Source: Rhodospirillales bacterium (GTDB lineage Bacteria > Pseudomonadota > Alphaproteobacteria > Rhodospirillales > Casp-alpha2). From it: a stretch of 64,000 nucleotides of DNA. The notes beneath the pieces are model-generated. The model searched no databases. It had not been told where the DNA came from and saw only the letters and a program-made list of their open reading frames with translations. Location: contig JAEPQO010000001.1 in assembly GCA_017640505.1 (NCBI GenBank), positions 450,625-514,624 of the forward strand, in the 5' to 3' direction. Position numbers and translations under genes: made by a program. Position 1 is the first letter of the stretch. Every line of letters starts with the position of its first letter. Below, piece by piece: positions 1 to 64,000 of this stretch.

Positions 1-511
1 CGGCCGCGGGTCGGATGCCGAGGCGCCCGGCCCACATGACAAGTTCGTTGTGCGCAAGCGAGCCGGCGACGCCGCCGAGTCCGGACGCCAGCGGCCAGCC
101 GGCCGGGGTCTCGATCCCGGCCAGGGCGACGGCACCCAGAATGATGGCGAGGACCAGCCAGCCGAGTCGGCCCAGTGGTCTGGCGAGCGTGCCGTGGGTC
201 AGGATCATCGCCGCCCAGACGGCAAGTGCCGCCGGCGCGATCAGGGCCGCATAGCCGACGACCTGTAAAACGAGATCGGAAAAGACCGCGCCCCAGTGCC
301 CCGCCAGATTGATCGGTGCGTTATCGGTGGCGCTGTTAAACGAGGGATCGCCGGGGGCATAGGACAGGATTGCCGCGCCCGAGATCGTGGCCAGCGCGAT
401 GAGCGCCAGACCGGTAAGCTGCCAGCCGCGGCGTTTGAGGGCCTCCGTTACCTGTGCGGGCAACAGGGGCTCTGACGTGCGGCCGGAAGTGTTTGATCTG
501 AGGACGGTCAT
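1..511 (-). CDS. ftsK: DNA translocase FtsK, N-terminal membrane domain (partial)
   Basis: The reading frame begins with ATG at 511 on the minus strand and runs off the left edge, giving about 170 residues. It starts MTVLRSNTSG and contains the sequence SYAPGDPSFNSATDN after the first hydrophobic helix. This matches the SYDPxDPSxN motif of the FtsK N-terminal 4TM domain. Several further hydrophobic segments follow (LILQVVGYAALIAPAAL-like and WLVLAIILGAVALAG). FtsK anchors at the division septum through this domain, and its motor domain pumps chromosome ends toward dif for XerCD resolution. The motor and gamma domains lie outside the window, so identification rests on the N-terminal signature only. 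Confidence 0.8.
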   Translation of the reverse strand, partial: MTVLRSNTSGRTSEPLLPAQVTEALKRRGWQLTGLALIALATISGAAILSYAPGDPSFNSATDNAPINLAGHWGAVFSDLVLQVVGYAALIAPAALAVWAAMILTHGTLARPLGRLGWLVLAIILGAVALAGIETPAGWPLASGLGGVAGSLAHNELVMWAGRLGIRPAA

Positions 512-713
512 ACATCCCTCGTAAGCGTCGTTTCTTACCAGGAAGTTAACGCGCGCGCGCGTGGGAAGGGATGGATGGTAAACACGAATTAACCACTAAA
601 TATCGGGTACTTAGCGGATGGTCTTTGCGTGGGTGGTGAAGCCTTGCACGAATCGGCGGCAGGCGATTCGGGTCTATTTGCGGGGTGCGTAAATTGCCGG
701 CCCCGAAAAGGTG

Positions 714-741
714 AAAGCCGGGCGGTAAACCGCCCGGCTTT
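714..741 (-). terminator. Probable intrinsic terminator downstream of amtB
   Basis: A perfect 13-bp inverted repeat (714-726 with 729-741, arms AAAGCCGGGCGGT and ACCGCCCGGCTTT) with a 2-nt gap lies 30 bp after the amtB stop codon. On the minus strand a short T run (CACCTTTTC) follows the hairpin. The U tract is weak, but the very stable stem between amtB and ftsK fits termination of the glnK-amtB transcript. Confidence 0.65.
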
Positions 742-770
742 CGGGGAGAACCAACTGATCTCGGAGGGGA

Positions 771-2141
771 TCAGAGGGTTTGGGAGCCTTTTCCGAACTC
801 CGGATAAGCTTCCATGCCGCATTCCGCGCGGTCGAGGCCGAGCTCTTCGTCCTCTTCCGAAACCCGGATGCCGATGGTCACTTTCAGGATCATCCAGACG
901 ATGGCGCTGGCGACGGAGACGAATACCCCGATCGCGACAACGCCGATGGCCTGGGTGACGATGGAACCGCTGCCGAAGATGCCGACGGCGAGCGTGCCCC
1001 AGATGCCTGCGACGAGGTGCGCCGAGATGGCACCGACCACGTCATCGATCTTCATCTTGTCGATCATCGGCACCGCGAACACGACCAGCGCACCACCGAT
1101 CCCGCCAACGATCATGGCGAAGAAGTGGTTCTGCAGGTCCGGACCCGCGGTGATGGCAACGAGGCCACCGATGGCACCGTTAAGGGCCAGCGAGACGTCG
1201 ACCTTCTTGTAGATCAGCTGAGCGAGGATCATCGCCACGACCACGCCGGCAGCAGCTGCCAGGTTGGTGTTAACGTAGACGATGGACATCGCGGCGGCGT
1301 CAAGCGCGGAACCCAGCGCGAGCTGCGAACCACCGTTGAAGCCGAACCAGCCGAACCACAGGATGAACGTACCTAGCGTGGCGAGCGGGATGTTCGCACC
1401 CGGCAGCGCCCGGATGGAACCGTCCGAACCGTACTTGCCTTTGCGGGCACCGAGGATGATGGCACCGGTCAGCGCGGCCCAGCCGCCCGTCGAGTGCACC
1501 AGCGTCGAACCGGCAAAGTCGGAGAAGCCCATGGCTGCGAGCCAGCCGCCGCCCCAGACCCAGGATGCCTGGACCGGGTAGATGATGGCAGCAAGGACGA
1601 CCACGAAGATAACGAACGGCCAGAATTTGATGCGCTCGGCAACCGTGCCGGATACGATTGAGGCCGCGGTCGCGACGAACACCATCTGGAAGAACCAGTC
1701 GGACGCCACCGAGTAACCGGTGTCGGCAACGGCTGCGACCATTTCAGGCGTCGCTTCGTCGGCGTTGATCAGCGCCAGTTCGTCTGCGCCCGGGTTGTAG
1801 AACAGGCTGAACGTGCCCATCCAACCGCCTTCCGGCACACCGACGTACATGATGTTGTAGCCGATCAGGTAGAACATGATGCCGGCGACGGAGTAGAGCG
1901 CGATGTTCTTGAGGCAGATCGTGGCCGTGTTCTTGGAACGGACAAGACCGGATTCAAGCATCGCAAAGCCGGCGGCCATGAACATCACGAGGACGCCATG
2001 GACCAGAAATGCAAAGGTGTTGAAGACAAAGGCGCTCTCGGTCGTTACTTCCGCCGAAGCCTGGCCCGCCGTCATCGTGACGGCGATCGCGGCCAGGGCA
2101 GCCAAGGCTGCCGTGCGCTTTTTCATGCGAGCAAAGTTCAT
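771..2141 (-). CDS. amtB: Ammonium transporter (Amt/MEP/Rh family)
   Basis: This 456-residue inner-membrane channel conducts ammonium/ammonia. The start was set at ATG 2141 because AGGAGG (2151-2156) lies 9 nt upstream. A longer in-frame start at 2171 would overlap glnK. Residues 1-30 form a signal-peptide-like leader ending in QASA, common in bacterial Amt proteins. Amt signatures include FMAAGFAMLESGLVRSKN near residues 55-71, SDWFFQMVF near 147, HSTGGW with H216, LWFGWFGFNGGS near 261, and AISAHLVAGIWGT with H375. H216 and H375 are the candidate pore twin histidines. It lies just downstream of glnK with its ribosome-binding site at the glnK stop, so the two are co-transcribed. GlnK is expected to plug the channel when nitrogen is plentiful. 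Confidence 0.95.
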   Translation of the reverse strand: MNFARMKKRTAALAALAAIAVTMTAGQASAEVTTESAFVFNTFAFLVHGVLVMFMAAGFAMLESGLVRSKNTATICLKNIALYSVAGIMFYLIGYNIMYVGVPEGGWMGTFSLFYNPGADELALINADEATPEMVAAVADTGYSVASDWFFQMVFVATAASIVSGTVAERIKFWPFVIFVVVLAAIIYPVQASWVWGGGWLAAMGFSDFAGSTLVHSTGGWAALTGAIILGARKGKYGSDGSIRALPGANIPLATLGTFILWFGWFGFNGGSQLALGSALDAAAMSIVYVNTNLAAAAGVVVAMILAQLIYKKVDVSLALNGAIGGLVAITAGPDLQNHFFAMIVGGIGGALVVFAVPMIDKMKIDDVVGAISAHLVAGIWGTLAVGIFGSGSIVTQAIGVVAIGVFVSVASAIVWMILKVTIGIRVSEEDEELGLDRAECGMEAYPEFGKGSQTL

Positions 2142-2154
2142 AATTTCATTCCTC

Positions 2155-2559
<405 letters not shown>

Positions 2560-2593
2560 TCAGTTCGGCCCGGTGGGCCGCTGCAACTGATAA

Positions 2594-2609
2594 TCAAGGT
2601 TCGTGCCAA
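2594..2609 (-). promoter_or_regulatory. Candidate sigma-54 (RpoN) promoter for glnK-amtB
   Basis: Read on the minus strand, the sequence is TTGGCACGAACCTTGA. The -24 half TGGCACG is a perfect match to the RpoN consensus. The -12 half TTGA differs from TTGC at one base. The distance between the GG of the -24 box and the G of the -12 box is the required 11 bp. Transcription would start near 2582, leaving a leader of about 90 nt before glnK. A TGCACC half-site like an NtrC box occurs upstream (2668-2673), but no convincing second half was seen. Confidence 0.6.
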
Positions 2610-2679
2610 TTTTGGAGAGTCCGTATTTCTCTTTTATTTGCAGTGAGTTAAGTCTTTGCGGAAGAGCTGCACCCGGATA

Positions 2680-2743
2680 AATTGCCTAAAATTGATGATG
2701 AATTTTTATGCATATAAGGCCTATGATTATAAATTAGGCAATT
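2680..2743. repeat. Separated 10-bp inverted repeat in the glnK/ubiH divergent intergenic region
   Basis: AATTGCCTAA at 2680-2689 and its exact complement TTAGGCAATT at 2734-2743 flank a 44-bp AT-rich spacer containing ATGCAT and AGGCCT palindromes. The arms sit about 50-110 bp upstream of the start of the plus-strand hydroxylase and upstream of the candidate RpoN promoter on the minus strand. This arrangement could be a pair of operator half-sites or a long hairpin; no known factor could be assigned. Confidence 0.45.
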
Positions 2744-2791
2744 AAATGCATCAGATTCGGCTGGACAGAGTGCATGCCGCGGGGCACCTAA

Positions 2792-4042
2792 TTGGCCATG
2801 CAGACAAACCCGACCGCTGCCGAAACATTGCATGCCGACATCGTGATCGTTGGCGGCGGACTGGTCGGCGCGGTCGCGGCACGTGCCCTTGCAGACACCG
2901 GTTTCAGGATCGTGGTGATCGACGGAACGGATCCCCGTGACGCCCGTGATGCTGCGTTCGATGGCCGGGCCTCGGCGGTTGCCGCAGCGTCGGAGCGCCT
3001 GCTGAGCGCAATCGGCGTCTGGCCACACCTTGAACCCGAAGTCGCACCGATCCTGGATATCCGTGTCGCTGACGGGCGGTCGCCGCTGTTTCTGCACTAT
3101 AACCATGAAGACGTCGACGCGGGCCCGCTTGGGTATCTCGCGGAAAACCGGCATATACGCATGGCTGCGCTGGCCGCCCTCGAAGACACAGACAATGTCA
3201 GGTTCCTGGCGCCGCTTCGCGTGGAGCATATCGAGCGAAGTGCGTCCGGCGTTCGCGCGACGCTTTCCGACGGCCGTACGGTCAAGGCGCGTCTCGCCAT
3301 CGCCGCTGACGGCCGCGGCTCGAAAATCCGCGAAAGCGCGGGCATTAAGACAACGCAGTGGCGGTACCCGCAGGAAGCCATTGTCTGCACGGTCGAGCAT
3401 GCGACGCCGCACGGGTTCGTTGCCCATGAACATTTTATGCCGGCGGGGCCGTTTGCGATCCTGCCGCTGAAAGGTACAGCCGAACGCCCCGGCTGCCGGT
3501 CGTCCATCGTCTGGACCGAACGTGCCGCGCGCGCCAAGGCGCTGGTGAGTCTCGACGACGAAACGTTCCTGAACGAACTCGCCAAACGGTTCGGTGATTT
3601 CATGGGCGAGATCGAGGTGGTGGGTCCGCGTTTCTGTCATCCGCTCGGCCTGCAGTTCGCCCACGCCTCGGTCGCGGAACGGCTGGTGCTGATCGGCGAT
3701 GCGGATCACGGCATGCATCCGATCGCGGGGCAGGGACTGAATATGGGATACCGCGACGTGGCGGCGCTGTGCGACGTTCTCGGCGAAGCCCGGCGTCTTG
3801 GCCTCGACATCGGCTCGGGCGCCGTTCTGCAGCGCTATCAACGCTGGCGCCGGTTCGACAACACGTTGATGCTGGCGGTCACAGACGGGCTGAACCGTCT
3901 GTTCTCCAACGACATCGCGCCGATACGCCATGCGCGCGATATCGGGCTCGGCCTTGTCGACAAGATGCCGCCGCTCAAGAAAGTCCTGATGCGTTCGGCG
4001 ATGGGGCTGATGGGTGATCTGCCGACATTGATGCAGCGGTGA
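2792..4042 (+). CDS. UbiH/UbiF/VisC/COQ6-family FAD-dependent hydroxylase
   Basis: This 416-residue flavoprotein monooxygenase probably hydroxylates the ubiquinone ring. The FAD Rossmann motif DIVIVGGGLVGAVAARALA lies near residues 11-29. The second nucleotide motif AADGRGSKIRESAGI is mid-protein. The family signature GDADHGMHPIAGQGLNMGYRD is about two thirds of the way along. Length agrees with UbiH/UbiF/COQ6 (about 390-420). The ring position cannot be decided from sequence. ATG 2792 has only a weak upstream GGGG as ribosome-binding site, but no better in-frame start exists. It is divergent from glnK and its stop overlaps a possible GTG of the next gene. Confidence 0.88.
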   Translation: MAMQTNPTAAETLHADIVIVGGGLVGAVAARALADTGFRIVVIDGTDPRDARDAAFDGRASAVAAASERLLSAIGVWPHLEPEVAPILDIRVADGRSPLFLHYNHEDVDAGPLGYLAENRHIRMAALAALEDTDNVRFLAPLRVEHIERSASGVRATLSDGRTVKARLAIAADGRGSKIRESAGIKTTQWRYPQEAIVCTVEHATPHGFVAHEHFMPAGPFAILPLKGTAERPGCRSSIVWTERAARAKALVSLDDETFLNELAKRFGDFMGEIEVVGPRFCHPLGLQFAHASVAERLVLIGDADHGMHPIAGQGLNMGYRDVAALCDVLGEARRLGLDIGSGAVLQRYQRWRRFDNTLMLAVTDGLNRLFSNDIAPIRHARDIGLGLVDKMPPLKKVLMRSAMGLMGDLPTLMQR

Positions 4043-4060
4043 AGTATATCGACGCTGCTG

Positions 4061-4327
4061 TTGACGGCATCGCTTTTCGCCGGCGGCGGTCCGGCCACCG
4101 ACTATATATATGAATGTGATGGCACGGCGCCGGTGGTGGCGCGGTTTCTTGACGGTGAGGTAAAGCTTCGCATCGGGGTGCGCGAGGTTGTCTTGCCGCA
4201 GGGCCGCTCCGGTTCCGGCGCGCGCTACACGGACGGCAAAATGGTGTTCTGGATCAAGGGACGGAACGCGACGTTCGATACCGGCGACGGAAGCCAGCGC
4301 AAGTGCCGCGTCACGGATCGCGGCTAA
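4061..4327 (+). CDS. MliC/PliC-type lysozyme inhibitor domain protein, start disturbed
   Basis: The 88-codon frame encodes the MliC fold: DYIYECDGTAPVVARFLDGE, then a GSGARYTDGKMVFWIKG strand pair and a final KCRV. The two cysteines are those that form the disulfide in this family. Such proteins are exported and inhibit c-type lysozyme. The frame has only TTG/CTG starts here (TTG 4061 taken). The preceding residues STLLLTASLFAGGG look like the core of a signal peptide. A natural start would be the GTG at 4039, which overlaps the hydroxylase stop and reads VKYI, but it is in another frame. Loss of one base between them would give a normal export signal. It ends 17 nt inside the 3' end of the convergent DUF971 gene. 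Confidence 0.7.
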   Translation: MTASLFAGGGPATDYIYECDGTAPVVARFLDGEVKLRIGVREVVLPQGRSGSGARYTDGKMVFWIKGRNATFDTGDGSQRKCRVTDRG

Positions 4328-4685
4328 GGCCCTTTTCTTCGAGCGCCTTGAGATAATCCGACCACATCTCGTCCTGACGCGCACCCATGTCGTATAGATA
4401 GTCCCACGTGAAGATGCCGGTATCGTGCATGTCGTCGAACTTGATACGGACGGCGTAGTTGCCGACGGCTTCGACACCCATGATACCGACATGCCGGCGA
4501 CCGGCGATGGTCGTTTTCTGGTTGGGGCCGTGACCCTGCACTTCGGCCGACGGGCTTTCGACGCGCAGCAGCTCCGCCGGCAAACGGGCGGTGATTCCGT
4601 CCTCGAAATCGACCTCGAGAATCTTCTCGTCGCGTTTCAGGCGAATCTCGCTCGGGTGATGCTTTTGGGAATAGTTGTCGCTCAA
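4311..4685 (-). CDS. DUF971 (GBBH-like N-terminal domain) protein
   Basis: This 124-residue protein has the fold seen at the N terminus of gamma-butyrobetaine hydroxylase: SEIRLKRDEKILEVDFEDG, then ARLPAELLRVESPSAEVQGHG, and GNYAVRIKFDDMHDTGIFTWDYLYDMG. Stand-alone members are widespread in proteobacteria and have been linked by context to Fe-S or quinone metabolism, but the activity is not established. It lies 15 bp downstream of the Trm112 gene on the same strand, and the pair is probably co-transcribed with the LON-domain gene. Confidence 0.85.
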   Translation of the reverse strand: MSDNYSQKHHPSEIRLKRDEKILEVDFEDGITARLPAELLRVESPSAEVQGHGPNQKTTIAGRRHVGIMGVEAVGNYAVRIKFDDMHDTGIFTWDYLYDMGARQDEMWSDYLKALEEKGLSRDP

Positions 4686-4700
4686 GTGATCGGTCCTTGG

Positions 4701-4913
4701 TTACTTATCGGCCTTCGGCGGCACATCGTCGATTTCGCGCGCTTCGTCCACCAGCATGATCGGAATGCCGTCGCGGATCGGAAAAGCGAGGCCGGCCTTG
4801 TCGCTGATCAGCTCCTGATTCTCGCGGTCGTAACGCAGGGTGCTCTTGGTCAACGGGCAAACCAGAATCTCGAGAAGCTTTGGATCGATCTCGGTGGCGT
4901 TGGATGCGGTCAA
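4701..4913 (-). CDS. Trm112 family protein
   Basis: This 70-residue protein contains [22 protein letters not shown] and [21 protein letters not shown], which is the whole Trm112/YcaR fold. Members act as small partners or stabilisers of methyltransferases and possibly other enzymes. The start is TTG 4913, supported by a GAGGGGG ribosome-binding site about 8 nt upstream. No ATG is available in frame. It sits between the LON-domain gene and the DUF971 gene. Confidence 0.88.
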
Positions 4914-4962
4914 TATAATTCCCCCTCGTTAATGAGCACATGCGCGGATTGTACCGCCTGGC

Positions 4963-5646
4963 TCATTGTAAGTCGTGCGTGCCGGCGCCACCTTCGTGTG
5001 CCGCGATCTCGAACATGCTGGTCAGCAGTTCGGCGCGCTCTTGGGTGTCCGGACATTCGAGCAGCGCCTGCTTTTCCCCGGGCTCCAGCGGGCAGGTCAT
5101 GGCCAGCGTATCGACCAGAAGCGCGTCGGGCGCTTCGTCGATATTCGACATGTCCGCCTCGATCCCCTTGATTGCGAAATACCGCGCCATCGCCGTGACG
5201 AGCCTGTCACGTCCGTTGACGGCGACGGTCTCCCGGCTGCCGGCCTCGGTAATATCACCGATGAACGGCGTGTAATCGGCACGTACCCGGCGGTAGCCGT
5301 CGCGCATGTCGAGCTCTTCGGCGATGCGAAAGCGAACCACCCCGGTCAGCGTAATGACGTACCGCCCGTCGTCGGTTTCCATGAACTGGGTCAGGCGTCC
5401 GGCGCAACCGATGTTGTACAGGACAACACCGTCGCCGAGCATCCGCTCGTCTTTTTCGGCGACCGGCTGGATCATGCCGATTATCCGGTCCGCGCTAAGT
5501 GCATCCTCGACCATATTGAGGTAGCGGGGCTCGAAAATGTTGAGCGGCAGTTGTCCGCCCGGCAGAAGCATGGCGCCGGGCAACGGGAACACGGGGATCT
5601 CGCCTGGAAGTGTTGCCGGGGTGAGCTTGCGCTGGCGTTCGGCCAT
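4963..5646 (-). CDS. LON substrate-binding domain protein (peptidase S16 LON domain)
   Basis: This 227-residue protein consists of the LON N-terminal domain only. The start GEIPVFPLPGAMLLPGGQLPL is diagnostic and is followed by NIFEPRYLNMVEDAL and IGCAGRLTQF. There is no AAA+ or serine-lysine protease domain, so it is not the Lon protease itself. Stand-alone proteins of this type are common in alphaproteobacteria beside a thioredoxin-TPR gene, as here (16 bp gap). A role in protein quality control is plausible but unproved. Confidence 0.88.
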   Translation of the reverse strand: MAERQRKLTPATLPGEIPVFPLPGAMLLPGGQLPLNIFEPRYLNMVEDALSADRIIGMIQPVAEKDERMLGDGVVLYNIGCAGRLTQFMETDDGRYVITLTGVVRFRIAEELDMRDGYRRVRADYTPFIGDITEAGSRETVAVNGRDRLVTAMARYFAIKGIEADMSNIDEAPDALLVDTLAMTCPLEPGEKQALLECPDTQERAELLTSMFEIAAHEGGAGTHDLQ

Positions 5647-5662
5647 CGGCGCGTCCGTCGGC

Positions 5663-6721
5663 TTAAGAGAAAAGAACGGAGGACATACGCCGCCGGCCGG
5701 AAACGGTCAGCTCGTGCGTCGGGCCAAGCGCGTCGAAAATCTTGATCAACTGCTCGCGCGCGGCGCCGTCGTCCCAGTCTTTCTTCTGACGGATAATTTC
5801 CAGCAGCTCGTCGATCGCCGCTTCGTTGCGCTTGCCGGCATAAAGTGCCAGCGCCAGGTCGAAGCGTGCCTGTAAATCCTTCGGATCGGCGTCCACTTTC
5901 TGTTGAAGCTCGGCGAGATCGCCGCTGTCCTCGGATTCCTTGTCGAGCTGAAACGCGGAGATCGCCGCCGCGATCGGCCCTTTCATTTTCCACGCTTCCG
6001 GCAGGCCCTCGATCATGTCGCGCGCGGTATCGGTTTCACCCGCGGCGACGGCGGCACGGATCATGCCGGCGACGGCGCGCTCGTTGTCCGGGCTCTGCTG
6101 CTGCGCTTCGCCGTAAAGGGCCAGCGCCTCAAGCGCCTCCCCGCCTTCAAGTGCGGCGTCCGCCTGATCGAGAACGGTATCGAGTGCGCCCTTGGCGCCA
6201 TCGGTCAGTTTGTCGATGAAACTCTTGAGCTGGCTTTCCGGCAGCGCGCCCATGAAGCCGTCGACCGGCTGGCCGCCCTTGAACGCATAGACGGCCGGGA
6301 TCGACTGCACGCGCATCTGCGCGGCGAGTTGCTGGTTTTCGTCGACGTTGATCTTCACCATCTTGACGGTGCCGCCGGCTTCGCGAACCAGTTTCTCGAG
6401 CATCGGCCCCAGTTGCTTGCACGGCCCGCACCAGGGTGCCCAGAAATCGACGATGACGGGGATGCTCTGCGACGCCTCGATCACGTCCTGCATGAAGCGC
6501 TGGGTATCGGATTCGATAACCAAGTCGCCATCCGCACCGCCGACCGGCTTTGCATCGAAGCCGGCGTCCGACGACGGGTCGAGCACGATGCCCGGCTCCC
6601 GCGGCGTAGCCGCCGGTGCCTGCTCCTGGCCATGTGGCTGACCTTGGGCCTGGCCCGGCTCCTGGCCTTGACCGGGGTCCTTCGGTGACATGCTGCCGTC
6701 CGGGTTGATGACAAATTCCAT
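5663..6721 (-). CDS. ybbN: Thioredoxin-TPR co-chaperone, YbbN/CnoX family
   Basis: This 352-residue cytosolic protein has a Gln/Pro-rich disordered N terminus (residues 10-45), then a thioredoxin domain with FWAPWCGPCKQ (Cys98 and Cys101), then a helical TPR-like region. CnoX proteins bind unfolded or oxidised substrates and hand them to chaperones. The intact CxxC suggests redox activity, unlike the SxxC of E. coli CnoX. The order thioredoxin-TPR, LON domain, Trm112, DUF971 forms one tight minus-strand group. Confidence 0.88.
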   Translation of the reverse strand: MEFVINPDGSMSPKDPGQGQEPGQAQGQPHGQEQAPAATPREPGIVLDPSSDAGFDAKPVGGADGDLVIESDTQRFMQDVIEASQSIPVIVDFWAPWCGPCKQLGPMLEKLVREAGGTVKMVKINVDENQQLAAQMRVQSIPAVYAFKGGQPVDGFMGALPESQLKSFIDKLTDGAKGALDTVLDQADAALEGGEALEALALYGEAQQQSPDNERAVAGMIRAAVAAGETDTARDMIEGLPEAWKMKGPIAAAISAFQLDKESEDSGDLAELQQKVDADPKDLQARFDLALALYAGKRNEAAIDELLEIIRQKKDWDDGAAREQLIKIFDALGPTHELTVSGRRRMSSVLFS

Positions 6722-6814
6722 AACGCTGTCCTCTGGCTCGTTCGCCTGAATACTTGAATTCTTGCCCTATAAATGGACGACGCAAGGCCGGACGGCAAGG
6801 GGGTGCGCCGTATT

Positions 6815-7300
6815 TCAGAAATCGATCACAAGCGGTGCGTGGCCACTGGCCTCGAGAAACCGGATCAGGTCTCCGGGTGTCATTGCCGTCGTTGCCGTGT
6901 TGACCAGCGGATGAACGTTGATCAGGTCGTGTTCAAGAAGCGCCCCGTCGATGGCCATGGTGACCGCGCCGGCTTCGTCGTTGATCATGGCAAGCGGCGT
7001 GACCGAACCCGGCTCAACGCCCAGGTTCGCCATCAACCGGTCGGCGCTGGCAAAGGAAAGCGGCTTCGAGCCTAGCTTCTCGCGCAATGCTTTAAGATCG
7101 ACCGGGCGGTCTTCGTCCGCGGTGACCAGAAACATGCGGCCTTTTTTGTCCTTCAGGAACAGGTTCTTGGTATGGCCGCCCGGCATGTCGTCGCGGTGCG
7201 CCTTGGCTTCGTCGACCGTGTAGACGGGGGGATGCGTGACCGTCCGGCTCTCGATGCCGAGATGTTTCAGATGTTCCAGAAGGGACTCTTTCGTATGCAT
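6815..7300 (-). CDS. Prolyl-tRNA deacylase ProX/YbaK-EbsC family editing protein
   Basis: From ATG 7300 the protein is 161 residues and starts MHTKESLLEHLKHLGI. Landmarks are HPPVYTVDEAKAHRDDMPGGHTKNLFLKDKKG, LKALREKLGSKPLSFAS and GVEPGSVTPLAMIND, typical of the free-standing YbaK domain that hydrolyses Ala-tRNA(Pro). An in-frame ATG at 7360 adds 20 residues with no family resemblance, so the shorter start was preferred. No strong Shine-Dalgarno was found for either. The motif below residue 30 shows the invariant lysine of the family (HTKNLFL). Confidence 0.88.
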   Translation of the reverse strand: MHTKESLLEHLKHLGIESRTVTHPPVYTVDEAKAHRDDMPGGHTKNLFLKDKKGRMFLVTADEDRPVDLKALREKLGSKPLSFASADRLMANLGVEPGSVTPLAMINDEAGAVTMAIDGALLEHDLINVHPLVNTATTAMTPGDLIRFLEASGHAPLVIDF

Positions 7301-7453
7301 GGCGCATCGGAGGGTAAGGGGAAGGCACATTCCCGGCAAGGCCGCGGGCGGCTGCCGCAAGCGCCTAAAAAATTTGATATTTCACGCTTGAAAAGGCGCC
7401 GCCGATGCGTATTATCCCGGCTGCTTTCGGCGTTGCCGGAAGTTACCCCCGGT

Positions 7454-7528
7454 GCGGGCGTAGCTCAGGGGTAGAGCGCAACCTTGCCAAGGTTGATGTC
7501 GTGAGTTCGAATCTCATCGCCCGCTCCA
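7454..7528 (+). tRNA. tRNA-Gly (anticodon GCC)
   Basis: The gene is 75 nt including an encoded CCA (7526-7528). The acceptor stem GCGGGCG (7454-7460) pairs with CGCCCGC (7518-7524), and the discriminator is T. The D arm GCTCAGGGGTAGAGC, anticodon stem-loop ACCTTGCCAAGGT and T arm with GTTCGAATC are all canonical. It is a single gene with no other tRNA nearby. Confidence 0.97.
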
Positions 7529-7742
7529 TTCTTCTCTCCTATTTCCGTCTGACGTTGGCTTTTCCGTCATTGCCGCCCGAATTCGCGGCAAAGTAGCACT
7601 ATGCGTATGCGAACGGTCTCCCGGTGGACCCGATTTCTGCCCTGGTGTGAAGTTCGTCACAGCTTTTTCGTGAACTCAGCCACATATTGCCCCGTATCAG
7701 CCTATGATTCGTATCAATAAAATACAACCTAAGGGTGAAGTA

Positions 7743-8309
7743 ATGAGCGAAGATGGCGAAAATACCGGCCCCCATGAAGACCTGACCGCGGCGTTTGCCG
7801 CGCTCGACATCGATCGCGACCGCGACCGGTTTTTGCGCGAGCTGATCGGCGAATTGTCCGAAACCCTGGAGAATGTCGTCGGCCTGAGCGAAGCGGCCGG
7901 CTTCATCGCCGTGGTCGGCGCGCGCATCGGCGCGATGATGGACCGGGATTACCGGGACGCTCTCGGTGTGGAAAGGATGGAGGTTGAACAGGTCGCCGCC
8001 GCGCTGGTTGACCTCAAGCAACGTCTCGACAGCGGGTTTTCGATCGAATCGATCGATGACAGCAAGATCGTACTGCGCAACACCCGTTGTCCCTTCGGCG
8101 AACTGGTCAAGGGCCGTACATCGCTCTGCATGATGACATCCAACGTGTTCGGCAAGATTGCCGCAGAGAATCTTGGGTATGCGCGCCTGGAGATTCCGGA
8201 ATCGATCGCACAGGGCGATCAAACATGCCGTGTCATTGTGCATCTGGTTCCGAAAGACAAGCGGGACCCCGAGCCCGCCCGGGAATATTTTGCTGTGTCG
8301 GATGGGTGA
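7743..8309 (+). CDS. Methanogen-output-domain-1-like sensory/regulatory protein
   Basis: From ATG 7743 (AAGGGTGA ribosome-binding site just upstream) the protein has 188 residues. The N-terminal half is helical and acidic (RDRFLRELIGELSETLENVVGLSEAAG). The C-terminal half has the pattern NTRCPFGE... SLCMMTSNVFG... GDQTCRVIVHL, which resembles the methanogen OD1/V4R-like output domain with its conserved cysteines. The stop is 2 nt before the histidine kinase start, so the two are translationally coupled. It may sense or transmit the signal for that kinase. The family assignment is from pattern only. Confidence 0.65.
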   Translation: MSEDGENTGPHEDLTAAFAALDIDRDRDRFLRELIGELSETLENVVGLSEAAGFIAVVGARIGAMMDRDYRDALGVERMEVEQVAAALVDLKQRLDSGFSIESIDDSKIVLRNTRCPFGELVKGRTSLCMMTSNVFGKIAAENLGYARLEIPESIAQGDQTCRVIVHLVPKDKRDPEPAREYFAVSDG

Positions 8310-8311
8310 GG

Positions 8312-9490
8312 ATGCCCGACGTGAACTTCCTGACACCGTCTTCACGGGTTGATTTCGACGCGCTTCTGGAAGCGCTCGACTCGCCGCATGTCATCGTTTC
8401 CGGATCAGGAGAACTCGTTGTCGCAAACAAGGCGTGCGCTCACCTGTTCAGCGACAATCCGGGATTCGTCGAAGGCTACGATATCGTTCCCCTTTTGAAC
8501 GGCGATGAATCGTTACTACGTGAGTTGCTTCGCACGGCGCTCGGCGTTTCGACGCCTCTGCCGCTACGGCTTGATTTGCCTGGGGCGAATACGCCGACGC
8601 ATTTTCAGGCGGTTGCCAAGCGTATCGCATTCCACGATGCGCGTGCTGGCGTGTTGATCCGTCTGCGCCGCATCCGCGAAGGCACCAGTGTATTCGCAGA
8701 GCTCAATCAGCAGATCGGCGTCCTGCATCGACGGCTCGGCGCGGAAGCGCACGAACGCCGTATGCTTGCCGATGTGAACAGGGACCTCGAGAGGTTCGCG
8801 GCCGTGGCCGCGCATGATCTGCGTGCGCCGCTCGGCCAGCTCATGACCATGCTCGAAGTCTTTGAAATGGAAGGCACGGATAAGCTCTCTACGCTTCAGC
8901 GCGAGGTCCTGCAGATGATGGCGACGGCCAGCAGCCGCATGAGCGCTCTAGTCGATGCGCTGCTCGACCATTCGCGCATGGCGGATGCGGAAGTGGCAAA
9001 AGAGCCGATCAATCTTGCCGACACCGTACGTGAGGCCGCCGAAAACTTGATCGAACCGATCATTGAGACGGACGCAACCATCCAACCGGGGCCGCTGCCG
9101 ACCGTGGCATGCGACCCGACGCTCGTGCGTCAGATCTTCCAGAACGTTCTTTCAAATTCGCTCAAGTATCGCCGCGACTCGGTCCCGCCGACCATTCGGG
9201 TGTTCGCGAACACGATTGCCGGCGCCGTCGTCGTCAGGATTTCCGACAACGGCCGTGGTTTCGGCGGCGCCGATACGGCGGACCTTTTTCGTCCATTCAG
9301 CCGGTTGGCGAACGGCTTGGATCAGGAAGGCTCGGGCATCGGTCTTGCGACATGCATGAGCATCGCGGCCCGCCACGGCTGGAAAATCTCGGCGGCCGAA
9401 AACGACGATGCGGGTGCGACAATTATCATCAGGATCCCGGCGCATCAGATTATTACCGCCGAAACAGGCGAAGCGCCGGACGAAGAATAA
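8312..9490 (+). CDS. PAS-domain sensor histidine kinase
   Basis: The 392-residue protein starts at ATG 8312 with a GGGTGAGG ribosome-binding site. A longer in-frame start inside the previous gene was rejected. An N-terminal PAS domain (about residues 12-115, DALLEALDSPHVIVSGSGELVV) is followed by a HisKA dimerisation helix with HDLRAPLGQL, where His168 is the predicted phosphorylation site. The HATPase has N box NVLSNSLKYR, G1 box DNGRGFG and G2 box GSGIGLATC. No transmembrane segment was seen, so it is cytosolic. The cognate response regulator is not next to it. Confidence 0.93.
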   Translation: MPDVNFLTPSSRVDFDALLEALDSPHVIVSGSGELVVANKACAHLFSDNPGFVEGYDIVPLLNGDESLLRELLRTALGVSTPLPLRLDLPGANTPTHFQAVAKRIAFHDARAGVLIRLRRIREGTSVFAELNQQIGVLHRRLGAEAHERRMLADVNRDLERFAAVAAHDLRAPLGQLMTMLEVFEMEGTDKLSTLQREVLQMMATASSRMSALVDALLDHSRMADAEVAKEPINLADTVREAAENLIEPIIETDATIQPGPLPTVACDPTLVRQIFQNVLSNSLKYRRDSVPPTIRVFANTIAGAVVVRISDNGRGFGGADTADLFRPFSRLANGLDQEGSGIGLATCMSIAARHGWKISAAENDDAGATIIIRIPAHQIITAETGEAPDEE

Positions 9491-9574
9491 AACGCGCCGC
9501 TGACCGATTGCGTCCACCCCGGTTTCTGTCCAAGATGGCCCTCCGTTTCGTTAGCCGAGGGAAGGACCAGAACC

Positions 9575-9946
9575 GTGAGAAGCGAACTGCAAGCGATCAA
9601 GATGCATGTTTACGAAGACGGCACCATCGATCAGTCGGAAGTAAAAATGCTGCGCGGCATCGTCGGCGCGGAAGCCCCCGGCGAGGAAGAAGTCCGTCTG
9701 CTGCTCGATCTCAACACCGTGCTTAGCGGCGCCGACATGGATCCCGCGTTTGCCGACCTGCTGGTCGAGGCGACCGTCGCGTTTGTTCTCGAAAGCGACG
9801 GCACGATCAGTGACGACAACATGGCTTGGCTTGAGAGCAACATTTCCAAAGACGGCAAGACGGATGCCAACGAGATGCGCATCCTGCAGGAAATCGAAGC
9901 CAAGGCCGGACGCCTGCCGGACCGCCTCGCGGCGTTGTTGAATTGA
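9575..9946 (+). CDS. Small acidic TerB-like protein of unknown function
   Basis: The 123-residue acidic protein starts with GTG 9575, 84 nt after the histidine kinase gene, with AAGGAC upstream. It is all-helical and shows repeated DGTI(D/S) turns: EDGTIDQSEVKMLRGI, SDGTISDDNMAWLES and DGKTDANEMRILQEI. This pattern resembles the divided helices of TerB/DjlA-type domains and superficially EF hands, although no complete EF-hand calcium loop is present. Position suggests a link with the sensor proteins around it. Function unknown. Confidence 0.6.
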   Translation: MRSELQAIKMHVYEDGTIDQSEVKMLRGIVGAEAPGEEEVRLLLDLNTVLSGADMDPAFADLLVEATVAFVLESDGTISDDNMAWLESNISKDGKTDANEMRILQEIEAKAGRLPDRLAALLN

Positions 9947-9987
9947 CGTTGCCCTCGTTCTAACCGGTCACAGGCGGTCTTCCGAAA

Positions 9988-10644
9988 ATGCCATACTTCA
10001 GAACCTTGTTCATGGAAAACAGCCACGAACGGCTGATCAGAATGTTATCGCGCCGTGCCGAGGAAGGTGCCGACCGCGAGGCAATCGATAATAAGATATG
10101 GGACACCTTCGGCGAGACCTGGAGTGTCATGTTCACCGACCTCTCGGGGTTCTCCCGGAACTCGGCCAACTTCGGGATCATTCACTTCATTCAGGTCATC
10201 GTCGAATCGGAAAAGCTGTTTGCGCCGATCCTGAACGAACACAACGCCTTCATTATCAAGCGTGAAGGCGACAGTCTGATGATCCTGTTTCACAAGCCGA
10301 AGGATGCGCTGGCCGCCGCCATCGATATGCAGCGGGCCGCGCAGCAGTTCAGCCTGTCGAAGCCTGACGAGGAGAAAGTGATCCTTTGCCTCGGCATCAG
10401 CCACGGCCGGATCCTGCGCCTGGGTTCGAACGAGATATTCGGCAACGCGGTCAACTCGGCATCCAAGCTCGGCGAGGACACGGCCGGGCCGCACGAAATT
10501 CTCGTGACCAACGATTTTATCGACGCCTACGACGGCGAAGCGGCACTTGACGTGGAACAGATCGACTTCAAGCCGCCCGGATCCGACAAGGCTTTTTTCG
10601 TCAAGTACCAGCACGCCGTGCTGGCCGACCCCGAAACGGATTGA
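9988..10644 (+). CDS. Class III adenylate/guanylate cyclase catalytic domain protein
   Basis: The 218-residue protein has a short N-terminal extension and one cyclase homology domain. Both metal-binding aspartates are present (MFTDLSGFS and KREGDSLMILF), and the lysine before the second matches the adenine-selecting position. The sequence EIFGNAVNSASKLGEDT aligns with the usual DxWGxxVNxASRL, so the purine-specifying Asp is Glu and the transition-state Arg is Lys. Activity could be altered, though this SKLGED variant also occurs in other stand-alone bacterial cyclases. Likely cytosolic. Confidence 0.85.
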   Translation: MPYFRTLFMENSHERLIRMLSRRAEEGADREAIDNKIWDTFGETWSVMFTDLSGFSRNSANFGIIHFIQVIVESEKLFAPILNEHNAFIIKREGDSLMILFHKPKDALAAAIDMQRAAQQFSLSKPDEEKVILCLGISHGRILRLGSNEIFGNAVNSASKLGEDTAGPHEILVTNDFIDAYDGEAALDVEQIDFKPPGSDKAFFVKYQHAVLADPETD

Positions 10645-10685
10645 CCTCAGCGTCCGGCGCCGCGGCGACGTGGACGCGTGTGCCC

Positions 10686-11138
10686 TCAGACGTAGAAATT
10701 GTGCGTCGGATCGTTCTTCGGATGCAGCGTGTTCGTAAAGACGGCCGTATCGTTTTTGTAGGCGATCATGTCGCGCGCCTTGAACATCGATGCCTGGTCG
10801 ATTTCCAGTGCCTCTTCGAACGCTTCGATGATTCTCTTTTCGCCCAGTGCAATGGAGCCGTCGACGGCAGCGACATCATACATGTTCAGCAGCAAAACGG
10901 CCTTCTGTCCCTGCGACAGATTGCCGCCGACCACTGTTAGAAACTTGTCGACAGGAATCTTCTCCGCGTTATTGAACGCACTTTGCGTCATCTTCTGAAG
11001 TTCGTCCTGCGTCAGGTCTCCGTTCGAGACGTGCTTGCCGAGCATTGAAATCAGCTTGGCTTTTTCCTCGACCGTGGTCTGGCCGTCCGCGGCGATGACG
11101 TAGGCGATCGCCGTGGCGAGAATATCCAAAGGTTGCAT
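10686..11138 (-). CDS. TerB-like (tellurite resistance B domain) protein
   Basis: The 150-residue protein starts at ATG 11138 with GAGGGGATAGAG upstream. A start at 11252 would add unsupported sequence. Helices contain ATAIAYVIAADGQTTVEEKAKLISML and LLNMYDVAAVDGSIALGEKRIIEAF, two copies of the xxDGxxxxxEKxxI pattern that marks TerB domains. TerB proteins are cytosolic with unclear roles, sometimes in metal or stress response. It converges on the cyclase gene, with 41 bp between. Confidence 0.75.
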   Translation of the reverse strand: MQPLDILATAIAYVIAADGQTTVEEKAKLISMLGKHVSNGDLTQDELQKMTQSAFNNAEKIPVDKFLTVVGGNLSQGQKAVLLLNMYDVAAVDGSIALGEKRIIEAFEEALEIDQASMFKARDMIAYKNDTAVFTNTLHPKNDPTHNFYV

Positions 11139-11537
11139 CTCTATCCCCTCTTTGTGTGTCAACCGAGACCCCGCGGTCATCATATGGCGATAACGCACCG
11201 TTGCACACATGGAATCGGGCTCCCCGGCGGACCCGCCCGCGGCCGTGATCACGCGGAGTTTACTAATTTAGTCACCATTCGTTCACCCGGTTCTCACCGG
11301 CCATTGACCAAACGCACGGAAGCGTGAGGTGCACCCTGTGATCGGTGTCACTTAAAACCAGATAATCCATTGTTTTTACTTAATTATTACCAATCACGGC
11401 CGGTTGATTCGGGTTTAAATGCGTGACCGCCGGAAGAGGCATAGATTGATCCTCAACGGGACGCGGTGTCCCGGCGAGATTTTGACCGGCGGCCCCAAGC
11501 GGCACCGGCCAAGAAGTACAAATGAAAGGAAATCATC
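11139..11537. other. 399-bp intergenic region, no gene found
   Basis: No supported coding frame lies here. It holds the divergent control regions of the TerB-like gene and of the small exported protein. Its middle (about 11265-11420) is AT-rich compared with the flanks. A near-palindrome ACTAATTTAGT lies at about 11261-11271. No clear -10/-35 pair was identified. Confidence 0.6.
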
Positions 11538-11807
11538 ATGACCATCCGTAAAACCATTACCGCATCCGCAATCGCCCTGGTGCTCGGCTTCGCCGCTTCG
11601 GCGCAGGCTGCTTCGGTCGATCACTACACCGAAGAAACCAATCCGGCGGTGTTCTCCACGTCCTATGGCGCCGTGAGTGCCGGTTCGTCCTGGGACAAGG
11701 TCGATCACTACACCGAGGAAACGCAGCCGGCCATCTTCGGTGAATTCAACCAAGGTGACACCAACACGGTCGACAACTCGGACGTTCTGCCGTACCAGCG
11801 CGGCTAA
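11538..11807 (+). CDS. Small exported protein with duplicated VDHYTEET motif
   Basis: The 89-residue protein begins MTIRKTITASAIALVLGFAASAQA, a clear Sec signal peptide cut after AQA. The mature part is 65 residues and carries two 28-residue repeats, each starting VDHYTEETxPA(V/I)F. At DNA level 23 bases (11616-11638 and 11700-11722) repeat with one mismatch. The ribosome-binding site is AAAGGA. A strong terminator follows within 60 bp, so the gene is a monocistronic unit of its own. I do not recognise the family. Acidic composition and repeated Tyr/Glu suggest a periplasmic or surface binding role, but that is a guess. Confidence 0.8.
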   Translation: MTIRKTITASAIALVLGFAASAQAASVDHYTEETNPAVFSTSYGAVSAGSSWDKVDHYTEETQPAIFGEFNQGDTNTVDNSDVLPYQRG

Positions 11808-11838
11808 CGGCGCCCGCGGAAATCGCGGAAACAAAAAG

Positions 11839-11868
11839 ACGGCGCCCCGTAAAACGGGCGCCGTTTTT
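11839..11868 (+). terminator. Intrinsic terminator
   Basis: Arms ACGGCGCCC (11839-11847) and GGGCGCCGT (11856-11864) form a 9-bp GC-rich stem with an 8-nt loop, followed by TTTTT. It ends the transcript of the small exported protein. Confidence 0.9.
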
Positions 11869-11935
11869 CTTTGCGGTTTAAGTGGATTTTGTTGTCTTCC
11901 CTTCCCACGCAACCGGCTTCGCGCTAAGAGGAAGC

Positions 11936-12949
11936 ATGCGGATTTCGATGCACCCGGCACTATTCCCTGTTCTTGCCGCGATCTTGTGGACCGTTACGGT
12001 TCCCTCGGCTGCCGCGGGGACGTGGACGCTCAATGTCGAAAACGACCGTATTGCCAACACGGACAGACATTACACCAACGGCGTCAGACTCGGCTGGGTT
12101 TCGGAAGCCGAAGACGGCGAGCATCTGCCAGAGGTCCGCGACGTTCTGCAGATGCTGTATCCACTCGCCGATGTCCGTGGCGGGCGTCTCGGCCTGGAAC
12201 TGGGTCACAATATATATACGCCTGCCGACACCGAGGCGCGGACGCTGATCAGTGACGACCGCCCCTATGCGGGTTGGCTCTACGCGTCGGGGTCGTTGTA
12301 TGCGGAAACCGGCAAGGGCATCGGCGACCATTTCACCGAAACGCTCGACAAGATGGCGCTCGAAATCGGCGTGGTCGGTCCGGCGGCGCTCGGCGAACCG
12401 GTGCAGAACGAATATCACAAGTTGATCGGGGTCGCGACGTCGAAGGGCTGGGATAACCAGCTCGACAACGAACCGGGCATCAATTTGATCGGGGAGCGAA
12501 AGTGGCGCCACAAGGCGCTCAGGTTCTATAGACTCGAAGCGGACGCGATTCCGCATGTCGGGGCGTCGTTGGGCAATGTCTACACCCATGTGAACGGGGG
12601 TTTCACCTTGCGCGTCGGCCAGGAACTCTATGTCGACTACGGGCCGCCGCTGATCAGGCCGAACCTCAGCGGTTTCGGCGCCATCAATCCGGCCGAAAAA
12701 TTTTCCTGGTACGCGTTCGCTGGTGTCGACGGGCGCTGGGTGCTCAGAAACATTTTTCTCGACGGCAATACATTCTCGGACAGTCACAGTGTCGACAAGG
12801 AGGCGCTGGTCGGTGATTTCGTCGCCGGCGTCGCGATTACCTATAGAAACGTGCGGCTCGCCTTTACGCATGTGATGCGCACCAAGGAATTCGAGACGCA
12901 GTCCTCTTCCGACCGTTTCGGCGCGATCACCCTTTCGGTCCGTTTCTGA
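11936..12949 (+). CDS. LpxR-like lipid A deacylase, outer-membrane protein (DUF2219)
   Basis: From ATG 11936 (AGAGGA upstream) the protein is 337 residues. Residues 1-27 are a signal peptide ending PSAAA, so the mature protein begins GTWTLNVENDR. LpxR removes the 3'-acyloxyacyl group of lipid A at the outer membrane. Expected catalytic features are present: Asn36-Asp37 (mature 9-10, the same as Salmonella LpxR N9-D10), YTNG after it, DDRPYAGWLY, and VQNEYHKLIG with Gln157 and His161 spaced as Q118 and H122. The C terminus ends in Phe as for a beta barrel. It may tune lipid A. Confidence 0.87.
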   Translation: MRISMHPALFPVLAAILWTVTVPSAAAGTWTLNVENDRIANTDRHYTNGVRLGWVSEAEDGEHLPEVRDVLQMLYPLADVRGGRLGLELGHNIYTPADTEARTLISDDRPYAGWLYASGSLYAETGKGIGDHFTETLDKMALEIGVVGPAALGEPVQNEYHKLIGVATSKGWDNQLDNEPGINLIGERKWRHKALRFYRLEADAIPHVGASLGNVYTHVNGGFTLRVGQELYVDYGPPLIRPNLSGFGAINPAEKFSWYAFAGVDGRWVLRNIFLDGNTFSDSHSVDKEALVGDFVAGVAITYRNVRLAFTHVMRTKEFETQSSSDRFGAITLSVRF

Positions 12950-13058
12950 CAACGGGCACGCGCTGGGGTTTTATCCAAGCGTCACTTTCCCTGAGACTCA
13001 GGATGCGATAGCCTTCTCGGGTCAACCTCGACTTGGGAGACGGGGAAGGGAGCATCCA

Positions 13059-16000
13059 ATGCCGAAGACGGAGCAGGCCGGCGGCGCACTTGTGACGACC
13101 GCCCTCAACGCAGCGCAAAAATCGGATAAAGGCAAAAAGGGAAAACAGCTTCGCGCGTTTATCGCCGAATATTATGCACACGTGCCGGCAGAGGATCTGG
13201 AAGATCTGTCCGGGCCGGCGCTGGTTGCAATCGCCCGCGCGCACCTCGAAACCGGAAAAACCCGGAAGGGGCGCACGGCAAACATCCGCGTCTACAATCC
13301 CGATCCGAAGAAGGATGGCTGGTCGACAAACCACAGCGTTATCGAGATCGTCACCGATGACATGCCGTTCCTGGTCGACTCGGTCTCGGCCGAACTGACG
13401 CGGCGCGAATTGCCGATCCATCTCGTGATCCATCCAATCTGCAAGGTGCGTCGCACCAAGGCGGGCCAGATCTCGGATATCCTCGAGCGTGGGCATATGG
13501 ATGTCGATGCGCGCGCGGAGAGTTTTATGCATTTCCAGATCGCGCAGCAGCCGGAGAAATCGCTGCGCGATATTGCCGCGACAATGAAAACCGTTCTGCA
13601 GGACGTTCGTGCCGCGGTCGAGGACTGGCGTCCGATGCGCGAGCGCATGGAGTCCGTCATCGAGGAACTGGCGACGGAACCGCGCGGCATTCAGGCCGAA
13701 GAAAGCGCCGAGGTGCGCGAGCTGCTGCGCTGGCTGCACGACAACCATTTCACGTTCCTGGGGTTCCGCGAGTACAAGATCTCGGGTTCCGGCAAGAAGA
13801 CGCGCGTCAACGTCGACCATGATTCGGGTCTTGGTGTATTGCGCGATCCGAACGTCGCCGTTTTCGAGGCGTTTCAGGCGAAGAGCGCGATTTCCGCCGA
13901 GATTGCAGAATTCCTGAGCAAACCCGATCTGCTCAGTGTGACGAAGACGAATCAACGCTCCGTCGTGCACCGCTCCGTGCACATGGATGCGATCGGCATC
14001 AAGAAGATCGACCGGAACGGCAAGGTCGTCGGCCATCGGCTGTTCGTCGGGCTGTTCACGTCGGTTGCCTACAACCTTTCACCACGCAATATTCCGCTGT
14101 TGCGCCGCCGTTTGCAGAACATCGTCGACAAGGCCGGGTATACCCGGGACAGTCATGACGGAAAGGCACTGTTGAACATTCTCGAAACCTATCCCCGTGA
14201 CGAGCTGTTCCAGATCTCCGAAGACCATCTCCTCAAGGTTGCGACCGGTATCCTGCATCTGCAGGAGCGTCAGCGCGTCGCGCTTTTCGTGCGCGAGGAT
14301 GTCTTCAAGCGGTATCTTTCGTGCATGGTGTTCGTGCCCCGCGATCGCTACGACACGGAGCTGCGCCAGAAGATTCAGGAAATCCTTGCCCGTGCTTTCG
14401 GCGGCGAACCGGCGGCCTTCTTCACGCAGCTGGGTGACTCGCCGCTGGCGCGGGTGCATCTGATCATCAAGATGATGGGCCGCAAGGTGCCGAAGTACGA
14501 TACCAAGGCACTCGAAGCCGAGATCGCCGAGGCCTCCCGGTCGTGGAGCGACCAGATGCTGGAAGCGCTCATTCCCTGCAAGGGCGAAGCGCGCGCGCAC
14601 GAACTGCATGCGCGGTTCAAGAACGCCTTCGGCCCCGCATACCAAACACGCTATTCGACCGGCGAGGTGCTGTTCGACCTCGACTTGATCGAACGGATCG
14701 CCGTCGAAGGCGGGATCGGCTTCCATCTGTTCCGGCCCGATGGTGCCGAGAAGAATACGGTGCGTTTCAAGCTCTACAATCCGGGGTCCGAAATTCCGTT
14801 GTCCGATGTTCTGCCCGTGTTCGAACATATGGGCTTCAAGGTCATCGACGAGGGCGGCCCGCACGATGTCCGCCTGCCGGACGCCGAGTTCTCGCGACTT
14901 GTCATCCATGACTTTGGTCTCGAGCAGCGCTCCGGCGGCAGCATCGACGTCGATACCATTCGCGACAACTTCGAGGACGCCTTCTCGCGTGTCTGGCATG
15001 GCCACGCCGAAAGCGACGGCTTCAACGCACTCGTCGTCGGTGCGGGGTTAAGCTGGCGCGATATCGTCGTCCTGCGCGCATACTGCAAATACCTGCGACA
15101 GGTCGGTATCCCCTATTCACAGGCCTATATGGAACAGACCATTGGTCGGCATTCGGATTTCGCGCGGATATTGCTCGACATGTTCTACACCGTGTTCGAT
15201 CCGAAGCCGGGTAAGAAAAAGACCAACCCCGACCGGTTGCGGAAAACATATCTGGAAAAATTGGAAGCCGTGGCCAGTGCCGACGAGGATCGGATTCTCC
15301 GGCGGTTTCTCAACCTGTTCGACTCGACACTGCGCACGAACTTCTTCCAGAGTGCCGACGATGGCGGGCACAAATCATATGTGTCGTTCAAGATCAATTC
15401 GGGCAATGTCGAGGAAATGCCGCTGCCCCGGCCGTTCCGCGAAATCTGGGTTTATAGTCCGCGCGTCGAAGGCGTTCACCTGCGGTTCGGTTATGTCGCC
15501 CGCGGCGGCCTTCGCTGGTCGGACCGACCCGAGGATTTTCGAACCGAGATTCTCGGCCTCGTCAAGGCGCAGCAGGTCAAGAATGCGGTTATCGTGCCGG
15601 TCGGGTCCAAAGGCGGGTTTGTCTGCAAACAGCCGACGCCGCCGGGCGACCGTGACGCGTTCCTCGACGAAGGCATCGCATGCTACAAGATCTTCCTTTC
15701 CGGCCTTCTGGACATCACCGATAACATCGCCGGCCCGCGCGTCGTGCAGCGCAAGGAGGTGGTCCGCCGCGACGGCGACGACCCCTATCTGGTGGTGGCT
15801 GCCGACAAGGGAACGGCGACGTTTTCCGACATCGCCAACGGCGTTTCCATCGACTACGGCCACTGGCTCGGCGATGCCTTTGCATCGGGCGGCAGCCAGG
15901 GTTACGACCATAAGAAAATGGGCATCACCGCGCGTGGTGCATGGGAATCGGTCAAGCGGCACTTCCGCGAGATCGGCGTGGATACGCAGACCGAAGACTT

Positions 16001-17900
16001 CACCTGCATCGGTGTCGGCGACATGTCGGGCGACGTGTTCGGCAACGGCATGCTGCTGTCGAAGCACATCAAGCTGCTGGCAGCGTTCAACCACATGCAC
16101 ATTTTCGTCGACCCGGACCCGGATCCGGCGAAGACATGGAAGGAACGAAAACGCCTGTTTGACATGGGGCGTTCGTCGTGGACGGACTACGACAGCAAAC
16201 TGATTTCAAAGGGCGGCGCGATTTTCGAGCGCAGCGCCAAGTCGCTCAAGCTCAGCCCCGAGATCAAGAAACTGTTCGGCATCGACAAGGACACGGTGAC
16301 GCCGAGCGAACTTCTGAAAACGATCCTCAAACACGACGCCGATCTTCTGTGGTTCGGCGGGATCGGCACCTATATTAAGGCGGGTCACGAAAGTGCCGCC
16401 GATGTCGGCGACCGCGCCAACGATGCGATCCGCGTGAACGGGGCGGAAGTGCGGGCAAAAGTCATCGGCGAAGGCGCCAACCTGGGCGCGACACAACTCG
16501 GCCGGATCGAATTCGCCGGGCATGGCGGGCGGCTCAATACCGACAGCATCGACAATTCCGCGGGGGTCGATTCCTCGGACCACGAGGTCAACATCAAGAT
16601 TCTGCTCGGCCAGGTCATGCAGGGCGGTGGCCTTAACGAGACCCAGCGTAACAAGCTGCTGGCCAGCATGACCGACGAGGTTGCCTCGCTGGTGCTTCGT
16701 CACAACTACGACCAAAGCCAGGCGATCACGCTGATCCAGGCGCAGGGCATCAATGTGCTCGACAATCAGCACCGGTTGATGAAGACGCTGGAACGCGCCG
16801 ACCGTCTGAACCGCGCCGTGGAATTTTTGCCCGACGACGAAGTGATGGCGGAACGTGCGGCGCAGCGGCATGGATTGTTCCGCCCGGAAATTGCGGTGCT
16901 GCTGTCGTACGCGAAACTTTGGACATACGACGAATTGCTCGCCTCCGACGTGCCGGACGACACGTATCTGTTCGACGACTTGGTGCGGTACTTCCCGACG
17001 CCGCTGCGCGAAAAATACCGCGGCGAGGTGGCCAAGCACCGGCTGCGCCGGGAAATTGTCGCAACGCGTCTGACCAACAACATGATCAACCGTATGGGCG
17101 GCAGCTTCGTGAACGAGATCCGGGAAAAGACGGGCCTTGGCGTGCCGGAAATCTCGCGCGCCTGGTTCATTGCCCAGGAAATCTTCGAGATGCCGAAACT
17201 GTGGGCCGAGATCGAGGCACTCGACAACAAGGTACCGGCGGCGACCCAGACGTCGATGATGATCGATACGCATCACCTGCTGGAATGGGTGACGCTATGG
17301 TTCCTGCGCCACGGCGAGAAGGGCCTCGACATCGGCAGCAACTGTTCGGCATTTGCCGACGGCATGCGCAAGCTTGCGCATAATCTGACGTCGACATTGC
17401 CGAAGCACTACGTGAGCGACGTCAAGGTGCGGGCGACGCCTTATATCGAACACGGCGTGCCGGAAACCCTTGCGCTCCGCGTTGCCAATCTCGTGAACCT
17501 TTATTCCGGCTGCGACATCGTCAAGTTGGCGATCAAGCGGAAGGCTGACGTGCTGACCGTCGCCAAGAGTTACTTCGCCATCGGGACCCGATTCCGGATG
17601 GGCCGCCTGCGGGCCGCGGCCGAAGGATTGGATTCAGAAAGCCACTGGCAACAGCTGGCGATCGCCGCATTGGTCGAGGAAATCTATTCGCATCAGTTGC
17701 ACTTGACCGAAGCCGTCCTCGACAGTGCGAAGAAGGGCATGTCGCCGCACCATGCGGTGGACGCCTGGATTGGCGCCAACCCGATGCTGGTGGAGCCGAC
17801 GGAACAGATGTTGGGCGAGCTCTGGAACGTTGAGGTCAACGACCTGTCGATGATCGCCGTCGCCAGCCGCCAGATCCGAACCATGGTGGACGGTGCATAG
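13059..17900 (+). CDS. NAD-specific glutamate dehydrogenase, large bacterial type
   Basis: At 1613 residues it has the length of the 180-kDa bacterial NAD-GDH (about 1600). It converts glutamate to 2-oxoglutarate and ammonia, mainly for catabolism. The long N-terminal regulatory region includes the ACT-like segment starting near PFLVDSVSAELTRRELPIHL. The catalytic core is near residues 810-1060: GGLRWSDRPEDFRTEILGL, PVGSKGGFVCKQ and GVGDMSGDVFGNGMLLS. ATG 13059 follows GGGGAAGGGAGC. It joins the amtB-glnK genes in nitrogen metabolism but has its own promoter region. The MFS transporter gene overlaps its 3' end. Confidence 0.95.
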   Translation: MPKTEQAGGALVTTALNAAQKSDKGKKGKQLRAFIAEYYAHVPAEDLEDLSGPALVAIARAHLETGKTRKGRTANIRVYNPDPKKDGWSTNHSVIEIVTDDMPFLVDSVSAELTRRELPIHLVIHPICKVRRTKAGQISDILERGHMDVDARAESFMHFQIAQQPEKSLRDIAATMKTVLQDVRAAVEDWRPMRERMESVIEELATEPRGIQAEESAEVRELLRWLHDNHFTFLGFREYKISGSGKKTRVNVDHDSGLGVLRDPNVAVFEAFQAKSAISAEIAEFLSKPDLLSVTKTNQRSVVHRSVHMDAIGIKKIDRNGKVVGHRLFVGLFTSVAYNLSPRNIPLLRRRLQNIVDKAGYTRDSHDGKALLNILETYPRDELFQISEDHLLKVATGILHLQERQRVALFVREDVFKRYLSCMVFVPRDRYDTELRQKIQEILARAFGGEPAAFFTQLGDSPLARVHLIIKMMGRKVPKYDTKALEAEIAEASRSWSDQMLEALIPCKGEARAHELHARFKNAFGPAYQTRYSTGEVLFDLDLIERIAVEGGIGFHLFRPDGAEKNTVRFKLYNPGSEIPLSDVLPVFEHMGFKVIDEGGPHDVRLPDAEFSRLVIHDFGLEQRSGGSIDVDTIRDNFEDAFSRVWHGHAESDGFNALVVGAGLSWRDIVVLRAYCKYLRQVGIPYSQAYMEQTIGRHSDFARILLDMFYTVFDPKPGKKKTNPDRLRKTYLEKLEAVASADEDRILRRFLNLFDSTLRTNFFQSADDGGHKSYVSFKINSGNVEEMPLPRPFREIWVYSPRVEGVHLRFGYVARGGLRWSDRPEDFRTEILGLVKAQQVKNAVIVPVGSKGGFVCKQPTPPGDRDAFLDEGIACYKIFLSGLLDITDNIAGPRVVQRKEVVRRDGDDPYLVVAADKGTATFSDIANGVSIDYGHWLGDAFASGGSQGYDHKKMGITARGAWESVKRHFREIGVDTQTEDFTCIGVGDMSGDVFGNGMLLSKHIKLLAAFNHMHIFVDPDPDPAKTWKERKRLFDMGRSSWTDYDSKLISKGGAIFERSAKSLKLSPEIKKLFGIDKDTVTPSELLKTILKHDADLLWFGGIGTYIKAGHESAADVGDRANDAIRVNGAEVRAKVIGEGANLGATQLGRIEFAGHGGRLNTDSIDNSAGVDSSDHEVNIKILLGQVMQGGGLNETQRNKLLASMTDEVASLVLRHNYDQSQAITLIQAQGINVLDNQHRLMKTLERADRLNRAVEFLPDDEVMAERAAQRHGLFRPEIAVLLSYAKLWTYDELLASDVPDDTYLFDDLVRYFPTPLREKYRGEVAKHRLRREIVATRLTNNMINRMGGSFVNEIREKTGLGVPEISRAWFIAQEIFEMPKLWAEIEALDNKVPAATQTSMMIDTHHLLEWVTLWFLRHGEKGLDIGSNCSAFADGMRKLAHNLTSTLPKHYVSDVKVRATPYIEHGVPETLALRVANLVNLYSGCDIVKLAIKRKADVLTVAKSYFAIGTRFRMGRLRAAAEGLDSESHWQQLAIAALVEEIYSHQLHLTEAVLDSAKKGMSPHHAVDAWIGANPMLVEPTEQMLGELWNVEVNDLSMIAVASRQIRTMVDGA

Positions 17901-19161
17901 CTCGAAGCCGTCATCACGTCTGGGGATTGCCGCCTGGTGTATGTACGACTGGGCCAATTCCGCCGTGCCTACGGTCATCATCACGTTCGTGTTCGCGGCC
18001 TATTTCACAAAGGGCGTGGCACCCGATGAAGTGACCGGTACGGCGCTCTGGGGACAGGCCATTGGCTGGTCCGCGTTGTTCGTTGCGATCATCAGTCCCA
18101 TTGCCGGCGCCATCACCGATCATACCGGGCCACGCAAACCGTGGTTGTTTTTCTGTACGGTGGCGGGTGCGCTTGCGGTGGGGGCGCTCTGGACCGTTAC
18201 GCCTGACGAGCACATGATGATCTGGGGACTGGTGCTTGTGGCCGCCACCAACGCGGCGTTCGAAACCGGAATGGTGTTTTACAACGCGATGTTGCCGCGC
18301 CTCGTTCCGGACAGCCATATCGGCCGCGTCTCGGGCTGGGGATGGGCGACCGGTTATGCAGGGGGCATTGTGTGCCTTGCGCTGGTGCTGGTTCTGTTTG
18401 TGCAGACCGAGACGCCGCTGTTCGGTCTCGACAAGGAACAGGCCGAGCACCTTAGGGTGACCGGTCCGTTTGTTGCCGTCTGGCTCGCGATCTTTTCGAT
18501 CCCGCTGTTCCTGTTCAGCCCGGACAAACCGTCAACGGGCGTCAGCACCGCCGAAGCCGTGCGCCGGGGATTTCGGGAACTCTTCGATACGTTCCGGCGC
18601 GCCCGCGCGCATGCCACCGTGTTCCGTTATCTGATCGCGCGGATGATCTATACCGACGGCCTGAATACGCTGTTCACGTTCGGCGGAATCTACGCCGCGG
18701 GGACGTTCGGCATGGAATTCGCCGACCTGATTATTTTCGGAATCGGCATCAATGTGACGGCGGGCCTGGGCGCGTTCTGTTTTGCGTGGCTGGATGACAG
18801 ATGGGGGCCGATCCGCGTCATCTTCGTTTCGCTCGGCGCGTTGATCGTCCTCAGCACGGCGATTCTTCTCGTCGAAGACATCGTGCATTTCTGGATTATC
18901 GGGCTGGCGCTGGGCGTCTTCATCGGGCCGGTGCAGTCCGCCAGCCGCTCGCTGATGGCGCACCTGGCACCGGCCGAGCTCAGGACCGAGATGTTCGGCC
19001 TGTACGCACTTTCCGGCAAGGCGACGGCCTTCCTGGGGCCGATGCTGGTAGGCGCATTGACCGCAGCGTTCGACAGCCAGCGCGTCGGGATGGCGGGGAT
19101 TCTGGTATTTCTGATCGTCGGCAGCCTGCTCTTGCGTGGCGTTCGCTATCAGCCCAAATAA
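17893..19161 (+). CDS. MFS transporter, UMF1/Atg22-like family
   Basis: The 422-residue inner-membrane protein has about 12 hydrophobic segments. It starts with GTG 17893, overlapping the glutamate dehydrogenase stop by 8 nt. This start supplies the residues before the family signature AAWCMYDWANSAVPTVII; the next ATG would remove half of it. Other landmarks are AITDHTGPRKPWLFF and GRVSGWGWATGYAGG. Homologues (UMF1, Atg22) are thought to export amino acids or small metabolites. Overlap with glutamate dehydrogenase makes an amino-acid-related substrate attractive, but this is inference. Confidence 0.88.
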   Translation: MHSSKPSSRLGIAAWCMYDWANSAVPTVIITFVFAAYFTKGVAPDEVTGTALWGQAIGWSALFVAIISPIAGAITDHTGPRKPWLFFCTVAGALAVGALWTVTPDEHMMIWGLVLVAATNAAFETGMVFYNAMLPRLVPDSHIGRVSGWGWATGYAGGIVCLALVLVLFVQTETPLFGLDKEQAEHLRVTGPFVAVWLAIFSIPLFLFSPDKPSTGVSTAEAVRRGFRELFDTFRRARAHATVFRYLIARMIYTDGLNTLFTFGGIYAAGTFGMEFADLIIFGIGINVTAGLGAFCFAWLDDRWGPIRVIFVSLGALIVLSTAILLVEDIVHFWIIGLALGVFIGPVQSASRSLMAHLAPAELRTEMFGLYALSGKATAFLGPMLVGALTAAFDSQRVGMAGILVFLIVGSLLLRGVRYQPK

Positions 19162-19221
19162 TAGCAGGCGCCAGCGTGTCCGCCCAGTTGCCTGCCGGGT
19201 GTAAACGGGATATAGGAAGCC

Positions 19222-19842
19222 ATGACTTTCCCCGACGATAAATTCTCCGGTATCGGCGCTTTCATCGATGCCTACGCCGAACAGGTGGCAAAGGGTTTCG
19301 CCTCGATCGACCGAGATCTTTTGGCGAAGGCCGGTGATATTCTGGACAAGACCTATGCCGATGGCGGCGTGGTCTACGTGTGCGGTAACGGTGGCTCGGC
19401 GGCAATTTCGAATCACTTCCACTGCGACCATCTGAAGGGCGTGCAGACCGACACCACGCTGAAACCGCGTGTCGTGTCGCTGTCATCGACAGTGGAGACG
19501 CTGACCGCGATCGCCAATGACATTTCTTATGATGAGGTGTTCGTGTACCAGCTACGCACGATGGCGAACGCCGGCGATACGCTGGTGACGGTATCGTCGT
19601 CGGGCGACAGCGAAAACGTCGTGCGTGCCGCCGAGTGGGCGACCGACAACGGCGTTTCGGTGATCTCGTTTACGGGATTTTCGGGGGGGAGGAGCGCCGG
19701 GCTCGCAGACGTGAACCTGCACGTCGATGGCGACAACTACGGCGTTGTGGAGGACGTGCACCAGTCGATCATGCACGTGCTCGCTCAGTACCTGCGCATG
19801 AAGCGCATGGATGCGGGACTTATTTCCGAACGGAAATTCTGA
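19222..19842 (+). CDS. SIS-domain sugar-phosphate isomerase, GmhA-like
   Basis: The 206-residue protein has one SIS fold: VYVCGNGGSAAISNHFHCDHLKG, then TAIANDISYDEVFVYQL, VTVSSSGDSENVVRAAEWA, and YGVVEDVHQSIMHVLAQYL. GmhA makes D-glycero-D-manno-heptose 7-phosphate from sedoheptulose 7-phosphate for LPS core heptose. The conserved GNGGSA and SSSGDSxN phosphate-binding loops are there. It sits at the edge of the polysaccharide locus, transcribed toward it, with 60 bp after the MFS gene. Other heptose genes are absent, so a different sugar phosphate substrate is possible. Confidence 0.82.
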   Translation: MTFPDDKFSGIGAFIDAYAEQVAKGFASIDRDLLAKAGDILDKTYADGGVVYVCGNGGSAAISNHFHCDHLKGVQTDTTLKPRVVSLSSTVETLTAIANDISYDEVFVYQLRTMANAGDTLVTVSSSGDSENVVRAAEWATDNGVSVISFTGFSGGRSAGLADVNLHVDGDNYGVVEDVHQSIMHVLAQYLRMKRMDAGLISERKF

Positions 19843-19857
19843 GGCGGCAGCTCCGGT

Positions 19858-20592
19858 TTATTTGCGGGTCTTCATCGTTTCCGGTCCGCGGCCGAGCCAT
19901 GTGGTCGCGAACGTGAAGAAGTACCAGCGCAGATAGGGCTTGATCCAGGGCAGGATCTGGAACCGGCTTTCCCCTTCGCGGCGTTCATACCACTTTGCGG
20001 GAATCTCATCCTGGCGCAGGCCGAGACGGTGCGCCTTGGCGACGAGCTCGATTGCATAGGTGAACCCTTCGGTCGATTCCAATTCGACGGTATCCAGCAG
20101 TTCTCGCGTGAACAGTTTGAATCCGTTTGTCGCATCGCGGATCGGCGCACGCCCGAATACGTACATCGATAGGTTTGCCGTCACGGTCAGCATCTTCTTG
20201 TACCAGACGCAGCCGTTCATGCAGCCGCCTGGCAGGAAGCGGCTGCCTGCGACAATCGATGCGCCGCCCTTTGCCCGGTCGACCATCCTGTCGATAATGT
20301 CGGCATTGAAATCGTCGTCCGCCATGTGTGCCAGCACGAACGGCGCCGTCGACTGACGCAGCCCCGTCACGACCGCCATGTTCGGTCCGCGGCCGGTGTT
20401 CTTTACAGGGATGATCTCGACGTGATCCTTGTGCTCGTACTTTTCTATCGCCGTCAACGTGTCGTCTTCGTCGAAGTCATAGCAGATCATCACGCGGTAA
20501 GGTGTCTCCACGTGCCGACGGACGTCTTCCAACAGGGAAACGATGTTTTTTCCCTCATTGTAGACGGGAACGACGATTTCAAGCTCAATCAT
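19858..20592 (-). CDS. Glycosyltransferase family 2 (polyprenyl-phosphate sugar synthase-like)
   Basis: The 244-residue GT-A protein starts MIELEIVVPVYNEGKNI. The nucleotide and metal region reads ICYDFDEDDT and later HMADDDFNAD. The C-terminal part has YERREGESRF, typical of DPM1-like enzymes that transfer a sugar to dolichyl or polyprenyl phosphate. No C-terminal membrane anchors are seen. The likely partner is one of the GT39-like membrane proteins in this locus, which use polyprenyl-phosphate sugars. It is the last gene of the minus-strand run and converges on the SIS gene. Confidence 0.85.
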   Translation of the reverse strand: MIELEIVVPVYNEGKNIVSLLEDVRRHVETPYRVMICYDFDEDDTLTAIEKYEHKDHVEIIPVKNTGRGPNMAVVTGLRQSTAPFVLAHMADDDFNADIIDRMVDRAKGGASIVAGSRFLPGGCMNGCVWYKKMLTVTANLSMYVFGRAPIRDATNGFKLFTRELLDTVELESTEGFTYAIELVAKAHRLGLRQDEIPAKWYERREGESRFQILPWIKPYLRWYFFTFATTWLGRGPETMKTRK

Positions 20593-20608
20593 AGGACCGC
20601 TGCCGTTA

Positions 20609-21856
20609 CTAAGGACGAATGACCGGTGTCGGAACCGGTACGATGAACTTTCCGCCGTCCTTTATGAACGGAGATTTATCGAGAAAGAAGTCGAGGTAAT
20701 TCCACGCCAGCAGAAGCGCGTGCGTATACCCGCCGGCCAGGAACTCGTCGTCGGACACAATAGGGATGTGTGTGCCCGGTGTGACCTTGCCGATCTTGAG
20801 ATCGTTGTTCTCGGCAACGACGTCAATCAGCGACGTATCGGCCTGGATGAAATTCAGTAGCGTGTTTCCTTTTGCCGGCGCACCGTAGGCAGCGATTTTT
20901 GCACCGTTGGTCTTGAGCCCACGCATCAGCTCGACCAATGCGTCACCGGTTTCGCGGACACGTTCGGCAAATCGTTCATAAGCATCGATTTGCCCGACGC
21001 CCCATGCTTCTTCTGCGGCCTGCATGTCGGATATGCTTTGGTGTGTCTCATAGCCGGCCTCGGCGCGGCAGACGAACAGCCTGAGCGCAGGCCCCGACGC
21101 CCCGACTTCGGCGCGCTCGACCCGAAAGGCCCGGAGACCGACATCGGCGAATAGATGCTCCAGCGGCGCCAGGCTTAAATACGAAAGGTGCTCATGATAG
21201 ATCGTATCGAAGTATAATTCCTCGATCATGTCGACGAGATAAGGAAACTCGATGACGAACACGCCATCGTCGTCCAGCACGTTTCGCACGCCGGCGGCGA
21301 ATCCGGCGATGTCGTCCACATGGGCAAAGACGTTCGTTGCCGTCACGATTTTTGCCGGGCCGTGCGATGCCGCAATGTCGCGCCCGCACTGTTCGTTGAA
21401 GAACCGTTCGACAATTTCGAACCCGCGTTCGCGTGCATACTGCCCCGCGCTCGACGGTTCGACGCCAAGCGTCCGGTACGTGCTTTTCGGATAGCAATTG
21501 AGCGTAATGCCGTCGTTGCACCCGACATCGATCACAAGGCTGTCCGGGGGCGGCTGCAAAAGCGCGATGATGCTGTCGATCATGCCCTGATAGTGATTGC
21601 ATAGCGCGCGTGACGTCGACGACAGGTAGACATAATCGTCGAAGATGTCCTCGGCGGCAACCACGTCAAGCAGCTGTGACAGCCCGCAGGTTGCGCAATG
21701 ATAGACGTCGAGCGGGAAGCGTTGTTCTGCTGCCGTTTCGCTCGCGGCAATGAACGCGTTAGATGGCGGCTGTTCGCCGAGGGAAAGATACCGGACAAGG
21801 TCGCTGCCGCCGCAGATTCGGCAGGTTTCCCGTTTAATGGCGTGGTAATTCGACAT
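20609..21856 (-). CDS. Sugar C-methyltransferase, NovU/TylCIII family
   Basis: The 415-residue enzyme carries the N-terminal zinc-site domain (CRICGG at residues 12-17, then YHCATCGLS), followed by a SAM-binding domain with VIDVGCNDGI. A conserved YHEHLSYLS catalytic segment and the C-terminal NAD-fold-like domain with GAPAKGNTLLN complete the family. These enzymes add a methyl group to carbon 3 or 5 of NDP-4-keto-6-deoxy sugars. Suitable 4-keto sugars would come from the rfbFG or rmlB dehydratases in this locus, so a branched methyl sugar is expected in the polymer. Start at ATG 21856. Confidence 0.9.
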   Translation of the reverse strand: MSNYHAIKRETCRICGGSDLVRYLSLGEQPPSNAFIAASETAAEQRFPLDVYHCATCGLSQLLDVVAAEDIFDDYVYLSSTSRALCNHYQGMIDSIIALLQPPPDSLVIDVGCNDGITLNCYPKSTYRTLGVEPSSAGQYARERGFEIVERFFNEQCGRDIAASHGPAKIVTATNVFAHVDDIAGFAAGVRNVLDDDGVFVIEFPYLVDMIEELYFDTIYHEHLSYLSLAPLEHLFADVGLRAFRVERAEVGASGPALRLFVCRAEAGYETHQSISDMQAAEEAWGVGQIDAYERFAERVRETGDALVELMRGLKTNGAKIAAYGAPAKGNTLLNFIQADTSLIDVVAENNDLKIGKVTPGTHIPIVSDDEFLAGGYTHALLLAWNYLDFFLDKSPFIKDGGKFIVPVPTPVIRP

Positions 21857-21937
21857 GTTGATTAAGTCTGCTTTATTGGCTGCATTCGGAATCCCGCCGC
21901 ATTTGAGGCAGGAATACCCCGAAACTCAAGCCCGAAC

Positions 21938-23455
21938 TCATTGATCGGTCCGGGACCATATGTGCAGATCGCCGCACGTCGTTGCCGTGAGCTGGTAGCG
22001 ATCGAGGCCGGAACCGTCGTAACCGCGTTCGCGGCTGTTTGTGGAAAGCGCGAGCGTTGCGAACTCACCGGCGTCGATACGCCCGCCAACCCCGCCCTTC
22101 TCGTGCGGAACGCCATGGGTGCGTGCCCGGTGGTAGAGGAAGGAAAGAACGAAATGCTCGGCGTTATCGACCATCCAGGGCAGCGCGAGATATGTGCTTT
22201 CCACGAAGACCGGTTTGCTTTGTTGGTTGATGCACTGTGCCGTCTCGACCCATGCCGGGTGGGTTTTTCGCGTTGCATCGAGCACGCCGGTGACGCCGGT
22301 GACGACGAGCAGGCACAGTACGGCATGAGCAGCTGCGGCACCGACCCATGTCCGGTCAAGTACGTGACGCAGGGACTGTCCATCGGCAAGGCACGTGGCG
22401 CCGCAGACCAGCACGCCTGCGGCGAACATATTTGGTGCCAGGGTATAGTTCTCCGCACTGCCATCCTGCAGCGTAAGCAAGAACATGACGCCCGCCGAGG
22501 CGGCATAGCCGGCGGTGAAAAAGCGGCAGATCCAATGGGTCAGAAATCGGCGACGGAATTCCCTATACCGTATCAACGAGAGCAGTACGATCAGCAGCGG
22601 CAGGTAGATCGGCAGCGTCTTGACGATTGCGTTGGCCCAAACCTTGAGGCCGTGCAAAAGGGAATATTTAAGCTCGATTTGCGAAAAGAAGAGACTTTGG
22701 CGATACAGATCGTCGCCAACAGAGATCACGGTGAAGCACAGCCCAAGGTATACGGTACAGTACAGGAACAGCGCTCGCCATTCACGCTCGAACAAAAGGA
22801 ACAGACCAACGCCGCAAACGGCGCTGATGGCAGACTGCTTGAATGTCCAGCCGACAAATAAGGCAACTGCCGCGAACACGACTGCCAAGTGCTTGTTGCG
22901 TCCATAGGTTCTGACGAGAAGAAAAACGCCGAGGACTTCAAAGGTGAATGCCCATATGTCGGGGCGTACAGTAAATGCCCAAAACCCCGTGAGCGGCCCG
23001 ACGAACAGCAGCGCCGCAGCGAGCGCGGCGATCAGCGCATTCTGCCATGTCGAGGGCGCTGAAATCCGACGCGACACGGCAAGGAACAGGAACGTGGCTA
23101 TCATCCACCCCGTGAAGGTGCCGAATAAGGTAAATATTCGGGCAACGGATGGAAGCCACGCATCGGCTAATGCGAGATGATAAAGCCAGAAACTCGACCA
23201 CGTACCATACGCGGAATAAAAAAGAGCATTGAAAAACGACATCGAATAGGGGCTTCGAGTCGGATCGCTATAAACGTCTAGCCCGTTGGCGAATTTCCAA
23301 ATCGCGAAAAGTGACGACTGCTCGTCGCCGCTGGTAATAAATTGCAGCGGTTCGCTGAGAGAAAATCCGTAATACAGACGGATTCCCATCAGCAACAGCA
23401 TCGCAAACAGCGATGCCCAGAATGCGAACATGTAAACGCGTTGGAAAACCATCAT
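21938..23455 (-). CDS. Polytopic membrane protein, possible GT-C glycosyltransferase
   Basis: The 505-residue protein has roughly 10-12 hydrophobic segments, beginning FAFWASLFAMLLLMGIRL. A first periplasmic loop contains ITSGDEQSSLFAIWKF, in the place where GT-C enzymes have their acidic catalytic residue. There is a C-terminal soluble tail. It would use a polyprenyl-phosphate sugar to decorate a lipid-linked glycan, but no family signature is decisive. Base composition is visibly less GC-rich than in neighbours, particularly from about 22600 to 23450, suggesting separate acquisition. Gaps of about 80 bp flank it on both sides. Confidence 0.6.
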   Translation of the reverse strand: MMVFQRVYMFAFWASLFAMLLLMGIRLYYGFSLSEPLQFITSGDEQSSLFAIWKFANGLDVYSDPTRSPYSMSFFNALFYSAYGTWSSFWLYHLALADAWLPSVARIFTLFGTFTGWMIATFLFLAVSRRISAPSTWQNALIAALAAALLFVGPLTGFWAFTVRPDIWAFTFEVLGVFLLVRTYGRNKHLAVVFAAVALFVGWTFKQSAISAVCGVGLFLLFEREWRALFLYCTVYLGLCFTVISVGDDLYRQSLFFSQIELKYSLLHGLKVWANAIVKTLPIYLPLLIVLLSLIRYREFRRRFLTHWICRFFTAGYAASAGVMFLLTLQDGSAENYTLAPNMFAAGVLVCGATCLADGQSLRHVLDRTWVGAAAAHAVLCLLVVTGVTGVLDATRKTHPAWVETAQCINQQSKPVFVESTYLALPWMVDNAEHFVLSFLYHRARTHGVPHEKGGVGGRIDAGEFATLALSTNSRERGYDGSGLDRYQLTATTCGDLHIWSRTDQ

Positions 23456-23534
23456 CGTTTGGTAGGGAGTGAGCCTAAATCGAAATGCGGCGCGATTTCA
23501 TAAGATTGCCGGCACCGTGTGGGCGGCGGCGTAT

Positions 23535-24512
23535 TCACTTCGGTGCCTGGTCGGCGTGCGCAGTGTACCAGTCGGCAAGAACCGGGAAACCATCTGACAG
23601 CATGAATTTTGGCTCGTAGCCGATAGCCGTGATTTTTGAAATATCTGGACAACGCCTGGGCGTGCCGCCTTTTTGCAAGGGTTGCGGTACAAGTTCCAGC
23701 GTGCGCCCGAAATAGGCGCCGACCATATGCGCGACGTCGCGGATGGTGATCTCTTCCGGTGTGCCGATATGATAGATCTCGCCTGAGGCGCCTTTCTCGG
23801 ACATCAGGATCACACCGTCGATAAAGTCGTCGATGTAGTTGAAGGCACGGGTCTCAAGGCCCTCGCCCTGGATCGGAAACGGCAATGGATCTGCGTCGGA
23901 GGCTTCACATAGTTCTTTCATGCGCAGGACGAACTGCGGCAGCACATGTTCCCAGCCCATGTCCGGGCCATACACGTTGTGCGGCCGGAAAATCTGCACT
24001 TTCTCCATGAACCGCGTTGCCATGTGCAGTGCCATCATCTCACCGATGATCTTGCCGGAGCCGTACGAGTAGCGCGGGTTCGTTGGGTCGGGGACGACCA
24101 TCTGGACGTCTTCCGGCGTCGGTACGACGGCGGGCGTCTGATAAACCTCGGACGTCGATGCATAGATCAGTTCGGCGACATCGTGTGTCCGGCACCCGTC
24201 AATCACGTTTGCCATGCCTTTCACGCCGACATCCAGCACGAGGTCCGGTTTCTCGTAAAAAAATTCGGTACCGTTGACGTAGGCGAGATGCCAGACGGCA
24301 TCCTGTCCAGCGAGGGCATCGGCGACGGCGTCGGCATCACGGATATCGCCATGCACAAACTCGATATCATCTCTGATATCGTCCAGCCGCGTCGCACGGC
24401 CACGGGAATCGTTATCGAATACCCGTACGTCATGCCCGTCATTGACGAGCCGGCGAACAAGTGCTGACCCGATGAAGCCAGTACCGCCTGTGACAAGGAC
24501 ATTTTGGCTCAT
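23535..24512 (-). CDS. NAD-dependent sugar epimerase/dehydratase (extended SDR)
   Basis: The 325-residue protein has the Rossmann motif VTGGTGFIGSALVRRL, the serine-rich STSEVYQTP segment and YGSGK, which is the YxxxK catalytic pair. It is of the NDP-sugar epimerase/4,6-dehydratase class. Its ATG overlaps the stop of the upstream UDP-sugar dehydrogenase by 4 nt (ATGA), so they are one operon. Together with that enzyme and the DegT aminotransferase it may form a uronic acid or amino sugar branch, exact product unknown. Confidence 0.88.
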   Translation of the reverse strand: MSQNVLVTGGTGFIGSALVRRLVNDGHDVRVFDNDSRGRATRLDDIRDDIEFVHGDIRDADAVADALAGQDAVWHLAYVNGTEFFYEKPDLVLDVGVKGMANVIDGCRTHDVAELIYASTSEVYQTPAVVPTPEDVQMVVPDPTNPRYSYGSGKIIGEMMALHMATRFMEKVQIFRPHNVYGPDMGWEHVLPQFVLRMKELCEASDADPLPFPIQGEGLETRAFNYIDDFIDGVILMSEKGASGEIYHIGTPEEITIRDVAHMVGAYFGRTLELVPQPLQKGGTPRRCPDISKITAIGYEPKFMLSDGFPVLADWYTAHADQAPK

Positions 24513-25732
24513 GCCATACCCTTAGTGACGTCGGCCGATATCGGTTTGGTGATGTGATTCCAGACATCGAACACCGGCTTCCCTTTGACGTCCATCCCTC
24601 GGTAATCGGAATGCGGGGCACATACGACCAAGACATCGCTTTGTTCGATGACGCCGTCCAACGGCGAGAGAGCGGGATCGTTCAGCACGTACGGGTCGGT
24701 GGTCAACACGTTCTTTGCCCGCATCATCAGGTGCTTCTTCATTTTGTAGCTGAGCGAGGCGCGGATGTCGTCGCTTTCTGCTTTGAACGCCATGCCCAGC
24801 AAGCCGACCGTCACGTTGGCGAGATCGAACTTGGCCGCAATTTTTTCGATCACATATAGCACGAGCCCTTCGTTCACCAGCATTGCCGAGTTGCCGAGTG
24901 AAAACTGGTTCCGCGCGAATGCGGCAATCTGCATGGTGTCCTTGAACAGACAGGGGCCGGCGGTGAATCCCGGACGCGGCATGTGCCGCGCGCGATCATA
25001 CCCGTATGTCATGCCGAAATGGACCTTGGAATAATCGGCGCCCGCCTGATCGGCGACCATGAAGAACTGATTGGCGATGGCGAACTCGATGTAACGGTAG
25101 GAGTTATCAAACAGCTTGACGAACTCGGCCTCAAGCGGCGGCAGTTCGACGATCTCGGGTACAACCGGCATGAAGAACTGCTTGGCTTCGGTAATGGCAG
25201 CGGCGGATGTGCCGCTGACGATCTGTGGTAACTCGGCCAGTTCCTTGATGGCGCGCCCCTGCACGGATCGTTCAGGGCAGAACGAAACGCGTGTCTTCCT
25301 GCCACAATCCTCCAGGTAACGATGCAGCCAGTCCGTCGTGCCCGGATAAAGCGTCGAGCGCAACACGATCAGATGCTCGTCTGTGATATACGGCAGCAAC
25401 GTATCAATGGCCGATTTGACCTCGCCATGAGACGGATTGAGAAACTCGTCGACCGGCGTACCGATTGTAATCACGAGAACACCGGTTGGGGTGATATCGG
25501 CGGGATCCGACGTCAGTGTCAGACGATCGTTATCGAGAGCATGCCGGAGATATTCGTCTGCCCCGTCATCAACGAAAGGCATTTTGCCGGCGGCGATGGT
25601 CGCCAGCGTTTCTTCATTGATATCGTAGATTTGTACCCGTGATCCGGCGCTGGCAAATGATAGCGCCATCGGAAGGCCGACATGGCCGGCACCACCGACG
25701 ATGCAAATATCTGCGTATTTCCTATCCGTCAT
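24509..25732 (-). CDS. UDP-glucose/GDP-mannose dehydrogenase family protein
   Basis: From ATG 25732 the enzyme has 407 residues. The N-terminal NAD domain starts DICIVGGAGHVGLPMALSFASAG. The central domain holds FTAGPCLFKDTMQIAAF, whose Cys is the active-site nucleophile of the family. The C-terminal UDP-binding domain has GLLGMAFKAESDDIRASLSY. It makes a uronic acid sugar nucleotide by two-step oxidation at C6. The substrate (UDP-Glc, UDP-HexNAc or other) cannot be settled. An earlier ATG at 25762 is possible but not needed by the family. Confidence 0.9.
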   Translation of the reverse strand: MTDRKYADICIVGGAGHVGLPMALSFASAGSRVQIYDINEETLATIAAGKMPFVDDGADEYLRHALDNDRLTLTSDPADITPTGVLVITIGTPVDEFLNPSHGEVKSAIDTLLPYITDEHLIVLRSTLYPGTTDWLHRYLEDCGRKTRVSFCPERSVQGRAIKELAELPQIVSGTSAAAITEAKQFFMPVVPEIVELPPLEAEFVKLFDNSYRYIEFAIANQFFMVADQAGADYSKVHFGMTYGYDRARHMPRPGFTAGPCLFKDTMQIAAFARNQFSLGNSAMLVNEGLVLYVIEKIAAKFDLANVTVGLLGMAFKAESDDIRASLSYKMKKHLMMRAKNVLTTDPYVLNDPALSPLDGVIEQSDVLVVCAPHSDYRGMDVKGKPVFDVWNHITKPISADVTKGMA

Positions 25733-25836
25733 TGGTTTCGTTTCTATCCTTCGGTTGGTCATGCGGGGCGCGGCTTGATGGCCCTGCATAATGCCAGGTT
25801 AACGGGATGAAAACCCTTTTCGGGACGCACCCCGGG

Positions 25837-27000
25837 TCAGTCGTCCCCCATCAGGTGCGGGCTACTCGGTACGTTGATGATGCGGTTGTAAAGGTCCCGG
25901 GTGACCGTCAGGTCCATCTTTGGGCAGTCTGCAAACATTGGCAGGTCCGAAATCGGAACCCAGGCGGCGCGGGCGCCGATGCCGGCGGCGTTGGCGGCTT
26001 CGAAAAAAGCAACCCGGTCGTTCTCGTAACCCGGTTCAAGCAGCAGGATATTGATCCAGTAGTTGCTGATGCATTCGGGCGGCTCGTTGACGTGGCGAAT
26101 TCCGTCGATGTCTGCGAAGGCCTCGGCGTACCGTGCCGCCAGCTTACGCTTTTTCTCGAGGTAGCCGGGCAGGCGCTGCATCTGACCGCAACCGACCGCC
26201 GCATTGATGTTCGGCATCCGGTAGTTGAAGGCGATTTCGTCGTGCGTGAATTCGTATGGATGCGGAACGCGCGATGTGGTCGTTATGCGCCGCGCCCGGT
26301 CCGCAAGTTCGTCGTTATTACACAGTATCGCGCCACCGCCGCCGGTGGTGATGATCTTGTTGCCGTTGAAACTGAGCGCCGAGAGGTAGCCGCGATTGCC
26401 GACGTGCCTGCCCTTGTAGAACGAGCCCAGGCCCTCGGCGGCATCTTCGATCAGCGGGATCCCGAACTCGTCGCAGACGGCGCAGAGCGCATCCAGATCG
26501 CTCGGATGACCGAACGCGTGCATGCACATCAGGGCGGCGATGCGCCGTCCCGTCGACTTGTTGTACAAGGCACCGTCCCGGCGTTCCGAGATACGATGCA
26601 GGTACGCGGCGATTTTTCCGGCATCAACGCCGAAAGACGTTTCCTCGGCATCGACGAAATGCGGGACAGCGCCGGTGTAAGCAATGGCATTGATCGAGGC
26701 AATGAACGTCAGGGCCGGCGCCAAAACCTCGTCACCCTGTCCAATGCCCATCATGTGAATAATGGCGTGCAACGCCGCGGTGCCGCTGACCGTCACGGCG
26801 GCATGTTTGACGCCACAGAACGCCGCCAGTTCCTCTTCGAACTGGGTCACGTATTTGCCGTGATAAGATACCCAGCCTTCTTCGAGGCAACTGACCACCA
26901 TTTCCGCTTCGGCACTCCCAAAGCGGGGTTCGTGCAGCGGCGCGGGCGGCGGCGCGATCTCGCAAAGCGTCGTAACGACTCGTTCAATGTCCAGTGTCAT
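25837..27000 (-). CDS. DegT/DnrJ/EryC1/StrS family sugar aminotransferase
   Basis: The 387-residue PLP enzyme contains [53 protein letters not shown] and [15 protein letters not shown], in which the Lys after GN binds [20 protein letters not shown] is also typical. It transaminates a 4-keto or 3-keto NDP sugar to an amino sugar. It lacks the Fe-S cysteines expected of RfbH-type E1 enzymes, so it is unlikely to make a 3,6-dideoxy sugar by that route. It lies 21 bp from purH and close to the sugar dehydrogenase. Confidence 0.92.
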
Positions 27001-27021
27001 GGTGCGACTCGCTGACCGGTC

Positions 27022-28599
27022 TCAGTGCCGGAAATGGCGCATGCCGGTGAACACCATAGCGAGGCCTTTTTCATCGGCTGCCGCGATGACTTCGTCGTCG
27101 CGGACGCTGCCGCCCGGCTGAATGACCGCCGTCGCGCCGGCTTCGGCGGCGGCAAGGAGTCCGTCCGGAAAAGGGAAGAATGCATCGGACGCAACGACCG
27201 AACCAATGGCCCAACTATCCGAATCACCCGCAACACGCGCTGCATCGGCGGCCTTCCAGGCCGCGATGCGCGACGAATTGACACGGCTCATCTGTCCGGC
27301 GCCGACGCCGACCGTGGCACCGGCTTTCGCGTAGACGATGGCGTTCGACTTCACATGCTTGCAGACGGTGAAGGCGAACGTCAGGTCGGCCATTTCTTCC
27401 GGCGTTGGTTGGCGCTTGGTCACGACCTTGACGTCGTCGGACGTCAGCAGCGCGTCACGCGTCTGCAGCAGATAGCCGCCGGCAAGCGAGCGTACGGTCA
27501 TGCCCGGTGCATCGGCCGCCGGCATGGACCCGGTTTCGAGAACGCGAAGGTTCTTCTTGGTGGCGAAAACGGCCTTGGCGTCATCGGCGATTTCGGGCGC
27601 GATAATCACTTCCGCGAACAGGTCCGCGACCAGTTCCGCCGTCGCGGCATTGAGCGCGCGGTTGAAAGCAATGATCCCGCCGAAGGCGCTTTCCGTATCG
27701 CAAGCCAGCGCGCGCTCGTAGGCATCGGTCAGACTGTCGCCGACGGCAACGCCACACGGGTTGGCGTGTTTGACGATGACGCAGGCCGGCGTTTCCGTGA
27801 ACTCGGCGACGAGTTCGAAAGCGGCGTCGGTATCGTTCAGATTGTTGAAGCTGAGCTCCTTGCCCTGAAGCTGTGCCGCGGTGGCGATGCCGGGCCGGTT
27901 TTCCGAATTGGTATAGAATGCCGCTTCCTGGTGCGGGTTCTCGCCGTAACGCAGCACCTGTTTCAGCGAACCGGCCATAACCTTGCTGGCTGGGAAGGTT
28001 TCGCCCAGCTGTTCAGCGAACCACGTCGAGATCGCGGCGTCGTAAGCGCCGGTACGGGCATAGGCCTTGGCGGCGAGGCGGGTTCGGAAATCGGCCGTTG
28101 TCGCACCGCCGTTGGATGCCATCTCGTCCAGCAGGCGCTGATAGTCGCTGGGATCGACAACGACGCTCACGAAGGCGTGGTTCTTTGACGCGGCACGGAT
28201 CATTGCCGGTCCACCGATGTCGATGTTTTCGATGCAGGTGTCGAAGTCGGCACCCTTGGCCACGGTTTCCTCGAACGGATAAAGGTTGACCACCAGCAGA
28301 TCGATGTTCTGGATGCCGTGCGCTGACATCGCCTGTTCGTGTTCGGCATTGCCGCGAACCGCCAACAACCCACCGTGGATCTTTGGCTGCAGGGTTTTGA
28401 CGCGGCCATCCATGATCTCGGGAAAGCCGGTGAAATCGCTGACTTCGATAACGGCGACGCCGGCGTCACGGAGTGCTTTTGCGGAACCGCCGGTCGATAA
28501 AATCTCGACCCCTGCCTTGTCCAGGGCCTGGCCCAGTTCCACCAGGCCGGATTTGTCGGAAACACTGATCAGGGCACGGGTAATCTTGGGATCGGTCAT
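27022..28599 (-). CDS. purH: Bifunctional AICAR transformylase/IMP cyclohydrolase PurH
   Basis: The 525-residue enzyme performs the last two steps of de novo purine synthesis. The N-terminal IMP cyclohydrolase domain has [38 protein letters not shown] and [10 protein letters not shown]. The C-terminal transformylase has [22 protein letters not shown] and [10 protein letters not shown]. Length is normal. It is the only clearly primary-metabolic gene in the 44-kb polysaccharide run, with 30 bp to the capD-like gene upstream and 21 bp to the DegT gene downstream. Confidence 0.97.
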
Positions 28600-28629
28600 C
28601 GTCTGAGATTGTCCTCGTTTATCGGTCGG

Positions 28630-30555
28630 TCAGGTGGATTGCGCACGCCGTGGCGGCGTCTCGCTAGCGGGTTCGATATACTCCGGGACGAGATCGTGCA
28701 ACAACGCACGTACTTTTTCATCGTCTCCGTTTTCGGCAGCCGTCAGCAGTGGCTCGATCTGGCGCTTCAGTTCCTCGATGGCAACGACCCGGGGTGCCGC
28801 GAGCAGCAGCCCGGCGTGATTGGTCTCAACCGTCGTTTCGCCGTCGTGGAAGACTTCCTCGTAAAGCTTTTCACCCGGGCGGATGCCCGTAAATTCGATT
28901 TTCACGTCTTCGTCCGGCACCTGCCCGGACAGCCGTATCATCTGTCTCGCCAGATCGACGATCCGAACGGGCTCTCCCATGTCGAGTACGAAAATCCGGC
29001 CGTCCGTGATTTCGCCGGCATTGCCAACGGCCGAAGCTTCAAGAACCAGTTCGACGGCCTCGCGAATGGTCATGAAGTAACGGGTCATCTCCGGGTGCGT
29101 CACGGTGAGGGGCCCGCCCTGCTCCAGCTGGCGTTGGAACAAAGGAACGACCGACCCGGTCGAACCCAAAACGTTACCGAAGCGGACCGTGACGTAGCGG
29201 CAGTCACTCGCGCCGTCCAGATCCAGTGCCTGGCAGTACATTTCGGCGGCGCGCTTGGTGGCTCCCATGACGCTCGTCGGATTGATCGCCTTGTCGGTGG
29301 AAACCTGGACCATTGCCGAAACGCCGACTGCGGCACATGCATCGGCCACGTTGATGGTGCCGAGCACGTTGGAGCGCACGCCTTCCGCCGGATTGCTCTC
29401 GACCAGCGGCACGTGCTTAAGCGCTGCGGCATGAAATACGATCTCCGCGCCGAGATCGCGCAACGCGGCCTCGATCCGGTTCCGGTCGCGGACATCGGCG
29501 ATCATCGCGCGGCGGGGCAGGTCCGGGGAGAACTCGGACAGCTCGCGGTCGATGTTGTAAAGCGCGTACTCGTTGTTTTCGATCAACCCGATCTCGGCAG
29601 GGCCGAAGGCCGCGATTTGACGGACCAGCTCCGAACCGATGCTGCCGCCGGCGCCGGTGACGACGACACGTTTGTCCTTGATGAAAGCACGCATTGCACC
29701 GCGTTCGAGCGGTGTCTGCGGGCGGCCGAGCAGGTCTTCGATGGCGACGGATTTGATCTCGATCCGATCGCGTTCCGCATGCCGGAAATCAGTAGCACGG
29801 GGGACGCGCGCGAGCGTGAGACCGAGGGCTGCCGCCCGTTCCAGGAGATGGCGTACCGGCGCCCCGGTGATCTCGTCTTTCGTCAGCACCAGGCGCTGCG
29901 GCGCCATCCCACGGGATTTCAGGTCGGCAAAAACGTTTTCCAGGTCGCCAACGGTGCCGATGACATCGACACCCCGGATCGTGCGCCCGACACGTTCGGG
30001 CTGTTCCGAGAGAATGCCGACGATCGTGTAAGGCGTGTCCGTGTTCTGCCGCAAACCCCGCAGGAACTGATCCGCACCATCCGACGCGCCGATCAGCAGG
30101 ATCGGTACCTTTGCGCCCATGCTCAGGCTCGGCAGCTCGATCCGCCGGTCCTTCCATGACCGGTAAACGAAGCGCGGTCCACCGAGCAGGGCCATAAGCA
30201 CGAACCAGTTGATGAACGGGACGGAGCGGGGCACGTCGTCCATGCGCGACCAGACGAACATGACCACCAGGAATGCCAGCAATGTCACGGTCGCGGCGCG
30301 CGTGATGGCCATCAGGTCGTCCATCGATGCGTAGCGCCAGACCCCGCGATACAGGCCGGAGATCCAGAACACGATCGCGCCGAGCAACGTCATGGCGATG
30401 GCGCCTTCGACCAAAAGCTCGGGTTGCAGCCGGTAATCCGTGGCGCCCACGCGGAGGTACATGGCGAGAACAAAAGAAAATCCCGCCATAACGATGTCGT
30501 GACCGAAAGCGATCAGGCCTCGGCCGGAAATGCGGTGTATGAACTTCACGCTCAA
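28630..30555 (-). CDS. Polysaccharide biosynthesis UDP-sugar 4,6-dehydratase, CapD/WbpM family
   Basis: The 641-residue membrane protein has four N-terminal transmembrane helices, a CoA-binding-like middle domain and a C-terminal dehydratase. The dehydratase holds VTGAGGSIGSELVRQIA and a catalytic region VSTDKAINPTSVMGATKRAAE. Met replaces the usual Tyr of YxxxK, the Ser-Met-Lys triad of WbpM-type long enzymes. It should convert UDP-GlcNAc to UDP-4-keto-6-deoxy-GlcNAc. The start is TTG 30555, overlapping the previous stop as TTGA. Neighbours match the WbpM-WbpV-WbpL trio making UDP-QuiNAc/FucNAc. Confidence 0.92.
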   Translation of the reverse strand: MSVKFIHRISGRGLIAFGHDIVMAGFSFVLAMYLRVGATDYRLQPELLVEGAIAMTLLGAIVFWISGLYRGVWRYASMDDLMAITRAATVTLLAFLVVMFVWSRMDDVPRSVPFINWFVLMALLGGPRFVYRSWKDRRIELPSLSMGAKVPILLIGASDGADQFLRGLRQNTDTPYTIVGILSEQPERVGRTIRGVDVIGTVGDLENVFADLKSRGMAPQRLVLTKDEITGAPVRHLLERAAALGLTLARVPRATDFRHAERDRIEIKSVAIEDLLGRPQTPLERGAMRAFIKDKRVVVTGAGGSIGSELVRQIAAFGPAEIGLIENNEYALYNIDRELSEFSPDLPRRAMIADVRDRNRIEAALRDLGAEIVFHAAALKHVPLVESNPAEGVRSNVLGTINVADACAAVGVSAMVQVSTDKAINPTSVMGATKRAAEMYCQALDLDGASDCRYVTVRFGNVLGSTGSVVPLFQRQLEQGGPLTVTHPEMTRYFMTIREAVELVLEASAVGNAGEITDGRIFVLDMGEPVRIVDLARQMIRLSGQVPDEDVKIEFTGIRPGEKLYEEVFHDGETTVETNHAGLLLAAPRVVAIEELKRQIEPLLTAAENGDDEKVRALLHDLVPEYIEPASETPPRRAQST

Positions 30556-31523
30556 TCTGATCCCGCCTGGTTCGCCTCGCGCCAGGCCGTGGCCACGGCG
30601 TCGAGCCCCTCCGACATCTTATAAGGCGGTTGCCAGCGCGCGTCACGGTGCAAGGGGGTGGAATCGACGAGAAAATTCTCGGTCAGGCGGGCAATGGCGG
30701 TGCGGCGGCCGGTGAGGCGTCCGAGCAGGCGCAAACTCCACAGTGGAAACGGGAAAAGCCTGGCCGGGCGGCCCAAAGCGGTGCCGACGGCCCTGAACAG
30801 ACCGGGTGTCGAGATAGGCGCACCGTCGGCGACAAAATAAGGCAACGCCTGCAGCCCGTCGGCCACGCATACAGCGGAAATGGCGCTGGCGAGGTTGCCG
30901 GCGTACGTCATGTCGCGGCGGTTGCGAATGCCCGCCAGCGGCAGTGGCAGACCCTTTTGCACAGCGGAAATGACCGTCCGGAAATTGCCCGCCGGCGGCC
31001 AGCCGTACACGAAAGCGGGCCTTAGAATGACGAGTTCGCATGCCCCTGCGGCCGAGCGCTCGGAAAGCGCGATTTCGGCGTCCCGTTTAGAGCGCCCATA
31101 GGCATCTTCGGGCGCTGCGGCGTCCAACGCGTTGAGAGGCGTGTCGCCGGAGCGTTCCCCGGCCGCCTTGACGGAACTGATGAAGATGAAACGTTTAACC
31201 CCGGCCGTCCGGGCGGCTTCGAACAGACGAACGCTGCCAGCGACGTTGACGTGGCGGAACTCGGTTTCGCTGACGGAGCCATCCATCACGTGAACCTGTG
31301 CCGCCAGATGAACGACGACGTCCAGTCCTGCGAGTGCCCGTTCAAGAATTTCAGCGTCGGTATCGCCGTCGATACCGGGGATTTCGACGACCCGGTCGGC
31401 AACGTCTCGGGTAATGCTTTCCGGTCTGCGCACCAGTGCCGTAACGTCGTGACCGGCGTCGCGCAGCACCGGCAGCAGATAACCGCCTACAAACCCGTTG
31501 GCGCCTGTCACGCCGATCTTCAT
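30552..31523 (-). CDS. NDP-sugar epimerase/reductase, WbpV/WreQ-like
   Basis: The 323-residue SDR has GVTGANGFVGGYLLPVLRDAGHDV, a catalytic FISSVKAAGE segment and YGRSK. It resembles 4-reductases/epimerases that act on UDP-4-keto-6-deoxy-GlcNAc to give UDP-QuiNAc or UDP-FucNAc. The assignment is supported by the flanking dehydratase and initiating transferase genes. It overlaps the GT4 gene end by 4 nt and the dehydratase start by 4 nt. Confidence 0.88.
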   Translation of the reverse strand: MKIGVTGANGFVGGYLLPVLRDAGHDVTALVRRPESITRDVADRVVEIPGIDGDTDAEILERALAGLDVVVHLAAQVHVMDGSVSETEFRHVNVAGSVRLFEAARTAGVKRFIFISSVKAAGERSGDTPLNALDAAAPEDAYGRSKRDAEIALSERSAAGACELVILRPAFVYGWPPAGNFRTVISAVQKGLPLPLAGIRNRRDMTYAGNLASAISAVCVADGLQALPYFVADGAPISTPGLFRAVGTALGRPARLFPFPLWSLRLLGRLTGRRTAIARLTENFLVDSTPLHRDARWQPPYKMSEGLDAVATAWREANQAGSD

Positions 31524-32791
31524 GTCGGTTTTCCGCTTTCCGGATCGACGGCAGCAGCCTGCCAGCCCCGGCCGGATACGGCGGCGTCCAGCACCCCCAT
31601 CATATGACGTGCCTGGGTTTGGCGGCTGTAACGGGGGGCGGCGGCGAGGCTGCGTTCGGCGAAGGCACGCCTTTTTCCGGTATCGTCGGCCAGTGCCGCG
31701 CAGGCAGCGGCAAGCGCGTCCGGCTGTTCCGCCGGCACGATAAGTCCCACGTCGGCGTCGGCGACGATCCTGCTGCCTTCCCCGGCGGGACCGGCGAAGA
31801 TGATCGGCAGGCCCATTCCCATGGCTTCGAAGATCTTGGAGGGGATGACGCCGGCGAAGACTTCCGTATCTTTTAAGTGCACCAGCGCTGCGTCACACAA
31901 CGACCAGACATCCGGCATGCGTTCCTTCGGTTGCGGTTCGAGAAAACGGACGTTGTCGAGACCATCGGTTTCAGCGCGCGCAATCAGCGCGGCACGTTCG
32001 GCGCCGGCCCCGGCGAGCAGAAACTGAATATCCGTTCTGTCTTTCAAAAGGCGGGCGGCATCCAGAACGTTGCCCAGGGCATGGGCCATGCCGTGTGTGC
32101 CGACATAACCGATGACGCAGGCGTTTTCGGCGAGGCCGGCTTCGGCAGCAAGTGCCGCGTCGCGGGGCTTCGGCGCATATCGCCAGATATCGACCCCGTT
32201 GATGACGACGGCAATCTTGTCGGCGTCTATTCCCCGGCTGACGAGATTGTACTTGAACGACGATGTCAACGCGACGACCGCGTCGGCATCGCGGTACATG
32301 CGCAGTTCCAGCTTCTCAAGCAGCCTGAGCGGCAGGTTTGCTTTCATTGCGCCGACCGCGGCGATCGACGCCGGCCACAGATCGCCCAGCTCGAACACGT
32401 ACCTGAGGCGCCGCCGACGCGCGTACCACCAGGCAGCGACGGCGGCAAAGAACTGCGGTGAGGTGGAAATGACGACATCGGGCCCGGGCTCGCGCGCCGC
32501 CGCGAAGTAGCCGCTGAACATGAAGCTCAGGAAATCGAAAATACGGCGGACCACGCCGCTGTTCGGCGAGATATACGTGCGTACCCGGACGACGCGCAGA
32601 CCGTCCATCGTTTCGGTTTTGTAGGCGTTGTCGTAGCCGTCGAACAACCGGCCGTGCGGAAAGTTCGGGTTGCAGGTAATGACCGTGACGTCGTGTCCCC
32701 ATTTAACCCAATAGAGCGCCCGTTCGTAGACGCGCGTCGCCGCCGCGTTGGTCTCGGGGGGAAAGTTCTCAGTGAAGAAGAGGATTCTCAG
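31520..32791 (-). CDS. Glycosyltransferase family 4 (start probably CTG)
   Basis: The 423-residue GT-B enzyme begins LRILFFTENFPPETNAAATRVYERA and ends with the GT1/GT4 donor domain (FAGVIPSKIFEAMGMGLPI). Proteins of this family typically begin M(R/K)ILFxTENFPPE. No ATG, GTG or TTG lies at that point; CTG at 32791 has an AAAGG 7 nt upstream. The only upstream in-frame alternative short of overlapping the ligase gene deeply is CTG 32812, which overlaps its stop codon. Function is transfer of a sugar to the lipid-linked oligosaccharide, likely the second residue. Confidence 0.85.
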   Translation of the reverse strand: MRILFFTENFPPETNAAATRVYERALYWVKWGHDVTVITCNPNFPHGRLFDGYDNAYKTETMDGLRVVRVRTYISPNSGVVRRIFDFLSFMFSGYFAAAREPGPDVVISTSPQFFAAVAAWWYARRRRLRYVFELGDLWPASIAAVGAMKANLPLRLLEKLELRMYRDADAVVALTSSFKYNLVSRGIDADKIAVVINGVDIWRYAPKPRDAALAAEAGLAENACVIGYVGTHGMAHALGNVLDAARLLKDRTDIQFLLAGAGAERAALIARAETDGLDNVRFLEPQPKERMPDVWSLCDAALVHLKDTEVFAGVIPSKIFEAMGMGLPIIFAGPAGEGSRIVADADVGLIVPAEQPDALAAACAALADDTGKRRAFAERSLAAAPRYSRQTQARHMMGVLDAAVSGRGWQAAAVDPESGKPT

Positions 32792-32808
32792 GGGGACGCC
32801 TTTCTTTG

Positions 32809-34101
32809 TCAGCCTGTATTTCCCGCGGGTGGCTCGGGTCTGGCCAGAATGGTCGTGACGGCGATGCTGACAAAAACGGTGACAAGCCACCAGCTGGATG
32901 TCATTGAAAAATTGAACCCGTAGAAACACGCAATCAGCGCGCCGACGGAAAAGACACAGATACGTTGCCATGCGAATTGAGCGCGCCGCTCGGCGAGCGT
33001 CAGCCAGCGGGCGATCAGCACGAATGCGAGAAGTGCGCCGAGGCCGCCGAACTCGAGCCACACCTGAAGAACCGCATTGTGCGGGTGAACCGGGATCGCT
33101 TCACCGAGCGTGCCGAATTTCGGATCCAGCACCTGGCCGACATCGTCGTTGCCGAGACGCTTGGACGCGCCGGCGCCCCAGCCAAGAACCGATTTCTCCA
33201 AAATCTTATCGGTCACGAAGCTCCAGATGTGCATGCGATAGACGATGGAGTTCGCGCTCGAGTTTTCCGGGTTCAGATGCGCGCTGACTTGCGCCGGCTT
33301 GAAATCCGACGCTGCCAGCACGAGTGGCAGCAGAAAGATCAGCGCCATTGCTGCCAGCATCAGTTTGAGGCGGTATCGGCCGATGAGTTGATAGAAGACC
33401 GCGGCGACGAGCGAGGCAACAACGCCGATGCTCGCGGTGCGGCTGCCGATCCAGGCACAGAGCAACGCGCATGCCGCGATCAGGATGATCGCCGCCAGTG
33501 GTCGTTTGCGGCGGGCCAAGGCTGTCCCGGCGATGAGGCTCGCAACCGCCATCACCGTCGCCGCCGGTTTGAGCCAGAAATATCCGTAAAGGCTGAGCCA
33601 GTAAAAGTACGTGTCGTTGTATCTTTCCGGCTTGAACCCGAGAAACAGCATGGCCTTTTCAAAAAGAACGTAGCCGACGATGAGCAGCATCGTCATGACC
33701 AGCCCGGCAATCACACCGTAGGCCACCCACGGTATATCGTCATCGGTGACATTTTTGCGGCAGGGGAATATCAAAATCCCGAGAACGACCAGGCCAGTCA
33801 GTTTCACGAGCGAAACCGCGGCCTCGGGCCACGCCCCGCTGATGGCCGACGCGGCCGCGGCGCAAACGATCAGGCCACCAAGCCCGGCCATTACAACCCG
33901 GTCGCGGATAAGAAGACTTGCCAGGCGGCCCTCTTTGAAGGCGAACCAAAGCATCGCCAGCACGGCAACGGCGGTCACCGGAACAATGGCCTTGCTGTTG
34001 GCCAGCGCCAGTAGCGGCAGCGCCGCACCGAGAAGGGCGAACGTGCCGCCGATGCGGCTCGGCCGGTTCTTTGGCGGCGAGATGTAGCTGAGTACGTTCA
34101 C
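32809..34101 (-). CDS. O-antigen ligase/polymerase (Wzy_C superfamily) membrane protein
   Basis: The 430-residue protein has about 11-12 hydrophobic segments and a periplasmic loop with PVHPHNAVLQVWLEFG, the hallmark of the WaaL/Wzy_C family in which His contributes to catalysis. It either polymerises repeat units or ligates them to lipid A-core. The start is GTG 34101. It follows the initiating transferase gene by 11 bp. Without a Wzz or a second polymerase in the window the two roles cannot be separated. Confidence 0.85.
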   Translation of the reverse strand: MNVLSYISPPKNRPSRIGGTFALLGAALPLLALANSKAIVPVTAVAVLAMLWFAFKEGRLASLLIRDRVVMAGLGGLIVCAAAASAISGAWPEAAVSLVKLTGLVVLGILIFPCRKNVTDDDIPWVAYGVIAGLVMTMLLIVGYVLFEKAMLFLGFKPERYNDTYFYWLSLYGYFWLKPAATVMAVASLIAGTALARRKRPLAAIILIAACALLCAWIGSRTASIGVVASLVAAVFYQLIGRYRLKLMLAAMALIFLLPLVLAASDFKPAQVSAHLNPENSSANSIVYRMHIWSFVTDKILEKSVLGWGAGASKRLGNDDVGQVLDPKFGTLGEAIPVHPHNAVLQVWLEFGGLGALLAFVLIARWLTLAERRAQFAWQRICVFSVGALIACFYGFNFSMTSSWWLVTVFVSIAVTTILARPEPPAGNTG

Positions 34102-34112
34102 CGATCAAGCCG

Positions 34113-35108
34113 TCATGGCGAAGTTTGCCGAAGATGCCGCAGGAAGAAGAATACGACGATACAGGCGCCTGCCGCCGCCGGCCACGGCTCTGCATTGCTG
34201 ATGATGCCGATGCCGATCAGCACAACACCGCATGCGCCGACACGGATCGAGACGCCGGCATGGCCAAGGCCGTTTTGCACTGCCGTCTGATAGGCGTGCT
34301 CCCGGTGCGCGCGCCAGATTTTCTCACCGCGCATCAGACGCGACAGCAGTGTTACGGTCGCATCCGCAAGATAATATCCGGGCAGGATCAACGCGGCGAG
34401 GACGTAGCCCGCGGCGGCCGTCTCGAACAGCAGCCAGCCGAGCAGGAACCCGAGTGGAATGCTGCCCACATCGCCCATGAAAATCCGGGCCGGCGACCAG
34501 TTCCAAAAAAGAAACCCGCACGCCGCCGCGGCAATCACAAGTGCCGCACCCTGCAGATGGTTCAGGCCGCCGGTCGTTAACGCAATGGCGAGGATCCCGA
34601 GCGTGATAACCAATGTTTCGACGCCGGTAATGCCGTCGATCCCGTCCATGAAGTTGTAGAGATTGATAAACCAGAGCCATGCCAGTGCCAGCAGGAAATG
34701 CTGAAGCCATACCGGCATGTTGTTGAGGATCGGCAGATCCAGCAGCGGCATGAAATACAGCATGACGCCGATGCAGATAATCTGCGGCACAAGGCGGACC
34801 AGCGGAGAAAGACCGCGAACGTCGTCGACCCAGGAAATGACGGCCAGAACCAGTGCGATGATGACGGCTGGGACCAGTTCCGGCGGCAGCGGCTGGCCGG
34901 CCACGTAAAGATAGACCAAGCCGGCAACGATGGCGGCAAGCAGGGCGATCCCGCCACCGCGCGGTTTGGCGTCCTGATGCGAGCTGCGCTGGTTGGGTAT
35001 GTCGAGAATGCCTTTTCCGGCGAGCAATTTGCACAGGATACCGGTGCCGCCGGCCGCGATTAGCAGGGCAATGCCGCCGGCGGCGAGAAGGGGCCCGTAC
35101 TCAGCCAC
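34113..35108 (-). CDS. Initiating polyprenyl-phosphate HexNAc-1-P transferase, MraY/WecA/WbpL-like
   Basis: The 331-residue protein has about 10 membrane helices and starts MAEYGPLLAAGGIALLIAAGG. Cytosolic loops show RSSHQDAKPRGGGIALL, NLYNFMDGIDGITGVE, FMGDVGSIPLGFLLG and RAHREHAYQ, in the order and spacing of the family. The RxHxxHxYQ loop is typical of the WbpL branch, which uses UDP-QuiNAc or UDP-FucNAc. It loads the first sugar phosphate onto undecaprenyl phosphate in the inner membrane. It overlaps the upstream methyltransferase by 8 nt. Confidence 0.92.
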   Translation of the reverse strand: MAEYGPLLAAGGIALLIAAGGTGILCKLLAGKGILDIPNQRSSHQDAKPRGGGIALLAAIVAGLVYLYVAGQPLPPELVPAVIIALVLAVISWVDDVRGLSPLVRLVPQIICIGVMLYFMPLLDLPILNNMPVWLQHFLLALAWLWFINLYNFMDGIDGITGVETLVITLGILAIALTTGGLNHLQGAALVIAAAACGFLFWNWSPARIFMGDVGSIPLGFLLGWLLFETAAAGYVLAALILPGYYLADATVTLLSRLMRGEKIWRAHREHAYQTAVQNGLGHAGVSIRVGACGVVLIGIGIISNAEPWPAAAGACIVVFFFLRHLRQTSP

Positions 35109-35832
35109 GTTTTTTACCGACGATCAGAAGACTCTTGCCGAATGGAACAGGCACCACGGATTCAACGGCACGGGTCACGGGAACGCATGCGGCATCGTAG
35201 ATCGCCGCCATTTTCGGATTCAAGGTCTTCGAGCCGAGCAGGGTATTGATCAGTCCCCATGCCGGGACACCGAGCACATCCATGTAGGCCGTTTTCACGA
35301 TCTCCAGTCCTGCGTTCTCGAACTTGCCGTCGAGTTCCGGTTTCGTGTAGCGCCGGAAGTGCCCAAGGATTTCGTCGAGCTTGCTGTACAGCATCGGCAG
35401 CGCCGGCACGAAGACGCACACGTGCCCCCCGGGTTTTAGCATTGCGGTCATGTCATCGAGCGCCGCGACATCGTTCTCGATGTGTTCGAGGACGTTCACC
35501 AGACAAAAGCAGTCACGCGATGCATCGCCGACCTTGGCCCGGTACGCTTCGATCGTTTCCGAAAATAACCGCACGTCCGGATCGTCGCCGAACTTCGCCG
35601 TCAGGTCCGGCAACTGGCGCGGTGACGGCTCGACCAGATCCATGCTTGAAAAGAACGGCCTGAGATAGGCGGAGTATGTGCCGACGCCGGCACCGATTTC
35701 CGTCCCCGATCCTTTCAGGTACGGCGAAAAGAGGTCGGTAATCCATCGGTAGTAATTGACGAGGTTCGAGGCCGCCTCGAGCTCACGCCCCTCGTACAAA
35801 TGCGGATGATCGCCAAGCGTATCGTCAGTCAT
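35101..35832 (-). CDS. Class I SAM-dependent methyltransferase
   Basis: The 243-residue protein has EIGAGVGTYSAYL as SAM motif I and CLVNVLEHIENDVAAL followed by LKPGGHVCVFVPA, the methyltransferase 11/23 pattern. It has a possible GHFRRYTK substrate-side segment common to O-antigen-linked members. It would methylate a sugar or a lipid-linked intermediate. Its 3' end is inside the start of the initiating transferase gene. Confidence 0.85.
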   Translation of the reverse strand: MTDDTLGDHPHLYEGRELEAASNLVNYYRWITDLFSPYLKGSGTEIGAGVGTYSAYLRPFFSSMDLVEPSPRQLPDLTAKFGDDPDVRLFSETIEAYRAKVGDASRDCFCLVNVLEHIENDVAALDDMTAMLKPGGHVCVFVPALPMLYSKLDEILGHFRRYTKPELDGKFENAGLEIVKTAYMDVLGVPAWGLINTLLGSKTLNPKMAAIYDAACVPVTRAVESVVPVPFGKSLLIVGKKRG

Positions 35833-35885
35833 GAAAGCAACAATGATTATCCAGATTCAGGCCGGCGTACGGCCGGGCCGCCGGG

Positions 35886-36593
35886 TCAGCCGACGATACG
35901 CCACTTGATCAACGACCAGATGCTGGTGAAGAAATGCCACCAGCGAACTTTCTTCCCCTCGTCGTAGCCGCGTGCTGCGTGTGAAATCGGCACTTCGTAA
36001 ATATTGTAGCCGGATTTGCAGATCTTTGCCGTCACCTCCGGCTCGATCTCGAATCCCTCCGAGACGAGATCGAGCGACTTCAGCGCGTCGCGCTTGAACG
36101 CCTTAATCGCCGTTTCGATGTCTGTGAAAATGCGGTTGAAAAGAACGTTCGCCGTCCACGTCAGCAGCTTGTTGGCGACGAAGTTCGGCATGCCGTAGAC
36201 CTTGCAGTATTTGGCCCGCGTCAGTCGCGAGCCATAAACCACATCGGCGTCCGTTTCGAAGAACGGCTCGAGCACATCGACATAGTCCTTCGGGTTATAT
36301 TCGAGGTCGGCATCCTGCCAGATCACGATATCGCCGGTGGCGTGCGCGATCGCCGTGCGCAGATTGGCGCCCTTGCCCGAATGCTTGTCCCGGAGCACGA
36401 CCTTGACCTTGGGGTCGTCGATCTTGGCAAGGATGTCACGGGTGCCGTCCGTGGATACGTTGTCGGATACGACGATATCCCACTCCAGCCCGCGTTTATC
36501 GGCATCTTTGACGCGCCGAATGCATTCCTCGATCGTGTTCGCCTCGTTATAGGCAGGGATGACGATGGTGATTGATTTTGGCGGCGTTGACAT
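35886..36593 (-). CDS. Glycosyltransferase family 2, dolichyl-phosphate-mannose-synthase-like
   Basis: The 235-residue protein has ITIVIPAYNEANTIEECI, the donor site VVSDNVSTDGT and WQDADLEYNP, then YGSRLTRAKY and ISHAARGYDEGKKVRWW. This is the DPM1/GtrB-like pattern, making a polyprenyl-phosphate sugar on the cytosolic face. It lacks the C-terminal GtrB membrane helices. A 53-bp gap separates it from the next gene downstream, and a 106-bp gap separates it from the reductase gene upstream. Confidence 0.88.
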   Translation of the reverse strand: MSTPPKSITIVIPAYNEANTIEECIRRVKDADKRGLEWDIVVSDNVSTDGTRDILAKIDDPKVKVVLRDKHSGKGANLRTAIAHATGDIVIWQDADLEYNPKDYVDVLEPFFETDADVVYGSRLTRAKYCKVYGMPNFVANKLLTWTANVLFNRIFTDIETAIKAFKRDALKSLDLVSEGFEIEPEVTAKICKSGYNIYEVPISHAARGYDEGKKVRWWHFFTSIWSLIKWRIVG

Positions 36594-36699
36594 GGGTACC
36601 GGTAAATTCCGTCAGATGTTCGAATGCGGCGTCTTGCGGGCCACGGCGCTGCACAAGTCCTAACAATAAAAGCCCACGATGACGAACAAAAACACGCGC

Positions 36700-37647
36700 T
36701 CAGAGACCCGGCGCGAACGTGGCCTTACAAAAATTCAGCATGCCATCTATTTCCGTTTCCGCCGGCGTCGAGGGACGGAAGCCGGTCGCGACGAGGGCAT
36801 GGTTGTCGATCTGCAGGGGCGGTTCGTCCGGGCCATCCCCGGGGGGCGGACCGGAGAGGCCGATTTCTGGGTCGATGATGGCGCGGGCACGTTCGCGTAT
36901 TATCTCCGCCATCCGGCGCACGGTCATGCTTTCGCCGCGGCTTAAATTCAGCACGGTGACGGGTGTGGACGGCGTCCCGTCTCCGAGAAAATGACTGACC
37001 GCGCCGGCAACGTCGGTCAGGGGAATGAAATCCCGCCACTGCTGGCCGCTCGACGAAAGTGTCAGGGTCCCGTCGCGGACGGCCTGGCGGCAAAGATCGT
37101 TCACGAGCAGTGTCCAGCGGCCGGCGCCCGCGTCCGCCGGTGCGCCGAAACCGTTCGAGAGCCTCAGGATGAGGGACTGCATGCCGTCGCCGGCCGCGGC
37201 GGCGGCGAGGTCTTCCGATTGGCGATGGGCGTCGGCGTACCCGTTCTGTGGGTCGAGCGGTGTCGTCTCGTCGATGGTGCCGGCAAGTTTCCCGTACACA
37301 TGCACGGTGGAGAAATAGATGAACTGCCTGACGCCGGCCTGTCCGGCGGCTGCCAGGGCGCTGCGTGTTAAATCCACCGTCCGGCGGACGGCTGCCGCGG
37401 GATCATCGGCGAACTCGGTCTCGTTGGGTGCGGCAAGATGCAGGATGGCATCGGCGCCGACACATAGGGCAGCGAGATCACGGCCCCAGCTCAACCGCCC
37501 GGCGGCATGCTGGTCGCGGGCCCATTGCGGTACGGTGTCGCCCTGGCGCCGCGTCGATACGCGCACATGCTGCCCGGCTGCCATCAGCGCCTGAACAACT
37601 CGACCGCCGACGTAACCGAACCCGCCGGTGACGACGACGTGCTTCAT
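36700..37647 (-). CDS. NAD-dependent epimerase/dehydratase of the CDP-sugar branch
   Basis: The 315-residue SDR has VVTGGFGYVGGRVVQALMAAGQHV. The usual YxxxK is replaced in the expected region by NGYADAHRQSED, so Tyr is present but the pairing residue is H-R and not K within YxxxK. The active site may therefore be altered. It follows the cupin epimerase by a 4-nt overlap, in one unit with rfbF and rfbG, and is the best candidate for the final 4-keto reduction to a CDP-6-deoxy sugar. Confidence 0.75.
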   Translation of the reverse strand: MKHVVVTGGFGYVGGRVVQALMAAGQHVRVSTRRQGDTVPQWARDQHAAGRLSWGRDLAALCVGADAILHLAAPNETEFADDPAAAVRRTVDLTRSALAAAGQAGVRQFIYFSTVHVYGKLAGTIDETTPLDPQNGYADAHRQSEDLAAAAAGDGMQSLILRLSNGFGAPADAGAGRWTLLVNDLCRQAVRDGTLTLSSSGQQWRDFIPLTDVAGAVSHFLGDGTPSTPVTVLNLSRGESMTVRRMAEIIRERARAIIDPEIGLSGPPPGDGPDEPPLQIDNHALVATGFRPSTPAETEIDGMLNFCKATFAPGL

Positions 37648-38096
37648 GCCGGCGGCCAGGTATGCGGGATCGCGGGGTTGTCCGGGTCGAGCCGCTCCGC
37701 CTCGTCGGGATCGTGCGGCAGCGACGCGCAGTTCGCGATGATCGACGTCGTTCCGGAAAGCCCCCGGAAACCGTTCCAGATTCCCGGCGGAATAATGAGC
37801 AATGCGTAGCTGTCCGGCTGTTCTGCACCGAGCGTGTAGGTTTCAAGCGTCCCGTTGCTTGCGCTGCCGGGCCGGGCATCGAACAGCACGACCTCGACAA
37901 GGCCACGCGGTACGGCGAGCTGCATCGTCATCCGCGTATGCTTGCGCCATGCTTTTACGGCGCCGGGTTCGATACAGGTAAAGTACGCTTCCCCGAAGCC
38001 GGCGAAACCACCCGAGTCGTTTCGCAGCATGTGCAGGATCGGCCCACGGCTGTCCGGAATGATACGGAGTGGCCGGTGGACGACGCCGTCGATCAT
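37644..38096 (-). CDS. Cupin-fold sugar 3,5-epimerase-like protein (RmlC-related)
   Basis: From ATG 38096 (overlapping the rfbG stop as ATGA) the protein has 150 residues. It has LHMLRNDSGGFAGFGEAYFTC and PGAVKAWRKHTRMTMQLAVP, with the WxxH cupin motif of short dTDP-4-dehydrorhamnose 3,5-epimerase family proteins. It is shorter than RmlC itself (about 180). In this operon it should epimerise the CDP-4-keto-6-deoxyglucose made by RfbG. Confidence 0.8.
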   Translation of the reverse strand: MIDGVVHRPLRIIPDSRGPILHMLRNDSGGFAGFGEAYFTCIEPGAVKAWRKHTRMTMQLAVPRGLVEVVLFDARPGSASNGTLETYTLGAEQPDSYALLIIPPGIWNGFRGLSGTTSIIANCASLPHDPDEAERLDPDNPAIPHTWPPA

Positions 38097-39163
38097 TCGC
38101 CGCTCATGTAGGCGTCGATCTGCCGGCTGCTGGCCGTATAGGCGTCGGTGCCGCCGAGCACGGACTGATACCAGACGGCGCATTCCCTGATCGCACGATC
38201 GACTGACCATCTCGGCGCCCATCCCAGCCGGTTTCGGGCCTTGTCGATGCTGAGGTGCAGCAAGGTTGCCTCATAGGCCTGGTTCGGCAACTGGTCGACG
38301 ATGACCTCGCCGCCGCCCCAATCGGCGACGAGTTGCTCCGTCAGCTGGTGCACGGTACGGACCGAATCTTCGCCGGGACCGAAGTTCCATGCGCCACGGT
38401 AACGTATCGGGTCTTCCAGCAACTTCGCGGCCAGGCACAGGTAGCCGCTCAACGGTTCAAGCACGTATTGCCAGGGCCGTGTCGCGTGCGGCATCCGGAT
38501 CCGGATCGGCTGGCCGTCTTTCAGAGCACGGATGCAGTCCGGAACGATCCGGTTGTCCGCCCAGTCGCCGCCGCCGATGACGTTCCCGGCGCGGGTCGTC
38601 GCCGCGCCCAGCTTCTCGTTGGCATCGAGATAGGATGCTGCGTAGGCCTTGAACGCGAGTTCCGTCGCAGCCTTGGATGCGCTGTACGGATCGAGCCCGC
38701 CAAGTTCGTCGGTCTCGCGGTATCCCCAGTCCCATTCCTTGTTGAGGTAGCATTTGTCCGACGTGATGAAGACGAGTGCGCGAACCGACGGCGTATCGCG
38801 GAGCACATCCAGCAGGTTCACGCCACCGCCGAAGTTCGTGTCGAACGTCAGCTTGGGGCTCTCGTAGGATTTTCTGACGAGCGACTGCGCCGCCAGATGA
38901 AAAACGATCTCCGGCTTCGCCGCGTCGACGATTTTCTGCACGTCGTCACGGTTCCGGATATCGCCGTCGTGGTGCGTGATCCGGTCCGCCAGGCCGAGCA
39001 GCGTATAGTGCGGGCTTTCCCCCTCGGGCGGGTGCGCGAAGCCCCAGACCTGGGCGCCCAGTTTCGTCAGCCAAAGGGCAAGCCAGGATCCCTTGAATCC
39101 GGTGTCGCCGGTGATCAGGACGCGGCGTCCGCGAAAGGCTTCAGGGTCGAACGGCAAATTCAT
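38093..39163 (-). CDS. rfbG: CDP-glucose 4,6-dehydratase
   Basis: The 356-residue enzyme forms CDP-4-keto-6-deoxyglucose. ATG 39163 overlaps the rfbF stop (ATGA). The sequence GRRVLITGDTGFKGSWLALWL is specific to this family and is followed by FITSDKCYLNKEWDWGYRE and YSASK, the catalytic YxxxK. Also present is RAGNVIGGGDWADNRIVPDC. Length matches RfbG (about 355-360). Confidence 0.95.
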   Translation of the reverse strand: MNLPFDPEAFRGRRVLITGDTGFKGSWLALWLTKLGAQVWGFAHPPEGESPHYTLLGLADRITHHDGDIRNRDDVQKIVDAAKPEIVFHLAAQSLVRKSYESPKLTFDTNFGGGVNLLDVLRDTPSVRALVFITSDKCYLNKEWDWGYRETDELGGLDPYSASKAATELAFKAYAASYLDANEKLGAATTRAGNVIGGGDWADNRIVPDCIRALKDGQPIRIRMPHATRPWQYVLEPLSGYLCLAAKLLEDPIRYRGAWNFGPGEDSVRTVHQLTEQLVADWGGGEVIVDQLPNQAYEATLLHLSIDKARNRLGWAPRWSVDRAIRECAVWYQSVLGGTDAYTASSRQIDAYMSGE

Positions 39164-39948
39164 TTCCAGTTTTTCCACGGCGCTTGATCGCTGTCCCACA
39201 GCCCGGTCAGATACTTGAAGTCGCGATAGGTATCCATGCACTGCCAGAAGCCGTCATGGTCATACACCATCAACTGCTGGTCGGCGACCAGCTTGCGCAG
39301 CGGCACGTCCTCCAGCACGAGGCCGTCACCGTCGGGCAGGTAATCGAAAATTCCCTTGTTGAAGACGAAGAAGCCGCCGGAGATTCTGCCGCCTGTCGCC
39401 TGTGGTTTCTCGTTGAATTCGAGCACCTGTCCGGTGTCGTCTGATTCAAGCTCGCCGAAGCGGCCGGGTGGCCGGACGCCGGTGACCGTGGCGATCTTTC
39501 CGTGCGCTTTGTGAAAGGCAACAAGACGTTCGATGTCGATATCGCTCAGTCCGTCGCCATAGGTCAGCATGAAGATGTCGTCGTCCTCAACATACTTGCG
39601 GACCGCTCGCACGCGGTCGCCGGTCATGGCGTGGAGTCCCGTTTCCGCAAGCGTCACGGTCCAGTCTTCGCTTTCGTTATGATTCTGGATCTCGACGAGC
39701 GACTTCGGCTGACCGAGGGTCAGCGTGAAATCATTTGTCAGCATGTCATAGTTGATGAAGAAGTTCTTGATGACGTGTCCCCGGTAGCCGAGACAGAGCA
39801 CGAACTCATTGAACCCGAAAGCAGCGTAGTTCTTCATGATGTGCCAAAGAATCGGGCGGGTGCCGATGGGGATCATCGGCTTCGGTATATCCTCGGCAAC
39901 ATCCCGGATACGGGTGCCCTGCCCGCCGCACAAGATTACGGTTTTCAT
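39160..39948 (-). CDS. rfbF: Glucose-1-phosphate cytidylyltransferase
   Basis: The 262-residue enzyme makes CDP-glucose from CTP and glucose 1-phosphate. The start MKTVILCGGQGTRIRDVAED carries the nucleotidyltransferase loop, followed by PKPMIPIGTRPILWHIM, MLTYGDGLSDI and RVRAVRKYV. Typical length is 257-262. It is the first gene of the CDP-sugar unit. The 119-bp AT-richer gap upstream may hold a promoter. Confidence 0.96.
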   Translation of the reverse strand: MKTVILCGGQGTRIRDVAEDIPKPMIPIGTRPILWHIMKNYAAFGFNEFVLCLGYRGHVIKNFFINYDMLTNDFTLTLGQPKSLVEIQNHNESEDWTVTLAETGLHAMTGDRVRAVRKYVEDDDIFMLTYGDGLSDIDIERLVAFHKAHGKIATVTGVRPPGRFGELESDDTGQVLEFNEKPQATGGRISGGFFVFNKGIFDYLPDGDGLVLEDVPLRKLVADQQLMVYDHDGFWQCMDTYRDFKYLTGLWDSDQAPWKNWK

Positions 39949-40067
39949 TTAATGAGCACCCCCGGATGATCGCGAAAAAGAAATCTGCAAATAGGTTATA
40001 GTCAAGCAGCGGCGAAGAATCACGGACGATGACGCATGGCCGGCGCCCATTCTCGAGCGCGGGTAAT

Positions 40068-41972
40068 CTAGCATTTATCCGCACTTACTTTAAATATGAC
40101 GTACGACTTCTTCGGTGCAAGGAGACCGGGCAGGGTCCGTGACCCGATGGCGACCGTATCTATCGTGACCTGCGCCACCGCGCAGCCGCGCGCCTCGAGA
40201 TGATACATGAAGCGGCCGACCGGCATATCGTTGTCTGCCGTCAGGGTGTTCTGGTGGACGACGACATGCGAAATGCGCGCTGCGCGCAGCTCCCGCACGA
40301 ACCGTTCGATGTCCGTAGCGCCGGGCGGTACGAAGATCCGGTGCTGCAACGTCGGATGAGCCATGAAATAGGGGACATCGAGCAGGTATAGCCAGCCGCG
40401 ATCGGTAACGAGAATACGATCGTTCTGATCGAGATGCCCGTTGATCCACTCCACGGCCTCGTAGCCGGATACGTTATGCGCCAGATAGGCGCGATCCGGC
40501 GCGCCGGAGACCAGGTGTTCCGCGGCGTTCTTCGTAAATAGCGCCTGACCGGCGAGTTGCATGAGGATGATGGCGGCAACGCCCGTGGTTACGGCAAGCT
40601 TCGGTTTTGGAAAGGCCGATGTGAAACGCTCAAGCGCGCACAGCAACGCCAGCATCAATAGCGGATAGACCGGCACCAGCAACCGCACCAGGGTCGACGG
40701 CGTGGTGATGAACCAGATGATATAGAAAAGAAGCGCGCACAGAAAAACCCTGAACACCGGGGACGCAAGTGTCCGCGTATCGCGAATGGCCACGACGCAG
40801 GCGAACGGCACGAATGCCAGCGCAGTCGGACCCAGGCCGGTGCGCAGCGCGCCGAATTCCTGTAGCGGCGCGAACACATTGCGAACGGGATATGCAAAGA
40901 ACCAGAACAGCGACCGGGGCATGGCATCGGGCGGTGCCCACATGCGCTCCAGGTTCTCCGCCATCGTGGCGTTCCATTCGAATCCGGGTTTCAGATCCAG
41001 CAGCTGCCAGAGCAGGGGGTATAACGGATCGCCTGTCTGCTGCCAGTTAAAGGCATACCATTGAAAACCGGCAACGGCGGCCGCGGCCGAAAAAAGCGCC
41101 ATCCGGCGCAGCGTGCCCTGACCTCCGATCAGCGAGATGCCCACCGCAGCCGCGAAAATCAGGCCGGTCAGCTTGGCGCCGATGAAAAAGCCGACCGCGG
41201 CGCCCGCGAGCAGGATCCATCCGGTGGTAATGGAAGGTGCGTCGGACGTCTTGACGGACACGGCGGCGGCATATGCGCCAAGCAGCGCGAAGGCGGCTGC
41301 GCGGACTTCGACCTGGCCGCTGCCGCCGGCGTAAACGATGGCCGGGGTGGTCAGGACGACAAGCGTGCCCGCCATGGCCCATGCACGGCTGACGTGACGG
41401 CGCGCCAGCACGTAGAATACGCCGCCGAGCGCCCAGCCCGTCATCATCGCCCAGACCGGTACGGTCGGTTTGCCGCCGAGTGACAGGGCGACGCCGTAGG
41501 TGATTTGCTGCAGGAGCTGTGTGACCCCGTCGATTGCCCGCGGGATCGCGTAAAAGCCTTGTTCGAAGAGGAACTGGCGCGGCGTCTCGAAATGATACGC
41601 CATGCTGTCCGCGTCCGTTGCCGGGACAAGTGCTTCGGCGAGGTCCATCGCGCCGACAACACCGATGCCGGCGATCAGCAACCATTCGATGCCTGTCAGT
41701 TTTCCCGTTCTTTCCGCCGGCGGCGCCGGCTGCCTGGCGAAGTACAGCCCGGCCGTCAGTAGGACGAGGATAAAGATGAACGCCGGCGGCGCGTATGTGC
41801 CGCTCACACCCGCAAAGAATGCCAGCCAGCCGATCAGCCCGATACCGAGGACAAATCCGAATGCCGTCCGCTCCGCGTTCGAAAGGACGGGCAGAAGCCC
41901 GAAAACCCTAAGCATCGCGACGCCGCCGCCGACGGCGGCCACGAACATCCAGAGCGCCACCAGGTACGCCAT
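40068..41972 (-). CDS. GT39-like polytopic membrane glycosyltransferase
   Basis: From ATG 41972 (overlapping the GT2 stop by one base, TGATG) the protein is 634 residues with about 12 hydrophobic segments. The first periplasmic loop includes ATDADSMAYHFETPRQFLF, with the acidic residues and DxxxYH seen in several GT-C enzymes. The C-terminal part is soluble with a periplasmic fold (ARISHVVVHQNTL). It would transfer a sugar from a polyprenyl carrier at the periplasmic face. Exact acceptor unknown. A longer frame upstream overlaps the GT2 gene and was rejected. Confidence 0.7.
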   Translation of the reverse strand: MAYLVALWMFVAAVGGGVAMLRVFGLLPVLSNAERTAFGFVLGIGLIGWLAFFAGVSGTYAPPAFIFILVLLTAGLYFARQPAPPAERTGKLTGIEWLLIAGIGVVGAMDLAEALVPATDADSMAYHFETPRQFLFEQGFYAIPRAIDGVTQLLQQITYGVALSLGGKPTVPVWAMMTGWALGGVFYVLARRHVSRAWAMAGTLVVLTTPAIVYAGGSGQVEVRAAAFALLGAYAAAVSVKTSDAPSITTGWILLAGAAVGFFIGAKLTGLIFAAAVGISLIGGQGTLRRMALFSAAAAVAGFQWYAFNWQQTGDPLYPLLWQLLDLKPGFEWNATMAENLERMWAPPDAMPRSLFWFFAYPVRNVFAPLQEFGALRTGLGPTALAFVPFACVVAIRDTRTLASPVFRVFLCALLFYIIWFITTPSTLVRLLVPVYPLLMLALLCALERFTSAFPKPKLAVTTGVAAIILMQLAGQALFTKNAAEHLVSGAPDRAYLAHNVSGYEAVEWINGHLDQNDRILVTDRGWLYLLDVPYFMAHPTLQHRIFVPPGATDIERFVRELRAARISHVVVHQNTLTADNDMPVGRFMYHLEARGCAVAQVTIDTVAIGSRTLPGLLAPKKSYVIFKVSADKC

Positions 41973-42985
41973 CACGCGCCGTCGAGTCCCAGCGCTCGCA
42001 GGATCAGGCCGAAATACGACCGGTACTGCGCCGCGTACCCTGCCAGTACACCAAAGATCCAGAGACCGCTCAGCACGGCGGCGACTGTTTGGAAGCGTGG
42101 CGTCATGGCCGCACCGCCAAACCCGTAACGGACCGAAACGGCCACGGCGTCGGCAATGAGGCGGAGGCCGAAACCAAGACTGCCGGCCGGTTTCGCCCGC
42201 ATGGCTTCGAGGTAGACATAGAACAGACGGCGGCACACGGCTGGCAGCACCGGGACATGCCGTTGCTGGAGGGCAGGCACATATCGCAATGCGATTTCCC
42301 GGCAACACGCAATACGGCGCTCGGTATGTGACATGATGCTGTTGGCGGCGTCATGGTGGTAGCGCGCGAGAGCTTCGCCAAACAGCGTGAAGCGCGCGCC
42401 CGGCGCGGCCAGCAGCTTGAGCCAAAGATCGAAGTCCTGTGCATTTCGCAGCGTTTCGTCGAAGCCACCACAGGCGATCACGGCGCTGCTCCGGGTCACC
42501 ACGCTGATACTCGGGATATAGCCCTTGAGATAAAGTGACAGGAACGGGTCGTCGCCTTCCTCGAAACGCCGCCGGCAGTCGACGTGCACGTCTCCGGCGG
42601 GCGTCCTGTCCAGGTAATCGTGCGCAACCAGCACGAAATCCCCGTCGCGCATGATGTCCATAGAACGCGCCATCTTTTCCGGTAGCCATTCGTCATCCGC
42701 ATCCAGGAATGCGAGATAAGGTTGCGTGGCTTCGGCGATGGCCCGGTTGCGCGCCGCGCCGGCACCCCCATTCGACTGCGTGATGACGACAAGCCGGGCC
42801 GGTTCCAGGCCGGCTTGCATGGCCCGGGCGGCATCGACCGTTGCATCGCGCGAGCCATCGTCGACGACGATCACTTCGGCGGGCAAAAGCGTCTGCATGG
42901 CGATGCTCTCAAGCGCGCGGCCGATCGACGCTTCTGCGTTATAGGCGGGGATGACGACGCTGACGGGCGCCAGTTCACGCGGCAT
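41972..42985 (-). CDS. Glycosyltransferase family 2
   Basis: The 337-residue protein starts at ATG 42985 with MPRELAPVSVVIPAYNAEASI. The GT-A donor region has IVVDDGSRDATVDAARAM and LAFLDADDEW. The C-terminal tail contains hydrophobic stretches near residues 270-320 that may associate with the membrane. It overlaps the asparagine synthase gene by 11 nt, so translation is coupled. Confidence 0.9.
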   Translation of the reverse strand: MPRELAPVSVVIPAYNAEASIGRALESIAMQTLLPAEVIVVDDGSRDATVDAARAMQAGLEPARLVVITQSNGGAGAARNRAIAEATQPYLAFLDADDEWLPEKMARSMDIMRDGDFVLVAHDYLDRTPAGDVHVDCRRRFEEGDDPFLSLYLKGYIPSISVVTRSSAVIACGGFDETLRNAQDFDLWLKLLAAPGARFTLFGEALARYHHDAANSIMSHTERRIACCREIALRYVPALQQRHVPVLPAVCRRLFYVYLEAMRAKPAGSLGFGLRLIADAVAVSVRYGFGGAAMTPRFQTVAAVLSGLWIFGVLAGYAAQYRSYFGLILRALGLDGA

Positions 42986-44879
42986 CGGCGATCTCCGAAA
43001 GATTTGCGCTCGGCGCGTCGGCGGCAACCGGGCCATCGGCAAATGTGCGGACCGCAAGTTCCAGCATCAGCAGACTGTACACCCGATAGGCATGGCGATC
43101 GGGCGCGCGCATCAGTTTGTGAATCCCCTCGGCCGTCCACCAGCCGCGTTGCAGCGCATCCCGGGACGTCAGAAGTTTCACGGCGGCGCGGCCGACGTCG
43201 CCTCGAAACCATGTCGGCACCGGCGAGACGAAACCCTGTTTCGGCGCGTTAAGGACGCTTTCCGGCAAGTATGCCGCGGCCATTCGCCGCTCCAGATGTT
43301 TTTGCCGGCTGCCCGGCGTGCGAAGAGCGGCGGGCACGGCAAGAGCGGCCTCGACGAAGCGGTGATCAAGAAACGGGACGCGTCCTTCGACGCTCACGGC
43401 CATGCTGGTCCTGTCCAGAAGGGTCAGGAGATCGTCCACCATGTACGTGCCGAGATCGGCGGCAAGACCGGCCGTCTGCGGATCGACACCTGGGCAGGCT
43501 TCGGCAAACGTCCGGGCCATGCTTTCCTGTGCCATCGGCGGCGGCGGCATGCCGTTTCCGATGGCGGCGCGGAACGGTGGCGGAAAGTGCGTGCTGTGTT
43601 CGTGCAGGTAGGCGCCGCGTGACGTGCCGAAAAGCTCGGCGCGGCCAAGTTGCCAGGCGCGGACCGGCGAGACAAGACCCGCCAGCGGTTCGATCAGTCC
43701 ATGCCGAAGGGCGGCGGGCATCATCATGTAGCGTTGCTCCACCGGCAATTGGAAATATCGCCCATATCCGGCGAACAACTCGTCGCCGCCGGTGCCGTTC
43801 AGCGACACCGTGACGTGTTCACCGAGCGCACGCTCGATCAGAAAGTTCGGCAGCAATGCGGCATCGTTAAGCGGCTCTTCCGCGTACCAGGCGAGCGACC
43901 ACAGATGATTTGCGGCGTCGTAGCCGTCGACATCGATGACCGTATGCTCGGTGCCGTAACGCTCGGCGACGGCCCCGGCCAGTGGGCTTTCGTCGACCCC
44001 GCCGGGGAACCTGGCCGTGAAAGTCCGCAGCGCCTTCGGCGCGTGCGTGGCGGCGAGCGCGACAACGAGGCCGGAATCGATCCCCCCGGAAAGCAACGTG
44101 CCGACCGGCACGTCGCTGCGCAGCTGGAGACGCACGCTGTCTTCGAGGAGCTCGAGAAGATAGGTTTCGATATCGGCGGCGTTTGCGGGCAAGTCCTTGC
44201 CCGGCGCCGGTTGCCAGTATGGTGCGATCACCATCTCGCCGTCGGCATCGATGCTGAGTCGGTGTCCCGGCTGCAGTTTGTTGATGCCTTTGTAAAGCGT
44301 CTGCGGCCCGGGCACGTAACCGTGCGCCATATAGGCACTTACGGCACGCTCGTCGATTTCCGCGGCGATCAGCCCGCTTGCGAACAACGGCTTGATTTCG
44401 GAAGCATAGATGATGCCGCCGCCGGGGAGAGCGGCCCAGTAAAGCGGTTTGACACCGAGCCGGTCGCGCACCAGTTCCAGCGCGTGCGTGTGGCCATCGT
44501 AAAGCGCGAGCGCGTACATACCGTTCAGTTCATCGACATAGCCCTCGCCAAGTGCGTCGAAAGCGGCGAGGACCGCTTCCATGTCGCCTGACGTCTGGTA
44601 CGGGTACTCGTGAAAACGCTGGCGCAGTTCCACGTAGTTGTAGATCTCGCCGTTTCCGCTCAGTACGCGGCCGGTGCGGTTGTCGACCAGCGGCTGATCG
44701 CCCGTTGCCAGATCGATGATGGCGAGGCGGCGGAACGCGGTGCGGTAACGTCCGTCGGCGGATTGCCAGAAGCCGTCTCCATCCGGACCGCGATGGCGCA
44801 TCATGCGGGCCATGCGCGCCATGTCGATGTCGGGGATCTCTGCGCCCCGGGGGACATAGATGCCGGCGATGCCGCACAT
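42975..44879 (-). CDS. asnB: Asparagine synthase (glutamine-hydrolysing), surface-sugar amidation type
   Basis: The 634-residue enzyme starts MCGIAGIYVP, where Cys2 is the glutaminase nucleophile after Met removal, with RGPDGDGFW and NGEIYNYVELR following. The synthetase half has LSGGIDSGLVVAL as the pyrophosphate loop and GTGGDELFAGYGRYF. Length matches AsnB. In polysaccharide loci such enzymes are often thought to amidate uronic or other sugar acids. The start overlaps the heparinase stop by one base. The cluster's sugar dehydrogenase could supply the acid. Confidence 0.93.
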   Translation of the reverse strand: MCGIAGIYVPRGAEIPDIDMARMARMMRHRGPDGDGFWQSADGRYRTAFRRLAIIDLATGDQPLVDNRTGRVLSGNGEIYNYVELRQRFHEYPYQTSGDMEAVLAAFDALGEGYVDELNGMYALALYDGHTHALELVRDRLGVKPLYWAALPGGGIIYASEIKPLFASGLIAAEIDERAVSAYMAHGYVPGPQTLYKGINKLQPGHRLSIDADGEMVIAPYWQPAPGKDLPANAADIETYLLELLEDSVRLQLRSDVPVGTLLSGGIDSGLVVALAATHAPKALRTFTARFPGGVDESPLAGAVAERYGTEHTVIDVDGYDAANHLWSLAWYAEEPLNDAALLPNFLIERALGEHVTVSLNGTGGDELFAGYGRYFQLPVEQRYMMMPAALRHGLIEPLAGLVSPVRAWQLGRAELFGTSRGAYLHEHSTHFPPPFRAAIGNGMPPPPMAQESMARTFAEACPGVDPQTAGLAADLGTYMVDDLLTLLDRTSMAVSVEGRVPFLDHRFVEAALAVPAALRTPGSRQKHLERRMAAAYLPESVLNAPKQGFVSPVPTWFRGDVGRAAVKLLTSRDALQRGWWTAEGIHKLMRAPDRHAYRVYSLLMLELAVRTFADGPVAADAPSANLSEIADAA

Positions 44880-46579
44880 CAGTTCCGCTCCGTAACGGTG
44901 ATGGTGCCGGACCAGGGAAGCTCGACGGCGGCGTCGAAGCGGATGCGCGTGCCCGGCGTGCCGCGCCCGTAGGCGTGCCAGACCGTAACCGGATCCAGCT
45001 GCGGCGGTGTGCCGCCCGAAACGGAAAACCGGTCGCCGACAATGGCGTCGTTGCCTTCGACCCGGACGTCCATCGGGGTTACCAGCGCGCGTTCGGCATC
45101 GTGACGTCCGTTGCCGGAAATACCGTCCTCGATGCGGAAGCCGTTTTTCTCGAAGCACCAGCGGCGGCGAACGTCGTCGGCGCCAAGGCGCCTGTAGCCG
45201 CCGTGCGCGATGGTGAAGCCGTCGGGATGCGGCATAACGGCGGCGGGGCCGGCATGGCGTTCTCTGAATGCGTTATCGTAATAGGGTTTGTTCGCCGGAT
45301 AGGGGTCGGCACCGTCGAGCCTGAGCGTGCCGTGAACGGCCGATGACCGGTACGCCGCGGCGGCGCCGGTTTCACCGTATGCGCCGCGGCCGGGGTCGAT
45401 GAAAAGCGGTTTGCCGTCGACATGAATCTCGGCGCTGCCGAGATCCTGATGTGCGTGTCCCGGCATGAACGGCCAGCCCTGCGGCGGCGCGTAAACGAGC
45501 GCCGACCACCGGCCGTAGTCAGCGCGAAGCCAGCCATCCTTGACCAGATCATCGGCGGAAACTTCGCCCGCGTCGGCGGCAAAGCGGGTCAGCTTCTCGC
45601 GGTCTTCCTCGTCCCGGCCGGCGGCCCACGCCCCTGCGCCGCGTTCCAGCCCGGCCAGGAACGCCGGCGGACAGTCCGGGGAAATATCGCCGATCAAAGG
45701 CAGGCCGCCCGGCAGAACCAGATGGCGCGCCGCGGCCATCAGCCGTTCCGCGATACCGGCGAACGCGGCCGCCTCTTCGTCGAAGCCGGAGCGCGCCGCC
45801 GACAGCCAAACATCCAGGTAGTTTCGCAGATACAGAAAATGATAATGCGATGACCCTTCGCGCAGCATCCCGCCGGCGAGAAAAATCCGCGCGGCCTCGT
45901 TGGCGAGGATATCGAAGCCGAGGCCGCGTACCGTCGCGTCGGCGAGCGTACAGCCGATGCGGTAAAGTCCGCGGCCGTTATTGGCAAGGTGGTTCGATGT
46001 ATCGTGATCGCCGAAGTATTCCAGCCGCTCCGAAATCACCGTTGCGTGTTTCGCCAGATCGTGGGCGGCCGTTTCGGCATCCGCCGGCAGCCCCAGGCGC
46101 GGCGCGGCATCGATGATGTTGATGGCGCGCTCGGCAGCGGTATACGGATGCCAGTGCATCCCGTCGGAATCAAAATAGCGCCGGCGCCACGCCTGCCAGA
46201 CGGCGCGGAAGCTGCGGGCGGTGATGTCCTGATTGACGGGTAGCCAGGCAAACCGGTGGCGGGCAAGGTCGACCTCGATGTCCGTCACCGGGTGGTCGAA
46301 AAATGCGTCCGGCTTCGCCGGATCAAGGGGGATATCGGCACCGGCGAGATCAAGAACGACAGATTCTTCAAGTCTGGAAGAAGGGATTTCTGCAGGCGCA
46401 TCCGCCCAAACCGGATTATTGACCGCAAGCGGCAAACGTTCCCAGGCATACGCCGGGAGATGCGGGACAAACGGCGGTGGCGCGGGGTGCAGATGCACGG
46501 CCCGGCGCAGCAGCCACGACCGCAGCACCGGGTCGGCCGCCAGTTGCGCGAACTTCCGTTTGAGGTTCCGCACGTTCAC
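44879..46579 (-). CDS. Heparinase II/III family protein (polysaccharide lyase-like)
   Basis: The 566-residue protein has the helical N-terminal domain (HRFAWLPVNQDI... WRRRYFDSDGMHWHPY) and the C-terminal beta region with PGHAHQDLGSAEIHVDGKPLF and DPGRGAYGETGAAAAYRSS, the family signature with its His. Members cut uronic-acid-containing polysaccharides by elimination, and occur in alginate and exopolysaccharide loci. I see no clear Sec signal at the start, so localisation is uncertain. Confidence 0.9.
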   Translation of the reverse strand: MNVRNLKRKFAQLAADPVLRSWLLRRAVHLHPAPPPFVPHLPAYAWERLPLAVNNPVWADAPAEIPSSRLEESVVLDLAGADIPLDPAKPDAFFDHPVTDIEVDLARHRFAWLPVNQDITARSFRAVWQAWRRRYFDSDGMHWHPYTAAERAINIIDAAPRLGLPADAETAAHDLAKHATVISERLEYFGDHDTSNHLANNGRGLYRIGCTLADATVRGLGFDILANEAARIFLAGGMLREGSSHYHFLYLRNYLDVWLSAARSGFDEEAAAFAGIAERLMAAARHLVLPGGLPLIGDISPDCPPAFLAGLERGAGAWAAGRDEEDREKLTRFAADAGEVSADDLVKDGWLRADYGRWSALVYAPPQGWPFMPGHAHQDLGSAEIHVDGKPLFIDPGRGAYGETGAAAAYRSSAVHGTLRLDGADPYPANKPYYDNAFRERHAGPAAVMPHPDGFTIAHGGYRRLGADDVRRRWCFEKNGFRIEDGISGNGRHDAERALVTPMDVRVEGNDAIVGDRFSVSGGTPPQLDPVTVWHAYGRGTPGTRIRFDAAVELPWSGTITVTERN

Positions 46580-47532
46580 CAGCGGCCCGGCGGGAAGATT
46601 CCTGGTTCGGGGGGACGAAACGCGTCGAGTCCCCGGATGGCGGCGCGACCCATAGCGAGAATGGCTTCTTCGGCGCTGCCGCCGATGTGTGGCGTCGCCA
46701 GGAAGTTCGGCAGGTTGAGAAGTTCCGTATCCTCTGGCGGCTCGGCGGCAAACACATCGAATGCGGCGGCGGCAAGGTGGCCCGACTGGAGGGCGCCCTT
46801 GAGCGCGTCCTCGTCGACGAGACCGCCGCGCGCCGTGTTGATTAAAACGGCGCTCGGCTTCATCTGCGCAAGCGCGTCGGCGCCCACAATATTCTTCGTC
46901 GTGGTATCCAGCGGGAGATGCAGGCTGACGACATCCGACTGCGAAAGCAGGGTCGCGAGATCGGCGGCAATGATCCCGTGTTCGGCATAGAAATCGCTGA
47001 AATCAACGAGATCATGCGCAAGCACCTCGGCACCGAAGCCGGCGCGCAGCATGTGCGCCAGTTCCTTGCCGACATGACCGCAGCCGACGATCCCCACGGT
47101 GCAGTCGGAAAGCTGTCTGCCGACGGTTTGCCGCCACGTACCATCCAGGACTTCGGCGCTGGCAGTGGGGACATGGCGGAGCAGCGAAATCGCGAACGCA
47201 ATGACAAGCTCGGCAACCGAGCGCCGGTTGACCCCGCCCGTCCAGCCGAGCGACACGCCTCGTTCAATCAGTGCATGCAGATCGATCTTGTCGAAGCCGA
47301 CACCGTACTTGGCGATGACTTTCAATTCCGGCAGCGCATCCAGAGTGGCGCCGTCGATTTTTTCCAGGGCGATCACGGCTTTATCGTGGCCCTTCAGAAA
47401 CGCAGTCAGGCGGTCGCCTGCCAGGCTCTCGCCGGCATCGTTGAATTTCGCGTCGGGATAAAGCGCTGTCAGCTCGGCACGAAGCACCGGATGGCGGGAA
47501 AACGAACGGGATGCGACGCAGACCCGGCTCAT
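46576..47532 (-). CDS. D-isomer specific 2-hydroxyacid dehydrogenase (PGDH-like)
   Basis: The 318-residue enzyme has KVIAKYGVGFDKIDL, the NAD motif GIVGCGHVGKELAHMLRAGFG, KPSAVLINTARGGLVDEDAL with the catalytic Arg region and PHIGGSAEEA with the His. It lacks the ACT domain of biosynthetic PGDH, and its length fits simple 2-ketoacid reductases. Its start overlaps the HAD gene end by 4 nt. It forms a trio with the HAD phosphatase and KdsB-like cytidylyltransferase, suggesting a dedicated acid sugar pathway. Confidence 0.88.
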   Translation of the reverse strand: MSRVCVASRSFSRHPVLRAELTALYPDAKFNDAGESLAGDRLTAFLKGHDKAVIALEKIDGATLDALPELKVIAKYGVGFDKIDLHALIERGVSLGWTGGVNRRSVAELVIAFAISLLRHVPTASAEVLDGTWRQTVGRQLSDCTVGIVGCGHVGKELAHMLRAGFGAEVLAHDLVDFSDFYAEHGIIAADLATLLSQSDVVSLHLPLDTTTKNIVGADALAQMKPSAVLINTARGGLVDEDALKGALQSGHLAAAAFDVFAAEPPEDTELLNLPNFLATPHIGGSAEEAILAMGRAAIRGLDAFRPPEPGIFPPGRW

Positions 47533-48221
47533 GCCGCGCCTTTATCCTTCAGGATGCTTGTCCGCGCGTCATGGAACTCGTCATAAGAATCGATCAGCAC
47601 CGTCGGCTTCAATTCCTCGAACGGCATATGGCAATACCCGAAGCTGACGCAGATCGACGGCAGCCCCGCATCGTGGGCGGCCAGGATGTCGTTCTCGCTG
47701 TCGCCGACCATGATCGCCGGCACGCCCGGCATCTCCATTCTTGCGACGGTCTCCAGCAGGTGGCGGCCGTCGGGTTTGCGGTTTTCGACATCGTCGCCGC
47801 AAAGCATCACCGGGAAAAAGTCCGTCAGACCGAACGCATCCAGGACCGGCAGCGTCGTTTTCCGGGGCTTGTTGGTGCAAAGCGCCATCGGCACGCCATC
47901 GTTTCTCAACGCGTCGAGCACGTCCATCGCGCCGGGAAAGACGATCGTATCCTGGATCGGGTTCTCGCTGTAAATCTGCAGGAAGGCCTCGCGGACCCGG
48001 TCGGGGTGTTCGTCGTCGTCGATCCCGCCGGTATCGGTCAGGGCGTCGGCGACAAGGTACTGCGCGCCCTTGCCGACCAGATCCTTGACCCGGTCGACGC
48101 TGAGCGTGCCGCGCCCTTCGGCTTCGAGCGCGCGATTGAGCGACCAGGCAACGCCCGGCGCACTGTCGATGAGTGTGCCGTCGAGATCGAACAGGACGAT
48201 TTGATCAGGTTTGCGGTTCAC
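47529..48221 (-). CDS. HAD-family phosphatase, phosphoglycolate phosphatase-like
   Basis: From GTG 48221 the protein has 230 residues. Motif I is VLFDLDGTLIDSAPG, motif II LCTNKPRK, motif III-IV NRKPDGRHL and MVGDSENDILAAHDAG. The helical cap follows motif I. It is placed between the KdsB-like and 2-hydroxyacid dehydrogenase genes, one nucleotide from the former. Its likely substrate is a phosphorylated sugar acid in that pathway. Confidence 0.88.
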   Translation of the reverse strand: MNRKPDQIVLFDLDGTLIDSAPGVAWSLNRALEAEGRGTLSVDRVKDLVGKGAQYLVADALTDTGGIDDDEHPDRVREAFLQIYSENPIQDTIVFPGAMDVLDALRNDGVPMALCTNKPRKTTLPVLDAFGLTDFFPVMLCGDDVENRKPDGRHLLETVARMEMPGVPAIMVGDSENDILAAHDAGLPSICVSFGYCHMPFEELKPTVLIDSYDEFHDARTSILKDKGAA

Positions 48222-48222
48222 G

Positions 48223-48984
48223 TCAGTATTTCCCCCAAAGCGGATCGGACGGCATCGCCGCTTCGACGCGCGCCACGTCTTCGACACTGTCGACTGACTG
48301 GTACGGCCGGAACGTCATCGGCGCGATACGCTGGAAAAAACCGTTGTCGCAAATCCGGTTGGAATCGCAGGCCTCCGCTTTTTCAAGCGGAGACTCGGGC
48401 GTTTCCGTAAACCACTTCAGGAAGTGCCACTTGAATCCGAAGATGCCGCCGACGCGCTTCGCGCCGCCGTCGGGATCGAAGGACTTCATATAGGGGATGG
48501 GACTGCGCGACGTATAGAGCACGTTGCCGTTCAGGTCGTGCACCAGTTTGACCATGTCGGGGTTGTTGAAGGTTTCCTCGTCGTGGACCGGGACGGCGAG
48601 CATGGTGCCCTTAACCTCGGCATCCTCGAACGGCGCCAGCACGGCTTCGATCACGTCCGGTCCGAGCAGCGGTTCGTCACCCTGTACACAGATGACGATG
48701 TCGTCGTCCGCGACGTCGGTGCCGCATTTGGTCGCGGCCTCGGCAACACGGTCCAGAGCACGGGTGTGCGTGTCCGCCGTCATGATCACGGGAAAGCCCT
48801 TGTCGTCGCAGAACGACTTGATTTCCTCATCGCACGTGGCGACGGCCAACACGTCCCAGCCCGCGAACATCTTTGCCCGCAGGTAGCAGTGTTCCAGCAT
48901 GGGGCGTCCGCAGATCGGATGCAGGGGTTTTCCGGGGAACCGGCTGGCGGCCATGCGGGCCGGCACGATACCGATTGTCTTCAT
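48223..48984 (-). CDS. KdsB-like CMP-sugar-acid synthetase (3-deoxy-manno-octulosonate cytidylyltransferase family)
   Basis: The 253-residue enzyme starts MKTIGIVPARMAASRFPGKP, which binds CTP, followed by GRPMLEHCYLRA, ICVQGDEPLLGPDVIE and SVDSVEDVARVE near the end, as in KdsB. It activates a keto-sugar acid as the CMP derivative. The chromosome should also have a housekeeping KdsB, and this copy is unaccompanied by KdsA, KdsC or KdsD in the window, so it may use a related acid. Confidence 0.88.
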   Translation of the reverse strand: MKTIGIVPARMAASRFPGKPLHPICGRPMLEHCYLRAKMFAGWDVLAVATCDEEIKSFCDDKGFPVIMTADTHTRALDRVAEAATKCGTDVADDDIVICVQGDEPLLGPDVIEAVLAPFEDAEVKGTMLAVPVHDEETFNNPDMVKLVHDLNGNVLYTSRSPIPYMKSFDPDGGAKRVGGIFGFKWHFLKWFTETPESPLEKAEACDSNRICDNGFFQRIAPMTFRPYQSVDSVEDVARVEAAMPSDPLWGKY

Positions 48985-49014
48985 GTCAGCTGTTCCTCTC
49001 CGAGAACGTATGGA

Positions 49015-50067
49015 TTATTGCGGCACGTGATTGCCAAGCCATTCGGCCGCGGTCGCCGCGGCGATCGCGTGTCCTTCAGCAGACCAGTGCCCGTCGTGGA
49101 TGAAATGCGTGGCGGCGAAACCGGCGTCCTTGAACGCCGCGACCGGATCGACATAGGGAATGCCTTCGGCGTCGAGGGCCGCGCGCATCGCCACCCGGAT
49201 CTTGGTGAATTCCGGATCGTCATTGGCGATTTCGAAGCGGGCCGGTGCGATAAGAACGACGAACGGGACGCCGTCCCCGAACATCGACTGCAGCTTTTTG
49301 AGTTCCGCAGCGGTGCTCCGGGTCACCGCCGCGACATCCTGCCCGTCCAGCAGGTTCCGGTAAGCCTGCGCGCGCTTGATCACGCCGGCCCAGATCAAGG
49401 CCTCGCGCACCACATCGACACGCTTCAGCGCGACCGCGAAGAAGTTGTAGAGCGCGACGTGTTCGGTCAGCGCCGACTTGATACTATTAATGTCGAAGCC
49501 CTTGTCGCCGCGCGCCTGGTTCCGGGCCGCGTAGGCCGTGCAGTCGTATTCCTGGAGATCGTTCTCCAGGATCAGGCCGACCACGACCGCACGCGGCTTC
49601 ACGCTTTCCGGCATGCGGGCCTTCAGCGCCTGGTAGCCGCAGACATTCGTTCCCGGGCTGGCGACGTTGTACGTGGGCGTTTCGATTTGCCCCGCGATCA
49701 CCGATGAATACATCTCGTCTTGTTCGACGCCCCAGCCGAACGCCATAGAATCGCCGACGATCCAGACGCGGCCATCGGCGTCGCTGACCGGTTCTTCATT
49801 CCGCAGCCCTGAATCGTTGATCCGGATATGCGCCCTGAAGTCGCCGTTGTTTTGGGAAAAATGGCCGTCGAAATTTTTGCGGCCGATGGCGACGTCGCCG
49901 TATCCGGGCACGTGCTCAACCGTCAGAAAACGGCCGGCGTAAAACTCGTTCCAAGTCGGATAGACGACCCGCACGACGATCTCGGAAACGCCGGTCAGGA
50001 ATACAAGCCCGATCAGAACGGCAAACAGCGCACCCTTCCAGGTTACCTTGACGTCCGTGTCACTCAT
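49015..50067 (-). CDS. SGNH/GDSL-type hydrolase, membrane-anchored
   Basis: The 350-residue protein starts at ATG 50067 with AGAAGG before it. One N-terminal transmembrane helix (ALFAVLIGLVFLTGVSEIVVRVVY) puts the body in the periplasm. Block I is VWIVGDSMAFGWG with the Ser, then GTNVCGY, GLILENDLQEYD and the His/Asp block HFIHDGHWSAEGHA. Such proteins may O-acetylate or deacylate surface sugars, as in AlgX or carbamoyl-clusters. It lies 2 bp after the methyltransferase gene. Confidence 0.82.
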   Translation of the reverse strand: MSDTDVKVTWKGALFAVLIGLVFLTGVSEIVVRVVYPTWNEFYAGRFLTVEHVPGYGDVAIGRKNFDGHFSQNNGDFRAHIRINDSGLRNEEPVSDADGRVWIVGDSMAFGWGVEQDEMYSSVIAGQIETPTYNVASPGTNVCGYQALKARMPESVKPRAVVVGLILENDLQEYDCTAYAARNQARGDKGFDINSIKSALTEHVALYNFFAVALKRVDVVREALIWAGVIKRAQAYRNLLDGQDVAAVTRSTAAELKKLQSMFGDGVPFVVLIAPARFEIANDDPEFTKIRVAMRAALDAEGIPYVDPVAAFKDAGFAATHFIHDGHWSAEGHAIAAATAAEWLGNHVPQ

Positions 50068-50069
50068 GA

Positions 50070-51080
50070 TCAGGCCTTCTTGCCGATAACGTCGAACAGC
50101 GCGCCTTCGCGGGCGATGGTGCCGAGCCATGCAAGTTGCGTGACCGCCCGCTGATAGCGCGTTCCTGGCGACGTCTGCTGGAACAGGTTTTCGGCATCCT
50201 CGCCATCGGTGCCGAGAATGGCCGGCGATGCGTTCAGATACTCGACATTGTTTTCGCCAAACCACCCGAGGACTTCGTCCAGCGAATGCCAGGTCTCGTG
50301 CGGATTGTAATACTGGTCGGCGATCCAGATCGCCGCCTTGCGCTTGTCGCGAATCCGCGAGCGCACGACGAAATCGATATTCGGGCCAAGCAGGCCGATC
50401 AGCTTGGAGCGGATCAGTGTCGGCAGCCGTGCCGGACGATTGTATAGCCCGACCATGATGATGCCGCCGGGCTTGAGCTTCTTCACGATCTGCCCGAAGG
50501 CGCGCCGTGCATCGAACGTGTGGTGCAGCACGCCATGCGAGATGACGATGTCAAAGCTGTTGTCCTTGATCGCCAGGTTGAAGATGTTCATCTGCGCGAA
50601 CGATGCCCGCGTCAACGCGTTGCGTTGCTTGTGCTCGACGGCCAGACCGAGGCTCGCCAGCGACATGTCGATGCCGAGCACGTGATTGTTGTTGAGCTGC
50701 AGGTAATGCGACAGCTGTCCGGTGCCGCAGCCGCATTCCAGGACCGTCTTGTTGTAGCCGATGGCGTCCAGCAGGTTCTTCGAAAAGCTGTTGGCGTGAC
50801 CCTTCGTTACCAGCTCGCCGAACTCCTCGAGACCTTCGTAACTGGGGAACGGGTTTTCCTCGTAGAACGAGCGCACCTTCTCGGTGACGTCCTTGCCTTC
50901 GCCGGGGCTCGGCGCGAACAGGGACGGAATGCCGTTGATGATGGGAAACGTCTCGCCGGTTTCGGTGCAGCGGAACTGATCGCCTTCCTGTACCAGCGAC
51001 GCGGTCTCGCTCGCGCCCGGGGCGCGCAGCTTGCTCAGGATACGGTCCGAAAACAATGACGTTTGCGCAACCGTGCTCAT
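50070..51080 (-). CDS. SAM-dependent methyltransferase with N-terminal Trm112-like segment
   Basis: From ATG 51080 (overlapping the carbamoyltransferase stop as ATGA) the protein is 336 residues. Residues 30-60 (FRCTETGETFPIINGIPSLFAPSP) resemble a Trm112-like zinc-ribbon insert. The methyltransferase fold has VLECGCGTGQLSHYL, FDIVISHGVLHHTFDARRAFG and LKPGGIIMVGLYNRP. The partner relation with the carbamoyltransferase and SGNH proteins implies decoration of a surface sugar or a secondary metabolite. Confidence 0.87.
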   Translation of the reverse strand: MSTVAQTSLFSDRILSKLRAPGASETASLVQEGDQFRCTETGETFPIINGIPSLFAPSPGEGKDVTEKVRSFYEENPFPSYEGLEEFGELVTKGHANSFSKNLLDAIGYNKTVLECGCGTGQLSHYLQLNNNHVLGIDMSLASLGLAVEHKQRNALTRASFAQMNIFNLAIKDNSFDIVISHGVLHHTFDARRAFGQIVKKLKPGGIIMVGLYNRPARLPTLIRSKLIGLLGPNIDFVVRSRIRDKRKAAIWIADQYYNPHETWHSLDEVLGWFGENNVEYLNASPAILGTDGEDAENLFQQTSPGTRYQRAVTQLAWLGTIAREGALFDVIGKKA

Positions 51081-52870
51081 TGTGCGGCCTTCCGGAGCAC
51101 GAAATTGCCGAGCGCCAGCATGTCCATTTCGGTTGCCATGAAGCAGCGATAGGCATCTTCCGGCGAACACACGACCGGTTCGTCGCGGACGTTGAAGCTG
51201 GTGTTGACGAGAACGCCGTTGCCCGTGCGTTGCTTAAAGGCGCTGATCAGATCGTAAAAGCGTTTGTTGCTGTCCGGCGTGACGGTCTGGATACGCGCCG
51301 AATAATCGACATGCGTGATCGCCGGCAACTTGGCGCGGACAACGTTCAGCCGGTCGAGACCGACCCGCGCCTTGTCGTCATCGCTGAGTTCGGTCCGGTC
51401 CTCCTCGCGCACGGGTGCGACGATCAGCATGTAGGGACTTTCGCCGTCGAACTGGAAATGCTCGGCCGCATCCTCCTTGAGCACCGCGGGGGCGAACGGG
51501 CGGAAGCTCTCGCGGTACTTGATCTTCATGTTGAGGGTCTTCTGCATGCTGGGTGATGCCGGGTTGCCGAGGATCGAGCGGTTGCCGAGGGCGCGTGGCC
51601 CGAACTCCATGCGGCCCTGAAACCAGCCGACGATTTCGTCCGCGGCCAATGCATCGGATACCGTCGAAATCAGCGCGTCGTCCTCCAGCCGGTCGTAAAC
51701 GGCGCCGTACGAGTCCAGAACCACGCGGATTTCGTCGTCGCCGTAGGCCGGTCCCAGATAACCGCCCTGCATGGCGTCGTGGCCGTTCGAACGCGCCGGA
51801 ACCCGTTCGTCGCCAAGCAGGTTGGCGGCGGCGAGTGCGATTCCCAGTGCCGAACCGGCGTCGCCGGAGGCAGGTTGGATCCAGATGTTCTCGAACGGAC
51901 CCTCACGCTGGATCAGTCCGTTGGCGACACAGTTGAGCGCTACGCCGCCGGCAAGGCAAAGGTTCTTCGCGCCGGTCATCCGGTGCGCCTCTGCGCAGAC
52001 GCCCATGATGAGTTTTTCGGCGACCGCCTGAACCGAGCGCGCCACATTCATGTGAAAATCGGTCAGCGGATCGGCGGCGTCCCGGCGCGGTTCGCCGAAC
52101 AGCTTGGCGAACTTGTCGTTGGTCATGGTCAGGCCGGTCGTATAGTTGAAGTAAGACATGTTCATGCGGAACGAACCGTCATCCTTCACGTCGAGCAGCT
52201 TTTCCATGATCAAGTCGGCGTAAACCGGCTCGCCATAGGGCGCCAGGCCCATGACCTTGTACTCGCCGTCGTTGACCTTGAAGCCGAGGTAATAGGTGAA
52301 CGCGGAATACAGCATGCCCAGCGAATGGGGGAAGCGGACTTCGCGGTCCAGCCGGATCTCGCGCCCCTTGCCGTAGCCGATCGATGTCGTCGCCCATTCG
52401 CCGACGCCGTCCATGATGACGATCGCGGCTTCGTTGAACGGTGACGGATAGAACGCGGCCGCGGCATGGGAATGGTGATGATAACCGAAAAGGATATCGT
52501 CCTCGGTGACGGTACCGCGATCGAGCTCGCTCAGGCCCTTGGCGATACGGCTCTTCTGAAGAAGCTTGTCCTTGACCCATACCGGAATGGCCTTTGCGAA
52601 CGAACCGAACCCGGACGGCGCATAAGCCAGATACGTTTCAAGCAGCCGGTCGAACGTCAGCAGCGGTTTGTCGTAAAACGCGATGTGATCGACCTCGTCG
52701 AGCGAGATGCCGGCCGCGTCCAGGCAATAGGCGGCGGCATGGACCGGCAGATCGGAATCGTTCTTCTTGCGGGTAAAGCGTTCTTCCTGCGCCGCTGCCA
52801 CGATCTCGCCGTCGCGGACGAGGGCCGCCGCGCTGTCGTGATAGAATGCCGAAAGACCGAGAACGATCAT
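51077..52870 (-). CDS. Carbamoyltransferase, NodU/CmcH/TobZ family
   Basis: The 597-residue enzyme transfers the carbamoyl group of carbamoyl phosphate to a hydroxyl via a carbamoyladenylate. The N-terminal Kae1-like domain has MIVLGLSAFYHDSAAALVRDG, EERFTRKKNDSDLPVHA and GYHHHSHAAAAFYPSPF, whose histidines bind metal. The C-terminal YrdC-like domain has FQGRMEFGPRALGNRSILGNP. A small DUF5989 protein and a SxtJ family protein precede it, the standard partners. Confidence 0.95.
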   Translation of the reverse strand: MIVLGLSAFYHDSAAALVRDGEIVAAAQEERFTRKKNDSDLPVHAAAYCLDAAGISLDEVDHIAFYDKPLLTFDRLLETYLAYAPSGFGSFAKAIPVWVKDKLLQKSRIAKGLSELDRGTVTEDDILFGYHHHSHAAAAFYPSPFNEAAIVIMDGVGEWATTSIGYGKGREIRLDREVRFPHSLGMLYSAFTYYLGFKVNDGEYKVMGLAPYGEPVYADLIMEKLLDVKDDGSFRMNMSYFNYTTGLTMTNDKFAKLFGEPRRDAADPLTDFHMNVARSVQAVAEKLIMGVCAEAHRMTGAKNLCLAGGVALNCVANGLIQREGPFENIWIQPASGDAGSALGIALAAANLLGDERVPARSNGHDAMQGGYLGPAYGDDEIRVVLDSYGAVYDRLEDDALISTVSDALAADEIVGWFQGRMEFGPRALGNRSILGNPASPSMQKTLNMKIKYRESFRPFAPAVLKEDAAEHFQFDGESPYMLIVAPVREEDRTELSDDDKARVGLDRLNVVRAKLPAITHVDYSARIQTVTPDSNKRFYDLISAFKQRTGNGVLVNTSFNVRDEPVVCSPEDAYRCFMATEMDMLALGNFVLRKAAQ

Positions 52871-52874
52871 GAAA

Positions 52875-53027
52875 TCAGAATATCGCGTAGATGAAGGGCG
52901 TAATGGCGGAACTTTGTGCGGCGATCAGCAATACGCCGAGTGCGAGCAACCCCAGGATCAGCGGCGCCATCCAGAACTTGCGATAGGCCCGCATAAATCG
53001 AAACAGCTCTTTGAGAAGTGAAAACAT
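52875..53027 (-). CDS. DUF5989 small membrane protein
   Basis: The 50-residue protein MFSLLKELFRFMRAYRKFWM... ends SSAITPFIYAIF and has one transmembrane helix (PLILGLLALGVLLIA). This FxxxxRKxWxxP and SxxxPFIYxxF pattern is the DUF5989 family, which occurs almost always with a carbamoyltransferase and a SxtJ protein. ATG 53027 is preferred over an earlier start that would add basic residues with no family match. It lies 4 bp before the carbamoyltransferase. Confidence 0.85.
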   Translation of the reverse strand: MFSLLKELFRFMRAYRKFWMAPLILGLLALGVLLIAAQSSAITPFIYAIF

Positions 53028-53040
53028 CGGTCGTCCGTGT

Positions 53041-53427
53041 TCAGTACATGTCCCGCAGCGTATCGCGGTCGAGTTGCCGTGCCGGTTGCTGCCAGTAACT
53101 TTCCTGTTCGCCGCCGATTTTCCGCGCCATGGGATCGCGGCCAATCAGGCGCATTACCAACCCGAACGGAATCATGAACAGGATGTAGAAAAGTCCGAGA
53201 ACCAGCTTGTTGTTGATATGTCCCAGCTTGCCGCCAAACCACGACCACAGCCGGTTGAGGGGTAATAGCACACCCGGTACGGCCAATGCCAGAATTGCGA
53301 ACACGGCGGCGACAATAAATGGCCAGTAGGCGAGGTTTGCCGTAATCCACCAGATCAGGCCGCCGATGATGGTGAAAACGACGGCAAACGTCAGGCCGAA
53401 GGCGCGGTCAGTCTGGCGAACACTCAT
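53041..53427 (-). CDS. SxtJ family membrane protein
   Basis: The 128-residue protein starts at ATG 53427 (overlap ATGA with the dehydrogenase stop). It has three hydrophobic segments (GLTFAVVFTIIGGLIWWI, PFIVAAVFAILALAVPGVL, LVLGLFYILFMIPFGLVMRL) and a polar tail with GEQESYWQQPARQLDRDTL. SxtJ-like proteins accompany carbamoyltransferases, including in saxitoxin clusters. The function is not known. With the two downstream genes it makes a standard three-gene cassette. Confidence 0.83.
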   Translation of the reverse strand: MSVRQTDRAFGLTFAVVFTIIGGLIWWITANLAYWPFIVAAVFAILALAVPGVLLPLNRLWSWFGGKLGHINNKLVLGLFYILFMIPFGLVMRLIGRDPMARKIGGEQESYWQQPARQLDRDTLRDMY

Positions 53428-54476
53428 TTTACCGGATCCTGTGCATTGCTTTCGAGGTGCCACATCTCACGCCAGCGGGGGTCGGCGCAATATATTTTAT
53501 AGACGAGCTGCATGGTGCGCAGCGCATCCTCGGCCGAGCCGTTCCTGATCTCGCCGCCGCGGAGCACCGCGTCCGCGAATTCGGCGACTTCCTGGGCCCA
53601 TGACGGATCGTTGTTGTAGCGTTTCGTTTCCTCGTGCGGGTCGCCCATGTCGTTATCGCCGCGGCGGGTCAGGGTAAGCGTTTCGGCACCGTAACTTTTC
53701 GATCCCGAAAGGATGCCCGAAAGCGTGATTGCTCCCCGGGTCATGCCGATTTCGAGGCGGAAGCGGTGGCGCCACTGCGACGCCGAGGAATGCAGCATGG
53801 CGACGACGCCGTCGTCCGTCTGCATCAGGGCATAGGCGTTGTCTTCGACGTCGTGACCCCAGACCCTATTCGATATGAAACTTTTCACGTCGGTAAATTC
53901 GCCGCCGAACAGCCGGATCAGATCGACCATGTGAATGCCCTGATCCAGCAGCACGCCGCCGCCTGCCAGCGCGCGCTCGGTACGCCAAGACGTCTGGTCG
54001 AACGTGATCAGCTGCGATTTTCCGTAAACGCCGCGCATGTCGATGACGTCGCCGAATTCGCCGCTTGCCAGCGCCGCCAGCGCATCCTGTACCGAATCGT
54101 GATAGCGGTGGTTGAAACCGTACTTCAGCTGCTGGCCGGGGCGATTACCGTGGGTGGCGACGACGGCTTCGATGTCGGCGACGTTCCGTCCCGGCGGCTT
54201 TTCGCAGAAGACATGCAGCCCCGCCTCAAGCCCGGCGATGGTCACCTCGGCGGCGATATCGTTGGACATGGCAACGAAAAGAACGTCGAGCTCCTCGCCC
54301 AGAAGGTCCTGATAGGTTTCGAAGTACCTGACGCCGTCTTCGTACGTGCCGCTGCCGCCCAGGGTGCGGTCGCAGACGGCGACGGTCGTCATGTCGTCCC
54401 GTGCATCGATGACGCCCCGGCGGCGTTTGCCGACGACACCGTATCCGGCGATCCCGACCTTGAGCTTGTCCGTCAC
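53424..54476 (-). CDS. Gfo/Idh/MocA family oxidoreductase (1)
   Basis: The 350-residue protein starts at GTG 54476, which overlaps the preceding dehydrogenase stop as GTGA. The NAD motif KVGIAGYGVVGKRR is followed by FCEKPPGRNVADIEAV, containing the EKP motif typical of the family, and GGGVLLDQGIHMVDLIRLFGG with the active-site His. It oxidises, reduces or isomerises an NDP-sugar or free sugar at C3 or C1. Paired with a second member, it may form a sequential route. Confidence 0.9.
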   Translation of the reverse strand: MTDKLKVGIAGYGVVGKRRRGVIDARDDMTTVAVCDRTLGGSGTYEDGVRYFETYQDLLGEELDVLFVAMSNDIAAEVTIAGLEAGLHVFCEKPPGRNVADIEAVVATHGNRPGQQLKYGFNHRYHDSVQDALAALASGEFGDVIDMRGVYGKSQLITFDQTSWRTERALAGGGVLLDQGIHMVDLIRLFGGEFTDVKSFISNRVWGHDVEDNAYALMQTDDGVVAMLHSSASQWRHRFRLEIGMTRGAITLSGILSGSKSYGAETLTLTRRGDNDMGDPHEETKRYNNDPSWAQEVAEFADAVLRGGEIRNGSAEDALRTMQLVYKIYCADPRWREMWHLESNAQDPVK

Positions 54477-55579
54477 GGTCTCGGCGTCCGGTAAAGATCC
54501 GAAATGGCGTCGTCGGGCCGGCCTAGCCGCTCGGATGACGCGTTGCCTGCGACTGCGACCCAGCCGTCCGCTTCGTCGGACCGATAGAACGCGTGCAGCA
54601 GACCGAGTGTCTTCAGGCAGTCCGTGCGGTCGACCGGATAGGAGGCTTCGCCGGTAAAGTCGGCGACGATGTCGCGGTACATTTCCGTGTGGCCGAAGCC
54701 GTAAACGGCACCGTGTCCCTCGATCCCTTTGAAGTCCTCGCTGTTCGCGGTACACGCGGCGGGGTCCGGTGTGAACACCTGCAGTTCATTGACGGCGATG
54801 CCGCCGATCTGCGCCATGCCTTCCGAGCAGACGAACGAGATCGAGGCCTCGAAGTCGTCGGGCCGCGCCGCGGTGGTGGATTCGAGCGTGCCCACCGCGC
54901 CGCCGGCATAGGCGAAGGATGCAACGGTCGTGTCCTCGACCTCGATGTCCGCACCCAGCGTCCGCATGGTGGCGTTCACTTTCTCGACCTCGCCGCCCAG
55001 ATGACGCAGCAGGTCGACATGATGGATCGTCTGGTTGGTCAGCGCACCGCCGTCGTGGGAAAACGTGCCGCGCCAGGGCGCCAGATCGTAATAACGCTGT
55101 GGCCGGCACCAGCGGAGCCGGACGGAAACGGTGCAGATATCACCGAGTTCGCCCGTCTCCAGCGCCTGTTTCACGCGCCGGACCGCCTTGTTGTAGCGGT
55201 TCTGGAACACAGGGAAGATGCGCCGGTCCGCGGCATCGGCAGCGGCGTAGGCCTTGTCCAGCTGTTCGGGCCGCATGAAGGTCGGTTTCTCCATGACGAT
55301 GTGCTTACCGAAATCGCGGATGACTTCCATGCCATGTTCGAAATGCATGCCGCTCGGCGTGATCACGGCGGCGATATCGATGCCGGGCACATCCGTGAAC
55401 ATCTTGCGGTAATCGGAAAACGCCGGGACGCCGAACTCTTCAGCGTACGCCTCGGCCTTTTCGATCTCGAGATCGCAGACGGCCGCCAGTTCGATACCGT
55501 CGACTTCGGCGATCGAGCGGCAGTGATGGCCGGCGATGCGGCCACAGCCGATCAGGGCGACTTTCAGGTTTTCGGTCAT
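54473..55579 (-). CDS. Gfo/Idh/MocA family oxidoreductase (2)
   Basis: The 368-residue protein starts at ATG 55579 (ATGA overlap). It has LKVALIGCGRIAGHHCRSIA, VMEKPTFMRPEQLDKAYAAAD with the EKP motif and GTFSHDGGALTNQTIHHVDLLRHLGG with the His. It differs from its neighbour in sequence, so it is not a recent duplication. WlbA/WbpB-type members of this kind oxidise UDP-GlcNAc uronic acid at C3, and a DegT enzyme in the cluster could aminate the product. Confidence 0.9.
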   Translation of the reverse strand: MTENLKVALIGCGRIAGHHCRSIAEVDGIELAAVCDLEIEKAEAYAEEFGVPAFSDYRKMFTDVPGIDIAAVITPSGMHFEHGMEVIRDFGKHIVMEKPTFMRPEQLDKAYAAADAADRRIFPVFQNRYNKAVRRVKQALETGELGDICTVSVRLRWCRPQRYYDLAPWRGTFSHDGGALTNQTIHHVDLLRHLGGEVEKVNATMRTLGADIEVEDTTVASFAYAGGAVGTLESTTAARPDDFEASISFVCSEGMAQIGGIAVNELQVFTPDPAACTANSEDFKGIEGHGAVYGFGHTEMYRDIVADFTGEASYPVDRTDCLKTLGLLHAFYRSDEADGWVAVAGNASSERLGRPDDAISDLYRTPRP

Positions 55580-57177
55580 GGGTTCAATTCGGTCCGTTCT
55601 ACGCTGAGCAGGGATGCCCACAGGTTGATGTCCGGCGGCGGGAACGCGTCGGACGCGCGACCGGTCCCCGCGTGATTAGCCTCTTCCGGCGGGTTCTGCA
55701 ATGCCTGCGCCAGCGCCCCGGCGCCGACGGATACCGGCGACAATCCCTTGGGCAGAATATCGAGCGCAATGCCGCCTTCGGGCACGAAGCGATATGTCGG
55801 CACGCCGCCCAGAAGACCCTCGAGCCCGGTGGTGCCGGTACAATATATAAGGGCCCGCATCGGCGGCAGTTCGGGAATGGGCGCGCGGGTGTACGTGAAG
55901 TTGTCGCTCTCGGTGACCGGATAGGGATTCAGCGGATGATCCTTGACGATAAACGGCTGTTCCGCCGACGCCAGCGGCCGACAGGCATCGATCATTTGGC
56001 GTGCGAACGACGGATTGTTCGAAAGGGCGAGGAACACCGGGCCTGTCGCATCGAAGCGCGGCAGTCCCTTGGTCCCGATGCGGTGCGCCCCGGCGACGGT
56101 CATGCGTTCCGGCGGAATGCCGCGGCCGGCCAGGTCGTCTTCGTATGACGGACCGTTCAGCAAAATGCGATCCGGAATGCTGTCGGGACCGTCCAGATTG
56201 GCGTCGGCGCCCTGGTTATACATGTGCCGGCCGACGACGGTGTGTTGATAGCCGAGCGTCCGGGTGCCATTCCGCTTCGCTGCCCGAGTAAAATCGCGTT
56301 CCCACGGATGGTTCTCCCACGGCCACGCGACCGTCTTCGGGTTTGCCGCCTTAAGCCACGCCGCGTGGCATGCGTTCTGCCAGTGCGTCATGGCGGCGCT
56401 ACCGCCGCTGCCTTCGATGTATTGGGCGCGCTCGATCAACCAGGCCGTCGCCGTATCGAAACCGGACGTATCCGGCGTCCAGCGCGCGAACGGCATATCG
56501 AGTGCGGCGCCGATGCCGCCCCAGGCATGCAGTGAATGGGTGCGGCTGTCGCGGGCGAGATCAAGCGCGTACCCGGCGCCGCAATCCGTGTGCATCAGCC
56601 GCCTGACGTCAGGCAGCGCACGCATCAATTCACCGAAATAGGCGTCGAAGCCCTCGGCATTGCTGTCCGGGTGTCCATAGACAAGAAGCCAGCTGGCCTG
56701 TGCCGGCGCCTTGCGATGGCGGCGAGTCCGCCACATGGCCACAAGCGAGCGGCCCGTGGCCCGTATCCGCGCCAGTATCCCCCGGCAAAAAAATCGGAGC
56801 CGCTTCGCGGCTAGCCCGGGGGCTGGTCCGGCGTTCACGCCTTGCAAAGATGACAAAGCCCGGAAAAGCCAGGGATCGCTACAGACGACGCCGGTATCGC
56901 CGGGTTCAGCAGCGAGATCACCGACCACGCGTACCCAAGCCAGCATGACACCAAAATCAGACGCATAGGTGCTCATGGTCGGCATATGTGCCAGTTCCGA
57001 GCCCGGTTGCGCCTGCAACTTCAGCGCCACGTCCCGCCAGTCCGCATATATTTCATCGAATGCCCGCTCAAGCCGGGATGCGAGATCGGGCAAGCTGGAG
57101 CGGCCATCGCCGCCGATGATCACGCATCTTTGCGCGGCTTCGCCGACACGGCGGTCATGTGTCAGTTGAACGGGCAA
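55576..57177 (-). CDS. Putative GT-B-like surface carbohydrate biosynthesis protein
   Basis: The 533-residue protein has a poorly conserved first half. The second half contains LGYQHTVVGRHMYNQ, ILLNGPSYEDDLAGRGIPPERM and VFLALSNNPSFARQM. It then has KDHPLNPYPVTES and YCTGTTGLEGLLGGVPTYRFV, the pattern of a GT-B donor domain like those in capsule and TIGR04326 surface carbohydrate proteins. I cannot name the donor. Its stop overlaps the start of the Gfo/Idh gene (2) by 4 nt. Confidence 0.65.
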   Translation of the reverse strand: MPVQLTHDRRVGEAAQRCVIIGGDGRSSLPDLASRLERAFDEIYADWRDVALKLQAQPGSELAHMPTMSTYASDFGVMLAWVRVVGDLAAEPGDTGVVCSDPWLFRALSSLQGVNAGPAPGLAAKRLRFFCRGILARIRATGRSLVAMWRTRRHRKAPAQASWLLVYGHPDSNAEGFDAYFGELMRALPDVRRLMHTDCGAGYALDLARDSRTHSLHAWGGIGAALDMPFARWTPDTSGFDTATAWLIERAQYIEGSGGSAAMTHWQNACHAAWLKAANPKTVAWPWENHPWERDFTRAAKRNGTRTLGYQHTVVGRHMYNQGADANLDGPDSIPDRILLNGPSYEDDLAGRGIPPERMTVAGAHRIGTKGLPRFDATGPVFLALSNNPSFARQMIDACRPLASAEQPFIVKDHPLNPYPVTESDNFTYTRAPIPELPPMRALIYCTGTTGLEGLLGGVPTYRFVPEGGIALDILPKGLSPVSVGAGALAQALQNPPEEANHAGTGRASDAFPPPDINLWASLLSVERTELNP

Positions 57178-57200
57178 CCGGGATGTCGTTTTGCAGGTTC

Positions 57201-58118
57201 TTAAGCGTCCGGAATCTTCGGCAGCAGCAGCAGATTGACCGCGATCTCGGGTGGCTCGTCACCGAGCGGCTCCAGGTGCAGATACGGATTTGCCGGCGTC
57301 ACCGGGTGAATGATCAAGATATGATAATCGGGAAACGTTTCCCGGTACCAACCAAACGTCAGGCCCACTTCGTGCAACCGGCTGGAGTGCGCCTCCACCA
57401 GCATCGCCGGGCGGGTTCTGCGGATCGTTTCCAGTCCGCCCCGGATGACCATCGGCTCGAAACCCTCGGTATCGATCTTGATGAAATCGATGCGTGTGCC
57501 GACACCGAGGCCTTCTGCGATATCGTCCAGGCGCTTCACCTGGATCGTGCGCTTCGCGTAGCTGCCGGGACGTTGGCTGACGTGAACGGACGAGATCATC
57601 GAGTTCGTCCCTTCCATGCCGGGATCGCCCTGGTTGACCTGGATTTCCGCCTCGCCCGCTTCCTCGCCGAGTGCATGCCGGCACAGCGTCACGTTCCGGG
57701 TCCTGTTGAACGCGCAGTTGGCCGACAGTTTCTCTGCCATCTCGTCGACCGGTTCGAACGCGATAACGCGGCCGTCTTCGACGAGGCCGGCGAAGAACGC
57801 CGTGTGCAGGCCGACGTTGGCCCCGATATCGAGGACGACGTCACCCGGCTTGACCAGCTTGCGCATCAAAAACGAGATGTCGGCTTCGTAGGCGCTGCCA
57901 TCGAAGGTCAGGCGCGCGTCGGCCGGCGAGCTGAGAAACAGATAGCTGTCCGGCGTGGCGATGTAATGCGTGTCTTCGCGCTCGATGACGAACGTCGACA
58001 GGTAGAACGGGTTGCGCAGGCCGAGCAGGCGGCGTTTCCGGTGCGTCATCCGGCCGAAAAACCCAAGGAATTCGCCGATCAGCGGATGATCGCAGAGCGC
58101 AAGAATAAGCTTTTTCAT
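57201..58118 (-). CDS. FkbM family methyltransferase
   Basis: The 305-residue protein has a SAM fold: GDVVLDIGANVGLHTAFFAGL, VIAFEPVDEMAEKLSAN and FIKIDTEGFEPMVIRGG, which mark the FkbM family of O-methyltransferases. It would methylate a sugar hydroxyl. An N-terminal basic region (MTHRKRRLLGL) precedes the domain. It is 2 bp from the SDR gene. Confidence 0.92.
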   Translation of the reverse strand: MKKLILALCDHPLIGEFLGFFGRMTHRKRRLLGLRNPFYLSTFVIEREDTHYIATPDSYLFLSSPADARLTFDGSAYEADISFLMRKLVKPGDVVLDIGANVGLHTAFFAGLVEDGRVIAFEPVDEMAEKLSANCAFNRTRNVTLCRHALGEEAGEAEIQVNQGDPGMEGTNSMISSVHVSQRPGSYAKRTIQVKRLDDIAEGLGVGTRIDFIKIDTEGFEPMVIRGGLETIRRTRPAMLVEAHSSRLHEVGLTFGWYRETFPDYHILIIHPVTPANPYLHLEPLGDEPPEIAVNLLLLPKIPDA

Positions 58119-58119
58119 A

Positions 58120-58884
58120 TTACAGCCAGTCCCCCCCGGTCAGCGGTATCATCTGCCCGGTAATAAAGCCTGCCCAGTCGGACAGTAGGTACGTCATCAG
58201 AGCGGCGGCTTCGTCGACGTGCCCGCCGCGTTTCAGCGGAACAAGATCGGCACGTTCCGCCATCTGTTCCGGTGTCCGGTTGTGCCATCGCTGGTGAAAG
58301 CCGCTTTCGATGTAACCGAAGCGCATGCCGTTGACGAGAATGCCGTCCGCCGCCCCCTCGCGGGCCAGGCCCTGTACCATGCACTCGGTTCCCCGCTTGG
58401 CGACGGCATAGGGAAACGACGTCGGCGACCCGCCATGCAGCGCCGATTCCGTGCCGGTCAGCAGAATGCGGCCGCCGTTATTACTCATGTGTTTCATGGC
58501 GGCGCGCGCCAGATAGAACGGCTGGTTGAGGTTGACGGCGATTTCCTTTTCCCACTCGGCGCCCTCGATGCCTTTCCAGTGGCCGGTGTAATGGATCGCG
58601 CCGGATAGCACGACGAGGCCGTCGATCCCGCCGGCTTTGTCTGCGAACTCATCGACAAGGGCGCGGCAGTCCGCCTCGCCGGTAAACGCTTTCTGCAACG
58701 GCACGATGCGCGGATCTTCGCTTTCGAACGTCTGCGAGTTGCCGTGGGTACCGATCGTGCAATCGGGTCCTAGCAGCAGCATATCGACGAGCGCACGGCC
58801 AAGGCCGCCGGTCGCGCCGGTGACGAGAACGCGCGATCCCTCGGGAATCATGGGCACCCAATCAGGCCTAGAGAAGGACGACAT
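58120..58884 (-). CDS. Short-chain dehydrogenase/reductase
   Basis: The 254-residue SDR has VLVTGATGGLGRALVDMLL, LVVLSGAIHYTGHWKG, RILLTGTESALHGG and YAVAKRGTECMVQGLA with the catalytic YxxxK. It ends PLTGGDWL as classical SDRs do. The usual NNAG is replaced by VVLSGAI. The likely role is keto reduction of a sugar intermediate. Confidence 0.87.
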   Translation of the reverse strand: MSSFSRPDWVPMIPEGSRVLVTGATGGLGRALVDMLLLGPDCTIGTHGNSQTFESEDPRIVPLQKAFTGEADCRALVDEFADKAGGIDGLVVLSGAIHYTGHWKGIEGAEWEKEIAVNLNQPFYLARAAMKHMSNNGGRILLTGTESALHGGSPTSFPYAVAKRGTECMVQGLAREGAADGILVNGMRFGYIESGFHQRWHNRTPEQMAERADLVPLKRGGHVDEAAALMTYLLSDWAGFITGQMIPLTGGDWL

Positions 58885-58895
58885 GCGATGATCTC

Positions 58896-60401
58896 CTAGT
58901 TCGCGTTATCGGCGGGAGTCTCGTTGCGGCGTTCATTGGCGCGTGCCAGCAGATATGCCAGCGATGGCCGCGGCTTCAGGCGCAACACGATCTCGAACGA
59001 AAACAGTCCCTTGGATATCCGGATCAGCCCGGCATTGATGGCAAGCAGCCCCCGCGCGAGCGCGCCGTCGCCGAGCGCCAGTGGATAGGGCGCCGGCAAT
59101 CCTTCCTGCGCGACGATGTCGAAGCCGCGGCGGGTAAACAGGGATCTGAGCGTCGAAAACGTGAACAAACGGCGATGCGATCGATCGAGTGTGCCGCGCT
59201 TCGCGTAATTGAAATATCCGAACAGCAGCATGATTCGCAGCACGAAGAAGGCGACATTGCCGCTCGTCACGATGAGCTCGGTATTCGGCGCATGCCCCAT
59301 CGATTCGTATAGCTTGTCCACGAACGCCACCGGGTCCGAGAGCCTTTCAATGACCTCGCCCAACAGGACGTAGTCGAACGCGCTGAAATCGGAGGGCCAG
59401 CCCTTGGGCAACCCGGCCGGCGCCGTGTCCAGGTCGCCGGGCGCTGCGGCAACGGTCGTGACAATGCCCCCCTTCTCTGCGATCAGTGTGCCGATCGCTG
59501 CAGACGCATCGCCGATGCACAGCACGCGTGCGCCGGGCTCAATGCTCTCGATGACATACGAGACGGCGCTTCGAAACTGCGCCTTGTGCGGGTAGACGTC
59601 CTCGCGGACCTCCGGTTCGGGCCGGTCGTACTTGGGGTCATGAAAGATACCGAGGTCCTGGCAGCCGGCGATGGTCGTGGCCTTGAAAACGTCCAGCGCA
59701 TATCTGATCCCATCAACGTTGCAGATCTCATCGCCGTAAAATGTCGGGATCGGACGTTCGACAATCCGGTGCCCGGCGCGCATAAACTGAATGATGATCT
59801 CGGTATCGAAGTGGAAATCGTTTGTGTTGAGCGGAAACGGTACTTTTGCCAGTGCGGGCACCGAATACAGGCGATAGCCGGAATGAAACTCACTCAGGCC
59901 GGCGCGCAGCACGGCGTTCTGAAAGAAAGTAAGGATCTTGTTGCCGACAAACTTGTAAAGCGGCATGCCGCCGTCGATGGCGCCGCCCTTGTTCAGCATC
60001 CGTGAACCGAAAACCGCCTCGGCCTCTCCGGCGAGAAAGGGCTCCAGGAGGTCGGGCAGGCATTCCGGCGCATACTGGCCGTCGCCGTGGACCATCGCGA
60101 CGACGTCGAAGCCGTTCTCGATGGCATAGTGATAGCCGATTTTCTGGTTGCCGCCGTACCCCTGGTTCACCGGGTTATAAAGAACCGTCAACTTGAACGG
60201 AAAGCTCTTCTCCTTGGCATAGGCGGCGGATTTCTCGAACGTCTTGTCCTTGGACGAGTCGTCGAGAATCAGGACTTCGGTCTCATGCGCACGAAGCGAT
60301 TCCGGAATCCGGGACAGCACGCTCTCGATTTCCGCTTCGTGGTTATAGGCCACTATGAGAATGAGTAATTTCACGATCAATCGTCCAGATGTCCCGCCCA
60401 T
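58896..60401 (-). CDS. Bifunctional glycosyltransferase family 2/class I methyltransferase
   Basis: The 501-residue protein starts at ATG 60401, with GTG 60374 (KLLILIVAYNHE onward) as alternative. The first half is a GT2 enzyme: VLILDDSSKDKTFE, MVHGDGQYAPE, VFGSRMLNKGGAIDG. The second half (about residues 290-450) resembles a SAM methyltransferase: VLCIGDASAAIGTLI, DYVLLGEVIERLSDPVAFVD and RGTLDRSHRRLFTFSTLRSLF. Motif I is degenerate, GDASAA and not GxGxG, so SAM binding may be impaired. Two predicted hydrophobic segments are at its C-terminal half. Confidence 0.85.
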   Translation of the reverse strand: MGGTSGRLIVKLLILIVAYNHEAEIESVLSRIPESLRAHETEVLILDDSSKDKTFEKSAAYAKEKSFPFKLTVLYNPVNQGYGGNQKIGYHYAIENGFDVVAMVHGDGQYAPECLPDLLEPFLAGEAEAVFGSRMLNKGGAIDGGMPLYKFVGNKILTFFQNAVLRAGLSEFHSGYRLYSVPALAKVPFPLNTNDFHFDTEIIIQFMRAGHRIVERPIPTFYGDEICNVDGIRYALDVFKATTIAGCQDLGIFHDPKYDRPEPEVREDVYPHKAQFRSAVSYVIESIEPGARVLCIGDASAAIGTLIAEKGGIVTTVAAAPGDLDTAPAGLPKGWPSDFSAFDYVLLGEVIERLSDPVAFVDKLYESMGHAPNTELIVTSGNVAFFVLRIMLLFGYFNYAKRGTLDRSHRRLFTFSTLRSLFTRRGFDIVAQEGLPAPYPLALGDGALARGLLAINAGLIRISKGLFSFEIVLRLKPRPSLAYLLARANERRNETPADNAN

Positions 60402-60412
60402 CAGCCGCCTGT

Positions 60413-61951
60413 TTAGCCGACGGGGCGGGTTTTTGCTATCGCCAGTTCCAGTGCATCCTGCCACTTTGGCAAATGCAGATCGAGATCCCGCCTGACCTTG
60501 GTTTGGTCGAGACGCGAATTTTTCGGCCGTGCCGCCGCGGTCACGAATGCGGACGACGGAATGCCGTCGACGGCGGACGCACGCACCTGATGACCATGAC
60601 GCCGTGCACTGTCGACGATGGCGGCGGCAAAATCGCGCCACGATGCCGCGCCGTCGGCCGTCAGGTGATATATGCTGGCACCGCCGCCCGTCTCCGGTAT
60701 GCCGGATTTCCATCGCTCGACCAAACGGATCATGGCGCTGGACAGTGAACCCACGTACGTCGGCGCGCCGATCTGATCGTCGACGACGTCCAGGCGGTCC
60801 CTCTCGGCGGCAAGGTGCAGCATTGTGCGCATGAAGTTTTTCCCCGTTTCGGCATACAGCCAGCTGACACGAAATACCAAAGCCTTGGCGCCGCTGCTCA
60901 AAAGCGCGTGCTCTCCCGCGCGTTTGCTTTTTCCGTAGACGTTGATCGGGTTGGTGTCGTCGTCCTCGCGGTAGGGGCGATCCAGTGTGCCGTCAAAGAC
61001 ATAGTCCGTCGAAAAATGCACGACGCGCGTACCGGCGGCCGCGGCGGCCTTGCCGATCACCCCGGGCGCGGTCGCGTTGACCGCAAAGGCGGCATCGCGC
61101 TCACTCTCCGCCTGATCAACGGCGGTGTAGGCGGCCGTGTTGAACAGAACGTCGGCGTCGGCGTCGATCCACTTCTGCCGCCAGGCGATTTCTTCCAGGC
61201 AGCCGATCCGTAGCCCCTGGCGGCGTTCGATCGCGGCAATGAAGTTTGCGGCATCAAGGAGCGAATGTTCGGTCCCCGCGTCCAGCCACGCATAGCCGCG
61301 GTTGAGCACTTCGACACCGAGCGCGCGTTCGCGCAGATAGACATTGTTCACATCCGTGATCTCGAGTTCGCCACGGCCGGACGGCCGGACGTCACGCGCG
61401 ATATCGAGTACCCGGTTGTCGTAGAAATATAGCCCGGTCACTGCGAGATTCGATTTTGGCTGCGCCGGCTTTTCCTCGATCGACCGGGCGAGCCCGTCCG
61501 CATCGATCTCGACGACGCCGTAGCGTTCCGGATCGCCAACCGAGTATGCGAACACGGTCGCGCCGGTCTCGCTGGCCGCGGCGGCCTTCAGTCGCGCCGA
61601 CAGGTTGCTGCCGAACAGAATGTTGTCACCGAGGATGAGCGTCACCGGATCGTTACCGACGAAGTCACGGCCGATGATAAAGGCCTCGGCAATACCGCGC
61701 GGCGCGTCCTGGACGGCGTACGAAATATTAAGCCCGAACGATGAGCCATCGCCGAAGAGCTCTTCGAAGCGAGGCGTATCGGCCGGTGTCGAAATGATCA
61801 GGATGTCGCGAATGCCGGCCAGCATCAGTACCGATATCGGATAGTAAACCATCGGCTTGTCGTAGACCGGGATCAGCTGTTTGCAGATCGGCCGGGTTGC
61901 GGGATACAGACGCGTCCCCGATCCGCCTGCGAGTACGATACCTTTTCTCAT
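60413..61951 (-). CDS. RmlA-RmlD chimera: truncated glucose-1-P thymidylyltransferase fused to truncated dTDP-4-dehydrorhamnose reductase
   Basis: This single 512-codon frame joins two rhamnose pathway enzymes. Residues 1-264 are Rml[62 protein letters not shown] and [12 protein letters not shown], where RmlA normally goes on for about 25-30 more residues. Residues 265-512 are RmlD from [18 protein letters not shown] onward, with STDYVFDG and YGKSK (Tyr339, Lys343). The first 55-60 residues of RmlD, carrying the NAD(P)H GxxGQxG loop, are missing. The junction (about 61150-61166) lies in a short GTCGGC tandem. RmlA is probably active; RmlD probably not. Confidence 0.9.
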
Positions 61952-63003
61952 GTCTTCCCCCGGCCCAGGCGTTGGCGCGCGTACTTCGTCTCGGCAATGT
62001 CACGGCACCAGTCCTGATTGTCCAGGTACCACTGGATGGTTTCGGCGAAACCGGTGTCGAAAGGTTTTTCCGGTTGCCAGCCAAGATCGTTCCGAGCGCG
62101 CTCGATACTCAGGGCATACCGGAAATCGTGACCCGGCCGGTCATCGACGAATGTGATCTGGCCCGCATAAGTCTGACCGTCGTGGCGCGCCTGCATGCGG
62201 TCCAGCGCCGCACAAAGCATGTGCACCAGATCGATGTTCTGCATCTCATGACCGCCGCCGATGTTGTAATTGTGGCCGGCTTGTCCGTGCCGTGCGGCAG
62301 CGATGATGCCGCGTGCGTGATCCTCGACGAAAAGCCAGTCGCGTACATTCCGGCCGTCGCCGTATACCGGCAGCTTCTTGCTTTCGATGGCGTTCAGCAC
62401 CATCAGCGGTATTAGTTTTTCCGGGAACTGGCGCGGTCCATAGGTGTTGGATCCATTGGTGATAACGGCGTCCATGCCATATGTCTTCACATAGGATCGA
62501 ACAAGCAGATCGCCCGAAGCCTTGGATGCCGCGTAAGGTGAGTTGGCGCGAAACGGGCTTTCCTCGGTGAATACGCCTTCGTCGATGGTGCCGTACACCT
62601 CGTCAGTCGACACCTGCACGTAACGCGGTGCCGTGCCCTTGTCGCGGCCGTATTCACGCACCGCCTCCAGCATCTGTGCCGTGCCCACGACGTTCGTTTC
62701 GATGAAAGCCGCCGGTCCGTCGATCGAGCGGTCGACATGAGTTTCCGCGGCGACATTGATGACAAAATCCGGTGCGTGCTCGGCCAGCAATGCGTCGACA
62801 AGCGGCCGGTCGCAGATCGAGCCATGCACGAACGTATGCCGCCCGTCACCCGCCATCGCTTCCAGGTTGCGGCGATTGCCGGCATAGGTCAGGGCGTCCA
62901 GCGTTATCACGTCTTGCCCTTGCCCAATCAGCATTCGCACGAGGGTCGACCCGATGAAACCGGCGCCGCCGGTCACCAGAAACGTGCTGCGCGGTTCACC
63001 CAT
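61948..63003 (-). CDS. rmlB: dTDP-glucose 4,6-dehydratase
   Basis: The 351-residue enzyme has [62 protein letters not shown] with the YxxxK, and [16 protein letters not shown]. These match RmlB throughout. It produces dTDP-4-keto-6-deoxyglucose. It overlaps the RmlA-RmlD gene by 4 nt. There is no full-length RmlC next to it. Confidence 0.96.
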
Positions 63004-63808
63004 GATAATGACGGCTCAATTCGTTGAAGCTCTGACGTACGTCGTCCATGTATGCCTCTTCAGAGAACATGCGCTGTTCGGCCGAAACGGAGCCGTTGTA
63101 TCCAATGTCGGCCAGCATGCGCCCGATGGACGCATGATCGACCTCGCCGCTTGATCCGACGACGGCGAGCCCCGGTTCGTTCGCGTGGACATGGACCAGT
63201 TCATTTTTCACCGCTTCGAAAATCTCGGGCAGCACCTCATCGTTCTCGACAAGCGCTTTGGCGTCGATCTGGATTTTCAGGTTGTCGCGTGCGACGGCGT
63301 CGACAATGGCTTTCGCTTCGAGGACGCCGTTGACGAAATCCGAACCGCTCGGCCCCAGCGGCTCAAAGCAGAAGACCGTGCCATGGTCACGGGTCCGCTC
63401 GCAGAGATCGATCATGAAGTCGATGGCCCGCGTGGTTGCCTCGTCGGCGGGGATCGCGCCTCTTTTCCGGCCACCGCCCCAGACCAAAGTCCGGCCGCCG
63501 AGGTCTCGGCAAACGCCCGACAGATGTTCCATGAAATTCGCGGTCTCGGTGACGGATGCCGGCTCGCCAAACAGCTGTAACTCGGGGTGGTCGAAAACGA
63601 GGGAATGCAGGCCGACGACTCTTAGCCCCGCCGTCTCGCAAGCGTGCCGGTACGACTTCACCTGCGCATTCGTAAGACCGTGCCACGTATCCTGCCAGAC
63701 ACGGCTTGGCGCGACTTCGAGGCCCGTATACCCGATCGCCGACAGGGCCGGCAGCGCATCGAGATGCGCGTAGGCCGGTAATGCGATGTTAGATACGGCC
63801 GGTTCCAT
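62996..63808 (-). CDS. Sugar phosphate isomerase/epimerase (AP endonuclease 2-type TIM barrel)
   Basis: The 270-residue TIM-barrel protein has AIGYTGLEVAPSRVW at the start and metal ligands in FCFEPLG, IQIDAKALVEND, LVHVHANEP and SVSAEQRM. Such proteins (IolE, hydroxypyruvate isomerase-like) interconvert keto and aldo sugars. It overlaps the rmlB start by 8 nt. Its neighbour upstream is a sulfatase. Confidence 0.87.
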   Translation of the reverse strand: MEPAVSNIALPAYAHLDALPALSAIGYTGLEVAPSRVWQDTWHGLTNAQVKSYRHACETAGLRVVGLHSLVFDHPELQLFGEPASVTETANFMEHLSGVCRDLGGRTLVWGGGRKRGAIPADEATTRAIDFMIDLCERTRDHGTVFCFEPLGPSGSDFVNGVLEAKAIVDAVARDNLKIQIDAKALVENDEVLPEIFEAVKNELVHVHANEPGLAVVGSSGEVDHASIGRMLADIGYNGSVSAEQRMFSEEAYMDDVRQSFNELSRHYHG

Positions 63809-63813
63809 CGGCG

Positions 63814-64000
63814 TTAGGCCGTACCTGACAGTTGTGCGTCGGCATACCAGGGAAATGCCTTTTTGATCCGTGCCGCGGGAATCTCGGGAATCTCTTCCAT
63901 GCGTCTCGCGATGACTTCTTCCATTGGCCTGAGCGCCGGATGATCATCCCGGTAAATATTGTTCTGCTCCTGCGGATCCTGAGCGAGGTCGTAAAGCTCG
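63814..64000 (-). CDS. Sulfatase, C-terminal end (partial)
   Basis: The frame enters from the right edge and stops at 63814-63816. The visible 61 residues begin ELYDLAQDPQEQNNIYRDD and continue HPALRPMEEVIARRMEEI. The ELYDLxxDPxExxN motif is the C-terminal signature of type I sulfatases. The active-site CxPSR lies outside the window, so activity and localisation cannot be judged. Confidence 0.82.
   Translation of the reverse strand, partial: ELYDLAQDPQEQNNIYRDDHPALRPMEEVIARRMEEIPEIPAARIKKAFPWYADAQLSGTA

Follow-up and report, generated by a model that had tools for sequence, protein, structure and literature searches.

An in-frame rmlA-rmlD fusion in a Rhodospirillales rhamnose operon, with loss of the RmlA tail and RmlD cofactor loop and a possible origin in a 0.8-kb deletion

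The window analysed here, a 64,000-nt stretch of the genome of a Rhodospirillales bacterium, features a minus-strand open frame at 60413-61951 that runs from ATG through stop with zero internal stops and joins, over 512 codons, the glucose-1-phosphate thymidylyltransferase RmlA (RfbA; PF00483/TIGR01207) to the dTDP-4-dehydrorhamnose reductase RmlD (RfbD; PF04321/TIGR01214), thus bearing out the in-frame fusion put forward in the original prediction. The RmlA part of this rmlA'-'rmlD gene (residues 1-266; 61154-61951, minus strand) is matched by TIGR01207 at 442.9 bits against a cut-off of 360.65, over residues 3-266 of the fusion and up to profile position 264 of 286, and the RmlD part (60413-61156, minus strand) is matched by TIGR01214 over residues 263-506, beginning at profile position 47 of 285 and scoring 280.1-281.6 bits, above the family cut-off of 224.05. 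The fused gene lies directly behind rmlB, the gene for dTDP-glucose 4,6-dehydratase (61948-63003, minus strand; TIGR01181, 427.5 bits, cut-off 365.1), which overlaps its start by 4 nt.

Intact counterparts of both partners were found in a database of 5.8 billion proteins, of which the best 120 hits, all cluster representatives, were listed for each search. The closest RmlD among these matches, P0002 (297 aa; TIGR01214, 319.4 bits), is labelled a Rhodospirillales MAG protein by its source and is identical to the fusion at each of the 247 residues that follow the junction, with the RmlD part corresponding to P0002 residues 51-297; the 50 residues that precede these in P0002 include a GxxGxxG loop (GAKGQLG, residues 7-13) that is absent from the fusion. 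The closest listed RmlA, P0001 (290 aa), is identical at 245 of 266 residues (92%); its residues 261-266 match the WIDADA found immediately before the junction and are followed by 24 further residues. Together the two proteins amount to 587 aa, in good agreement with the roughly 590 residues earlier expected for two complete enzymes, and a comparison with them confirms that the RmlA tail and the cofactor loop have both been lost in frame. No near-identical RmlA (best, 92%) appears among the best 120 hits of either protein search.

The junction itself, GTCGGCGTCGGCGTCG, spans 61151-61166 and has no second copy on either strand of the window. Codon 266 (GCC, Ala, 61154-61156) is common to both parents, so that RmlA extends to residue 265 or 266 and the crossover falls at codons 265-267 (61151-61159): the truncation of RmlA stands, but its end had been placed at residue 264. 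The break had further been assigned to a GTCGGC tandem suited to slipped recombination. The run is indeed present at 61151-61166, but most of it encodes Asp-Ala-Asp-Ala, residues that intact P0001 shares, and the tandem is therefore mainly RmlA's own sequence; slipped recombination within it stays conjectural.

Compared with the RmlA family, for which 1fxo and 6n0u are solved structures, the fusion covers the core with its residues 1-266 and retains GGSGTRL, LGDN and WLD, which we take to be active-site motifs, whereas the C-terminal tail, judged by P0001, is incomplete by 24 residues that hold most of two helices predicted in the latter (264-273 and 278-289). Two tyrosines of this tail, Tyr279 and Tyr282, are each 98% conserved in the 124 closest listed relatives. 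The losses in the RmlD half lie at the opposite end: residues 1-50 of P0002, including GxxGxxG, are missing, and the domain has no start of its own and is placed behind RmlA. RmlD positions were mapped by alignment to the solved structure 1kbz through P0002, in which T315, Y339 and K343 of the fusion pair with T104, Y128 and K132, the catalytic triad described in two earlier reports (PMC9415975, PMC4832382). The same reports name Gly7 and Gly10 among the residues through which RmlD contacts NAD(P)H (PMC9415975, PMC4832382); both glycines are lost in the fusion, and the RmlD half is thus predicted to be dead as a reductase.

An AlphaFold2 model of the fusion, built from alignment A2 (28 rows), reached a mean pLDDT of 86.1, with low values at 11-31 and 221-250; the model of the control P0001, built from alignment A3 (8 rows), shares these dips, which are thus uninformative on the fusion. 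For the blocks 241-250, 251-260 and 261-270, pLDDT values of 51, 76 and 70 in the fusion compare with 62, 88 and 92 in P0001, and the helices at 264-273 and 278-289 of the P0001 model are missing from that of the fusion; as the two alignments differ in depth, these differences carry little weight. A first alignment, A1, in which the RmlD rows showed just 16-25% identity, was dropped. A Foldseek search against the PDB returned RmlA structures in all of the best 50 matches listed, covering the first half of the protein.

The claim that rhamnose synthesis should be blocked had been made subject to the absence of another RmlD, and the rest of the genome (3.95 Mb, 12 contigs, 98.55% complete) is in keeping with it: among 22 TIGR01214 matches the fusion alone exceeds the cut-off of 224.05, the next scoring 124.9 bits, so that no second complete RmlD was found by this profile. 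The broader PF04321, with its low cut-off of 27 bits, has 20 genome matches above cut-off, the fusion included. A full-length RmlD-like protein is encoded at 11430-12338 of locus L135, on contig C4 and some 12 kb past the rml genes, and with 124.9 bits against 224.05 its sequence gives no indication that it replaces RmlD. Nor was a second RmlA found with TIGR01207, which only the fusion passes (next-best genome match 63.5 bits vs. 360.65). For rmlC, whose presence elsewhere in the genome had likewise been raised, a TIGR01221 profile search gave 0 matches in the genome; in control genomes the same profile finds a match in 11 of 14 and one over its cut-off in 6 of 14. With PF00908 and a limit of E 1, the genome has a single RmlC-like match, a weak one at 37644-38222 on the minus strand (28-30 bits, cut-off 27), which has no NCBIfam match at E 1e-5.

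Gene order was compared across 80 named and 49 unnamed loci, from which eight duplicates and four loci of the window itself had been removed by a hand list; 47 of the unnamed loci have an RmlA match, and most of these offer only about 1.5 kb of flanking sequence. Where rmlA precedes rmlD on the same strand by at most 1 kb, rmlC stands between them in 22 of 23 loci (17 of 18 named and 5 of 5 unnamed), and the median rmlA-rmlD spacing is 792 nt in the named and 793 nt in the unnamed loci, vs. 6 nt in the window. In another eleven named loci rmlA is likewise the upstream gene but lies more than 1 kb from rmlD, and ten of these have an rmlC match between the two. Over all 80 named loci, rmlD precedes rmlA in 34 (25 with the order BDAC, 5 DAC, 2 CBDA and 2 BDA) and follows it in 29, 11 of these with the genes more than 1 kb apart, a mixed picture that weakens the case for an ancestral B-A-C-D order. 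Of the same-family relatives, the two whose RmlA is most similar are G012 and G066 (72% and 70%). They resemble the window in that rmlB and then rmlA precede rmlD on the same strand, but carry between rmlA and rmlD, spaced 797 and 793 nt apart, an rmlC that passes TIGR01221 (257 and 233.5 bits, cut-off 155.75). From relatives such as these, which among the loci compared reach at most about 72% RmlA identity, we infer an ancestral B-A-C-D order and a deletion of about 0.8 kb. An in-frame loss of that size would explain together the lost rmlA tail, the missing rmlC and the lost rmlD start.

The original estimate of the deletion, about 300 bp, draws weak support from this comparison. It comes close to a scenario in which rmlA already lay directly before rmlD, rmlC was already absent, and about 225-270 bp were removed: the 24 and 50 lost codons plus a stop add up to 225 nt, and the sole exception to the rule above, locus L104 (one of the 18 named loci with rmlA at most 1 kb upstream of rmlD), has the two genes adjacent at a spacing of 278, which would fit a loss of about 270 bp. 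Set against it are the 22 of 23 such loci with rmlC in between and a separation of about 790 nt, as well as the want of a TIGR01221-type rmlC in this genome, for which a second event would be needed, and we regard a deletion of this smaller size as improbable.

We therefore favor, with confidence that is about evenly balanced, a model in which an operon of the order rmlB-A-C-D recently lost about 0.8 kb in a single in-frame deletion and the fused gene is the scar left behind. This event would have taken out the rmlA tail, the whole of rmlC and the first 50 rmlD codons, and would have happened in the cell itself, not during assembly. The exact frame, the clean residue-level crossover and the failure to find left-over pieces on the contigs all side with a real deletion. 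A search of the 12 contigs with P0002 for the lost RmlD start returned, apart from the fusion, four matches of 12-41 bits, and no leftover rmlC was found on another contig with TIGR01221 or PF00908.

The most substantial competing explanation is an assembly error, whereby the strain is intact for rmlA, rmlC and rmlD and a short, GC-rich near-repeat caused the assembler to lose about 0.8 kb. The existence in the database of an intact RmlD that is identical after the junction implies that the fused allele is either young or an artifact of assembly; the result by which the fusion was to have been refuted exists in part, as P0002 attests that a near-identical genome has the intact allele, without telling which assembly is correct. 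Further, the RmlB of the window has an identical database cluster, P0126, comprising 7 contigs (longest 2,409,266), and yet the 512-aa fusion is missing from the best 120 hits, cluster representatives all, in either search, as is any near-identical RmlA; as a representative the fusion would have ranked first. This counts both for an assembly error and against a real allele that has spread. The fused protein could nonetheless be hidden as a non-representative cluster member, for instance among the four member sequences (3 contigs, longest 515,428) of the P0002 cluster. Ribosomal RNA does not account for the lengths of the database contigs, since neither end of contig C4 (9,000 and 8,826 bases) has an Rfam match. 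On the other side, the join has produced a perfect frame and a clean crossover at the residue level, the 16-nt run is far below the overlap lengths that assemblers use, and neither rmlC nor a second RmlD start was found on the 12 contigs, so that we consider an assembly error possible but rather unlikely.

A third route, recombination of a foreign rmlB-rmlA with a resident rmlD, would be in line with the want of a near-identical RmlA among the listed hits, none lying on a contig of 515,428 as is the case for P0002, and with the fusion finding no match, at E 1e-20, in six of seven same-genus genomes. Base composition nonetheless is alike throughout, with G+C and third-position G+C of 0.61 and 0.74 in the RmlA part, 0.63 and 0.74 in the RmlD part and 0.61 and 0.72 in rmlB, and rmlB overlaps the fused gene as it would within one operon; such an exchange strikes us as more doubtful still than the smaller deletion.

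If the deletion is real, the consequences for the pathway can be predicted from the parts retained. The RmlD half is predicted to be unable to bind NAD(P)H, and dTDP-L-rhamnose would hence not be made, whereas the RmlA half, with its core and active-site motifs kept and two C-terminal helices lost, may still make dTDP-glucose. RmlA is described as a homotetramer in PMC9415975. For rmlC and rmlD, complementation of E. coli K-12 mutants with an EF-P rhamnosylation reporter has been used (PMC8184846). As RmlB is intact, dTDP-4-keto-6-deoxyglucose would be the furthest intermediate the pathway could reach, and the want of RmlC would by itself be enough to stop it there. That the frame stayed open is probably down to chance (1 in 3) and not to any usefulness of the chimera. 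That the fused protein is instead a working enzyme maintained by selection would accord with the open frame, the retained catalytic triad and RmlD substrate part, and a confidently modelled RmlD half, in which 20 of the 25 ten-residue blocks from residue 271 have pLDDT of at least 89; but the cofactor loop is missing, the identity to P0002 shows no sign of adaptation, and no such fusion recurs in 139 RmlA loci or among the best 120 database hits, all of which makes this a very improbable reading. Slighter yet is the chance of a chimera with a new function, in which the cofactor-less RmlD domain would bind dTDP-4-keto sugars and act, in place of the lost RmlA tail, as sensor or anchor, turning the operon into a dedicated supplier of dTDP-4-keto-6-deoxyglucose.

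The fusion appears to stand alone. A scan for in-frame fusions of RmlA with RmlD, RmlC or RmlB in 139 loci with an RmlA match, some of them overlapping, gave four hits, all of them the window's own gene; no family of such proteins is seen among the database matches listed, and no report of an RmlA-RmlD fusion appeared among the open-licence PMC papers listed. The bifunctional rhamnose enzymes of plants, NRS/ER, likewise combine more than one activity of the pathway in one protein, but enzymes of this type have complete domains, whereas both partners are truncated in the window's fusion. In plant NRS/ER, as set out in PMC9415975, epimerase and reductase activities are joined and both work. A singly seen chimera in which one enzyme lacks its cofactor site is best read as a loss of the pathway and not as a new kind of enzyme, and ordinary pathway loss is likely what the fusion represents. 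If real, it would be a young loss of L-rhamnose synthesis in which one deletion fused two enzymes and removed a third, and a natural case of a surface-polysaccharide locus whose 4-keto sugar has no rhamnose outlet. Cell-surface traits can change when rml genes are lost: in PAO1, an rmlC deletion mutant serves as an R2-pyocin-susceptible LPS-core control (PMC10714928). If the join is an assembly error, it would instead warn that a fused annotation can mask an intact pathway.

The 4-keto sugar had been proposed to become free for a C-methyltransferase in the cluster. That gene (20609-21856, minus strand; PF08421, PF13489 and PF08484, domains presumably typical of sugar C-methyltransferases) is some 39 kb distant from the fusion, and nothing that ties it to a dTDP sugar was found in the window. 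Nearer to it than the fusion are genes for a CDP-glucose 4,6-dehydratase (TIGR02622, 446 bits, cut-off 278.45) and a glucose-1-phosphate cytidylyltransferase (TIGR02623, 322.7 bits, cut-off 300.25) at 38093-39948 on the minus strand, a predicted second source of 4-keto-6-deoxy sugar. The weak RmlC-like gene at 37644-38222 overlaps the CDP-glucose dehydratase gene and is followed by an SDR gene at 36700-37647; judged by sequence, the two are possibly an epimerase-reductase pair for a CDP-6-deoxy sugar. In the vicinity of the C-methyltransferase, the minus strand at 23535-27000 encodes a LegB-like dehydratase (below cut-off), a nucleotide-sugar dehydrogenase and a LegC-family aminotransferase (25837-27000; 468 bits, cut-off 420). 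Elsewhere in the polysaccharide locus, a carbamoyltransferase gene (51077-52870, minus strand; PF02543, PF16861) adjoins a methyltransferase gene, and the minus-strand frame at 55576-57177, flanked by an oxidoreductase-like gene and an FkbM methyltransferase gene, encodes a 533-aa protein with no Pfam match at E 1e-4.
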